A stretch of 43,973 bases of DNA from Coriobacteriia bacterium (GTDB lineage: Bacteria; Actinomycetota; Coriobacteriia; Anaerosomatales; PALSA-660): NCBI GenBank assembly GCA_025361335.1, contig JANYAK010000001.1, forward strand, positions 1 through 43,973, written 5' to 3'. The first letter of the stretch is position 1; each line of letters begins with the position of its first letter. The notes below the pieces were generated by a model, which saw nothing but the letters and a program-made list of their open reading frames with translations, was not told the DNA's origin and searched no databases. Positions 1 to 43,973 of this stretch are shown here, one piece after another. The translations under genes and the position numbers were made by a program.

Positions 1-2
1 TG

Positions 3-1019
3 CTCGGCTACTCCGGCGAGGAGCTTGCCAGGATGTCCTGGGCCGAGGTGACCCAGCCGGAGGATCTCGACAAAAGCCTGTCCCAGTTCAACCTGATGCT
101 CTCGGGTCAGGTGGATGATTACGCCTTCGAAAAGGGGTTCGTCTGCAAGGATGGCACGCACCTCTACGCCTACGTTTCCATAGGGTGCGTCCGCAATTAC
201 GACGGTCAGGTCGCGTATGTCCTTGTGCTTTTGGATGACATCACGGAACGAAAGCGCGCCGAGGCGGAAATCCAGGCCCTCCATGCCAGCTTGGAGGAGC
301 GGGTCCAGGAGCGGACCGCGCAACTGCGAGCCGCCATAAAGGAACAGGAATCGTTCAGCTACTCCGTGTCGCACGATCTGCGCTCCCCTCTGCGCGCCAT
401 CGACGGCTTCTCCTTGGCTCTGCTGGAGAATCACTCGTCGGATCTCGACGATCAGGGACGCGCGGACCTGGCCCGAGTCCGTGCGAACGCCAACCGGATG
501 GGCGAGCTCATCGACGGCCTTCTGAGGCTCTCGAGGCTGTCCCGGCAGGAGCTGAGGGTCTCCGAAGTGGACCTGAGCGCCCTGACCGAAGAGGTCGCGG
601 CATCGCTGCGCGAGATCGAGCCCGACCGCGCCGTAACGTTCAGAATCGAGCCGGGCGTTCAGGGTCCCGGAGACCGCGACCTCCTGCGCGTCGTGCTGGA
701 CAACCTGATCGGCAACTCGTGGAAGTTCACGAGCCAGCGGGGGTCTGCGACCATCGAGTTCGGCGCCGATGAACATGACGGCGAGACAGCGTACTTCGTG
801 CGTGACGACGGCGCCGGATTCGACATGGCCTATGCCGACAAGCTCTTCGGGGCTTTCCAGCGGCTGCACGGCCAGGCCGAGTTCCCGGGAACGGGGATCG
901 GACTCGCGACCGCCGCACGGATCGTGCACCGCCATGGAGGGCGGATATGGGCCGAGGGGAAGCCGGGCGACGGGGCGACTTTCTGGTTCACTCTTTGCTC
1001 GAGCACCGGGATCATTTGA
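3..1019 (+). CDS. PAS-domain sensor histidine kinase, 5' end outside window
   Basis: The frame is open from base 3, so the true N-terminus lies upstream of the window. The visible part begins inside a PAS domain (LGYSGEELARMSW...) ending in a DITERKRAEAE linker. A short coiled coil leads to a HisKA dimerisation domain with the phospho-acceptor H-box SVSHDLRSPLRAIDGF. The HATPase domain shows an N-box (LLRVVLDNLIGNSWKF), a G1 box (DDGAGFD), an F-box (LFGAFQRLH) and a G2 box (GTGIGLA). H-box and HATPase resemble the phytochrome-like light/redox kinases that pair with small Rcp1-type regulators, and exactly such a regulator follows 48 nt downstream. The stimulus cannot be read from the sequence because the sensory N-terminus is missing. 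Confidence 0.93.
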   Translation, partial: LGYSGEELARMSWAEVTQPEDLDKSLSQFNLMLSGQVDDYAFEKGFVCKDGTHLYAYVSIGCVRNYDGQVAYVLVLLDDITERKRAEAEIQALHASLEERVQERTAQLRAAIKEQESFSYSVSHDLRSPLRAIDGFSLALLENHSSDLDDQGRADLARVRANANRMGELIDGLLRLSRLSRQELRVSEVDLSALTEEVAASLREIEPDRAVTFRIEPGVQGPGDRDLLRVVLDNLIGNSWKFTSQRGSATIEFGADEHDGETAYFVRDDGAGFDMAYADKLFGAFQRLHGQAEFPGTGIGLATAARIVHRHGGRIWAEGKPGDGATFWFTLCSSTGII

Positions 1020-1067
1020 GCCTGCACGCAACTGGCCGTCCGGCCAAGGAAAGGATGGGCGAGACTC

Positions 1068-1520
1068 ATGCAGCAGCTTCACGAGATCCTCCTCGTAGAG
1101 GACAACCCAGACGACGCCGAGCTCGCGCAGCGCGCGCTCCGGCGCAACAAGATCGCGAACAAGGTGACCCTCGTGCAAGATGGCGCTCAGGCCATCGACT
1201 ACCTCTTCGACACGGGCGAGTTCGCAGGCCGCGACCCCTCTGACAACCCCTGTCTCGTTTTGCTCGACCTCAAGCTGCCCAAGGTCGACGGTCTCGAGGT
1301 CCTGAAGCGCATCCGTGGAGACGATCGCACGAAGCTGATCCCGGTGGTCGTACTCACCTCCTCGTCCGAGGAGCCGGATCTGGTGGACAGCTACAACTTG
1401 GGCGCCAACAGCTACATCAGGAAGCCGGTGGACTTCGAACAGTTCGTGAAGGCCGTCCAGCAGCTCGGGATGTACTGGCTGGTGCTCAACGAGCCGCCAC
1501 CAACCGTCAGGGGCTCGTGA
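1068..1520 (+). CDS. Single-domain response regulator, Rcp1-like
   Basis: A 150-residue stand-alone receiver domain. It shows the acidic pair ED at 11-12, the phospho-acceptor D67 in LVLLDLKLP, the T/S switch in [12 protein letters not shown] and the conserved Lys in [11 protein letters not shown]. There is no output domain, so it probably relays phosphate or acts by protein contact. The inserted loop around [14 protein letters not shown] is typical of Rcp1-type regulators of phytochrome-like kinases. It sits between its probable cognate kinase and a receiver-phosphatase; its stop codon is 1 nt before the next GTG start, so the three are likely co-transcribed. Confidence 0.93.
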
Positions 1521-1521
1521 C

Positions 1522-3165
1522 GTGCCGGGCCCGCTTCGGGTCCTGGTCGTGGAGGACAACCCCGACGACGCCGAGCTTGTTCTGCGTCAACTGCGGCGTG
1601 CCGGCCTCGACCTCACATCGCGGCGCGTCGACACCGTCGACGACGTGCGTTCCGCGATAGACGCGTTCGGGTGGGACATCGTGCTCGCCGACTACAACCT
1701 GCCGACGTTCAGCGGCGTCGACACGCTCGCGATCCTTGCCGAGCGCGGTGTCGACGTACCCCTGATCCTCGTGTCGGGAGCCATCGACATCCCGACGGCG
1801 CTCGCCGCGATGAAGGCTGGCGCGCGTGACTTCATCCTCAAGGACGACCTGCAGCGGCTGCCCTCGGTCGTCGAGCGCGAGGTGGCCGAGGCGCAGGAGC
1901 GTCGCAAGAAGCGTGTGGCCGAAAGGGAGCGAGACAGCGCGCTCGCGGAGCTGCAGGAGGCGAACACCCAGCTGCGGTCGTTCACCCGTCTGACCGACGT
2001 CCCGCTGGCGGGGACGACGCAGACGCAGCTGCTCGAAAGCCTGCTGAGTCGCATCGTCGATGCGCTCGGCGCCGACGGCGCGACGATCCTGTTGCTTGAT
2101 GAGAACGCCCACCTGGCCGCCCGCGCCGCCGTGGGACCCGCTGCGGGCGTCACAGATGCGGCGCAGATCGGGTCCGGCTTCTCAGGCAAGATCGCGGCCG
2201 AGGATCGGCCCATGTACATCGCCGACGCCGCGAGCGACCCGCGCGTGCGGGCGGGAGTGCGGCGCACGGGGCTGCGATCCATGCTCGGCGTGCCGATGCA
2301 CTACGCCGGCAAGGTCGTCGGAGTGCTGCACGTAGACTGGTGCCGGGTGTACGAGCCCCCGGCGTGGGAGATCCCCCTGCTTGAAATCGCGGCGGACCGC
2401 TGCGCGATCGCGGTCGAGAACGTGCGCATCTACGAGCACGAGCACGACATCGCCCAGACCCTGCAGAAGGCGCTGTTGTCGCCTTCCATCAGCATCCATG
2501 GCTTGGACATCGGCTACTTCTACGGCTCCGCGACATCGGAGACGCTGGTCGGCGGCGACTTCTATGACGTATTCGAGATACGGCCGGGGCACGTGGCCTT
2601 CTCGATCGGAGACGTCTCAGGCAAGGGCATGGGAGCCGCTACCGTCACGGCTCTCGCGAAGAACACCTTGCGGGCGCTCGGCATCGAGGGGTTGCCTCCC
2701 GAAACGGTCCTGGCTAAGAGCAACGCCGTGGTGTCCAGGTTCACGCATGCGGACACGTTCATCACCGGGATATACGGCCTGATAGACACCGGGAGTCTGC
2801 GTCTGACCTATTGCAGCGCCGGCCACCCGCCCCCCGCGGTCGTAGGATCCACTGGAGTGCGGTTGCTGACGGAGCATGGTCCGGTGCTTGGAGCCATCCC
2901 GGGTGCGGACTACACCTGCGCCGTCGAACACTTGGAGCGCGACGAGGCCGTCGTGCTCTACACGGACGGCCTGACCGAGGCGCGCAGTCCCGAAGGCGAC
3001 TTCTATGGAGAAGAACGCCTCGTGGAACGCCTGGGATCCATGACCGGAGCGGCGCCTCAGGACATCGCGACGAGGCTGTTCGAGGATATCTGGGAGTTCT
3101 CGGGCGGCAAGCTCCGCGACGACGTGGCCATCCTCGTTCTCAAGCCGAACGCTCCGACCCCCTGA
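1522..3165 (+). CDS. Response regulator with GAF and SpoIIE-type PP2C phosphatase domains
   Basis: 547 residues with a GTG start 1 nt after the preceding stop. Residues 1-120 are a receiver domain (ED at 11-12, phospho-acceptor D57, K107). A coiled coil follows (about 115-155), then a GAF domain (about 165-300). Residues 320-540 are a PPM/SpoIIE serine phosphatase with the metal-binding motifs GGDFYD (344-349), GDVSGKG (363-369), a SAGHPP segment, LYTDGLTEAR and a terminal RDDVAILVL. Proteins of this build are RsbU/RsbP-like: phosphorylation of the receiver switches a phosphatase that acts on an anti-sigma antagonist. No anti-sigma factor or antagonist is encoded nearby, so the substrate must be elsewhere. 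Confidence 0.93.
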   Translation: MPGPLRVLVVEDNPDDAELVLRQLRRAGLDLTSRRVDTVDDVRSAIDAFGWDIVLADYNLPTFSGVDTLAILAERGVDVPLILVSGAIDIPTALAAMKAGARDFILKDDLQRLPSVVEREVAEAQERRKKRVAERERDSALAELQEANTQLRSFTRLTDVPLAGTTQTQLLESLLSRIVDALGADGATILLLDENAHLAARAAVGPAAGVTDAAQIGSGFSGKIAAEDRPMYIADAASDPRVRAGVRRTGLRSMLGVPMHYAGKVVGVLHVDWCRVYEPPAWEIPLLEIAADRCAIAVENVRIYEHEHDIAQTLQKALLSPSISIHGLDIGYFYGSATSETLVGGDFYDVFEIRPGHVAFSIGDVSGKGMGAATVTALAKNTLRALGIEGLPPETVLAKSNAVVSRFTHADTFITGIYGLIDTGSLRLTYCSAGHPPPAVVGSTGVRLLTEHGPVLGAIPGADYTCAVEHLERDEAVVLYTDGLTEARSPEGDFYGEERLVERLGSMTGAAPQDIATRLFEDIWEFSGGKLRDDVAILVLKPNAPTP

Positions 3166-3262
3166 CCGGTCGGCCACGGCCGCCGACGCCGACGCCCGTC
3201 GGCCCGCCCCGATGACCGCCACGGCCCGGTTGACCCGCTCAGATGCGGGTACCTTGAATCAC

Positions 3263-3535
3263 ATGGACCTGTTCAAGACCGATAGAGCCAAACACGCGAC
3301 TCTTGCCCGGGCATGGGTCGTCCCCGAGCCGAGCCGATGCGTGCAGTGCGGCGTCTGCTCGTTCCATTGCCCCGTGCGCATAGACGTGCGGCGACATGTG
3401 TGGCTGGCCGAACCGGTGACCGACAGCAAGTGCCTCACATGCGCGGAGTGCGTGAGGCGATGCCCGCGGGGGTTGTTGCGCTTCCAGCGCATCCCGGCCG
3501 CCATGGCCCCCGGCACGGACCCCAGGGACATCTGA
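3263..3535 (+). CDS. Two-cluster 4Fe-4S ferredoxin-like protein
   Basis: A 90-residue protein with two cysteine sets: C26, C29, C32 and C36 (CVQCGVCSFHCP), then C57, C60, C63 and C67 (CLTCAECVRRCP). This is the pattern of a bacterial 2[4Fe-4S] ferredoxin, or of the Fe-S subunit of a membrane-bound electron-transfer complex. The stop lies 1 nt before the FAD oxidoreductase, so the two are almost certainly co-translated and may form one complex. The ATG at 3263 is preferred because conservation begins there; an upstream in-frame ATG at 3212 is possible, and neither has a clear ribosome binding site. Likely role: one-electron carrier between the flavoprotein and the membrane cytochrome. Confidence 0.88.
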   Translation: MDLFKTDRAKHATLARAWVVPEPSRCVQCGVCSFHCPVRIDVRRHVWLAEPVTDSKCLTCAECVRRCPRGLLRFQRIPAAMAPGTDPRDI

Positions 3536-3536
3536 C

Positions 3537-4853
3537 ATGGCAAGTCGCCATGTGCTGATCGGGAGCGGTCCCGCCTCGATGTCAGCCGCCGAGACGATCC
3601 GGAGCCTCGACTCCGAGGCGGAGATAACGGTCGTGGGGGCCGAACGTTACGGCTACTACTCGCGCCCCGGTTTGGCGTACTACCTGGCGAAGGAGGTGCC
3701 CGAAGGCCGGCTGTTCCCCTTTGCGCCCGAGGACTTCTCGCGACTCGGTCTCGTGTGGATCAACGAGCGAGCCGTCAAGGTCGACCCCGCAGGTCACGCG
3801 GTGACCTTGGCCAGCGGCCGCGTTCTTCCATACGACCGCCTCCTGCTTGCAACGGGTGCATGGGCGATACCTCTTGACGTGCCCGGCGCGGAGTTGGACG
3901 GCGTGACCAAGCTCGACGACATGCACGACGCCCGGGATCTGATCCGGAGGAGCCGCAGGGCCAAGTCCGCCGTGGTGGTAGGGGGCGGCATCACCGCGCT
4001 GGAGATCACCGAGGGACTGTGTTCCCGGCGGCTCGACGTTCACTACTTCATGCGAAAGGACCGCTACTGGGGCAACGTCCTGTCGGAGTCCGAGTCCCGC
4101 ATCGTCGAAGAGGGGCTGGCGCGGCGCGGGGTGCGGATCCACCACTTCACCGAGCTGCGCCGGATTTTGGGGGCCGACGGGCAGGTCACGGGAGTGGAGA
4201 CCGGGGAGGGTGCCCGGATCCCGTGTGACCTCGTGGCTGTGGCCATAGGCGTTCTCCCTCAGAAGGACCTCGCCGAGCAGGCCGGGCTCGTCTGCGCGCG
4301 CGGCGTCCTTGTCGACCAGTACCTGGGCTCGAGCGACCCGGACATCTTCGCCGCCGGCGATCTCGCCGAGGTGAGCGACCCCGTCACGGGCCAGGGCACC
4401 GTGGAGGTCCTGTGGAACTCGGCGGTGGTGAAGGGCAGAGTCGCCGGACGCAACATGGCCCTGGGACAAGGCCAGGCCTACGTCCCGGTCGCCCCCCTCA
4501 ACGTGACAAGGCTTGCGGGATCGCGGATCACCATCATGGGCACGGTCGGGAGCGGCGGGGACTCCGACGTCCAAGGCATCGTTCGCGGGGACAGCGAGAC
4601 CTGGCGCCGCTTGGGCAGCGGACCGGTCGTCGAGGCGCAGGTCGGCGACGCCCACGTCCGGCTCGCGTTGGGAGACAGCACGATCATCGGGGCGGTCGTG
4701 ATGGGAGACCAGTCTCTCTCCTTCCCGCTCCAGGAGCTGATAGGCGGCGGCGTCGACATCGGCGCGATCCGCACGGACCTGATGCAGCCCGCGGCACCGG
4801 TGGGGCGACTGATCGACGACCTCTGGATGGGCTGGAAGGGGTATCGTGCCTGA
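3537..4853 (+). CDS. FAD-dependent pyridine nucleotide-disulfide oxidoreductase
   Basis: 438 residues of the NirB N-terminal / NADH-oxidase-like class II flavoprotein family. An FAD-binding Rossmann motif (GSGPAS, 9-14) opens the protein. Further motifs are an ATGAW segment near 100, the NAD(P)-binding VVVGGGITALE near 150 and the second FAD motif DIFAAGDLAE near 265. No CxxxxC redox disulfide is visible, so it is not a thiol reductase; it probably oxidises NAD(P)H and passes electrons to the adjacent ferredoxin and cytochromes. Its end overlaps the GTG of the cytochrome b-like gene by 8 nt, which indicates translational coupling. The natural electron donor is inference. Confidence 0.9.
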   Translation: MASRHVLIGSGPASMSAAETIRSLDSEAEITVVGAERYGYYSRPGLAYYLAKEVPEGRLFPFAPEDFSRLGLVWINERAVKVDPAGHAVTLASGRVLPYDRLLLATGAWAIPLDVPGAELDGVTKLDDMHDARDLIRRSRRAKSAVVVGGGITALEITEGLCSRRLDVHYFMRKDRYWGNVLSESESRIVEEGLARRGVRIHHFTELRRILGADGQVTGVETGEGARIPCDLVAVAIGVLPQKDLAEQAGLVCARGVLVDQYLGSSDPDIFAAGDLAEVSDPVTGQGTVEVLWNSAVVKGRVAGRNMALGQGQAYVPVAPLNVTRLAGSRITIMGTVGSGGDSDVQGIVRGDSETWRRLGSGPVVEAQVGDAHVRLALGDSTIIGAVVMGDQSLSFPLQELIGGGVDIGAIRTDLMQPAAPVGRLIDDLWMGWKGYRA

Positions 4854-5415
4854 GCACCGCTGGAAGCTCGCATATCCTCTCGTCGCAGTCGCCGTCACGG
4901 CGATCTATCTCGTCGCGTATCTGCAGGCCGGCGCGTTCCCCGCCGCATCAGGTCTCGTCGGCCACGGCATCGGCATCGTCGGATCCGTCCTCATGCTCAT
5001 GACCGAGACCCTGTACTCGATCCGCAAGCGACTGGCGGACGCCCGGTGGGGAAACATGGCGGGCTGGCTGGGCTTTCACATGTTCACGGGTCTTCTCGGC
5101 CCCTACATGGTTCTGTTGCACACGACCTTCAGGTTCCGGGGCCTGGCCGGCGTCGCCCTGCTCCTGACGGTCGTCGTGGTCCTCAGCGGTCTCGTCGGGC
5201 GATACGTGTACACCGCCATGCCGCGCACCCTCGAGGGCGCCGATGACGTAGTGCCGGGCGCTGTGGTCCGAGACGGTCTCTCGCGCAAGCTCGCCTCGCG
5301 CCGGCAGGCTTTGGCGATGTGGTACTCGTTCCACGTCCCTCTGACGTGGGCCCTTTTCGCGACGGCTCTGGTGCACGCAGCCGGGGGCCTCTTCTACGCG
5401 ACGCTGCAGCGATGA
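4846..5415 (+). CDS. Di-heme cytochrome b-like integral membrane protein
   Basis: 189 residues with a GTG start overlapping the upstream stop. Five hydrophobic segments are visible (about 8-28, 36-56, 72-94, 98-118 and 160-186). Two segments each carry a histidine pair spaced H-x13-H: H78/H92 and H163/H177. That is the spacing used to bind two stacked b hemes between two transmembrane helices. The protein belongs broadly with the small cytochrome b / ferric-reductase-like membrane proteins. Its position between a cytoplasmic flavoprotein-ferredoxin pair and an exported multiheme cytochrome makes it the likely transmembrane conduit or a quinone-interacting subunit. The heme count is inferred from the histidines only. 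Confidence 0.82.
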   Translation: MPEHRWKLAYPLVAVAVTAIYLVAYLQAGAFPAASGLVGHGIGIVGSVLMLMTETLYSIRKRLADARWGNMAGWLGFHMFTGLLGPYMVLLHTTFRFRGLAGVALLLTVVVVLSGLVGRYVYTAMPRTLEGADDVVPGAVVRDGLSRKLASRRQALAMWYSFHVPLTWALFATALVHAAGGLFYATLQR

Positions 5416-5434
5416 CGGCCGAGGGGTGAACAGA

Positions 5435-6469
5435 GTGGGCGACCGTTTGGGCTTCATGTCCGCTGCGGGAGTCGCGGCGGCCGCCATCGCCCTGCTCGGC
5501 CTCGCGGCGTGGGCCGTCGTGGGGGGGCCCGCCATGTTCGACCCCGGGCCCCTCAACGCGGTGGCGAAGACGCAGACGCTCGGAGGTGTCGCGAGTCATG
5601 CGCAGCTCGTGGGCTGTGAGGGGTGCCACACGCCCCTCTGGAGCCCGGTGACGATGGCCGACAAGTGCGTCGGCTGCCACACGGACGTCCGCGACCAGAT
5701 GGCCTCCGGCAAAGGCCTTCACGGTCGCCTTTTCCAAGGGCTCGCGTCGCCCACTTGTCGCGGCTGTCACGTGGAACACCGCGGTCCCGATGCCCCGCTC
5801 ACCGTTGCGGACGCCAGCTTCCCGCATGACCTGACGGGATACTCACTGCGCGGCCACAGAGCGACGGCACGTGGCGCGAAGGTCACGTGCGCGGACTGCC
5901 ACACCATCGATCTGGCGCATTTCGACCAAAGCACGTGCTCGGCCTGTCACTCGGCACTCGATGCCGCCTTCATGGCCAGGCACGAACGGGGATTCGGCGC
6001 GCAGTGCCTGACGTGTCACGATGGATCAGGCCGCTTCGGCTCCGACTTCGACCACGCCAAGCTTCCATTCAAGCTCGCGGGAAGGCACGCCGGGGTGGCC
6101 TGCGGGAGATGCCACGCCGACACCCGATCCGTCCAGGCGTTCAGGGCCACGCCCAGCGACTGCTACCACTGCCACGCCAACGTCGACAGGCACCGTGGTG
6201 CGTTCGGGCGGCAGTGCGGAGGGTGTCACACACCGGCGGGCTGGAGTGGCGCCAGGTTCGACCACACGGCGTTCCCCGTCGATCACGGGCGCGAGCAGCA
6301 GGCAGCCACCTGCCGGACATGCCATCCGACCGACATCAGCGCGTACACGTGCTTCGGCTGCCACGAACACACTCCCGCGAACATCCAAGCCCAGCACGAG
6401 GGCCGCTCGCTCGCGGCGCTCGCCGACTGCATACGCTGCCATGCCGGCGGGCGCACCAGCGGGGACTAG
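5435..6469 (+). CDS. Membrane-anchored dodecaheme c-type cytochrome
   Basis: 344 residues with twelve CxxCH heme-attachment motifs; their first Cys lie at 61, 78, 108, 152, 168, 191, 223, 243, 261, 293, 306 and 332. An uncleaved-looking N-terminal hydrophobic segment (about 8-30) would tether it outside the membrane. Many extra histidines (for example in HVEH, HERGF, FDHAKLPF, FDHTAFPVDH) can serve as distal ligands, and the repeated FDHxxxPF-type spacing resembles cytochrome c7/c554-like modules. The GTG at 5435 is chosen because a GAGGGG lies 8 nt upstream; the in-frame GTG at 5426 abuts that site. It ends the redox operon and is its likely terminal electron outlet. Confidence 0.93.
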   Translation: MGDRLGFMSAAGVAAAAIALLGLAAWAVVGGPAMFDPGPLNAVAKTQTLGGVASHAQLVGCEGCHTPLWSPVTMADKCVGCHTDVRDQMASGKGLHGRLFQGLASPTCRGCHVEHRGPDAPLTVADASFPHDLTGYSLRGHRATARGAKVTCADCHTIDLAHFDQSTCSACHSALDAAFMARHERGFGAQCLTCHDGSGRFGSDFDHAKLPFKLAGRHAGVACGRCHADTRSVQAFRATPSDCYHCHANVDRHRGAFGRQCGGCHTPAGWSGARFDHTAFPVDHGREQQAATCRTCHPTDISAYTCFGCHEHTPANIQAQHEGRSLAALADCIRCHAGGRTSGD

Positions 6470-6550
6470 GGTCCGGGACGCGAGGCAGGGTCGCCCCTAC
6501 GGGGGATACACACCCGAAGGGAACCACGGTCCAGCGAGGGAGTGTGCGTG

Positions 6551-7045
6551 ATGCGGATGCATGCCGACGGCTCGTTCGACGAAGAGGACCTCGTACGCGA
6601 GGAAGGCATCCTGGTGTCCCACAGCAGCGGCCGCGAGGTCGGGCCCGAGGACCGGGATCGCACCCCGAGCGACTACGTCGAGGACCCGAACGCTGATGAC
6701 GGCGTGCCCGGGACCGAGGACGACCTGCCGTACGACTTCGGCGTCGAGATCATCGAAGCGGCTGACCACGTCGTGAATGGGCCGGGCCACGTGAACGCGG
6801 GGTTCGGCGGCATGGGCAAGACAGGGTCCGACGATGACGCCGACGAGACCCCCCTGGGCGGGCCCGAAGAGCGCGAGCTGTGGCGCATCCAGCGAGCACT
6901 CATCGGCGAATCCGACGCCGAGGAGGAGCACATGCGGGGGCTCGAAGACCTCGATGTGGAACGGATCCTCGACGCGGAGGCCGAGGGAGCGGAGGATCCG
7001 CTGCCCGACTTTCCCGAGGGCGAAAGCGCGACTGGAGCCAGCTAG
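6551..7045 (+). CDS. Acidic hypothetical protein
   Basis: A 164-residue, strongly acidic, soluble-looking protein rich in Asp, Glu and Gly. It has no signal peptide, transmembrane segment or motif I recognise; the middle holds a Gly-rich stretch (HVNAGFGGMGKTG). The ATG at 6551 is preferred over the GTG at 6542 because a GAGGGAG lies 8 nt upstream of it. Codon use matches the neighbours (GC-rich third positions), so it is likely real. It stands between the cytochrome operon and the convergent sortase and could be either a last member of the operon or independent. Confidence 0.6.
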   Translation: MRMHADGSFDEEDLVREEGILVSHSSGREVGPEDRDRTPSDYVEDPNADDGVPGTEDDLPYDFGVEIIEAADHVVNGPGHVNAGFGGMGKTGSDDDADETPLGGPEERELWRIQRALIGESDAEEEHMRGLEDLDVERILDAEAEGAEDPLPDFPEGESATGAS

Positions 7046-7068
7046 GACGCGCCTCCGCCCGCCGGCGC

Positions 7069-7710
7069 CTACGGTGCGACCGGGAGAGCGACGACGACCG
7101 TCCGCTTGTCGCCCATCTCCCGCGGCCGACAGGTATACAGCGTCAAACGCTCCTGGCCCGATTGCTCCAGTATCCGCGTGTCCGTCGGTCCCACGTCGAA
7201 CACCTTCGAGACCCGGTAGTCATGCTCTTTGCCCGCCCAGTACAGGATGATCGGGTCTCCTGCGCGCAGCCGGTACAACAGGGAGAACACGCCAAGGTTC
7301 CGATGGCCGGCCAGCACCACGTTGTCGCCGGCGCCTGGGTCCGCTGTGCCCGCGTGATGGTACGTCCCCTTGGAGAGGGCGCGTTCGGGGTCGCCACCCG
7401 CGACGCCGACGTTGACGCCGAGACGGGGGATCACGAGACGCCGCCCCTTCGGGATCCCGCCCACGGCAGACGGGCTCATCCGTTGGCTCTTGGGGATCGG
7501 TCCCGAAGTCGCGATCACAGCACGGGCCGGTTGTTCCCTCGGATCCGGGGGCTGAGAGGGCGCGTCGGCGAACGCGGACTTGTACGGGTTCGTGGTGGGG
7601 ACGAGGCCGAGCACGTAGGCGATGTCCGCACCGTAGAGCCACACGAGGATACCGACAGCCGCCATCGCCGAGACGAGTGCCGCGACGCGGAGACCGCCGA
7701 CCCGTCGCAT
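7069..7710 (-). CDS. Class E-type sortase
   Basis: About 213 residues with an N-terminal transmembrane anchor (VAALVSAMAAVGILVWL), a Pro-rich spacer and a sortase beta-barrel. The catalytic triad is recognisable: His in VLAGHRN (about 136), Cys in TLYTC (about 194) and Arg in GDKRTVVVAL (about 203). Sortases cleave a surface protein between Thr and Gly of a C-terminal signal and join it to the cell wall. The ATG at 7710 is preferred because GGAGG precedes it by 8 nt; an upstream in-frame ATG at 7737 overlaps the end of the preceding gene and has no such site. The preceding gene encodes an LLRTG-ending surface protein, a probable dedicated substrate. Confidence 0.92.
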   Translation of the reverse strand: MRRVGGLRVAALVSAMAAVGILVWLYGADIAYVLGLVPTTNPYKSAFADAPSQPPDPREQPARAVIATSGPIPKSQRMSPSAVGGIPKGRRLVIPRLGVNVGVAGGDPERALSKGTYHHAGTADPGAGDNVVLAGHRNLGVFSLLYRLRAGDPIILYWAGKEHDYRVSKVFDVGPTDTRILEQSGQERLTLYTCRPREMGDKRTVVVALPVAP

Positions 7711-7729
7711 CGGCGGAGCCTCCCGCCCG

Positions 7730-8683
7730 TCAGACATGCAGGCGGCGCCGCCTGTCCAGAACGAGGAACGCCACGGCCGCGAGCAGGAACATCACGGCGA
7801 GCGCCAGCCACGGCCGATCGTCCACACCGGTGCGCAGCAGGGTGGCGCTGCCGGCCTGCGACACGGTCGGGCCCGACAGCTGTAGGGCGGTCTGGTCGGA
7901 TGCGACACTCGCCTGGTTGCGGATCGCGGTCCCGCGCGCCAAACCTGCCTTGACCGTCGATCGGAATGTCAGCACAGCCTGCGCCTTGGGCGCGAGGGTG
8001 CCCACATCCCAACGGAGATTCGGTGCGCCGGTCGCGTTGGCCCCGATGCCGGTGATCGAGCCGGCCACGTAGGCCGTCTGCGACGGGACCGTGTCCTGGA
8101 CGATGACGGTCGTGGCGGGATCGATCCCCGAGTTCGTCACGGTGATGGTCCACTCGATCGCGTCACCCGCCATGAGCGACCCGCCGTTGACGTCGCGCGC
8201 GGTCTTGGTGATCTCGAGGGATCGCGCGGTCGCGCACAGCCCGTTGGTGATGTGATTCGCATCCAGCGTGACCGCGCCCGTCTCCGCGAGCAGTTGCCCT
8301 TGGATCACCGCACCGGTCTGTGCCGCGATGGAGACACCCGCGAACAGATGTCCCTTGAACGCGGAGCCCGTCCCCAAGGTCGCCGAGCTCGGCACCACCC
8401 AGAACACGCGGCAGAATCGAGCGCCGTTGATGAGACTCACGGCGGCACCCGACATCAGGGTGAGATCGCTTGTGGACCTGAGGATGAAGACGGCGTCGGG
8501 GTTGCCCTGAGCGTCCAGAGTGAGCGTCGCGTTGGTGCTGATGAGAAGGCCACCCGCCTGTCCCACGTAGACACCGGGAGTCAGCGTCACGTTGCTGAGG
8601 TCGTGGTCGAGCGTCGCGGTGACCGCTCGGCCGGATGCGTTGGTGAACGCGGTCACCAGGTCGGTGTGGGCTTGGATCGCCAC
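7730..8683 (-). CDS. Ice-binding-like (DUF3494) surface protein with sortase signal; N-terminus missing
   Basis: 317 residues from a GTG. The first part matches the ice-binding/adhesin beta-solenoid family (LTPGVYVGQAGGLLIS, AVFILRSTSDLTL, VFWVVPSSATLGTGSAFKG, VIQGQLLAETGAVTLDANHI). A DUF11-like beta domain follows (LEITKTARDVNGG...). The C-terminus has a cell-wall sorting signal: LLRTG (282-286), a hydrophobic helix and an RRRR tail. Family members normally start with a signal peptide and about 60 further solenoid residues. Here the frame closes at a TGA (8753-8755) only 23 codons upstream, and no homologous sequence is seen in other frames. It therefore looks like a 5'-truncated gene that could not be exported as it stands. 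It overlaps the upstream end of the sortase region, implying one operon. Confidence 0.78.
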   Translation of the reverse strand: MAIQAHTDLVTAFTNASGRAVTATLDHDLSNVTLTPGVYVGQAGGLLISTNATLTLDAQGNPDAVFILRSTSDLTLMSGAAVSLINGARFCRVFWVVPSSATLGTGSAFKGHLFAGVSIAAQTGAVIQGQLLAETGAVTLDANHITNGLCATARSLEITKTARDVNGGSLMAGDAIEWTITVTNSGIDPATTVIVQDTVPSQTAYVAGSITGIGANATGAPNLRWDVGTLAPKAQAVLTFRSTVKAGLARGTAIRNQASVASDQTALQLSGPTVSQAGSATLLRTGVDDRPWLALAVMFLLAAVAFLVLDRRRRLHV

Positions 8684-8823
8684 GGCGTCGAGCAGGTGCG
8701 CCGCGCCTCGGCTGGCGTGAACCGCGAGTCCTCGGGGCTGGGAGGCCTCTTGTCATGGTCGACGGCCGATACGCACCGGGCCATCCGGCAGTCATCCGTC
8801 ATCGGTCCGGGGTCGTGTCGACC

Positions 8824-9072
8824 TCAGCGTCGTCTGGAGATCAGCCCGTACACGAACAGCACGATGATCGCCCCGACAGTCGCCACGAGTATCGACGTCA
8901 GGTCGAACCCGCTTACGCCGGGACCTCCGAACAGACCGAACACCCAGCCGCCGACGATGGCGCCGATGATGCCCAGCAAGATGGTCATTATCCATCCCAG
9001 GCTGTCGCGCATGACCATCTTCGCGATCACGCCGGCGATGAGGCCGATGACGATCCAGGTCAGAATGCCCAT
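8824..9072 (-). CDS. GlsB/YeaQ/YmgE-family small membrane protein
   Basis: 82 residues with three hydrophobic helices and the family's glycine-rich pattern (MGILTWIVIGLIAGVIAKMV, GIIGAIVGGWVFGLFG, VATVGAIIVLFVYGLI). The family, once named transglycosylase-associated proteins, is linked with envelope and acid stress responses; its biochemical role is unknown. ATG start with GGGAG about 9 nt upstream. The following gene on this strand begins about 140 nt downstream. Confidence 0.88.
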   Translation of the reverse strand: MGILTWIVIGLIAGVIAKMVMRDSLGWIMTILLGIIGAIVGGWVFGLFGGPGVSGFDLTSILVATVGAIIVLFVYGLISRRR

Positions 9073-9124
9073 ACAAACCGCTCCCTCTGTGACGGACTAC
9101 TGAATGCGTGCTCCCCGATCGCGG

Positions 9125-9538
9125 TCACCGCTGGGTGTTCGCGGTGGTGTCCTCGTTCTGTTCGACGCGCTCCACGGTCTCGGATGAGCTGCGGGGACTG
9201 ACGGCCGCGATCAGCTTCACGACACCCCACGCGATCAGCGCGTAGACGGCCAACGCGACGAGCGTGCTCCACTCGAATGTCGCGCCGGCGGCGACCGATG
9301 TGTTGAAGACCGCGATGAACGGCGCCATGAAGAACCCCGACAGAGCGTAGATGAAGGCCACGAAGCCGGCATCCCGATTCGCTCCGAACAGCAGCAGCAG
9401 GAAGCGCATGATGAGGAGGACCTCGATCACGCCGAACACGTAGTAGACGACTCGCGCGGCGATCACTTCACCGGGCGAACGCGTCTCGGTGTGCACCTGC
9501 TGCCTGCGCGCGCTTGAACCGCTCTCGATATTCGCCAC
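9125..9538 (-). CDS. YggT-like integral membrane protein
   Basis: 137 residues with a polar N-terminus and hydrophobic segments (VVYYVFGVIEVLLIMRFLLLLFGAN, FVAFIYALSGFFMAPFIAVF, STLVALAVYALIAWGVVKLI), followed by a charged tail. The layout and the FxAPFxxxF-type centre fit YggT-family proteins, which are often found near cell-division or envelope genes. The GTG at 9538 is the best start: an AGGAG sits about 7 nt upstream. A longer in-frame extension exists to 9565 but lacks such a site. It lies about 50 nt before the GlsB-like gene and is probably co-transcribed with it. Confidence 0.8.
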   Translation of the reverse strand: MANIESGSSARRQQVHTETRSPGEVIAARVVYYVFGVIEVLLIMRFLLLLFGANRDAGFVAFIYALSGFFMAPFIAVFNTSVAAGATFEWSTLVALAVYALIAWGVVKLIAAVSPRSSSETVERVEQNEDTTANTQR

Positions 9539-9625
9539 CTTGGTCTCCTCGAGTCGTGAGGTCACGAAGCGTGTCCCCGTGGGGAGAAGGTCCCCGGTTG
9601 CGCTCCGTACCAGACCGCTGACGGC

Positions 9626-11515
9626 TCAGGGAAGGACGAACGCGGCGACCTGCCCATCCTGGCTCGCCAGGGGCTGACCGTTGATGGCCGCCGCGACCTC
9701 TCCGACGATGCCGTCCCCATTGTCCGTGTATCCGGTACGGTCGATCCAGACGGCCTTGAACCCCCGGGCCTGGAGTTCGACGATCATCTGGCCCGCAGGC
9801 AAGCCGGCCACCCGTTGGTTCCAGGAGGCATCCGGGCGGCCCTTCATCGCGCCGTAGCTCCACCGTAGTCGGCTCGAGTGGAGCGGGCCGCGGAAGTGCT
9901 GGTAGTCCCACATGGTGCCGACGATCCCGCCCGGGGTGCTCCCGCCTTCGGGGAAGTCCACGTATGGGAGCTGGAAGACGGACGCACCCGCCGGAAGCGC
10001 AGCCTCGAGCCTGCCTACGATGGCGACATCGCTCCGATCGTTCGCCGCGACCGTGGGGTAGTCGGGAAGCGCGGCCGGGGTGGTCTGGTCCAGGAACCCC
10101 CACACGAAGACGACCGCGCAGAACGCCAGCAGGATCCCCTTGCTCGCGTGGCCGTCGCCCACGCGATCGGCCAGCGCGTCAAGCAGAAGGGCGACGGCCA
10201 GCAGGGCCAGGAACGCGATGAAGATGCTGATGCGGTTGTAGGCCCGTATCTGAGGGGCGGCGATAGCCAGGATCGAGCCGACACCCCCCACCGTGCCGAG
10301 AAGGAGGCACGCCATGTTGAGGACGCTCAGGTCGTCCATCAGCCGGCTGAAGCGCGACGCCGTCCTGCCGGCCCTGAACCGTGCGAGCACCAGCCACAGC
10401 AGCAGCGTCAGGAATCCGAGGGCAGCGACGAGCCCGAGCGCGACGTAGGTGTTCTCCGTCTCCGTGTACGGCTCCGCGCGGTACAGCTGCCGCCAGTAGT
10501 CTTGGAAGGGCTGGGATACCGCCGCGAACCGGTGTGTCGGCAGCGGGAGGATCAGCTGGCTGACGCGCAGCGCGTAGAGGTCACCCTCGGCGGTGCTGCG
10601 CTGGTTGACGTACGCATTCGGGCCGTTCTGCGCTTGGAACACCCATGTCGGGACCATCTGGATGGCGAACACCACGACGATGAGCGCGATCAGGATCCCC
10701 GCCGCCGACAGGCGCTGCCATGACCTCGCGCGCAGCGCGGCGTACACCCCGCCGGCGAGAAGGACGAAGCACGCGAAGAAGGCGAAATAGGCCCCCGACA
10801 TCCCGACCGCGATCGCGATGGCGGCGCATGCGATCGCCGTCGGGGTCGTCGGAGCGAAGCCGAGTGTCCTGCCCGAGACGTGCGAACTCCCGAAGAAGGG
10901 CGGGGCCTTCCACCCGAGCCGCAGGGCCAGAAGGATGATGAGCGGGATGAGGTAGTAGGCGGAGTAGTAGATGTGAGCGGTCCCGCGGAGGTAGTGGAAC
11001 GGGATGAAGGCGAACAGCAATGAGGCCACGAATGCCGACGCCCTCGAGACCGCCAGCCTTCTCATGACGTACAACGCCGAGACGGCGGCCAGCGGATAGG
11101 TCAGCAGGTAGTAGAGGTTCATCGACGCGGCGTAGTCACCGGTGAACGTGCCGATGACCTTGAGGACGAGCATGTGGAGCGTGTCGGCCGCCGGCCAGTC
11201 TGCCATGTTCAGGACGCCCGGAGCCCCGATGTCCGGGTTCACCAGATACCAGCCGTGCTTCAGCATCCCCTTCACGAGCATGCCGATGAACCGCGAGTCC
11301 TGGCTGTTGATCATCAGCACGTGCAGGTCGGTACGCCACAGTTCCAGGAACCAGTACATCCCGAGGCAGGTCAAGGCGATAGTGACGAGGTAGAGCAGAG
11401 CCTCCCGCACGCGCGCGTCATGAAGATGAAGGCCGCGTGGCTCGACGCCTCCGGCGCGGCGGTGCGGCGCGACCTCGGCACCGGCTTGTCGCGCTTCTGG
11501 CTCGTTCGTGCTCAC
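9626..11515 (-). CDS. Polytopic GT-C-like membrane protein (paralog of the 12938-14779 product)
   Basis: 629 residues with about eleven hydrophobic segments, starting with a charged cytoplasmic N-terminus. GTG start with GGGGAGG 5 nt upstream. The architecture is that of GT-C-type lipid-linked sugar transferases or YfhO-like proteins: a first loop with a DxD-like acidic area (SQDSRFIGMLVKGM), many helices, and a soluble C-terminal part (FQLPYVDFPEGG, HSSRLRWSYGAMKGRPDASW). The same C-terminal motifs recur in the product of the divergent gene at 12938, so the two are paralogs of one family. Likely role: adding sugars to a surface glycan outside the membrane; donor and acceptor are unknown. It lies directly downstream of a GT4 gene on the same strand. 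Confidence 0.8.
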   Translation of the reverse strand: MSTNEPEARQAGAEVAPHRRAGGVEPRGLHLHDARVREALLYLVTIALTCLGMYWFLELWRTDLHVLMINSQDSRFIGMLVKGMLKHGWYLVNPDIGAPGVLNMADWPAADTLHMLVLKVIGTFTGDYAASMNLYYLLTYPLAAVSALYVMRRLAVSRASAFVASLLFAFIPFHYLRGTAHIYYSAYYLIPLIILLALRLGWKAPPFFGSSHVSGRTLGFAPTTPTAIACAAIAIAVGMSGAYFAFFACFVLLAGGVYAALRARSWQRLSAAGILIALIVVVFAIQMVPTWVFQAQNGPNAYVNQRSTAEGDLYALRVSQLILPLPTHRFAAVSQPFQDYWRQLYRAEPYTETENTYVALGLVAALGFLTLLLWLVLARFRAGRTASRFSRLMDDLSVLNMACLLLGTVGGVGSILAIAAPQIRAYNRISIFIAFLALLAVALLLDALADRVGDGHASKGILLAFCAVVFVWGFLDQTTPAALPDYPTVAANDRSDVAIVGRLEAALPAGASVFQLPYVDFPEGGSTPGGIVGTMWDYQHFRGPLHSSRLRWSYGAMKGRPDASWNQRVAGLPAGQMIVELQARGFKAVWIDRTGYTDNGDGIVGEVAAAINGQPLASQDGQVAAFVLP

Positions 11516-11570
11516 GCCGGCCTCCCCGGTTCTGGTCGTCGTCCATGGTGCCCGCCTCGGCGGACCTCCG

Positions 11571-12764
11571 TCAACGCGTCGGGCGGGCGGCCGCGGCTTC
11601 GCGCGCGATCAACTCATAGATGCCGAGCATCTCGGCCCCCGTCACCTCGATCGCGTAGCGCTTCGACGCCTCGCGCGCGGCATCTCCCATCGAGCGGCGC
11701 CGGTCGGCGTCGCCGGCAAGCGCCATCATGCACTCGGCGAGCGCATCAGGATCGTTGGGCGCCGCGAGAAGGCCGGTGACCCCATGCTCGACGGTGTCGG
11801 TCATGCCCGGCGCGACGGCGCCGATGACGGGCAAGCCCGCCGCCATCGCCTCGATCACGGTCAGCGGGTCCACCTCGGTGACCGACGCGCTGATCCACAC
11901 GTCGCATGGGGCGAGATGCGCCGGCATCCGTTCATACGGGACCATCCCGCTGAATCGGACCCGCTCGGACAGACCGGCGCGTGACACGGCCCTCTCGAGC
12001 TCGCGACGCGCCGGCCCGTCCCCGATGAACAGCAGGCTGGCGGTCGGTGCACGCCGGACGACGGAGCCGAACGCGTCCAGCAGCACGAACAGGTTCTTCT
12101 CGATGCTCAGGCGTCCCGAATAGGCGAACAGGACGTCGTCGGGACCCACACCCAGCTCGCGGCGTCGTGCCACGCGGGATCCGTCGGCCGCGTCGAATCC
12201 GCGAGGGATCCCCAGGAACGGCGCGATATCGACGCCGTTGCGGACGACTTTGATGGGCACGTCCACGCCAAGGTCGCGCAGAACGGCCGCCACGCTGGCG
12301 GTGGGCGAGATGACCAGAGCGACCCGACGGCAGAATCTGCGCATGTAGGATCGCAGGACCTCGTCGAGCGAGCCGGCGGGCAGAGCCCTCAGGAAGTAGT
12401 CGGGATACAGGTCCACTCGGGAGTGGTTCGTGAACACCACGGGAACGTGGTGTCGACGGCAGACCGACAACGCCATGGCACCGGACACGAACGGGTCATC
12501 GACGTGCACGACGTCCATGGTCGCCAGGAGCTTGTGCGTCTTGCGGGTGAGGCGAGTGCCGAGGCGGAAGCCCGCGGTACCGCGCACCCTGACTCCCGGC
12601 GACAGCACGACCTGCGGGTCTGCGGCCGCGGATCTGGGATCTCCGAATGCGAACACCCATACCTCGTGCCCGTGCTCCTCGAGGTAGCGGCGGTTGAGGA
12701 TGATGAAGTTGATGACCCCACTGACGTATGGGCTGTAGTTGTCGGTCACGTAGCCGATGCGCAT
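11571..12764 (-). CDS. GT4-family glycosyltransferase
   Basis: 397 residues with the GT-B fold of retaining GT4 enzymes. The N-terminal domain opens with MRIGYVTDNYSPYVSG, and an acceptor-site region contains VVFTNHSRVDLYPDYF. The C-terminal nucleotide-sugar domain begins at LFAYSGRLSIEKN and contains the E-x7-E signature in EVDPLTVIEAMAAGLPVIG. It resembles PimB/alpha-mannosyl transferases. The ATG at 12764 is chosen because GGAGG lies 9 nt upstream; the ATG at 12773 directly abuts that site. It is divergent from the polytopic protein gene at 12938 and followed after 55 nt by its paralog, so all three probably build one surface glycan. Confidence 0.9.
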   Translation of the reverse strand: MRIGYVTDNYSPYVSGVINFIILNRRYLEEHGHEVWVFAFGDPRSAAADPQVVLSPGVRVRGTAGFRLGTRLTRKTHKLLATMDVVHVDDPFVSGAMALSVCRRHHVPVVFTNHSRVDLYPDYFLRALPAGSLDEVLRSYMRRFCRRVALVISPTASVAAVLRDLGVDVPIKVVRNGVDIAPFLGIPRGFDAADGSRVARRRELGVGPDDVLFAYSGRLSIEKNLFVLLDAFGSVVRRAPTASLLFIGDGPARRELERAVSRAGLSERVRFSGMVPYERMPAHLAPCDVWISASVTEVDPLTVIEAMAAGLPVIGAVAPGMTDTVEHGVTGLLAAPNDPDALAECMMALAGDADRRRSMGDAAREASKRYAIEVTGAEMLGIYELIAREAAAARPTR

Positions 12765-12937
12765 GCCTGGCATCCTCCGGGGTGCGAGGAACGGATGTGG
12801 CGCACCAAGACTACCGCGTAGAAGGCCGGAGCACAGGCGAAGTCGTCGTTCGCCCGAGAAGATGGAACGAGTCGACCGCTTCGCACATACTCACCGCAGC
12901 GGCCCTATCGGGACGCGACCGGCGGGAGGATGCTGCG

Positions 12938-14779
12938 TTGGCGACCAGGAGATCCAAGAAGGCAGACGCGGACCCGCAGCGCCCATCGGGTTCTGGCCTC
13001 ACCTGGCCGGAGGTGGCGCTGTATGTGGGCGTCGCCGTGGCGAGTCTCCTGATCGCGATCACGGTGCTGGGATTGTGGACAACCAGCTGGCGGATACCGC
13101 TGACGTATCACATGGATGCCATGGGGGTGCAGTCGACGGTCAAGGGAATGGTCGAGAACGGCTGGACGAACCGAAACGCGCTCCTCGGAGCGCCGGGGCG
13201 ACAGTCGACGACCGGCTACCCGATCACCGATGCGCTACCCCTGCTCATCATCAAGCTGCTGACCCTGTTGAGCCACGATCAGGGCTTGGTCGTGAATCTC
13301 TTCTACCTGCTGACGTATCCGCTCGTCGCGCTCTCGGCCCTGGCCGTCTTCCGGGTCTTCAGGGTCGGCCGAGCATCGGCCGCGGCGGTCGCGCTCCTGT
13401 ACGCCTTCCTGCCCTATCACCTCATGCGAGGCGAGCTCCACCTGTTACTGGCGGCGTATTTCATGGTCCCGCCCGCGATGATGGTCGCCCTGTGGATGTG
13501 GTCGAAGCAGCCGCCCGCCTATGCACCTCAAGGCGACCGATGGATGCCGGCCCTGGCACGGCCGCGAAGCGTCATCTCAATGGGGGTCTGCTTCCTGGTC
13601 GGTCTGGGGGGCGTGTACTATGCCTTCTTCGCCGCGTTCTTCATCGCAGGGTCGGCCGTCATCGCGACCCTCGTCGACCGGGAATGGCGACGGCTGGTGG
13701 GAGCCGCCGCCCTCATGGCCGCGATCGTGTTGGGAGTGCTGATCGCGACCGCTCCGTACACTCTCGCCGCCGACCGGAGCGCGGCGCCGAGTGTCGCGGA
13801 GCGCTCGCCGGTCGAGGCCAGCCTGTACGGTCTCAAGCTCACGGAGATGCTGCTGCCAACGCCCGGTCACCGGATCCCGGCCTTGGCGGCCCTGACCGCC
13901 GGCTATAGGACCGGCCTCGCGTCTGTCGCATGGCAGCTGGACACCGAGAGCGAGATGTCGGCCCTCGGCGCGTTCGGCTCTCTGGGGCTCCTCTTCCTCC
14001 TGGTGTGGCTGCCGTTCGCCGCGATCCGGGGCCCCTCGGTGAGGCTTCCTCTCGCGGTTCGATACACCGAGCTGAGCGCACTGTCGGTCTGGGGCATCCT
14101 GCTTGGGACGACTGGCGGGTTCGGAGCGCTGATCGCGCTTGCGCTTTCCGCCCAGATCCGCGCGTACAACCGCATCAGCGTCTTCATCGCGTTCCTGGCG
14201 CTGTTCGCCGTGGCCTCGCTCCTCGACACTCTCTTCAAACGCTTCCACCGGATACAGGCATGGACGTGGCTGATAGCCGTCGCGATCGTCGGCGTCGGCG
14301 TGTTCGACCAGACGACGCCCGCGCTCGTGCAGCCCTTCGCGCAATCGCTCGGACGGGCCGACGTGGTGGCCAAATACACGGCGGACATCCAGTTCGTGAG
14401 CGCTGTCGAAGCCGCGGTGCCCGCGGGCTCCGCCGTGTTCCAGTTGCCGTACGTGCCCTACCCCGAGGCAGGCACGACCGTCGGGCTCCCGGACTACGAG
14501 CACTTCGGGGGATATCTGCACTCGGCGAAGCTCCGCTGGAGCTACGGCGCGGTCAAGGGCACGACCGACGCGACCTGGGCGCAGCAGACCGCATCGCTTG
14601 CGCCCGACCTGATGGTCACAGGACTGAAGGGCGCCGGCTTCGCTGGCGTGTGGCTCGATATTCGGGGCTACGACCAGGCCGCGGGGGAAGCATTGCGCAC
14701 GGCACTCACCGAGCAGCTCGGCCAGCCGGTCGCCGTCGACGCCTATCGAACCCGCCTGTTCTGGACACTCGCCCGCTGA
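12938..14779 (+). CDS. Polytopic GT-C-like membrane protein (paralog of the 9626-11515 product)
   Basis: 613 residues from a TTG start with GGGAGGA 7 nt upstream (12924-12930). The frame is open further upstream, but that extension overlaps the divergent glycosyltransferase start region and lacks a binding site. About eleven transmembrane segments follow a Lys/Arg-rich N-terminus. Motifs shared with the product of 9626-11515 include GMVENGWTNRNALLGAPG (GMLKHGWYLVNPDIGAPG there), LFYLLTYPLVALSAL, IRAYNRISVFIAFLAL and HSAKLRWSYGAVKGTTDATW. Probable extracytoplasmic sugar transfer or polymer export; no enzyme of this exact family is known to me. Confidence 0.82.
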   Translation: MATRRSKKADADPQRPSGSGLTWPEVALYVGVAVASLLIAITVLGLWTTSWRIPLTYHMDAMGVQSTVKGMVENGWTNRNALLGAPGRQSTTGYPITDALPLLIIKLLTLLSHDQGLVVNLFYLLTYPLVALSALAVFRVFRVGRASAAAVALLYAFLPYHLMRGELHLLLAAYFMVPPAMMVALWMWSKQPPAYAPQGDRWMPALARPRSVISMGVCFLVGLGGVYYAFFAAFFIAGSAVIATLVDREWRRLVGAAALMAAIVLGVLIATAPYTLAADRSAAPSVAERSPVEASLYGLKLTEMLLPTPGHRIPALAALTAGYRTGLASVAWQLDTESEMSALGAFGSLGLLFLLVWLPFAAIRGPSVRLPLAVRYTELSALSVWGILLGTTGGFGALIALALSAQIRAYNRISVFIAFLALFAVASLLDTLFKRFHRIQAWTWLIAVAIVGVGVFDQTTPALVQPFAQSLGRADVVAKYTADIQFVSAVEAAVPAGSAVFQLPYVPYPEAGTTVGLPDYEHFGGYLHSAKLRWSYGAVKGTTDATWAQQTASLAPDLMVTGLKGAGFAGVWLDIRGYDQAAGEALRTALTEQLGQPVAVDAYRTRLFWTLAR

Positions 14780-14835
14780 GGTCCGCCCCGGGGTGGGGCC
14801 GGCGATACGAGTCTCGTCGTGCTCTTGCCGCCCCG

Positions 14836-17064
14836 CTACCCGACCACCATTGGCCGCATCATGTCGTGTTCCTCGTGCTCGAGTATGTGGCAGTGCCACA
14901 CGTATTCCGCACCGCCGGTCCTGGGGCTGACAGCCGTGCGCATGGCCTGGGTCGGCAGTTCCGGCAGGTCGAAGCGCATGATGACCGTCGTGATCTCGCC
15001 CGGGTTGCAGCGCACGGTGTCCTTCCAGCCTCGCTCGTTGGCCTCCGGCGCCATGGGCGCGGCCGTGGGCTTGTAGCCGGATGGGTCACCCTCGATCTGC
15101 TGCCGCTGGAGGAGCTGGACGTTCACCAGATGGAAGTGGATCGGGTGGACGTCCATCGTGAGGTTGAAGATCTCCCAGACCTCGGTCGCTCCGGCCTTCG
15201 GGGTCTCGGTCGTAGAATCGTCGTACGCGAGAGCCCATGTGGGGATCCCCTGGTTGTTGACGCTCTTGCTGGTGAACGTGCCGAGGCGCTGGATCAGGCG
15301 GCCGTATTCGTCGAAGTCCTCATTCAGGGTGAGCTGGCGTGCGACCTGCCCCTGATACGGGAAGGCGCCAACCGACGGATCGCCATCGTTGAACAGCAGC
15401 CCGGGCTGGTTGCCGCTGATGAAGTTCGACCTGAGCTGAACATCCATCTGCTTGAGCCAGGTCGGCGTGTCCATCTTGTCTCCCGCGCCCTTGCCCACGA
15501 CGATCTTCAGCAGCGTACGGGTGTTGGGGCCTTGTCCCGGCGTCGTCGCCGGGGCGCCGCCCTCCGCCTCCTGGTTCGTGTCACCGAAGAAGTAGTCGTT
15601 GCGCGAGTCGCCTCCGGGGAATGGAGCCGGAGCGTCGTTGTAGAGGATGAAGGTGGTGCCCGGGGCAACGCCATTGAAGTCGATGACCACGTCGGCGCGT
15701 TCCGCGGGCGCGAGCAGGAGATTGAACGGCCCGTCGGGGTTGGCGGCGCCGTCCTTGTCGAACGTGAGGGACGTGGTGTTCGCGTGGGCGGCGACGGCAG
15801 GTAGGAACCCGCCCTCGGTGCCCACCTGGTACATCGTGGGACCCGTCGCGCCGACCTTCGCCTCGCCCTTGTTGGACGCGTCCTCCGCGTACAGGTTCAT
15901 GTGGTAGAAGCGCGCCTGAGAACCGTTCAGCATCCGGAACCGGGTCCGCCTAGGGGGAACCTCCACATACGGATACGGTGCGCCGTTGACCAGGATCGTG
16001 TCGAAGAACCCTTCCGGGACCGCGGACACGGGGGGCAAGGGCATGGTCGTCTTGGCGGGATGTTCTGCCGTGTCGCCCCACTCGTATCTGCCCTTGGGGT
16101 TGGCCGCTCCGCCGGCGAGCGTCGTCGGCGAATACTCGTGCGGGTACCACAACTCTCCGGGCTTGCCCCATTCCCACGAGGGGTCGATGGAGGCGATGTC
16201 GGACGGCACGAACGACTTGTCCTGGATGATGAGCGGGATGCCGATGATGTCGGGGAGCAGGCCCTTCGTCACCAGCCCGATCTCGAAGTCGTCGAGCAGC
16301 ACCAGCGCCGAGGCGATGCCGGCGTACGCGTTCGTGCGCGTCAGCCCCATGGCGTGGTCGTGATACCACAGTAGCCGTGCGCTCTGACCCATCGGGTAGT
16401 AGTAGGAGGCCGTGCCAGCCGCGGGCGAGGTCCCCGGGACGTTCATGAAGCTCGCACCGGTCCGCCCTTTCGGGTCGAACCACTGGTACGGCGTCCCGTC
16501 GCTGAACCACGGGCTGAAGCCTCCGTGGAGATGCGTGGTGTGCCGGTTGAGGGGCAGGTCGCCGACCATCTTGCCGCCTCCGGCCATGATCGTCGGATCG
16601 ATGGGGACGATCGCCCTGTCAGGCAGCTCGTTGGTGACGTTGAGCATGACCGCGGTGCCGCGCTTGGCCACGATGACCCCGCCGAGGTACCGCTTGTCCT
16701 TCGTGGCCTTGTCGTAGTAACCCAGGAATCGCGTGGGACCGGCCAAGTCGTGGCTGACGTCGCCCGAGTACTCGCCCACTCCCAGGTGGTATCGGTCGAC
16801 CGGCCGACCCGCGAAAGTGCCTGACTGCTTGGTCGCGAGCGGTATGTACTGCCCGATCTGGTTCGCGGCCTTCGGGCCGAGGCCCGGCAGTGCCACCGCG
16901 AACTTGCGCACACTCGAGCCGTTCCCGAACCGGAACGGCGCGGGTCTCGGGGCGACACCGGTCGCGGCCCGGCGCACGCAGCCCGGGAGCGCCATCGTGA
17001 CGCCGAAGGCAAGAGCGGTACCCACTGCGGCCTCGGTGAACTCGCGCCTACTGATCTCGCCCAT
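14836..17064 (-). CDS. Tat-exported multicopper oxidase (CotA/bilirubin oxidase type)
   Basis: 742 residues. The N-terminus has a twin-arginine signal (SRREFTEAAVG) followed by a hydrophobic stretch ending ALPGC, a possible lipid-attachment Cys. All four copper-binding signatures are present: HLHGG (178-182), WYHDHAMG (233-240), HPIHFHLVNV near the end and HCHILEHEEHDMM (724-736), whose M735 is the type-1 axial ligand. Such enzymes oxidise phenols, bilirubin or metal ions and reduce oxygen to water. The length exceeds CotA by about 200 residues, spread through loops. ATG start with GGGAGG 8 nt upstream. An oxygen-using enzyme beside anaerobic genes suggests oxygen or metal detoxification; the substrate is not visible. 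Confidence 0.93.
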   Translation of the reverse strand: MGEISRREFTEAAVGTALAFGVTMALPGCVRRAATGVAPRPAPFRFGNGSSVRKFAVALPGLGPKAANQIGQYIPLATKQSGTFAGRPVDRYHLGVGEYSGDVSHDLAGPTRFLGYYDKATKDKRYLGGVIVAKRGTAVMLNVTNELPDRAIVPIDPTIMAGGGKMVGDLPLNRHTTHLHGGFSPWFSDGTPYQWFDPKGRTGASFMNVPGTSPAAGTASYYYPMGQSARLLWYHDHAMGLTRTNAYAGIASALVLLDDFEIGLVTKGLLPDIIGIPLIIQDKSFVPSDIASIDPSWEWGKPGELWYPHEYSPTTLAGGAANPKGRYEWGDTAEHPAKTTMPLPPVSAVPEGFFDTILVNGAPYPYVEVPPRRTRFRMLNGSQARFYHMNLYAEDASNKGEAKVGATGPTMYQVGTEGGFLPAVAAHANTTSLTFDKDGAANPDGPFNLLLAPAERADVVIDFNGVAPGTTFILYNDAPAPFPGGDSRNDYFFGDTNQEAEGGAPATTPGQGPNTRTLLKIVVGKGAGDKMDTPTWLKQMDVQLRSNFISGNQPGLLFNDGDPSVGAFPYQGQVARQLTLNEDFDEYGRLIQRLGTFTSKSVNNQGIPTWALAYDDSTTETPKAGATEVWEIFNLTMDVHPIHFHLVNVQLLQRQQIEGDPSGYKPTAAPMAPEANERGWKDTVRCNPGEITTVIMRFDLPELPTQAMRTAVSPRTGGAEYVWHCHILEHEEHDMMRPMVVG

Positions 17065-17196
17065 TGAGATTCCTCCCTTGAGGTACGGCCGCGGGGTGCG
17101 ACCGATAACGAATCCTTACCCAGCGCGGACACACAGGCGTCTTCCCCCATGAAAGCCGGGACCGGCGGCAGTGGCGAAGCCTGGCGTCCGCTGCCG

Positions 17197-18630
17197 TCAG
17201 TCCCCCACCATGCCGACGTAGTCCCGCGCGATCCGATCCCATGACGGATACCGGCTGCCCGCCAACTCGTGCAACCTCTGGCGGAATGCGGGGTCCTTCG
17301 TGGGGTAGGTGTCCAGGACGTGCGCGATGAGCTCGGCGAGATGACGTGTGAGGTTGACACCGGGCACGATGCTCGTGAACGCCGAGTCGTTCATCGCCTC
17401 GGCGAGCAGATCGTCCAGGCCGACCATCCCGCTGTGATACGCGGCCAATGGGACCGCGCCGGTCGAGAGCGCCTCGATGCTGACGAGCGCTGCCGCCTCG
17501 GGAAAGACCGACGGGGTGACACACACGTCCGCGACAGCGAGGACGGCCGCCAACTGCCGATGGCTTATGTGGCCCAGGAAGACGGCGCGCCTCCCGCCGG
17601 CGGGCGTCGGCAGGTCCTGCACGACGTCGCCCCACTCGGGCGGTGACTGAAGTACCTCCTCGGAGCGGACCAGCCTCTCCGCCCCCGCGATGTCGCCGGA
17701 GACGACAAGCGCGTCGAGTCCTTCGAGCGCCGCTCGTGCCGGCCCGTCGCCCGCCAGGAACAGCCGAGTCGGCCTCCCGCGAAGCCGCGCCACGAGCGGC
17801 ATCGCCGCGACAAGATGCTGGACCCCCTTCGTGGGGCGCAGACTTCCCGCGAACGCAACGATGTCGTCGTCCCTCTTGAAGTCGGCGGGGAGGCCGACGC
17901 GGCCGTCCAGGGCCGCTATCGCGGCATCCCTGTCCGCAGCCGGCGAGAACAGGCCCGCATCGATGCCGGGAGGCAGCGCGGTGGCCGCGATGGGCAGTCC
18001 GTGCTCGCTCGCCCAGGCGGTCAGGTCTCGGCACGCATCGTCCGAGACAGTGGCGATCCGCGCCGCACCCGCCAGACCCGCCGTGGCGAACGGCACGAGA
18101 TCGTCGTTGGAACGGACGCTGAAGTTGAGCGCCGATCCATGCTCCGTCACCACGTAGGGAGCGTTATCGTCGAGGGCCTTCCGCACGACGTACGGCTGCA
18201 TGATGATGTGTTGTGCGAGCACCAAGTCCGGTGGCCACGAAGCGAACGTCGTACGCAGGGCTCGCACGTTGCGGTCGATGTAGCGCCCCCGGACGGCAGC
18301 GGCTGCACCTTGGAACGTGTGCACCCTATCTGGTTCGAAGGGCGGAAAGGCGCCATCGATGTAGACCAGCAGATCCCCGCCAAGATCGGGCCGCACGAGC
18401 CTGCAGCTTCCCGCCATCGTGCGCTCCGCTCGATACGTCGTGGTAAGCGCACTATTCGTCGCGGCCAGTTCGAACGCCGTGTCGATGAAGTCGCACCGCT
18501 CGGGCTGCCTGTCCTGACACACGAGCGTCACCTCGTGGCCGAGGGCAACGAGGGCACGGGCCAGTTCGCGGACGTAGACGCCGCTGCCCGAGTCGTGCAG
18601 GAAGTAGCCGTGCACCACCGCCACTCGCAC
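17197..18630 (-). CDS. GT4-like glycosyltransferase
   Basis: 477 residues from a GTG with a weak GGGGGA 6 nt upstream; the open frame extends further but is not conserved in character. The N-terminal GT-B domain starts VRVAVVHGYFLHDSGSG. The second domain begins VAFAGSLRPTKGVQHLVAAM, has LFLAGDGPARAALEG, and carries the E-x7-E-like segment PSVFPEAAALVSIEALSTGAVPL. An insertion of about 45 residues (around EVLQSPPEWGDVVQDLPTPAG) separates the last two parts. Predicted retaining transfer of a sugar from a nucleotide donor to a glycan or lipid in the cytoplasm. It is divergent from the GH26 gene; the 275 nt between them hold no evident gene. Confidence 0.87.
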   Translation of the reverse strand: MRVAVVHGYFLHDSGSGVYVRELARALVALGHEVTLVCQDRQPERCDFIDTAFELAATNSALTTTYRAERTMAGSCRLVRPDLGGDLLVYIDGAFPPFEPDRVHTFQGAAAAVRGRYIDRNVRALRTTFASWPPDLVLAQHIIMQPYVVRKALDDNAPYVVTEHGSALNFSVRSNDDLVPFATAGLAGAARIATVSDDACRDLTAWASEHGLPIAATALPPGIDAGLFSPAADRDAAIAALDGRVGLPADFKRDDDIVAFAGSLRPTKGVQHLVAAMPLVARLRGRPTRLFLAGDGPARAALEGLDALVVSGDIAGAERLVRSEEVLQSPPEWGDVVQDLPTPAGGRRAVFLGHISHRQLAAVLAVADVCVTPSVFPEAAALVSIEALSTGAVPLAAYHSGMVGLDDLLAEAMNDSAFTSIVPGVNLTRHLAELIAHVLDTYPTKDPAFRQRLHELAGSRYPSWDRIARDYVGMVGD

Positions 18631-18905
18631 GAGCGGTCCCCCATTCCGATGAATCGCGCTCCTGCGGGCGAGCAAGAAGCGCGAGCCCACGAGTGAGGAT
18701 GCCCAGTCCGGCCTCGGTTGACTCCGCGATGAATGCAACCGCCGGTCGCGGATCCGCGACCGTAGCTCCGGCGGCGGCGACATCTGGAGCCCGATCGGCA
18801 CCGTACGTCTGCCGCAGGGTCAACCATCGCGCGTGCCCTGCCGATACGACTAGTGCGGGCGAGAGTGCTCGCTCGGCCCCCCCCAGATCACCTGAGGGCA
18901 CAAAC

Positions 18906-20327
18906 GTGAAGACAAGAGCCCTGCTCGCAATAGTGATTTTCGTCGTGATCGCCGCCTCCGCGGCGCTCCCCATGGCAGCCCCCGCCCGGGCGTTCGCAGC
19001 CGCTCCCACGCCGTGGATCGGCTTCTATGTCCCCGGGGCCCCCATGGATGTCTCGTCGCTGGCTACCCTCGAGTCGCGCGTCGGCGGATCGGCCAAGGTC
19101 AGCAACTACTTCCAGAACACCACCGAGGGCTTCCTCAGCGCAGCGGCGGGCAATGCCGTGACGCGCGGGACGATCCCTATGGCGACACTCGAGTTCTGGA
19201 ACGGCGCGAACGGCGTCAACCAGCCTTCATTCAGTCTGAAGTCCATCTCCGGCGGAGCGTTCGACGCCTATCTGCACTCGTATGCGAGAAGCGCGAAGGC
19301 CTTCGGCTCGGAGGTGTGGCTGCGCCCGCTTCATGAGATGAACGGCAACTGGTACCCGTGGTGCGGGACCGTGAACGGCAACACGCCGGCGGACTTCGTG
19401 CCCGCATGGCGCCACATCCGTGACATCTTCACGGCCGAGGGCGCGACCAACGTCAAATTCGTCTGGGCGCCGAACGCCGACAGCGTGCCCGGCACGGCGG
19501 CCAACGCCATAGCGGCGTACTGGCCTGGCGATGCCTACGTGGACTACGTGGCCATGGACGGATACAACTTCGGCGGCACGACCGCCGGCTCCTGGCGAAG
19601 CTTCGACAGCGTGTTCGCATCGGCCTACGCGAAGGTCACAGCGCTGTCGGCCAAGCCTCTCATCATCGCCGAGACCGCCTGTTCGCCCATAGGCGGGGAC
19701 AAAGCGGCCTGGATCGCCAACATGTTCGCTTCCCTGCCTGCCAGCTACCCCCGCATCGTCGGGGTCGTCTGGTTCAACACCAACAAGGAAGCCGACTGGC
19801 GTGTCGAGTCCAGCTCGGCATCGCTGGCGGCCTTCGTGTCCGGCATGGCCAGCCTCGTACCGGAACCGCCGGCCTCGCCGACGGCAATGCCCGTGTATCG
19901 CTTCTACAACACACGGACCAGCACGCATTTCTACACCGCCAACCCCGCGGAGAGGAACCAGGTGCTGGCCACCCTGGCGGCCACCTATCGCTACGAGGGC
20001 GTCGCATATACGATCAACACCTTGAACACGGCCAATGACGCCTCCCTGTTCCGGTTCTACAACGTCAGCACCGGGACGCACTTCTACACCGCGAATGTGG
20101 CTGAGAGAGACAGCGTCATCGCGCGGATGGGCAACACCTACCACTACGAGGGCGTGGCCTACCACGTGTCAGCGTCGTCTTCGGGCACGACACCCGTCTT
20201 CCGCTTCTACAACACGAGCACCGGGACGCACTTCTACACGGCGAACCCGGCTGAGCGAGACAGCGTCATCGCGAACCTCAGCGCCACATACAACTTCGAA
20301 GGGCCCGTCTTCTTCGTGGCCAACTAG
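18906..20327 (+). CDS. Secreted GH26 (beta-mannanase-like) protein with three DUF5648-like repeats
   Basis: 473 residues from a GTG with GAGGG 7 nt upstream. A signal peptide (ALLAIVIFVVIAASAALPMAAPARAFA) is followed by a (beta/alpha)8 glycoside hydrolase domain to about 315. The GH26 catalytic pair is visible: acid/base E144 in WLRPLHEMNGNWYPW and nucleophile E256 in PLIIAETACSP. Three tandem repeats follow (about 329-375, 380-424 and 431-473), each with [YF]RFYN-x3-[ST]T-HFYTAN-x-AER and ending in YxYEGVAY or a variant. These repeats are probably surface or carbohydrate-binding modules. Likely role: cleaving mannan or a related glycan, perhaps the cell's own exopolysaccharide. The same repeat occurs in the product of 21724-23136. 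Confidence 0.9.
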   Translation: MKTRALLAIVIFVVIAASAALPMAAPARAFAAAPTPWIGFYVPGAPMDVSSLATLESRVGGSAKVSNYFQNTTEGFLSAAAGNAVTRGTIPMATLEFWNGANGVNQPSFSLKSISGGAFDAYLHSYARSAKAFGSEVWLRPLHEMNGNWYPWCGTVNGNTPADFVPAWRHIRDIFTAEGATNVKFVWAPNADSVPGTAANAIAAYWPGDAYVDYVAMDGYNFGGTTAGSWRSFDSVFASAYAKVTALSAKPLIIAETACSPIGGDKAAWIANMFASLPASYPRIVGVVWFNTNKEADWRVESSSASLAAFVSGMASLVPEPPASPTAMPVYRFYNTRTSTHFYTANPAERNQVLATLAATYRYEGVAYTINTLNTANDASLFRFYNVSTGTHFYTANVAERDSVIARMGNTYHYEGVAYHVSASSSGTTPVFRFYNTSTGTHFYTANPAERDSVIANLSATYNFEGPVFFVAN

Positions 20328-20392
20328 CTCATCATCGAGCGGGCATACTCTCCCTGGGACAGCGGTCCCGTCCGTGGGATGAGGAGTCGGCG

Positions 20393-21658
20393 ATGGACCA
20401 CATCGACATGACCCGGCGACCCTACCGTCGCCGGGTCGTCGTTATCGGGCGCGGGTCGCGAATGCTCTTGGTCGCAGTGACGGCGGGGGTCGCTCTGATC
20501 ACCGGCGTGATGGCGGGTTGCGGCGGCGCCCCGGGCACTCCTCGTGTCACTGCTCCCCGCCCCTCGGCCGGCGCCACCCGCGCGCCCGCCCCCTCCGTGC
20601 GGACCTCGGTCACGCTCGTGCCCCTTTGGTCGGGGTTCACGCGCCCCGTGCTGCTGACGAACGCGGGTGACGCTCGGGACTTCGTGGTCGAGCAGGGCGG
20701 CACCATCCGCGTCATCCAAGGCGGTCGCGTGCTCGCGAAGCCGTTCCTGGACATCTCGTCGCTCGTGAGTACGGGGGGAGAGCGTGGTCTGTTCAGCATC
20801 GCCTTTCCGCCGAACCATCGCTCGACGGGGCTGTGCTACGTCGACTACACCGATGTGGACGGGAACTCGGTGGTCGCCAGCTACCGCGTGTCGCCTCATG
20901 ACGTCAGCGTCGCGGACCCCACGACCCGACAGGTCGTGCTGACGCTCAAGCAGCCGTTCCCGAACCACAACGGCGGTCAGCTGGCCTTCGGACCGGACGG
21001 GCGCCTGTACATCGGGTTCGGCGACGGCGGAGGAGCCGGGGATCCGAGCCGCAACGGCCAGAACCCCGGGTCCCTGCTGGCGAAGATCCTGCGGGTGGGC
21101 GTGTCCGGGGCGGCGGGCTACACGATCCCGCCCGACAATCCGTTCGTCACCGCGGCGGGCTACCGGCCCGAGATCTGGGATCTCGGGCTGCGCAACCCGT
21201 GGCGATTCTCCTTCGACAAGCAGACGGGCGACCTGTACATCGCGGACGTCGGACAGGATGCCTGGGAAGAGATCGACGTCGAGCCGGCGAGTTCGGGCGG
21301 CCGCGACTACGGGTGGAACAGGTACGAGGGAACGCACCCCTTCCCGCCCGGCTCGGCCCCCACGCCAACGGCTGGGCTGACCATGCCGGTGGTCGAATAC
21401 GGTCACGACCTGGGCAGCTCCGTGACCGGCGGGTTCGTCTACCGGGGGACGAGATCGCCGGCCCTGGACGGCGTCTACTTCTACGCCGACTACGGTAGCG
21501 GGCGCATCTGGGCGCTGACGCGCACCGCCACGGGCTGGCGGACCGACCAGGTCGCCGACGTCGACTTCGATATCGCCGGGTTCGGTACCGACGCCCAGGG
21601 CGAGGTGTACGTGCTCGACTTCACGAAGGGCGCGGTCCTGCGGGTCGACGCACACTAG
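20393..21658 (+). CDS. PQQ-dependent aldose sugar dehydrogenase-like lipoprotein
   Basis: 421 residues. A basic N-terminus, hydrophobic stretch and lipobox (GVMAGC) mark a lipoprotein, followed by a Thr/Ala/Pro linker. The rest is a six-bladed beta-propeller of the YliI/soluble glucose dehydrogenase family: DFVVEQGGTIRVI, GGERGLFSIAFPP, the catalytic His in NHNGGQLAFGPDGRLYIGFGDGG, and EIWDLGLRNPWRFSFD. Such enzymes oxidise sugars with PQQ and calcium, but many relatives lack PQQ and are only propeller proteins. No PQQ biosynthesis genes are in the window. ATG start with GAGGAG 7 nt upstream. Confidence 0.88.
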   Translation: MDHIDMTRRPYRRRVVVIGRGSRMLLVAVTAGVALITGVMAGCGGAPGTPRVTAPRPSAGATRAPAPSVRTSVTLVPLWSGFTRPVLLTNAGDARDFVVEQGGTIRVIQGGRVLAKPFLDISSLVSTGGERGLFSIAFPPNHRSTGLCYVDYTDVDGNSVVASYRVSPHDVSVADPTTRQVVLTLKQPFPNHNGGQLAFGPDGRLYIGFGDGGGAGDPSRNGQNPGSLLAKILRVGVSGAAGYTIPPDNPFVTAAGYRPEIWDLGLRNPWRFSFDKQTGDLYIADVGQDAWEEIDVEPASSGGRDYGWNRYEGTHPFPPGSAPTPTAGLTMPVVEYGHDLGSSVTGGFVYRGTRSPALDGVYFYADYGSGRIWALTRTATGWRTDQVADVDFDIAGFGTDAQGEVYVLDFTKGAVLRVDAH

Positions 21659-21672
21659 CGCGTCGTTTCAGG

Positions 21673-21687
21673 CCCCGCGACGCGGGG
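21673..21687. terminator. Hairpin between two convergent genes
   Basis: CCCCGCG (21673-21679), one base, CGCGGGG (21681-21687): a symmetric GC-rich hairpin in the 65 nt between the sugar dehydrogenase and the repeat-protein gene. It could stop transcription from both sides; no T-run is present. Confidence 0.4.
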
Positions 21688-21723
21688 TTCGGCCGCTACC
21701 CTCGCAAAGGAGAACCGCGCAGC

Positions 21724-23136
21724 CTATGGTGCCAGGAAGAACGCGATGCCTTCGGGCTTGTACACCGCGGCGAGATTGGCCAGCACGCTGGTCCTCTCCG
21801 CCTCGTTGGCGGTGTAGAAGTGCCCCCCGGTCGCCGTGTTCAAGAAGCGGTAGACGGTCGTCGGGTCGGCCGGCTGCACGAGTGCCACGTTGTGAGCGAC
21901 GCCCTCGTAGGCCCACGCCGTCCCGAACGACTCCACGAGAGCCTTCTCTGCCACGTTGGCCGTATAGAAATGGCTGCCGTTCCGCTTGTTGAAGAAGCGG
22001 AAGAGAGGGGCGTCATTGGCCGGACTCAGAACGTCGACCTGGTAGGCGATGCCCTCGAAGAAGTAGGTGGACTTGAGGTTCGTGTCCACGGCCACCTTCT
22101 CGGCCGCGTTCATGGTGTAGAAGTGGCTGCCGTTCCTCATGTTGTAGAAGCGATAGACGGGCATGAGGCTGATCGCCGAGGTCCCGTATGTCGTGAAGGC
22201 CAGCCCGACGGGGCCTGCATCCACCCCGATCGACGACAGCGGGATCCGGAAGCTGTACACCTTGTGCTGATAGCTGACCTTGTCGGTGTAGGTGAAGGCG
22301 ACGTCGCCCCATGTCAGCTGTCCGGCGGACAGCTTGAAGTCCTTCACCCCGGCGGGAGTCTTCACATGAACGGTGGCATAGTCCTCGTCACCGTCCATGG
22401 TGTTGTCCGACGTGAAATCGATCGTGACGAGGAGGCATCCGTCGGCTGTGGCCACCCATGCATAGGTGTAGCCCTTCGGGTGACCGGTCCCCGGCTCGGC
22501 AAATTCCCGGACAAACGGCGTCGCACTGGTGTCGATCGCACTCGGCAATGCGTTGAGGTCGCTTGGATAGAACGACGACACCGCCGTGACCGGCCCGTAG
22601 GTGTTCGCCCGCGGATACTCGAAGGGGACCGCCTGTGCGATGTCACCTTGGACGCGGGCATCGATCTGAAGCACGGACCCGGTACCGGCGAACTCGAGGA
22701 CCAGCGTGTCGCCGAAGGCGTTGGTCACGTCGTTGTCGACGGCGCGCACCTTGTCCACAGCCAGCGCATCCGAGGATCCCGCGACCGCGACCGGCGCGAC
22801 TCCGTCCAGCAGCACGCACTCCAGCTGGGCGGCCGTGCCACCGCGCTGGACGAGCCGGACACTGTCGAACTCCCCGTTGAGATGAACGATGCGGGTCCCG
22901 TAGAGGAGCCCGAACTCCGGCGATCCGACAGTCATCCATGTACCGTCGACCATCACCTGCACGTCGTAGACGCCGTTGCCGCCGCCCGGCGCCGCGAACG
23001 CCTTCCCGGCGCGCAGCGACCAGGCCGGCGCCGCCCCGTCCACACCAACAAGCCCGGCCGCCAGGAAGACGAACAGGGCAAGCGAGCAGACGATGGCGCA
23101 CCGTGCTCGCGAAGAATGCCGGACGAGGTGGCTCAC
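21724..23136 (-). CDS. Secreted protein with three C-terminal DUF5648-like repeats
   Basis: 470 residues from a GTG with AAGGGAG 9 nt upstream; an in-frame ATG at 23160 has no such site. A signal peptide (CAIVCSLALFVFLAAGLVGVDGA) is followed by an unrecognised beta-rich domain of about 280 residues that includes DFTSDNTMDGDEDYATVHVKT, reminiscent of a carbohydrate-binding or DOMON-like fold. From residue 326 three repeats follow: PVYRFYNMRNGSHFYTMN, PLFRFFNKRNGSHFYTAN and TVYRFLNTATGGHFYTAN. They match those of the GH26 protein, so both probably attach to the same surface polymer. No sortase signal or lipobox is seen. Its catalytic role, if any, is unknown. Confidence 0.82.
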   Translation of the reverse strand: MSHLVRHSSRARCAIVCSLALFVFLAAGLVGVDGAAPAWSLRAGKAFAAPGGGNGVYDVQVMVDGTWMTVGSPEFGLLYGTRIVHLNGEFDSVRLVQRGGTAAQLECVLLDGVAPVAVAGSSDALAVDKVRAVDNDVTNAFGDTLVLEFAGTGSVLQIDARVQGDIAQAVPFEYPRANTYGPVTAVSSFYPSDLNALPSAIDTSATPFVREFAEPGTGHPKGYTYAWVATADGCLLVTIDFTSDNTMDGDEDYATVHVKTPAGVKDFKLSAGQLTWGDVAFTYTDKVSYQHKVYSFRIPLSSIGVDAGPVGLAFTTYGTSAISLMPVYRFYNMRNGSHFYTMNAAEKVAVDTNLKSTYFFEGIAYQVDVLSPANDAPLFRFFNKRNGSHFYTANVAEKALVESFGTAWAYEGVAHNVALVQPADPTTVYRFLNTATGGHFYTANEAERTSVLANLAAVYKPEGIAFFLAP

Positions 23137-23306
23137 GAAGATCGTCTCCCTTGGTCGCATGTCGGCTCTTTGGGGGTCGCTGGCGGATCGGCTGGGTTCC
23201 CCCTCGTCGCCACTGTAGCGTAATCGCCCTCTCGCGGCACTGGAGGGCGCAAGTGGGCGCTGACGCGACCGCCCTCGAACGCGCGGCCGACGGGCGGGGT
23301 CGCCTG

Positions 23307-23335
23307 TTCACGCCGGGGACCGGAACGGCTAGTCT
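23307..23335 (+). promoter_or_regulatory. Candidate promoter of the HD-GYP-like gene
   Basis: TTCACG (23307-23312), a 17-nt spacer and TAGTCT (23330-23335). The start site would fall at about 23342, giving either a 39-nt leader with the good ribosome binding site before 23381 or a leaderless longer protein. Confidence 0.35.
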
Positions 23336-23380
23336 GAGACCATGCGAGGCGCGCCACGCATTGTTCGGGGGAGACGGAAC

Positions 23381-24310
23381 ATGCAGCAGATCAAGGCTTT
23401 CGTGCTGCGCCATTTCGAGTTCGTCGTTGTGGTCGTGCTGGTGGCGGCGACAGCCTTCTCCGTGCTCCTGACCGTGAACAAGTTGGCCTTCCTCAACTTC
23501 TTCTACGTCCCGACGCTCGTGGCCGCCTACTTCCTTGGCAAGAGGCAGGGCGTGCTCGTCGCTGTGGTCGCGGTGCTGATGGTCGGCATCTACGCCGTCA
23601 TCAACCCCGAGGTGTTCCGGCCGTCAACCTCGGAGCTCCCGCAGTTGAGTTTGCTGTTGTGGGGAGCCTTCGTCGTCCTGACTGCGCACGTGGTCGGGAC
23701 GCTGTACGAGACCAAGACCCACGCCGTGGAGGACCTCCGTCAAGCGTATCAGGGCATCCTCGCGATCCTCGCGAAGTTCATCGACGCGGTGGACAGCTAC
23801 ACACAGGAGCACTCGATGCGTGTCTCGGAGCTGGCGGCCACGATCGCTGAGAACATGGGCTTGGCCGATGACGACATCGAGGACGTGCGCGTGGCCGGGC
23901 TTCTCCACGACATCGGGAAGCTGGACATCAGCCTCGAAGTCCTGCACAAGGCTTCCGCCCTCGACGACTCCGAGTGGGCCCAGGTGCGCACGCATCCGAC
24001 GAAGGGCACGGTATTGCTGGCCCCCGTCGGCGGGCTCCTGAGAGACGTGCTGCCGCTGGTCGAGTGTCACCACGAGTACTACGACGGCACGGGCTACCTC
24101 GGCAAGCGCGGCGATGAGATCCCTCTCGGCGCCAGGATCCTTTCGGTCGCGGACTCATACGACGCGATGGTCTGCGACCGGCCCTACCGTACGGGCCGCA
24201 CGCCAACCGAGGCGCTCAAGGAGGTCGAACGCTGCAGCGGCACGCAGTTCGATCCCGACGTGGTGGAAGCGTTTCGGGCCATCATGCGACTGCGACTCGA
24301 ACACGCCTGA
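23381..24310 (+). CDS. Membrane-bound HD-GYP-like phosphodiesterase
   Basis: 309 residues from an ATG with GGGGGAG 7 nt upstream. Four hydrophobic segments fill residues 11-106, then a cytoplasmic HD-GYP domain. The metal ligands are H145 (EHSMRVSEL), H176-D177 (LLHDIGK), H205, H230-H231 (ECHHEYYDGTGYL) and D258 (SVADSYDAM). The family hydrolyses cyclic di-GMP. The diagnostic GYP triplet reads GYL here, a substitution that may alter partner binding or activity. An upstream in-frame ATG at 23342 lies 6 nt after a TAGTCT box, so a leaderless longer form is possible. Confidence 0.88.
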   Translation: MQQIKAFVLRHFEFVVVVVLVAATAFSVLLTVNKLAFLNFFYVPTLVAAYFLGKRQGVLVAVVAVLMVGIYAVINPEVFRPSTSELPQLSLLLWGAFVVLTAHVVGTLYETKTHAVEDLRQAYQGILAILAKFIDAVDSYTQEHSMRVSELAATIAENMGLADDDIEDVRVAGLLHDIGKLDISLEVLHKASALDDSEWAQVRTHPTKGTVLLAPVGGLLRDVLPLVECHHEYYDGTGYLGKRGDEIPLGARILSVADSYDAMVCDRPYRTGRTPTEALKEVERCSGTQFDPDVVEAFRAIMRLRLEHA

Positions 24311-24330
24311 AGCGGCGCGCCGCTCCCCGT

Positions 24331-25458
24331 CTACAGCTTGAGGTCCCGCAGGCGGCGATACACCACGTCGCGTGCTGTCTGATGTTCGGCGACGAACCGC
24401 TCCACTCCGACGAGGACGTTGTAGCGGGCGATCAGTCCGTCCAGCCGGCTGACACCGGCGTTGTACCTCTCCACCATGGCGTTGTACTGCTTCACGGCCG
24501 CGGCGGTCGCCGTCGGGCCCTGCACGCCCGGCTTCGCCGCGTCGAGGGAAGCCCTCTTGGCGGCCAGGTCGGCCTTGTCCCCCGCGATCTGGTCCCCCAT
24601 CTTCCCCCGAGCCGCCTTCACCTCCTGCAGCCTGGTGCGGATGTAGGCGATCCGGTCGCTCGCGGTGAACGCGCCCTTGCCGCTGCCGATCCTGATGGCA
24701 ACGGGCCTGGATGTCAGCCGCACGCCCCCGGCCAGCAGCTCGGGCGGTATCCCCACCAATGACGGCTGGGTCATCTCCACGTACGCGTAGCCGGTACTGC
24801 CGTAGTCCAGCCCAGGCGCCCGGATCCCGAGCGCCACGTGCTTCTCGGGAGCGAAGAGCAGGATCGACACGTCGTATCCCTCGTGCGACAGCAGCGCCGC
24901 GGCCAGCAGCGTCTTGTCGTCGCAGTCGCCGTATCCGTCGGTGAACGTCTCGATCGGGAACTTCGGCGCCAGGTTGACGGGGTCGACACGATACTCGAGC
25001 TCCTGCACCATCGAGGTGACGAGTTCGACGTAACCCGCGGAGTCGAGCTTCTGCTGGGTGCGCACCATGCGCAGAGCCGTTACCGCCGCGTCGATGAACG
25101 CGGTCTGGTGCCCCTCTTCCACGAACGCGCGGTAGTAGCCCGGGACCCAGTTGCCGGGGTCCGCTCCGCCGATGAAGACCGCCGCCTTGGGCGAGCTCAC
25201 CGACCCCGCATAGATGGCTTTGTCCACCGGGACACGCAGCTGAACGCTCGTGGCCTCGAAGTCGAAGCCGCGCTGGACGACCTGGGTCCCACTCTGCGTC
25301 GAAGACGGGACTATGCGCGGCTCCAGGACTCCAGACGGCCACCGCAGGACGATCGCCCGGGAGCATCCTGAGGAAGCGACGCCAACGCCGAGAAGGGCGA
25401 TGAGAAGCGCGACGGACCAGCCCGCCACGCCGCCGGAGCACTTGCTTGTCTTCGCCAC
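24331..25458 (-). CDS. Secreted transglutaminase-like protein with C-terminal coiled coil
   Basis: 375 residues from a GTG with GGAGGA 4 nt upstream. A hydrophobic signal segment ends in VASSGC (Cys32), a possible but weak lipobox. The central domain resembles a bacterial transglutaminase-like cysteine peptidase: catalytic Cys179 in DGYGDCDDKTLLAAALL, His207 in APEKHVALGI and an acidic partner near 228 (YAYVEMTQ). The last 100 residues are a heptad-rich coiled coil (LQEVKAARGKMGDQIAGDK...). Such domains act as proteases or scaffolds outside the cell. It is convergent with the HD-GYP gene, 20 nt apart. Confidence 0.83.
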   Translation of the reverse strand: MAKTSKCSGGVAGWSVALLIALLGVGVASSGCSRAIVLRWPSGVLEPRIVPSSTQSGTQVVQRGFDFEATSVQLRVPVDKAIYAGSVSSPKAAVFIGGADPGNWVPGYYRAFVEEGHQTAFIDAAVTALRMVRTQQKLDSAGYVELVTSMVQELEYRVDPVNLAPKFPIETFTDGYGDCDDKTLLAAALLSHEGYDVSILLFAPEKHVALGIRAPGLDYGSTGYAYVEMTQPSLVGIPPELLAGGVRLTSRPVAIRIGSGKGAFTASDRIAYIRTRLQEVKAARGKMGDQIAGDKADLAAKRASLDAAKPGVQGPTATAAAVKQYNAMVERYNAGVSRLDGLIARYNVLVGVERFVAEHQTARDVVYRRLRDLKL

Positions 25459-25666
25459 GATTCCTCCGGTGAGCACTCGGTGCCACCGAGACATGCGGGC
25501 CAAGGTTCTCGCCGCACGTCCGGTCGGTCACCTGGTGGAGGGTATACCACGGGCGCTCGATCCCGAACGAGGGCCCGCCATCCAACCCGGGTCGACCGGT
25601 GACGCTCCCGTCAATCGCCGAGCCGGAATCATCGCGCCCTCGCGCCTCCTCGTCCACACTCCGAGC

Positions 25667-26473
25667 ATGCCTAACAAGACCTTCGGTGGCCGTGCAGCGC
25701 TGGCCCGTCTGGCACACAGTCGGGCGCTTCGCTCCACCATGGGACCGTTCTACAGGGCAGCCAAACGAGGCGCCAGGATCCTGCGCGGCAGGCTCTGGGC
25801 GCTGCGGTGCGCGACCGTTCACGGCGGGGGGAACGAATGGATCTCCATCCGCGACGCCAACCCCGAGGGCGCCACATTCGTGCTCCTCAAGGGAGTCGGC
25901 AATCGCATCGTCGTGGACGGTTCGTGTTCGCTGAAGGACTGCCGCATCACCGTCCTCGGCAATACCAACACGATCTTGATCGGCGCGGGCACGGCTCTCT
26001 GTGGTGGCGAACTGTACGTGCGCGGTGACGGCATCCGAATCGACATCGGGGAGCACTGCACTCTGTTGGGATGCGGCATGACCGGCACCGGCACCGGCAG
26101 CGTCCTGACTGTCGGGTCGGGGACCAACACCGAAGCGCCTGTCGACCTGGTCGTCCACGAATCGACGAAACTGACCGTCGGCGAGGATTGCATGTTCGGA
26201 TCCGATGTCCGGGTCTGCACCTCGGACTCGCATTCCATGATCGATGCGGACGGCAGGCGGCTCAACCCAGCCCGGGACGTGTACGTCGGCGACCACGTCT
26301 GGCTGAGCTACCGGGCGACCGTCCTGAAGGGCGCGATCATTGCGCCTCACACGGTCGTCGCGAGCGGAGCGATAGTGACCAAGCAGTTCTCGGAACCCAA
26401 CACGACCCTCGCCGGCGTCCCCGCCCGAGTCATCGATCACGGGATCGATTGGACACGCGACTTGGTGCCCTGA
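25667..26473 (+). CDS. Left-handed beta-helix (hexapeptide repeat) acyltransferase
   Basis: 268 residues if started at the ATG 25667; a second ATG at 25739 gives 244 residues and no clear ribosome binding site distinguishes them. The central part is a hexapeptide-repeat coil (CRITVLGNTNTILIGAGTALCGGELYVRG, DGIRIDIGEHCTLLG). It ends in the classic NodL/WbbJ-type cap: CTSDSHSMIDADGRR, VYVGDHVWLSYRATVLKGAIIAPHTVVASGAIVTKQF, then LAGVPARVI. The active-site His is probably the one in DSHSM. Likely role: O-acetylation of a sugar in surface polysaccharide, fitting the neighbouring glycosyltransferases. The next 296 nt (26474-26769) hold no gene I can support. Confidence 0.87.
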   Translation: MPNKTFGGRAALARLAHSRALRSTMGPFYRAAKRGARILRGRLWALRCATVHGGGNEWISIRDANPEGATFVLLKGVGNRIVVDGSCSLKDCRITVLGNTNTILIGAGTALCGGELYVRGDGIRIDIGEHCTLLGCGMTGTGTGSVLTVGSGTNTEAPVDLVVHESTKLTVGEDCMFGSDVRVCTSDSHSMIDADGRRLNPARDVYVGDHVWLSYRATVLKGAIIAPHTVVASGAIVTKQFSEPNTTLAGVPARVIDHGIDWTRDLVP

Positions 26474-26719
26474 GCCCGATCAGCGCCTTCCCGCCTCGCT
26501 CCTGGCCCCCATGAGAGCGGTGCCGATGTGGGCGGTGGATGACCGGCTGGACTGGCGGCGCGAGGTGTTCGCCGTGTGCGTGGAGGGCCGCGTGGGCGTC
26601 GTGGCGCGGTGTCCCGCGTCAAGGAATCGGGACACGCAACAACGCACAAGATATGGAAGCCAGCGGGGCATCGATCAGCCCCGCCGGGCAATGACGTGAC
26701 GCAGACATCGTCGAACGCG

Positions 26720-26756
26720 GCAGCCCCGGCCGCCTTCGCTAGGTGACCGGGGCTGC
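26720..26756 (-). terminator. Hairpin downstream of tRNA-Ser(CGA)
   Basis: Perfect 10-bp inverted repeat GCAGCCCCGG (26720-26729) and CCGGGGCTGC (26747-26756) with a 17-nt loop, 14 nt beyond the 3' end of the minus-strand serine tRNA. No T-run follows on the minus strand, so it may be a processing or Rho-assisted site rather than a classical terminator. Confidence 0.45.
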
Positions 26757-26769
26757 ATCCAGATCCTTC

Positions 26770-26862
26770 TGGCGGAGAGGCAGGGATTCGAACCCTGGAT
26801 ACGGGGGATACCCGCATAACGGTTTTCGAGACCGCCGCATTCAACCACTCTGCCACCTCTCC
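26770..26862 (-). tRNA. tRNA-Ser(CGA)
   Basis: On the minus strand the sequence begins GGAGAGGTGGCAGAGTGG and closes with CCTCTCC, discriminator G and an encoded CCA (26770-26772). The anticodon loop CTCGAAA gives CGA, reading UCG. A long variable arm (about TATGCGGGTATCCCCCGTA) and the TTCGAAT T-loop are typical of serine tRNAs. All seven acceptor pairs match. Confidence 0.96.
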
Positions 26863-26903
26863 GCAAGGTGGCGCGCCCGCATGCTGGCGGGCACGGCTCA
26901 CGC

Positions 26904-26933
26904 AGTATAGCGAGCGGGCGCTCGGGGCGGCAA
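26904..26933 (-). promoter_or_regulatory. Promoter of tRNA-Ser(CGA)
   Basis: Minus-strand -35 TTGCCG (26933-26928), an 18-nt spacer and -10 TATACT (26909-26904), 41 nt before the mature 5' end of the tRNA. The same TTGCC(G/C)...TATACT pair precedes the other minus-strand serine tRNA. Confidence 0.6.
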
Positions 26934-27028
26934 CATCAGCAGGCGTGCGGCGGCCCGTGTTGGCGGCCCCTCCGACGAGTTTCCTCTATGCTTCATCTCA
27001 GGGAGTTCCATGCTGAGACGGGGGCGAG

Positions 27029-27925
27029 ATGGGTTCTGTCATCGAGTTCGCACGGCGCAGGCCGGTCCTCACGAACGTGATCCTGTGGGTACTGGCGATC
27101 GTCATCACGCTGGCATGTGTGGCGTGGCAGGACACGACGGGGCCCACGTACCCCCTCAGCGGGACCGTGAGCACGGCCAAAGGGCCGGTCTCGTTCGAGT
27201 TCCTCCGTAGCGAGACTATCGGCACAGACCTCAAGGTGATGCTCGTGGAGCCGGTCCCGGCGGGCGTGACGGGCTACGTGAAGTTCCGCCGCTACACCTC
27301 GAACGAAGCGTGGAAGGAGCTCCCCCTCACGTCGGGCGAGTTCACATACTCGCGGCGCGGCAATGTCGAGACCCGCAAGGGCTTCGGCGCGGAACTGCCG
27401 TCACTCAAGGAGAGGGCGGGCAAGTACGAGTACTTCGTATACCTGGACGACGGTGCCGGGAAGCCGTTCTCCGTCACGGGCGGCAAGCCGATACTGGCCC
27501 GCTACAAGGGCGAGGTCCCGATGACGGTCCTGGCGATCCACATCCTCACGATCTTCCTGTCGATGGCATTCGCGGTGCGAACGACGCTCGAGGCGGCGAT
27601 CGACGGCACGTTCAAGTGGATGATCTGGGCGACCATAGTGTCGTTCGTCCTGGGCGCCTTCGTGCTCGGGCCGCTCGTCCAGTGGTACGCGTTCCGCGTG
27701 TGGTGGTCGGGCTTCCCGCTCGGCGGCGACTGGACCGACAACAAGGTCGTGGTCGAGCTGCTGGCGTGGCTGGTGGCCGCGGCCTTCAACCTGGGCAAGC
27801 GGCGGAACCGGTGGGTGGTGCTCGGCGCGGGCCTCGTCACGCTCGCCGTGTACTTCATCCCGCACAGCATCTTCGGGTCCGAGTACAACTACGGCGGCGG
27901 CAGGAGCCGGGGCACCGCGGGGTAG
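27029..27925 (+). CDS. Membrane protein of unknown function
   Basis: 298 residues. One N-terminal transmembrane helix (VILWVLAIVITLACVAW) is followed by an extracellular beta-rich domain of about 130 residues (YPLSGTVSTAKGPVSFEF, TDLKVMLVEPVPAGVTGYVKFRRY, YEYFVYLDDGAGKPF), then three or four helices (VLAIHILTIFLSMAFAV, WMIWATIVSFVLGAFVLGPL, VVELLAWLVAAAF, WVVLGAGLVTLAVYFI). The helix-beta-helices pattern is known from uncharacterised proteins in many phyla; I cannot name a function. ATG start with GGGGGCGAG directly upstream. It is flanked by two minus-strand tRNA genes and appears monocistronic. Confidence 0.78.
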   Translation: MGSVIEFARRRPVLTNVILWVLAIVITLACVAWQDTTGPTYPLSGTVSTAKGPVSFEFLRSETIGTDLKVMLVEPVPAGVTGYVKFRRYTSNEAWKELPLTSGEFTYSRRGNVETRKGFGAELPSLKERAGKYEYFVYLDDGAGKPFSVTGGKPILARYKGEVPMTVLAIHILTIFLSMAFAVRTTLEAAIDGTFKWMIWATIVSFVLGAFVLGPLVQWYAFRVWWSGFPLGGDWTDNKVVVELLAWLVAAAFNLGKRRNRWVVLGAGLVTLAVYFIPHSIFGSEYNYGGGRSRGTAG

Positions 27926-27965
27926 GCACGTCGGCATCGCGATCATCAGCCCCCCGGGCGAACAC

Positions 27966-27996
27966 GAAGGGCCCGCTCTTGGTGAGCGAGCCCTTC
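27966..27996 (-). terminator. Hairpin between the 27029-27925 gene and tRNA-Ser(GGA)
   Basis: 13-bp stem: GAAGGGCCCGCTC (27966-27978), loop TTGGT, GAGCGAGCCCTTC (27984-27996), with a single G-U wobble on one strand. It lies 10 nt beyond the 3' end of the minus-strand tRNA and 40 nt beyond the stop of the plus-strand gene, so it could end both transcripts. No long T-run follows in either direction. Confidence 0.6.
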
Positions 27997-28005
27997 GACT
28001 ATGCA

Positions 28006-28098
28006 TGGCGGAGAGTCAGGGATTCGAACCCTGGATACGGTTTAAGGCCGCATACACGATTTCCAGTCGTGCGCCTTCAGCCTCTCGGCCAACTCTCC
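28006..28098 (-). tRNA. tRNA-Ser(GGA)
   Basis: The minus-strand sequence opens GGAGAGTTGGCCGAGAGG and closes with ACTCTCC, discriminator G and an encoded CCA (28006-28008). The anticodon stem-loop CGACTGGAAATCG gives anticodon GGA, reading UCC and UCU. A long variable arm is present, as expected for serine. Confidence 0.96.
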
Positions 28099-28147
28099 CA
28101 AAGCGCCCTCTCGCGGCGGCCGTGGCCGGTCGCCGAGCGCAAGCGCG

Positions 28148-28176
28148 AGTATAGCGAGGCCGGTCCCGACGGGCAA
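28148..28176 (-). promoter_or_regulatory. Promoter of tRNA-Ser(GGA)
   Basis: Minus-strand -35 TTGCCC (28176-28171), a 17-nt spacer and -10 TATACT (28153-28148), about 50 nt before the tRNA 5' end. Confidence 0.6.
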
Positions 28177-28206
28177 CGCGACACAGCGGGCGCCCGCGCC
28201 CGACCG

Positions 28207-28437
28207 CTATGCCAGGTCGCGTACCTTCTGCGACGCCGCGGTGGCGAGGTCGGCGCCGACCACCATCCTGAGCTGGGTCGTGAGGTTCGACGCGATGTCG
28301 GTCAGATCGGCCCGCGTGATGGTGTCGGCGGTCTTTCCGATGCGACGCGCCTCGAGGTCCACGGACACCGACGCGAGCACGGTGCCCACGATCGGTCGCA
28401 GGGTCTCCTCGATCCGCTCGGCGAGCAGGTTAGGCAT
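28207..28437 (-). CDS. Small hypothetical helical protein
   Basis: 76 residues, predicted soluble and mostly alpha-helical (LLAERIEETLRPIVGTVLASVSVDLEAR, ADLTDIASNLTTQLRMVVG). No motif that I recognise. Its ATG lies inside the end of the upstream membrane-protein gene (8-nt overlap), so it is translated by coupling and probably works with that protein. Confidence 0.65.
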   Translation of the reverse strand: MPNLLAERIEETLRPIVGTVLASVSVDLEARRIGKTADTITRADLTDIASNLTTQLRMVVGADLATAASQKVRDLA

Positions 28438-28891
28438 CGCGCACCCCGACCGTGTCTTCGCCGGAGGCCTGCGCGCGCGCCAGGACCTCGGATGACGATG
28501 CGGCGTCGAGGAAGCGCTTGAGCGCCGCCCGAACCCGATAGAAGTACACGCACAGCAGGACCATCGTCGCGATTATGAGGACTTGTCCCCCGAGAAGGAC
28601 CTGGCTTGCGGCGGCGCCATCGTCCACGAAGCGGGCAGCCCATGAGGCGAGCACGGATGCCCCCATGCAGGAGCACGCCGCGACCACATACGAGATGTTT
28701 TCCGCCATCGCGGAGCCCGCGGCGACCCGGCTGAGGCCGAAGGCGATCACGAGCAGGGCGATCGCGACGAGCATGGTGGTCGCGCCGACCGCCCAGTCGA
28801 TGGCCCCGTATGCCCGCTCCTGGGCCAGCGCCACGGTGGGCACAGACCACGACAACAGGGCTGCCAAGACGGATGCGGTTCCGCGCGACAT
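28430..28891 (-). CDS. Small membrane protein of unknown function
   Basis: 153 residues with a signal-like N-terminus (ASVLAALLSWSVPTVALAQ), then three hydrophobic segments (ATTMLVAIALLVIAFGL, ISYVVAACSCMGASVLASW, VLLGGQVLIIATMVLLCVYFY) and a polar C-terminal tail. The arrangement is loosely like small pore or ATP-synthase-c-like proteins, but no family can be assigned. ATG start with GAGGAG 6 nt upstream; coupled to the small downstream gene by overlap. Confidence 0.7.
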   Translation of the reverse strand: MSRGTASVLAALLSWSVPTVALAQERAYGAIDWAVGATTMLVAIALLVIAFGLSRVAAGSAMAENISYVVAACSCMGASVLASWAARFVDDGAAASQVLLGGQVLIIATMVLLCVYFYRVRAALKRFLDAASSSEVLARAQASGEDTVGVRDA

Positions 28892-29004
28892 GCTCGTCTC
28901 CTCGTGTTGCGGGTCAGCGTTTCAGCGCGTCACCAGCGCGGCCGGCGATCGAAGGCGCCCACTACAGATATCGGTATCGAGTGTCTCTGCCTGAATGGCC
29001 GCGG

Positions 29005-29502
29005 TCAGATGCGGGGCGATCCCGCCGCGTCATCGGGCCCGAATCCACCGCCATCACGACGCAACCTCCCGAAGAACGCCCTGAGCAGGCTCCCGCACTC
29101 ATCGGACATGACTCCCGGCGTGACCTCGAAGCGATGGTTGAGCCTCTCGTCGTCCGAAAGGTCGTACAGCGTGCCCAACGCGCCGGCTTTCGGGTCCGAC
29201 GCCCCGTACACGCAACGGGCGACGCGGGCCTGGTGCATGGCGCCGGCGCACATGGGGCACGGCTCGAGCGTGACGTACACGGTGCAGTCCGACAACCGCC
29301 AGCGGTCCAGCCGCCGGGCGGCTTCCCGGATGGCGATCATCTCGGCGTGCGCCGTCGGGTCGCGATGCGTCTCGCGCAGGTTGTGGGCTCGCGCGACCAG
29401 ATCCCCGTCGCATACCACGACTGCGCCGATGGGAACCTCGCCCAACTCCGCGGCGGCGCGCGCCTCGTCCAGCGCCACGCGCATGTAGGTCTCGTCAGCC
29501 AT
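29005..29502 (-). CDS. tadA: tRNA(Arg) adenosine-34 deaminase TadA
   Basis: 165 residues of the zinc-dependent cytidine/adenosine deaminase fold. The catalytic H52-A-E54 (TAHAEM) and the zinc cysteines C82 and C85 (LEPCPMC) are in place, with PIGAVVV upstream. TadA converts A34 of tRNA-Arg(ACG) to inosine so that one tRNA reads CGU, CGC and CGA. Its substrate tRNA is encoded 400 nt away at 29899. No ribosome binding site precedes the ATG; instead a TATACT -10 box ends 6 nt before it, so the message is probably leaderless. Confidence 0.96.
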   Translation of the reverse strand: MADETYMRVALDEARAAAELGEVPIGAVVVCDGDLVARAHNLRETHRDPTAHAEMIAIREAARRLDRWRLSDCTVYVTLEPCPMCAGAMHQARVARCVYGASDPKAGALGTLYDLSDDERLNHRFEVTPGVMSDECGSLLRAFFGRLRRDGGGFGPDDAAGSPRI

Positions 29503-29508
29503 GCGCGC

Positions 29509-29518
29509 AGTATATACT
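29509..29518. promoter_or_regulatory. Palindromic double -10 element for tadA and tRNA-Ser(TGA)
   Basis: AGTATATACT is a perfect 10-nt palindrome. Read on the minus strand, TATACT (29514-29509) ends 6 nt before the tadA ATG. Read on the plus strand, TATACT (29513-29518) lies 20 nt before the mature tRNA-Ser(TGA) 5' end. One symmetrical sequence can therefore serve two divergent start sites. No strong -35 is seen in either direction. Confidence 0.55.
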
Positions 29519-29538
29519 TCCGTGGTGCGGCCGCCCGC

Positions 29539-29626
29539 GGAGGGGTGGCAGAGCGGTTGAATGCGGCGGTCTTGAAAACCGCTGGCCCGCAAGGGCTCGT
29601 GGGTTCGAATCCCACCCCCTCCGCCA
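29539..29626 (+). tRNA. tRNA-Ser(TGA)
   Basis: Acceptor GGAGGGG (29539-29545) pairs with CCCCTCC (29616-29622), followed by discriminator G and an encoded CCA. The anticodon loop TCTTGAAAA gives TGA, reading UCA (and UCG by wobble). The long variable arm TGGCCCGCAAGGGCTCG marks a serine tRNA. Confidence 0.96.
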
Positions 29627-29706
29627 GCCGCTCGCCCGGGGCGCGGCACCTCCCGAACCCCGCGCCGCCGTGCTAGAATCCTCCCGCGTCCGGATGGGGC
29701 GCCCAC

Positions 29707-29800
29707 GGAGAGTTGGCCGAGTCGGCTGAAGGCGCTCGCCTGCTAAGCGAGTAAAGGGCTTGAAGCCCTTTCCAGGGTTCGAATCCCTGACTCTCCGCCA
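29707..29800 (+). tRNA. tRNA-Ser(GCT)
   Basis: Acceptor GGAGAGT pairs with ACTCTCC, followed by G and an encoded CCA (29798-29800). Anticodon stem-loop CTCGCCTGCTAAGCGAG gives anticodon GCT, reading AGC and AGU. A long variable hairpin AAAGGGCTTGAAGCCCTTT is present. A TAGAAT box at 29674-29679 could be its -10 element. Confidence 0.96.
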
Positions 29801-29801
29801 T

Positions 29802-29831
29802 TTGACATCGATTTCCGAGGGTGGCTACGAT
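29802..29831 (+). promoter_or_regulatory. Promoter of tRNA-Arg(ACG)
   Basis: Consensus -35 TTGACA (29802-29807), an 18-nt spacer and -10 TACGAT (29826-29831), starting directly after the CCA of the preceding tRNA and about 67 nt before tRNA-Arg. Confidence 0.65.
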
Positions 29832-29898
29832 ACGCTAGCCTCGGCCCCGCCCGTGCGGCGGGACGGCATTGCGGCCCCGCACGATACGGACCGCGCAC

Positions 29899-29974
29899 GC
29901 GCCCTTAGCTCAGCGGATAGAGCGTCCGGCTACGAACCGGGAGGTCGCAGGTTCGAATCCTGCAGGGCGCACCA
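29899..29974 (+). tRNA. tRNA-Arg(ACG)
   Basis: Acceptor GCGCCCT pairs with AGGGCGC, discriminator A and an encoded CCA (29972-29974). The anticodon stem-loop CCGGCTACGAACCGG gives ACG, whose first base is the substrate of TadA (gene at 29005-29502). Standard short variable loop; 76 nt including CCA. Confidence 0.96.
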
Positions 29975-29987
29975 CGGTGATACAAGA

Positions 29988-30015
29988 GGCCGGAGAGGAC
30001 CCCTCTCCGGCCTTT
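29988..30015 (+). terminator. Rho-independent terminator after tRNA-Arg
   Basis: An 11-bp perfect stem, GGCCGGAGAGG (29988-29998) with CCTCTCCGGCC (30002-30012), a 3-nt loop and TTT after it. It starts 13 nt beyond the tRNA CCA. Confidence 0.85.
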
Positions 30016-30156
30016 GCGCGTCCTGACCGGATCACAGGAAGACGGAACGCCCCGCCAGCCCGCGTCGGCGACCGCACCGCCGACGCTCGTTGACGCTCGG
30101 TGCGGCACCGACGATAGTTGCGCCTAGACGCACCAGCGTACCGACGGGAGACGTCC

Positions 30157-30729
30157 ATGCGAACGGTCATCGGCGTCATGGGTTCCGGTGAGAGCGCCGA
30201 CAAGGCATTGCTCGCGCTCGCACGCGACCTGGGCGCTGCGATTGCCGCCGAGGGGTGGGTCCTCCTTAACGGCGGACGAAGCACCGGCGTCATGGACGCG
30301 AGCGCCGTGGGAGCCCGCAACAAGGGGGGCTTCGTGATCGGAGTCCTACCGGATGAGGGGACCGCGGCGGCGTCGCGGCACCTGGACGTCGCGATCCGGA
30401 CCGGGATGGGCGACGGCCGCAACTGGATCAACGTGCTGTCGTCCGATGTCGTCATCGCCATGCGCGGAGCCGCGGGAACCCTGTCCGAGGTGGCACTCGC
30501 GCTGAAGGCCGGGCGCACCGTCATCGCTCTGGACTTCGAACTCGGCGAGGCGTTCGACCGCTACTGCCGCGTCGGCAAGCTGCAGCGCGCCGCCACCGTC
30601 GAGGAGGCGATCGCCTTGACCAGGAAGGCGCTGCGGCAGCGCGTCACGGGTCAGGCGACTGCGGCGACCACGCCGCCGGGCAGCCGACCGGGCGGGGACG
30701 GTCGCCGCGCCGGTTCCGAGGCCCCCTGA
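30157..30729 (+). CDS. LOG/TIGR00725-like Rossmann-fold protein
   Basis: 190 residues from an ATG with GGGAG 7 nt upstream. The fold resembles the lysine-decarboxylase-like/SLOG family: MRTVIGVMGSGESA at the start, LLNGGRSTGVMDASAVGA in the middle, then VVIAMRGAAGTLSEVALALKAGR near the end of the core. The exact PGGxGTxxE motif of cytokinin-activating LOG enzymes is changed to RGAAGTLSE. The family probably binds nucleotides or related small molecules; the substrate is unknown. Its stop is 1 nt before the SDR gene, so the two are co-translated. Confidence 0.83.
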   Translation: MRTVIGVMGSGESADKALLALARDLGAAIAAEGWVLLNGGRSTGVMDASAVGARNKGGFVIGVLPDEGTAAASRHLDVAIRTGMGDGRNWINVLSSDVVIAMRGAAGTLSEVALALKAGRTVIALDFELGEAFDRYCRVGKLQRAATVEEAIALTRKALRQRVTGQATAATTPPGSRPGGDGRRAGSEAP

Positions 30730-30730
30730 C

Positions 30731-31555
30731 ATGGCCGACCGGCTGGACGGAAAGGTGGTCGTCGTCACCGGCTCGACCCGCGGCATCGGTCGAGCCATGG
30801 CCGAGGCGTGCGCCGACGCGGGCGCGACCGTGGTGGTGAGCTCGCGGACGGCGGCGGCGGTCGATGCGACCGTTCAAGCGCTTCACGACCGGGGCGCGAA
30901 AGCGACCGGCGTCGTCTGCGACGTGGCCGTGGACGCCGACATCGCCCGGCTTCTGGAACACGCCGTGGGCGCCCACGGGCGCGTGGATGTCTGGGTGAAC
31001 AACGCGGGGATCTCGCTCGGGATGCGCCGGCACGTGGACACCACGCCGGATGAGATGCGCAGGATCGTGGACGTGAACCTTCTCGGCACGATGGTGGCTT
31101 CACGGCTCCTCATCCCCTACTTCGTCGGCCGTGGCGGAGGGGTGCTCATCAATGTGTCCGGCAGAGGAGGCCGCGGCGACGCCGCCTCGTTCACCGCCGC
31201 GTACGCGGCCACCAAGGCGGCGGTGATGGTGTTCACCAAGAGTCTCGCTGAGGAGCACAAGGCCGATCCCGTCTCCATCCTCGTATTCATGCCGGGGATG
31301 GTGGACACCGACTTCTACGGTGAGTCCATGGAGGTCAGCCCCGATCTGGCGGGGGTGGCGAGCAATGTCCGGGTCGTCCTCGATGCCATCGGGACGCCCA
31401 TCACCCTCGTGGGACCGAAGCTTGTCGAGGCGGCATGCACGCCTCCCGGCACCGGCAGCGGCAAGGTCGTGAGCGCCAGCCCGGGCGGCCGGATGATGCT
31501 GGGAGGATTCAAGCTCATGTGGGCCAGGATCACCGGCCGCATGAAGCCGATGTAG
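30731..31555 (+). CDS. Short-chain dehydrogenase/reductase
   Basis: 274 residues of the classical SDR type. The cofactor motif is TGSTRGIG (13-20), followed by NNAG (90-93) and the catalytic S143 with Y158-x3-K162 (YAATK). The SSRT segment after the second strand suggests NADP(H) preference. After the catalytic region come PGMVDTDFYG and a C-terminal extension with a hydrophobic end. Substrate unknown. It is directly downstream of the LOG-like gene. Confidence 0.9.
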   Translation: MADRLDGKVVVVTGSTRGIGRAMAEACADAGATVVVSSRTAAAVDATVQALHDRGAKATGVVCDVAVDADIARLLEHAVGAHGRVDVWVNNAGISLGMRRHVDTTPDEMRRIVDVNLLGTMVASRLLIPYFVGRGGGVLINVSGRGGRGDAASFTAAYAATKAAVMVFTKSLAEEHKADPVSILVFMPGMVDTDFYGESMEVSPDLAGVASNVRVVLDAIGTPITLVGPKLVEAACTPPGTGSGKVVSASPGGRMMLGGFKLMWARITGRMKPM

Positions 31556-31606
31556 GGACGCCGGCGCGCCTCGATTCGGGACCTCGGAACGAACAGAAGG
31601 GGCTCT

Positions 31607-33466
31607 ATGACGCACGACGACGACGGGAGAACACCACGAGGCGGCGGGCCCGTTCCCAGCCCCGCGCGTCGCGTGGCCTCCCGCCGAGGGGAGCCGCCGG
31701 CTTACGTCTCGCCTTACGCGAGATCGGGAGGCTCTCACGTCGGGCCCGGCCACGCCCCGCCCCGGGCGCAGGCCCGCTCATCACAGCGGGGCGGAGGCCC
31801 GGCCGGTCGCGCCGGGAGCGCGCGGTACCTCGGCGGTCGCGCCACCATTCAGACCCTCGGCCGCAAGCGGCGCTCACGAACGCCGCTGGTCCTGTGTTTG
31901 GCGCTCCTCTTGGCGGGCGGTGCGGCCGGCGGCTGGTGGCTGATGAGCCGGCCCGCATCGGTCCTCCTCTCGGCCAGCCCCGACGACGCCCGCATCACCG
32001 TTCGGGGCGCCCGGTCCGACGACAGCGGCGGGTTTCCCGGCTCGGCCTCGGGGACGGGCACCTTGGAAGTCGGCCGGCTCCAGCCGGGCACATACCGCCT
32101 GACCATCGAACGGGCGGGCTTCGTCTCGACCAAGGCATCCGTCCGTCTCACGAACGGCGGGCTTCTCGAGAAGCGCTACACGCTCGAGCCGCTCCCCTTC
32201 CAGATGTCGTTCACGTCGCACCCGGCCGGCGCCGTCGTGAGCCTGACCCGCGGCGGCGGCGCGCCACTGACGGGGATCACCCCCTGCACGCTCACTTTCC
32301 CTGCCGGGCGCGTCGCGGTCGCGCTGACGAAGACCGGCTTCAACCGGTTCGACAAGGCCGTGTTCCTCGACAGCGCGGCGGCCTTCGACTTCGCGCTCGA
32401 CCCGGAGGGCCAGTTGGTCCACGGCGTCGGAATGGTCGCCTGCGCGGGCGCCCCCAAGGGCGTCGCTCTGACTCCCAACGGCCGCGAGGCGTGGTCGGCG
32501 ATTCTCAACGGGCCTCCGTCCATCCAGATCTGCGACCCGGGCACCGGGCGACTCACCGGATCCATCGACTTGGGGAAGTCCGGCGCCGTCGAGGTCATCT
32601 TCAACCGCGCCGGGACGCGCGCGTATGCGAGCCAGATGGAGACGAAGCTGCACGAGACGTCCCGCGTCTTCGAGATCGACGTCGCGACCCGTGCCGTCCT
32701 GCGAAGCATCGACACGGCGAGCACCATGACGAAGGTCATCGCGCTCTCCCCGGACGAGAAGACTCTGTACACCGCCAACTGGGCCGGCAACGACGTCTCC
32801 GTCATCGACCTGTCCACGGGCCGCGTGCGCGACCGGATCCCGGTGGCCAAGACCCCCCGCGGGTTGTGGCCCACGGCCGACGGGAAGTCGCTCTACGTTG
32901 CCGGATTCGACGACGGCGACCTCGAGCGGATAGACGTGAGCACGGGGCGCGTCACGCGCCTGTTCCAGAGCCACGGGGCGATGCGCCATCTGGTCGCCGA
33001 CGAGAAGCGCGGCCTGCTGTACACGTCGGACATGGGCAAGGACGTCGTGTGGGTCCTGGACATGAAGACCGACAAGGTGACGAAGCTCTGTTCCACCGAC
33101 CACAAGCCGAACACCATCGACCTGTCCCCGGACGGGCGAGTCCTGTTCGTCTCCAACAGGGGGGCGAACAACCCGAGAAGCTACTACCTGCCGGGGTACG
33201 AGTGGGGGTCGATCCTGCTGTACGACACGGCCACGGGCAAGCCGCTGGACGCCATCGTGGGCGGGAACCAGTGCACCGCCCTCGATGTGAGCGCCGACGG
33301 AGGGACGCTGGTGTTCTCCGACTTCCTGGACGACCGTCTGCGCGTGTATCGGGTCCCGTCCTACGCCGTCCTCGCGAAGGGCGGCGGTGGGCGATACGCC
33401 GCCCATTTCGCCGACATCAAGAAGGCGACGCCCGGCCGCGCCAAGTCGACCGGGACGGCCGACTGA
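31607..33466 (+). CDS. Membrane-anchored PEGA and YVTN-type beta-propeller protein
   Basis: 619 residues from an ATG with AAGGGG close upstream. A low-complexity Arg/Gly/Pro-rich cytoplasmic segment of about 90 residues precedes one transmembrane helix (LVLCLALLLAGGAAGGWWL, about 94-112). Outside lie two PEGA-like beta domains: LQPGTYRLTIERAGFVSTKASV, then SHPAGAVVSLTRGGGAPLTGITPC. A propeller with at least five YVTN-type blades follows (for example KTLYTANWAGNDVSVIDLSTGRV and KSLYVAGFDDGDLERIDVSTGRV). Such proteins are surface scaffolds or cell-wall-binding sensors. The last base of its stop is the first base of the esterase ATG. Confidence 0.85.
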   Translation: MTHDDDGRTPRGGGPVPSPARRVASRRGEPPAYVSPYARSGGSHVGPGHAPPRAQARSSQRGGGPAGRAGSARYLGGRATIQTLGRKRRSRTPLVLCLALLLAGGAAGGWWLMSRPASVLLSASPDDARITVRGARSDDSGGFPGSASGTGTLEVGRLQPGTYRLTIERAGFVSTKASVRLTNGGLLEKRYTLEPLPFQMSFTSHPAGAVVSLTRGGGAPLTGITPCTLTFPAGRVAVALTKTGFNRFDKAVFLDSAAAFDFALDPEGQLVHGVGMVACAGAPKGVALTPNGREAWSAILNGPPSIQICDPGTGRLTGSIDLGKSGAVEVIFNRAGTRAYASQMETKLHETSRVFEIDVATRAVLRSIDTASTMTKVIALSPDEKTLYTANWAGNDVSVIDLSTGRVRDRIPVAKTPRGLWPTADGKSLYVAGFDDGDLERIDVSTGRVTRLFQSHGAMRHLVADEKRGLLYTSDMGKDVVWVLDMKTDKVTKLCSTDHKPNTIDLSPDGRVLFVSNRGANNPRSYYLPGYEWGSILLYDTATGKPLDAIVGGNQCTALDVSADGGTLVFSDFLDDRLRVYRVPSYAVLAKGGGGRYAAHFADIKKATPGRAKSTGTAD

Positions 33467-34296
33467 TGCTGGCCGAGGGAAGGCATTGGATCGAGCACGT
33501 GCCGGCGCACCACCGCGGGCCGTTGCCGGTCGTGCTCATGCTGCACGGAGCGGGGGGACACGCGCGCAACGCCCTGAAGCAGTCGGCGCTCGCGCGTCAC
33601 GCGGACGAGCGCGGGTTCCTCGCGGTAGCCGCGGACGGCACCCGGCCGCGGCCCGGCTCCCCCGCCAAGTTCCTCACCAACCCCCAGATGTGGAACGACG
33701 GCTCGGGCAGACGGCACGGCGCGGCCAGCGACGTGGATGACGTGGGATTCCTGGCCGAGGTCCTCGACCGCATCGCGCAGCGCCACAAAGTCGATGCGTC
33801 GCGCGTGTACGCGATGGGCTTCTCGAACGGCGCCTCGATGGCGCTGCGGCTCGCGGCGGAACTGCCGGACCGCATCGCCGCTGTCGCCCAGGATGCGGGC
33901 CACGCATTCGTCGCGCCTCGGCCCGGCTCGCGGCCCATACCGACCATCGGCGTGCTGGGATCCGTCGACCCGCTCGTGCCGCCCGCCGGCGGCCGCGTGC
34001 TCCTCCCGTGGGGCGGCACGCTGCAGCAGCAGCCGTATCTGAAGAACATGTCGTGGTGGGCAGGCGCCAACGGCTGCGACCCGGCGCCGCACAGCGAAGC
34101 CGCCGCACCGGGAGTGGAACGCCTGCGATGGACCGGATCGGGCGACGCCGAGGTGGTGCTCTACGTGGTGAAGGGGGCGGGCCACGTATGGCCGGGCGGC
34201 GAAGGCTCGATGCCCGAACTGCTCGTCGGCTCGGACCCGGGCACGTTCGATGCCAGCGCCGTCATGCTCGACTTCCTGCTCGGCCGGTCTCTGTAG
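33466..34296 (+). CDS. PHB-depolymerase/LpqC-like esterase
   Basis: 276 residues of the alpha/beta-hydrolase family, starting at the ATG that overlaps the preceding stop (TGATG). Oxyanion motif HGAGGHARNA lies near 27, the nucleophile S120 in GFSNGAS, the acid D168 in GSVDPLVPP and H240 in GAGHVWPGG. The family includes poly-3-hydroxybutyrate depolymerases and feruloyl/acetyl-xylan esterases. No signal peptide is visible, unlike most secreted members, so it may act inside the cell. A frame open further upstream is excluded because it overlaps the propeller gene throughout. Confidence 0.88.
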   Translation: MLAEGRHWIEHVPAHHRGPLPVVLMLHGAGGHARNALKQSALARHADERGFLAVAADGTRPRPGSPAKFLTNPQMWNDGSGRRHGAASDVDDVGFLAEVLDRIAQRHKVDASRVYAMGFSNGASMALRLAAELPDRIAAVAQDAGHAFVAPRPGSRPIPTIGVLGSVDPLVPPAGGRVLLPWGGTLQQQPYLKNMSWWAGANGCDPAPHSEAAAPGVERLRWTGSGDAEVVLYVVKGAGHVWPGGEGSMPELLVGSDPGTFDASAVMLDFLLGRSL

Positions 34297-34299
34297 CCT

Positions 34300-36735
<2,436 letters not shown>

Positions 36736-36826
36736 CGGTCGCTCCACAAGGTAGGGCGGAAAGACATCGCCTACCTATGTACCCCGCGAAGCGGCGTGAC
36801 GCCGGCACGGCTCCTTGGCCGGTGCC

Positions 36827-37546
36827 CTACTCCATGGAGCTGAGCTTGCCCTTCGGGTCGATGGTGATCTGGAAGACGATGCCGTTGGACAAGGTGGCCG
36901 GCTTGCCGTCCTTCTTGATGAAGGTGAACCCGTAGTTCCACACGACCACCTTGGTGCCGGCCTTGGGGAACCCCTTGTCCATGAGCGACTTGACCGCCGC
37001 CGCGGCCGCGGTCTCGCGCGCACCGACGGGGTCGACGAGCGGCTCCCCCGCGAACCCCGAGGCGTCGAGGGCGTACTGGTTCGCGGGATCCGGCTTCGCG
37101 GGATAGCGCAGGTACTCGTAGGCGCTGCGGTCCCCGAAGACCTGGAACAGGTAGTACTTCTTGTCGATTTCCCCGATGAGACCGTATGAGGTCAGCGTCG
37201 GCGCCGCCCCGGACAGATCGGGCATCTCGGCCCCGAGTTCCTTCTTCTTGGCGGCCGCCGTCTGCAGCGCAGCGGGGACCGCGGCGAGGGCGGCCTTCTC
37301 ATGCACGCCGTCGGTGGGGATCGGCACGTAGACAGACGCCACCTCTCCGGTGGCCTCCAGCGACGCCGAAGCGTCGTCCGACTCCCCGGGAACACCGGTC
37401 GACGTGGGCGACACGCTCGTCCCCGCGCCACCCGATGTCTTGTCCACGCTCGTTGGTGCTGTGCCGGGGCGAAGAACGAACCAGGCGGCGACAGCCGCGA
37501 CCACCAGTATCGCGACTCCGGCGATGATCATGTTCCGCTTGCTCAT
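36827..37546 (-). CDS. Membrane-anchored protein of unknown function
   Basis: 239 residues. A single N-terminal helix (MIIAGVAILVVAAVAAWFVL) anchors it; a Ser/Thr/Gly-rich linker (about 30-60) leads to a folded external domain with LTSYGLIGEIDKKYYLFQVFG, AVKSLMDKGFPKAGTKVVVWNYGFTFIKKDG and IVFQITIDPKGKLSSME. No lipobox and no family I can name. It lies between serS and the dehydrogenase fusion on the same strand, with gaps of 43 and 91 nt, and may share their transcript. Confidence 0.7.
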   Translation of the reverse strand: MSKRNMIIAGVAILVVAAVAAWFVLRPGTAPTSVDKTSGGAGTSVSPTSTGVPGESDDASASLEATGEVASVYVPIPTDGVHEKAALAAVPAALQTAAAKKKELGAEMPDLSGAAPTLTSYGLIGEIDKKYYLFQVFGDRSAYEYLRYPAKPDPANQYALDASGFAGEPLVDPVGARETAAAAAVKSLMDKGFPKAGTKVVVWNYGFTFIKKDGKPATLSNGIVFQITIDPKGKLSSME

Positions 37547-37589
37547 CTTCGGGTGTTCCCTTCATCCAGCACTCGCGGGCCCGTTCCTG

Positions 37590-38867
37590 CTACTCGATCA
37601 CGTCCACACCCATGTACGGCCTCAGCGCCTCCGGCACCGTGACCGAGCCGTCGGCGTTCTGGAAGTTCTCCAAGATGGCGGCGACGGTCCTGCCGACGGC
37701 GAGCCCGGAACCGTTCAGCGTGTGCACGAAGCGGCCGCCCTTGAACCCCGCGGGGTCGCGATACCTGATGGACGCACGCCGCGCCTGGAAGTCCCAGCAA
37801 TCGCTGCAGGAGGATATCTCCTTGTACCCGTCGTACGAGGGCAGCCAGACCTCGACGTCGTACGTCTTGGCCGCCCCGAAACCGAGATCGCCGGTGCACA
37901 GCTCGATGACCCGATAGGGCAACTCGAGCAGCTCGAGGATGTGGCACGCGTCCGTCAGCATGCTCTCCAGCTCGTCCAGCGATGTCTCGGGAGTGGCGAA
38001 CTTGACCAGCTCGACCTTGTCGAACTGGTGGACGCGGATCATCCCGCGCGTGTCGCGGCCCGCGGCGCCGGCCTCCTCGCGGAAGCACGGCGTGAACGCT
38101 GTGTAGCGCAGCGGCAGCAAAGACGCGTCGACGGTCTCGTCGCGGTGGATGTTGGTCAGCACGACCTCCGCCGTCGGGACCAGGTACAGCGGCGGATCGC
38201 TCTGGGTCTTGAAGAGGTCGTCCTCGAACTTGGGGAGCTGGCCGGTACCGGTGAGCGTCTCGGCGTTGGCCAGGATGGGCGGCCACCATTCCTTGTAGCC
38301 GCGCGCGGTGTGCGTGTCGAGCATCATGTTGATGACCGAGCGCTCCAACCGCGCTCCGAGCCCGCCCATCAGCACGAAGCGCGACTGAGCGAGCTTCACG
38401 GCGCGCTCGAAGTCGATGATGCCGAGGTCGGGACCTATGTCCCAGTGCGCCTTGGGCTCGAAGTCGAAGACGCGCGGGGTTCCCCAGCGCCGGACCTCGG
38501 GATTGTCGTTCTCGTCGCGCCCGACCGGCACCGACTCGTGAGGCAGGTTCGGCACGGTCAGCAGCATGTCGCGCGCGTCCGCCTCGATCGTGTCGAGCAG
38601 CGCCTGGAGGGCCGAGAGCTCCTCGTTGATCGAGCGGACCTCGTTCTTGAGCGCCCCGGCGGCCTCGGTGCGGGGCTCCTTCATCATCTGGCCGACCAGC
38701 CGCGACGCCTCGTTGCGGCGGGCCTGCAGCTTCTCGACCTTGGCGATCAGGTCGCGGCGTTCTTCGTCGATCCCGATGAACGCGTCGAGGTCCCAGGACG
38801 AGGCGCGGTCGGCAAGCGCGGCGCGTACGGCGTCGGAGTGCTCGCGGACATAGCGTGCATCGAGCAT
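37590..38867 (-). CDS. serS: Seryl-tRNA synthetase
   Basis: 425 residues, the usual length of bacterial SerRS. An N-terminal coiled-coil arm that grips the long variable arm of tRNA-Ser spans about 25-110 ([21 protein letters not shown]...). The class II core carries motif 2 ([22 protein letters not shown]) and motif 3 ([20 protein letters not shown]). TAEVVLTN precedes motif 2 as in other SerRS. It charges the four serine tRNAs encoded 8-11 kb upstream in this window. ATG start with GGGGAGG 5 nt upstream. No T-box leader is seen in the 74 nt before it. Confidence 0.97.
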
Positions 38868-38941
38868 GGGAGCCTCCCCCGGCGACTTCACTGCAACGTA
38901 CCTTGTCGGAGTATATCCGACGCCACGCCCCGGCAACCCGC

Positions 38942-39538
38942 CTACGGCGGCGGCTTCCGCTGCGACCCTTCCAGCAGCAGGCGGGTGACGTCAGCGGCGA
39001 TCGCCGGGGAGACATGGTCGCAGACCAGGTTGTAGGCGTCGCTGCCCTTCTCGGGTACCTGGTGCCAGAAGCGCATGCCCACGGCGCGGATCCCGTCCGT
39101 CAGGCGTCCGATGTCGCGTTGCGTGAGGGGCTCCCGACTGAGCACGTCCAACGCGGCGTGAAGCGAGTCCGCGAAAGGCAGCTGCCCCTGCGCGCGCCCC
39201 GCTGGAGACTCATCGAGCGTGAAGGCGCCGGCACCGCCCCGGCCGATGCGCATGCGCCATGCGCGCAGTCCTGAGAGCAATCCCAGCGCCGCGAGCACCA
39301 CCCAGAGCGTGTGGTACGCGTCCGCGTTCATCCCAGCGGGCCACCTGCCGATCGACCCCTTCGTGACCAGATCGGCGAGCAGGGGCGGCGCGGCGAGCGC
39401 CATAAGCACGCAGGCGCCCAGTACCAGCCCACCCCCGCGCGAGCGGAGGAGCGACTCTCTGGGGGCCACGAAGGCGTATCCGACGACGTGTGCGCATACA
39501 CCGGACATCAGCGCTACTGCGATGAGAACTCCGAACAC
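38942..39538 (-). CDS. Membrane protein of unknown function
   Basis: 198 residues from a GTG preceded only by a G-run. Three hydrophobic segments occupy the first 95 residues ([60 protein letters not shown]). A soluble C-terminal part of about 100 residues follows ([41 protein letters not shown]). No recognised domain. It is the first gene of the minus-strand series leading into serS. Confidence 0.62.
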
Positions 39539-39743
39539 GACCCCCCCCCAAGCTGACAGAAGAGAGTCACGCCTTCTGCCAAGAATCGTGCCGTCGGTCG
39601 GCGGGCGGTTCGTCGCTCAGTAGCATATCGCTTTCGCCGGCCGCCGAACGCGCTTGTTCGTCACGCAGCCCACGAGCGGACTGTAAGGTGGCGGGAGATG
39701 CGGGCCTCGCCGTCCTGTGGCGACGGCGATGTAGTATGACGAC

Positions 39744-40088
39744 ATGGTGACCACGGTGCTGACCGACGAGTTCGTGGAGGCGATGGCCCGGCTGGACGGG
39801 GCTGCCGCAAAGCGCACCGCCGCGTTCCTCGACAAGCTCGTCAAGGAGCCGGAGGCGTCGAGCCTCAACCTTGAGATGGTGAACGACTCGGGGGATCGCA
39901 CCATACACTCGATGCGCGTCAACTCGGACCTGAGGGCGATCGTCGGCATCGACGGGCAGCGAATGGTTCTCATGTACGTGGCCCACCACGACGCAGCGTA
40001 CGCATGGGCGCGGACACACTGCCTGCGATGCCACCCGCACACGGGTGAGCTCGAGATAGTGCCGATCGAGGCATCCGATATCAACTAG
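39744..40088 (+). CDS. Stand-alone ParE-like domain normally fused to UvrD-type helicases
   Basis: 114 residues. The sequence fits the RelE/ParE-like domain found at the N-terminus of many UvrD-like helicases: an FLDKLVKEPEASSLNLEMV helix-strand pair, an SMRVNSDLRAIVGIDG strand pair, then VLMYVAHHDAAYAWARTH. The HHDxAYxWA motif is the strongest match. Here the frame stops after this domain and no helicase follows, so it is either a free toxin-like protein without an antitoxin or a remnant of a helicase gene. A TAGTAT box (39732-39737) ends 6 nt before the ATG, so translation may be leaderless. The gene ends 1 nt before the hgcA promoter region. Confidence 0.72.
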   Translation: MVTTVLTDEFVEAMARLDGAAAKRTAAFLDKLVKEPEASSLNLEMVNDSGDRTIHSMRVNSDLRAIVGIDGQRMVLMYVAHHDAAYAWARTHCLRCHPHTGELEIVPIEASDIN

Positions 40089-40117
40089 TTCGACATACTT
40101 CGAAATAGTGATATACT
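40089..40117 (+). promoter_or_regulatory. hgcA promoter with overlapping inverted-repeat operator
   Basis: -35 TCGACA (40090-40095), a 16-nt spacer and -10 TATACT (40112-40117). The predicted start is about 40124, at the first ATG of hgcA. A perfect inverted repeat TTCGA (40089-40093), N6, TCGAA (40100-40104) covers the -35 and spacer. It sits inside a larger imperfect dyad (ATATCAACTAG on the left, ATAGTGATAT on the right). Position and form are those of ArsR/SmtB-type metal-sensor operators. The regulator is not encoded in this window. Confidence 0.65.
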
Positions 40118-40124
40118 GCGCCTC

Positions 40125-41264
40125 ATGATGACCGGACTCGACACCATTACTCCCGACGCGCAGCCGGCCCAAGCCGACGCCTGTTGAGGTCCGAACACGC
40201 TGCCGTGCAGCAGCGTCGCCCGTCCCCGACTCGACCAGACGTTCGTGACCGGACACGTCACCACCCTGGCGGGCCCGGTTCCCGTGGTATCCGCGAAGCT
40301 CACCGCGAGAGACCGGCTGGGCGGCTGGAAGGTCCGTTGGGGCATCCGTCGGTACTCGTACACCGTGGACCCGGGCCTGTACGCGCTCGGGGCTCCGAGC
40401 GACACGTCCCCCGTTCTCGTCACGGCGAACTACAAGCTGTCGTTCGACGCGCTGCGCTGTCGGCTCGAAGGCCGGGCCGCGTGGATCCTCGCCCTCGACA
40501 CGCGGGGCATCAACGTCTGGTGCGCGGCGGGAAAGGGCACCTTCGGGACCGCCGAGGTTGCACGCCGCATCGAGGCCGCGGCGCTGAACCAGGTCGTCTC
40601 CCACGGAGTCGTCGTCCTTCCCCAGCTTGGAGCGCCCGGGGTCTCGGCGCCCGAGGTGCGGCGCCGCAGCGGGTTCCGCGCCGTCTGGGGGCCGGTCCGC
40701 GCCCAGGATCTGCCCGCGTTCATCGACGGGGGTCTGCGAGCGACCCCCGAGATGCGGCGCGTCCGGTTCCCGCTGCGCGACCGCCTCGTGCTGGTGCCGC
40801 TTGAGATGACCGCAGTCGCGGGCATCGCCCTGGCGGTGCTCGTCGTCGCGGCCGCGGTGGCCGGGTTCGGGCCCGGCGGTTTCTCGCTGGCGCGGGTGCT
40901 GGCCGGAGTCCTCCCTCTGGCAGCCGTTCTGGCCGCCACGACGCTCGCGGGAACCGTGCTGACGCCGCTGCTGCTGCCGTGGCTCCCGGGGCGGATGTTC
41001 TCCGCGAGGGGCTTCGCGGTCGGCGCGGTGGCTGCCGCGTTCGTGCTGCCGTGGATGCCCCCGACGTACTCGACCCTGCGTCTGGCTGCGGCCGCACTCA
41101 CGATGCTGGCCGGGTCGTCTTACCTCGCGATGAACTTCACCGGCTCGTCCACGTTCACGTCCCTCTCCGGGGTGGAGAAGGAGATGCGAGCATCCCTGCC
41201 GTGGCAGGTGGCCGGCGCGGTCGCCGCTGCCGCGCTGTGGATCGCGGGAGGGTTCGTCCGATGA
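40125..41264 (+). CDS. hgcA: Mercury-methylation corrinoid protein HgcA, probable selenoprotein
   Basis: HgcA carries a methyl-corrinoid and transfers the methyl group to Hg(II). The diagnostic cap-helix motif NVWCAAGK is at 130-137, with the cobalt-liganding Cys133. Family blocks LGGWKVRWGI, PGLYALG, TANYKLSFD, SHGVVVLPQLGAPGV, FRAVWGPVRAQDLPAF and TPEMRRVRFPLRDRL follow, and about five transmembrane helices fill the C-terminal third. A start at GTG 40245 would have no binding site and cut into a conserved block. Going upstream, the same frame stays open except for one TGA (40185-40187) to ATG 40125, which lies 7 nt after a -10 box. The segment has GC-rich third positions and reads ...AQADAC-TGA-GPNTLPC. 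I therefore annotate 379 residues with Sec at 21; a true stop plus internal start remains possible. The stop overlaps the hgcB ATG. Confidence 0.92.
40185..40216 (+). other. In-frame TGA and candidate SECIS hairpin in hgcA
   Basis: TGA at 40185-40187 follows TGT (Cys). Nine nt later a perfect 7-bp stem ACGCTGC (40197-40203) and GCAGCGT (40210-40216) encloses the loop CGTGCA, so the loop begins 17 nt after the TGA. Bacterial SECIS elements put their apical loop about 16-37 nt after the UGA and usually have a G (often GU) in it, as here. A weaker lower pairing GGTC(C)GA with TCGACC (40230-40235) could extend it. Fold and function are unproven. Confidence 0.5.
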
Positions 41265-41584
41265 GCGACCTCCGCTACCTCGATGACGTCGTCACGCTGA
41301 CCTACGACCGGGCGAAGTGCACGGGCTGCCAGCAATGCACCTACGTGTGCCCTCATGGAGTCTTCGTCATGGACGGCAACCGCGCCGTGATGCGCGACCG
41401 GGACGCCTGCATCGAGTGCGGCGCCTGCGCCCTCAACTGCGATTTCGACGCGATCCACGTGCGCGCCGGCGTGGGCTGCGCGGCGGGCATCATCGCGTCG
41501 TGGTTCCGGGGCAAGGGCGGCGAGGTCTCGTGCGGGCCGGAGGGTGCCGGCGCCGGCAAGGGCACTTCAGGCGGCTGCTGCTGA
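41261..41584 (+). CDS. hgcB: Mercury-methylation ferredoxin HgcB
   Basis: 107 residues. Two 4Fe-4S motifs: C20, C23, C26, C30 (CTGCQQCTYVCP) and C50, C53, C56, C60 (CIECGACALNCD). The HgcB-specific features are a lone Cys73 (VGCAAG) and the vicinal pair C106-C107 at the very C-terminus. HgcB reduces the corrinoid of HgcA, and the C-terminal Cys pair is thought to bind Hg(II) and hand it over. An additional Cys91 lies in the Gly-rich tail. ATG overlaps the hgcA stop (ATGA), with GGGAGG 9 nt upstream. The longer open frame upstream overlaps hgcA and is not used. Confidence 0.94.
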   Translation: MSDLRYLDDVVTLTYDRAKCTGCQQCTYVCPHGVFVMDGNRAVMRDRDACIECGACALNCDFDAIHVRAGVGCAAGIIASWFRGKGGEVSCGPEGAGAGKGTSGGCC

Positions 41585-41618
41585 CCGGAGCCGGGCGCCG
41601 CACGCTTCCGTCCCGCCC

Positions 41619-41648
41619 CACCCCTCGCCACGCCACCCCTCGCCACGC
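41619..41648. repeat. Two tandem copies of a 15-bp repeat
   Basis: CACCCCTCGCCACGC occurs twice without a gap (41619-41633 and 41634-41648), followed by a partial CACGC. It fills the space between the convergent hgcB and activator genes. No hairpin or T-run is associated with it. Confidence 0.75.
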
Positions 41649-41659
41649 CACGCCGACGA

Positions 41660-42415
41660 TCAGGCTTCGGCGATCCGCAGGCCGTGGAGCGCCGCCCCGA
41701 GAGCGCCGACCGTCTGCGACTCCTCCGGAACGATCACCAGGCCCACGAAGCCGTCGGCCAGCAGGCGCACCATCGCCGGATTCTTGGCGACCCCTCCGGC
41801 GAACACCAGCGGACCACGGGCTCCCAGCCTCGCCAGCGCCCCCAGTGAGCGGGCGGCGATCGACTCGTGCAGTCCGAGCGAGATGCGCCCCCGGTCCTCC
41901 CCGCGATGCAGAAGGCCGGTGACCTCGCTCTCCGCGAACACCGTGCACATCGACGACACCTTCACGCCGCGGTCGGCCCTCAGCGCCGCCGGCCCGATCT
42001 CGTCGAGCTCGAAGCCCAGAGCGCGAGCCATGACCTCGAGGAACTTGCCCGTCCCCGCGGCGCACTTGTCGTTCATCTCGAAGTCCGCCACTCCACCGGC
42101 GCTGTTGAGCGCGATGACCTTGGTGTCCTGCCCTCCGATGTCGAGCACGCTGGCCGCCCCCGGGTGGAGCGTGGAGGCCCCCAGCGCATACGCCTTGATC
42201 TCGGTGACGATGGTTGCGCCGAACGCCTCACGCGCGCTGTGGCGCCCGTATCCGGTGGCAACGAGCACATCATGCCCGTTGCGCTTCACCAGCGCGGCGG
42301 CGACGGCCTGCGGGTCGAAGCCCGAGTCGAGGACGACCGCGTCGGTCACGCGGCCATCCTCCAGCCACACGGCGTCGACCGTTCGCGAGCCTATGTCGAG
42401 ACCGAGGATGCGCAT
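41660..42415 (-). CDS. BadF/HgdC-type ATP-dependent activator (YjiL-like)
   Basis: 251 residues of the ASKHA ATPase family. The ATP-binding motifs LGLDIGSRTVDAV (start), DIGGQDTKVIAL (92-103) and FAGGVAKNPAM are intact. Two Cys, C118 (NDKCAAGTGKF) and C157 (SSMCTVF), are the ligands that let a homodimer hold one [4Fe-4S] cluster between subunits. These activators inject a low-potential electron into a partner enzyme on ATP hydrolysis. The partner gene ends directly upstream (stop and start abut), so the two form one operon. Confidence 0.93.
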   Translation of the reverse strand: MRILGLDIGSRTVDAVWLEDGRVTDAVVLDSGFDPQAVAAALVKRNGHDVLVATGYGRHSAREAFGATIVTEIKAYALGASTLHPGAASVLDIGGQDTKVIALNSAGGVADFEMNDKCAAGTGKFLEVMARALGFELDEIGPAALRADRGVKVSSMCTVFAESEVTGLLHRGEDRGRISLGLHESIAARSLGALARLGARGPLVFAGGVAKNPAMVRLLADGFVGLVIVPEESQTVGALGAALHGLRIAEA

Positions 42416-43714
42416 CTAGACTGCCGCCGGCTCCTTGACCATCTCAAGGAACGCCTCGACGCGGGTGGACAGCTGCCCGATGTCCTCCATCGAGTAGTCG
42501 GTGTCGATCTTGAGCACGGGGATCCCCGCTTCCTTGGCGGCCTTCTCGAGGCCGTACGCCTCGATCTGGTAGGGCGCGCAGAACTGCAGGGCGTAGTGGA
42601 CTATGCCGTCGACTTTGTTCTCCTTCGCCATGCGGATGACGTCGTCGAAGCGCGCGGTGTTGGGCGTGAAGCACGCGCAGTTGATGTCGAGGTACTTCTC
42701 CGCGACGCCGTCGAGGAGGTCGTCGAGCGTCTCTCCGTCCTCGGGAGTCAACTTGTCGTAGTAGCGCGATCCGGTGCACATCTCCTCGGCCACCACGATG
42801 CCCCCCGACTTCTCGATGATGTCGTGGACCTTCCAATTGGGGATCGCCATGGGCGAACCCGACACCAGGATGCGCGGTGCGCTCGCGGGAGCCACGCCGA
42901 CGCCGTCGGCGACGCGCTGCTCGAGCTCGTCGGCGATGGCGTTCACCATCTGCGTGAAGCGCGGGACGTCGTCGTAGAACGCCACCTGCACGGCGAGCAG
43001 GGCGTCCTTGCCCGAGATCGGCACCACGTCCGCGGCGCGCGCGGCGTTGAGGCGCTGGAGCGCGCGGCGCTTGCCGTTGACCTCGGCGATGGCGGCGGAG
43101 AGGTTCTCCGCCGTGACCTTGTTGCCGGTGAGCTCCTCGAGCGTGACGACGAGCCGGTCGATCTCCCCGCGCCAGGCTGCCATGTCGTTCGGCCGCTTCA
43201 TCTGCGGCAGCTCCATCACGTACAGGGGCGCCATCTCGCCGAAGATCTCGTAGGCCTTCTTCTTGCCGTCGCAGGTGGTCTCGCCGATGACCAGATCGGC
43301 CGATTCCACGTACGGGCAGACGCGGTCCATCTTGAAGCCGACGAAGCTCTTGATGAGCGCGCAGGTGTTGCGTGGCAAGACCTTCTCGACCTCGTTGTAG
43401 CCCCACTCGGCGCCGGCGCACAGTCCGATGTCCAGCGCGCCGAGCGCGCGGATGATCTCCTCGGGGACGTAGAGACAGAACGTCCCGACGACCTTGCCGC
43501 CCTTCGCCTTGTGCTCCATGAGCTCCTGGATGCGCAGACCGTGGATCTCGGAGACGACGAAGTCGAAGTACTTCATCCCTTCGGGGCGCCCCTCCTGACC
43601 GAGGTACGCCCCTTGATACATCTGCGGGATCGCCTCGAGCAGGGCGCAGTGGGCGCGCAGGTTCATGCCGAGTGCCTCCCACATCTCGCCGTATGTCTCC
43701 ATCGGGTCGGACAT
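42416..43714 (-). CDS. 2-hydroxyacyl-CoA dehydratase-like protein, double-cubane (YjiM/DCCP) type
   Basis: 432 residues of the HgdB/BcrC superfamily. Candidate cluster ligands: C80 (GTFCLYVPEE), C99, C118 (NTCALIKSF), C133, C148 (TTCDGKKK), C313 (EMCTGSRYY), C346/C348 and C379 (QFCAPYQIE). Only one large subunit and one activator are present, whereas true dehydratases have two different large subunits. That layout fits double-cubane cluster proteins, whose [8Fe-9S] centre reduces small molecules such as acetylene in vitro. The physiological substrate is unknown. ATG start with AAAGGAA 5 nt upstream. Confidence 0.88.
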   Translation of the reverse strand: MSDPMETYGEMWEALGMNLRAHCALLEAIPQMYQGAYLGQEGRPEGMKYFDFVVSEIHGLRIQELMEHKAKGGKVVGTFCLYVPEEIIRALGALDIGLCAGAEWGYNEVEKVLPRNTCALIKSFVGFKMDRVCPYVESADLVIGETTCDGKKKAYEIFGEMAPLYVMELPQMKRPNDMAAWRGEIDRLVVTLEELTGNKVTAENLSAAIAEVNGKRRALQRLNAARAADVVPISGKDALLAVQVAFYDDVPRFTQMVNAIADELEQRVADGVGVAPASAPRILVSGSPMAIPNWKVHDIIEKSGGIVVAEEMCTGSRYYDKLTPEDGETLDDLLDGVAEKYLDINCACFTPNTARFDDVIRMAKENKVDGIVHYALQFCAPYQIEAYGLEKAAKEAGIPVLKIDTDYSMEDIGQLSTRVEAFLEMVKEPAAV

Positions 43715-43846
43715 ATGAGTTCCTTTCGCGGCGCGTACTACGGTCTGTGCGCAGGGGGCACGCCTTGGGCCTACCCGGAGGATGCTGATTCACATGCCTC
43801 TGGGTTATCGTAGTATCAGCGCACCTTATATACAAGCCGCCGCGTT

Positions 43847-43908
43847 GCCTCATAAAGAATGTACTCGAAACCGATTCGATGCCTCAGAAAGGAAGGTACT
43901 CGAACCGG
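43847..43908. repeat. Imperfect direct repeat upstream of the double-cubane operon
   Basis: Two copies of about 27 nt: one beginning GCCTCATAAAGAATGTACTC (43847-43873), one beginning GCCTCAGAAAGGAAGGTACT (43881-43908); both continue through CGAA to CCG. They are separated by 7 nt. Within the first copy TCGAA-ACCGA-TTCGA is a perfect inverted repeat. They lie 130-195 nt before the 43714 start and could bind a regulator. An AT-rich stretch between them and the gene (43820-43832) probably holds the promoter. Confidence 0.55.
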
Positions 43909-43936
43909 CCCTCGCCGGATCGACCGGCGAAGGGCC
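43907..43936. other. GC-rich hairpin at the right edge
   Basis: GGCCCTCGCCGG (43907-43918), loop ATCGA, then CCGGCGAAGGGCC (43924-43936): 12 pairs with one bulged base. No T-run follows in either direction, so it may be a leader structure of the next gene rather than a terminator. Confidence 0.5.
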
Positions 43937-43942
43937 AAGAGG

Positions 43943-43973
43943 ATGCCGCTTTCGATGACTGAGAAGCAGGCAA
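43943..43973 (+). CDS. Possible start of a plus-strand gene cut by the window edge
   Basis: Two in-frame ATGs (43943 and 43955) open a frame that runs to the end. AAGAGG lies 12 nt before the second. Only six to ten codons are visible, so no product can be assigned. Confidence 0.25.
   Translation, partial: MPLSMTEKQA

Follow-up and report, generated by a model that had tools for sequence, protein, structure and literature searches.

The hgcA gene of an uncultured Coriobacteriia bacterium almost certainly encodes a selenoprotein, in which an in-frame TGA (40185–40187) would be read as selenocysteine (Sec21) directly after Cys20. Methylmercury is made by HgcAB, and the locus is predicted from its genes to be an HgcAB mercury-methylation pair. 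It lies near the right end of the window, the whole 43,973-nucleotide stretch of DNA analysed here, which is contig C30 of a 1.81-Mb draft genome. The initial annotation, made from the letters of the window, had proposed a Sec-containing HgcA with a Cys-to-Sec replacement; that proposal is supported by the selenocysteine machinery of the genome, conservation of the TGA, Cys-containing homologues and a covarying hairpin.

The full-length hgcA gene (40125–41264, plus strand), as delimited by its frame and by its relatives, encodes 379 residues including Sec21 and stops at TGA 41262–41264. The product scores 425 bits against the NCBI equivalog model NF040863 (cut-off 275) and contains the cap-helix motif N-V-W-C-A-A-G-K at residues 130–137; on this score and motif it is assigned to the HgcA family of mercury-methylation corrinoid proteins. 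The adjoining hgcB gene (41261–41584, plus strand), expected of an HgcA family member, overlaps the hgcA stop codon and itself ends with TGA. It encodes a ferredoxin of the Cys form (GVGC) that scores 116 bits against NF040864 (cut-off 99) and ends in Cys-Cys. Adjoining hgcB and convergent with hgcAB are genes for a double-cubane-cluster reductase (NF040772, 485 bits) and an acyl-CoA dehydratase-type activase (41660–43714, minus strand). The contig also carries four tRNA-Ser genes (CGA, GGA, TGA and GCT), a tRNA-Arg gene and a seryl-tRNA synthetase gene (26770–29800 and 37590–38936). Seryl-tRNA synthetase also charges tRNA-Sec; no link of these tRNA-Ser and synthetase genes to hgcA was found on the contig.

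Standard ORF calling gives a 339-residue HgcA that begins at GTG 40245–40247 (plus strand), the codon of Val41. The initial annotation described a frame reaching 40 codons upstream of this GTG, with one in-frame TGA between Cys and Gly-Pro and with GC-rich third positions on either side of it, and its statements on the sequence are all correct. From ATG 40125 to GTG 40245 there is no in-frame stop besides this TGA, and the Cys20-Sec21 pair (40182–40187, plus strand) is encoded by TGT (40182–40184) and TGA, followed by GGT CCG. ATG 40125 is the first ATG, GTG or TTG downstream of the preceding stop (TAG 40086–40088) and is situated 7 nt downstream of a TATACT box (40112–40117), as previously described. 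The box is part of a promoter-like site, TCGACA-N16-TATACT (40090–40117, plus strand), that matches the consensus at 10 of 12 positions (0.1 expected by shuffles) and is the sole such match within the 2 kb scanned. From this putative promoter, transcription may begin at ATG 40125 or very close to it, yielding a leaderless mRNA; no Shine-Dalgarno sequence precedes this ATG, and initiation there therefore rests on a leaderless transcript. Related genes can also start upstream of the TGA, several of them at a GTG behind a purine-rich, Shine-Dalgarno-like sequence that the window gene lacks. GTG 40245 is likewise preceded by no Shine-Dalgarno-like sequence, in agreement with the initial annotation, which had found no ribosome binding site there.

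The sample used to examine conservation of the TGA comprised 400 genomes of the class, and an HgcA above the cut-off is encoded in 38 of them. The N-termini of these proteins are of three kinds, with a Sec pair, a Cys pair or no pair. The first has A/P-C-U-G-P with TGA at the identical codon and is found in all eight genomes of the window's family that were examined and in one genome (G104) of another family of the same order, making nine Sec genes with the window included. The second begins with MSECCGP, MSECCPP, MSGACC or similar; the Cys-Cys-Gly-Pro motif named in the initial annotation is real in Cys homologues, and all 13 Cys homologues checked within the class have TGC or TGT where the Sec genes have TGA. 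Since other HgcA proteins of the same class have no pair at all, the pair is not a requirement for every HgcA. The HgcA alignment is continuous across the TGA, and the relatives retain the upstream segment as well as the TGA. In the 35 codons around the TGA the nine Sec genes differ predominantly at third positions (558 differences, versus 340 and 293 at the other two), a pattern as in coding DNA. Two hgcA loci of the sample (L041 in genome G114, contig C41, and L042 in G096, contig C106) are stated to belong to different families and are identical over the stretches read, which suggests either recent transfer or a misbinned contig.

These comparisons bear on two explanations in which the TGA is not decoded. 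With 61 contigs and 92% completeness the genome is still a fragmented draft, as would suit an error in sequencing or assembly, or a pseudogene in decay, but the same TGA is present in nine separate genomes, including two independently named MAGs, and the remainder of hgcA and hgcB is intact. Recurrence in independent genomes refutes a sequencing error, and the probability of this explanation as a whole is negligible. Alternatively, the TGA could be a real stop, with codons 1–20 forming a short leader peptide, HgcA starting no earlier than GTG 40245, and the hairpin downstream of the TGA having a regulatory role. The standard ORF call agrees with this, and the NF040863 profile begins 12 residues past GTG 40245, so that a late-starting protein would have a nearly complete domain. 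However, the GTG start is not conserved, being GTC in six of the nine Sec genes; the Cys homologues read through in frame with Cys-Cys-Gly-Pro; and the third-position differences are concentrated with both sides of the TGA pooled. There is also a conserved DQPFVTG motif at this place, and a start at the GTG would drop the Phe before VTG, as the initial annotation had pointed out. In an AlphaFold2 model of HgcA (65 sequences, mean pLDDT 91.8) residues 31–40 have a pLDDT of 94 and the first strand comprises residues 41–47, so that Val41 is the first residue of an ordered strand and a start there would, according to the model, strip ordered residues. The GTC codons, the ordered DQPFVTG and the read-through Cys homologues lead us to reject the leader peptide with a late start, which is very improbable, in favor of translation through the TGA.

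The genome encodes what is needed for selenocysteine insertion. The tRNA-Sec gene (selC) scores 68.3 bits, over the gathering score, with anticodon TCA by ARAGORN, and selB, selA and selD (profile scores of 371, 593 and 378 bits, respectively) are within ~10 kb of selC, all on contig C28. With these four genes present, all of which the initial annotation had named as the ones to look for, Sec decoding is expected in this genome. The selD gene (L061 10714–11640, minus strand) has its own in-frame TGA near the start (...SSKAGUAAKYGPADL...) and is itself predicted to be a selenoprotein gene. Across the class, selB is over the cut-off in nine of nine Sec-HgcA genomes versus 22 of 29 other HgcA genomes; this co-occurrence is in the right direction and is not significant, because selB is present in most of the class. 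The dedicated machinery also argues against a genome-wide reassignment of TGA to an ordinary amino acid, for which nothing speaks beyond the in-frame TGA itself; such recoding is ruled out by the termination of both hgcA and hgcB at TGA, and its probability is vanishingly small.

A SECIS-like hairpin (40197–40216, plus strand) is located downstream of the TGA. Its perfect 7-bp stem (arms 40197–40203 and 40210–40216; ACGCTGC-CGTGCA-GCAGCGT) begins 9 nt past the TGA, as first described in the initial annotation. The published bSECIS model specifies a loop of 3–9 nt, a stem of 4–16 bp, a G in the first two loop positions, a distance of 16–37 nt from the UGA and a minimum free energy of at most -7.5 kcal/mol (PMC13188914); the window hairpin fits these constraints with a 6-nt loop, 7 bp, G at the second loop position, a 16-nt distance from TGA to loop, and -13.8 kcal/mol for 42 nt. 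The window contains 979 TGA trinucleotides, of which 0.8% are followed by a perfect hairpin of at least 7 bp at +5 to +15 and 9% satisfy the loose published rules at 7 bp or more, so that the hairpin alone, in one genome, is weak evidence and covariation is the stronger. All nine Sec genes have a hairpin at the same distance from the TGA, with differing stems (ACCTTGC/GCAAGGT, GTCTCGC/GCGAGAT and others). At locus L040 the stem is shortened to 5 bp. Pairing is retained in 96.8% of cells, and four of the seven pairs have changed on both sides. The pairing percentage and the covariation score are reached by none of 500 shuffles, while the count of two-sided changes by itself is within the shuffle range (reached by 100 of 500). 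Sliding the pairing partner destroys the pairing, and RNAalifold recovers the same stem unaided. Fold z-scores of single hairpins are uninformative for sequences this GC-rich.

In expression of the protein, SelB and tRNA-Sec would decode UGA codon 21 as Sec under the direction of the hairpin that starts 9 nt downstream, and the product would have Cys20-Sec21-Gly-Pro on a flexible arm at its N-terminus, before the corrinoid domain. The AlphaFold2 model has pLDDT values of 48–62 for residues 1–30, and the pair is therefore probably on a flexible arm. By analogy with HgcB, whose Cys94-Cys95 pair on a disordered tail is a proposed carrier of Hg(II) or methylmercury (PMC7305189), the Cys-Sec arm could be a mobile ligand for either of these mercury species close to the corrinoid; we regard a mercury-ligand role of Cys20-Sec21 as about an even chance. 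The main alternative, a real prospect that falls short of even, is that Sec is inserted and that the pair is a redox centre, either a selenenylsulfide switch or a site of corrinoid or substrate reduction. It is well established that Cys/Sec pairs serve in redox chemistry in many bacterial selenoproteins, for which there is a published motif list (PMC13188914), and SAM methylates the corrinoid of HgcA with the mercury half-reaction unresolved (PMC11588087). Against a redox centre, the proposed mercury carriers of HgcB are adjacent Cys pairs on disordered tails, and the HgcA arm is likewise of low confidence in the model. As a conserved pair on a mobile arm, Cys20-Sec21 is a testable candidate mercury-handling site; if the pair does handle mercury, the formation of methylmercury would in some lineages be linked to the supply of selenium. 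When an ORF caller ends the frame at the TGA, residues 1–40 of such an HgcA, the pair included, are missed.

Sec-containing forms extend beyond the Coriobacteriia. A scan of named genomes gave ~19 further HgcA proteins with an N-terminal Sec from other phyla, mostly from Desulfobacterota, and most of their genes have a hairpin of the GGCTC-AGGT-GAGCC type whose loop is 19 nt away from the TGA. A C-U-G-P match at a further locus (L046) is produced by the stop codon (TGA) that follows the terminal Cys-Cys of hgcB rather than by an N-terminal Sec. In a tree of the HgcA core that excludes the N-terminus, the Sec forms are interspersed among the Cys forms, with at least eight changes. The AU test rejects a single clade of all Sec forms (p = 1.9e-42) but does not reject one of the nine Coriobacteriia Sec forms (p = 0.495); the ambiguous L117 (ECUEMSGAGCC) was excluded from the change counts and from the all-Sec clade test. 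This history may reflect repeated gain, repeated Sec-to-Cys loss or gene transfer, which are indistinguishable in this sample. A tentative and rather doubtful extension is that Sec was adopted more than once at the same HgcA position (in Coriobacteriia and in Desulfobacterota, whose SECIS hairpins would be unrelated), or was swapped with Cys time and again, because the pair is the enzyme's working ligand for mercury or methylmercury.

A selenoprotein HgcA is already known in kind, having been reported in 2023. The list of bacterial selenoproteins in PMC13188914 includes both HgcA (motif CU) and HgcB (motif GVGU), after Haft and Gwadz 2023, and PMC11588087 names HgcA as a selenoprotein citing the same work; hgcA itself was already known in Coriobacteriia of the order OPB41 (PMC7438021). 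Relative to these review listings of the 2023 work, the present analysis adds an actinobacterial group, a covarying SECIS and evidence against a single Sec-HgcA clade. The motif-CU protein, as listed (Haft and Gwadz 2023, J Bacteriol 205:e00259-22; example WP_250697417.1), belongs to NF040863 and has Sec after Cys, as does the window protein with Cys20-Sec21, which would be a Coriobacteriia (Actinomycetota) member of this group. The selenoprotein HgcB with motif GVGU (NF040864, PMC13188914) places Sec in HgcA's partner in the pathway, while the HgcB of the window is the GVGC Cys form. Two loci of Desulfobacteraceae (L130 and L136) encode a GVGU HgcB with an in-frame TGA at the conserved Cys73 position; the HgcA at these loci is not a Sec form, and loci with Sec in both HgcA and HgcB are absent from the sample. 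The Sec-type HgcA proteins of Desulfobacterota (L072, L083 and L113, and L096 and L112 from Desulfacinum) resemble the window protein in having an in-frame TGA within the N-terminal arm, a short distance ahead of D-Q-P-F-V, and a hairpin downstream, but mostly have another hairpin and other residues after Sec (often CUP). In the cultured Desulfacinum hydrothermale and D. infernum (L096 and L112) Gly precedes Sec at the homologous place, and an adjacent Cys is therefore not universal. The Cys-type HgcA proteins of other Coriobacteriia (L035, L039 and L050) share the fold, with 47–50% identity to the window protein, and have at the corresponding N-terminal position a vicinal pair followed by Gly-Pro or Pro-Pro; they differ in having TGC or TGT for TGA, a shorter leader before the pair and often a second Cys pair further on.
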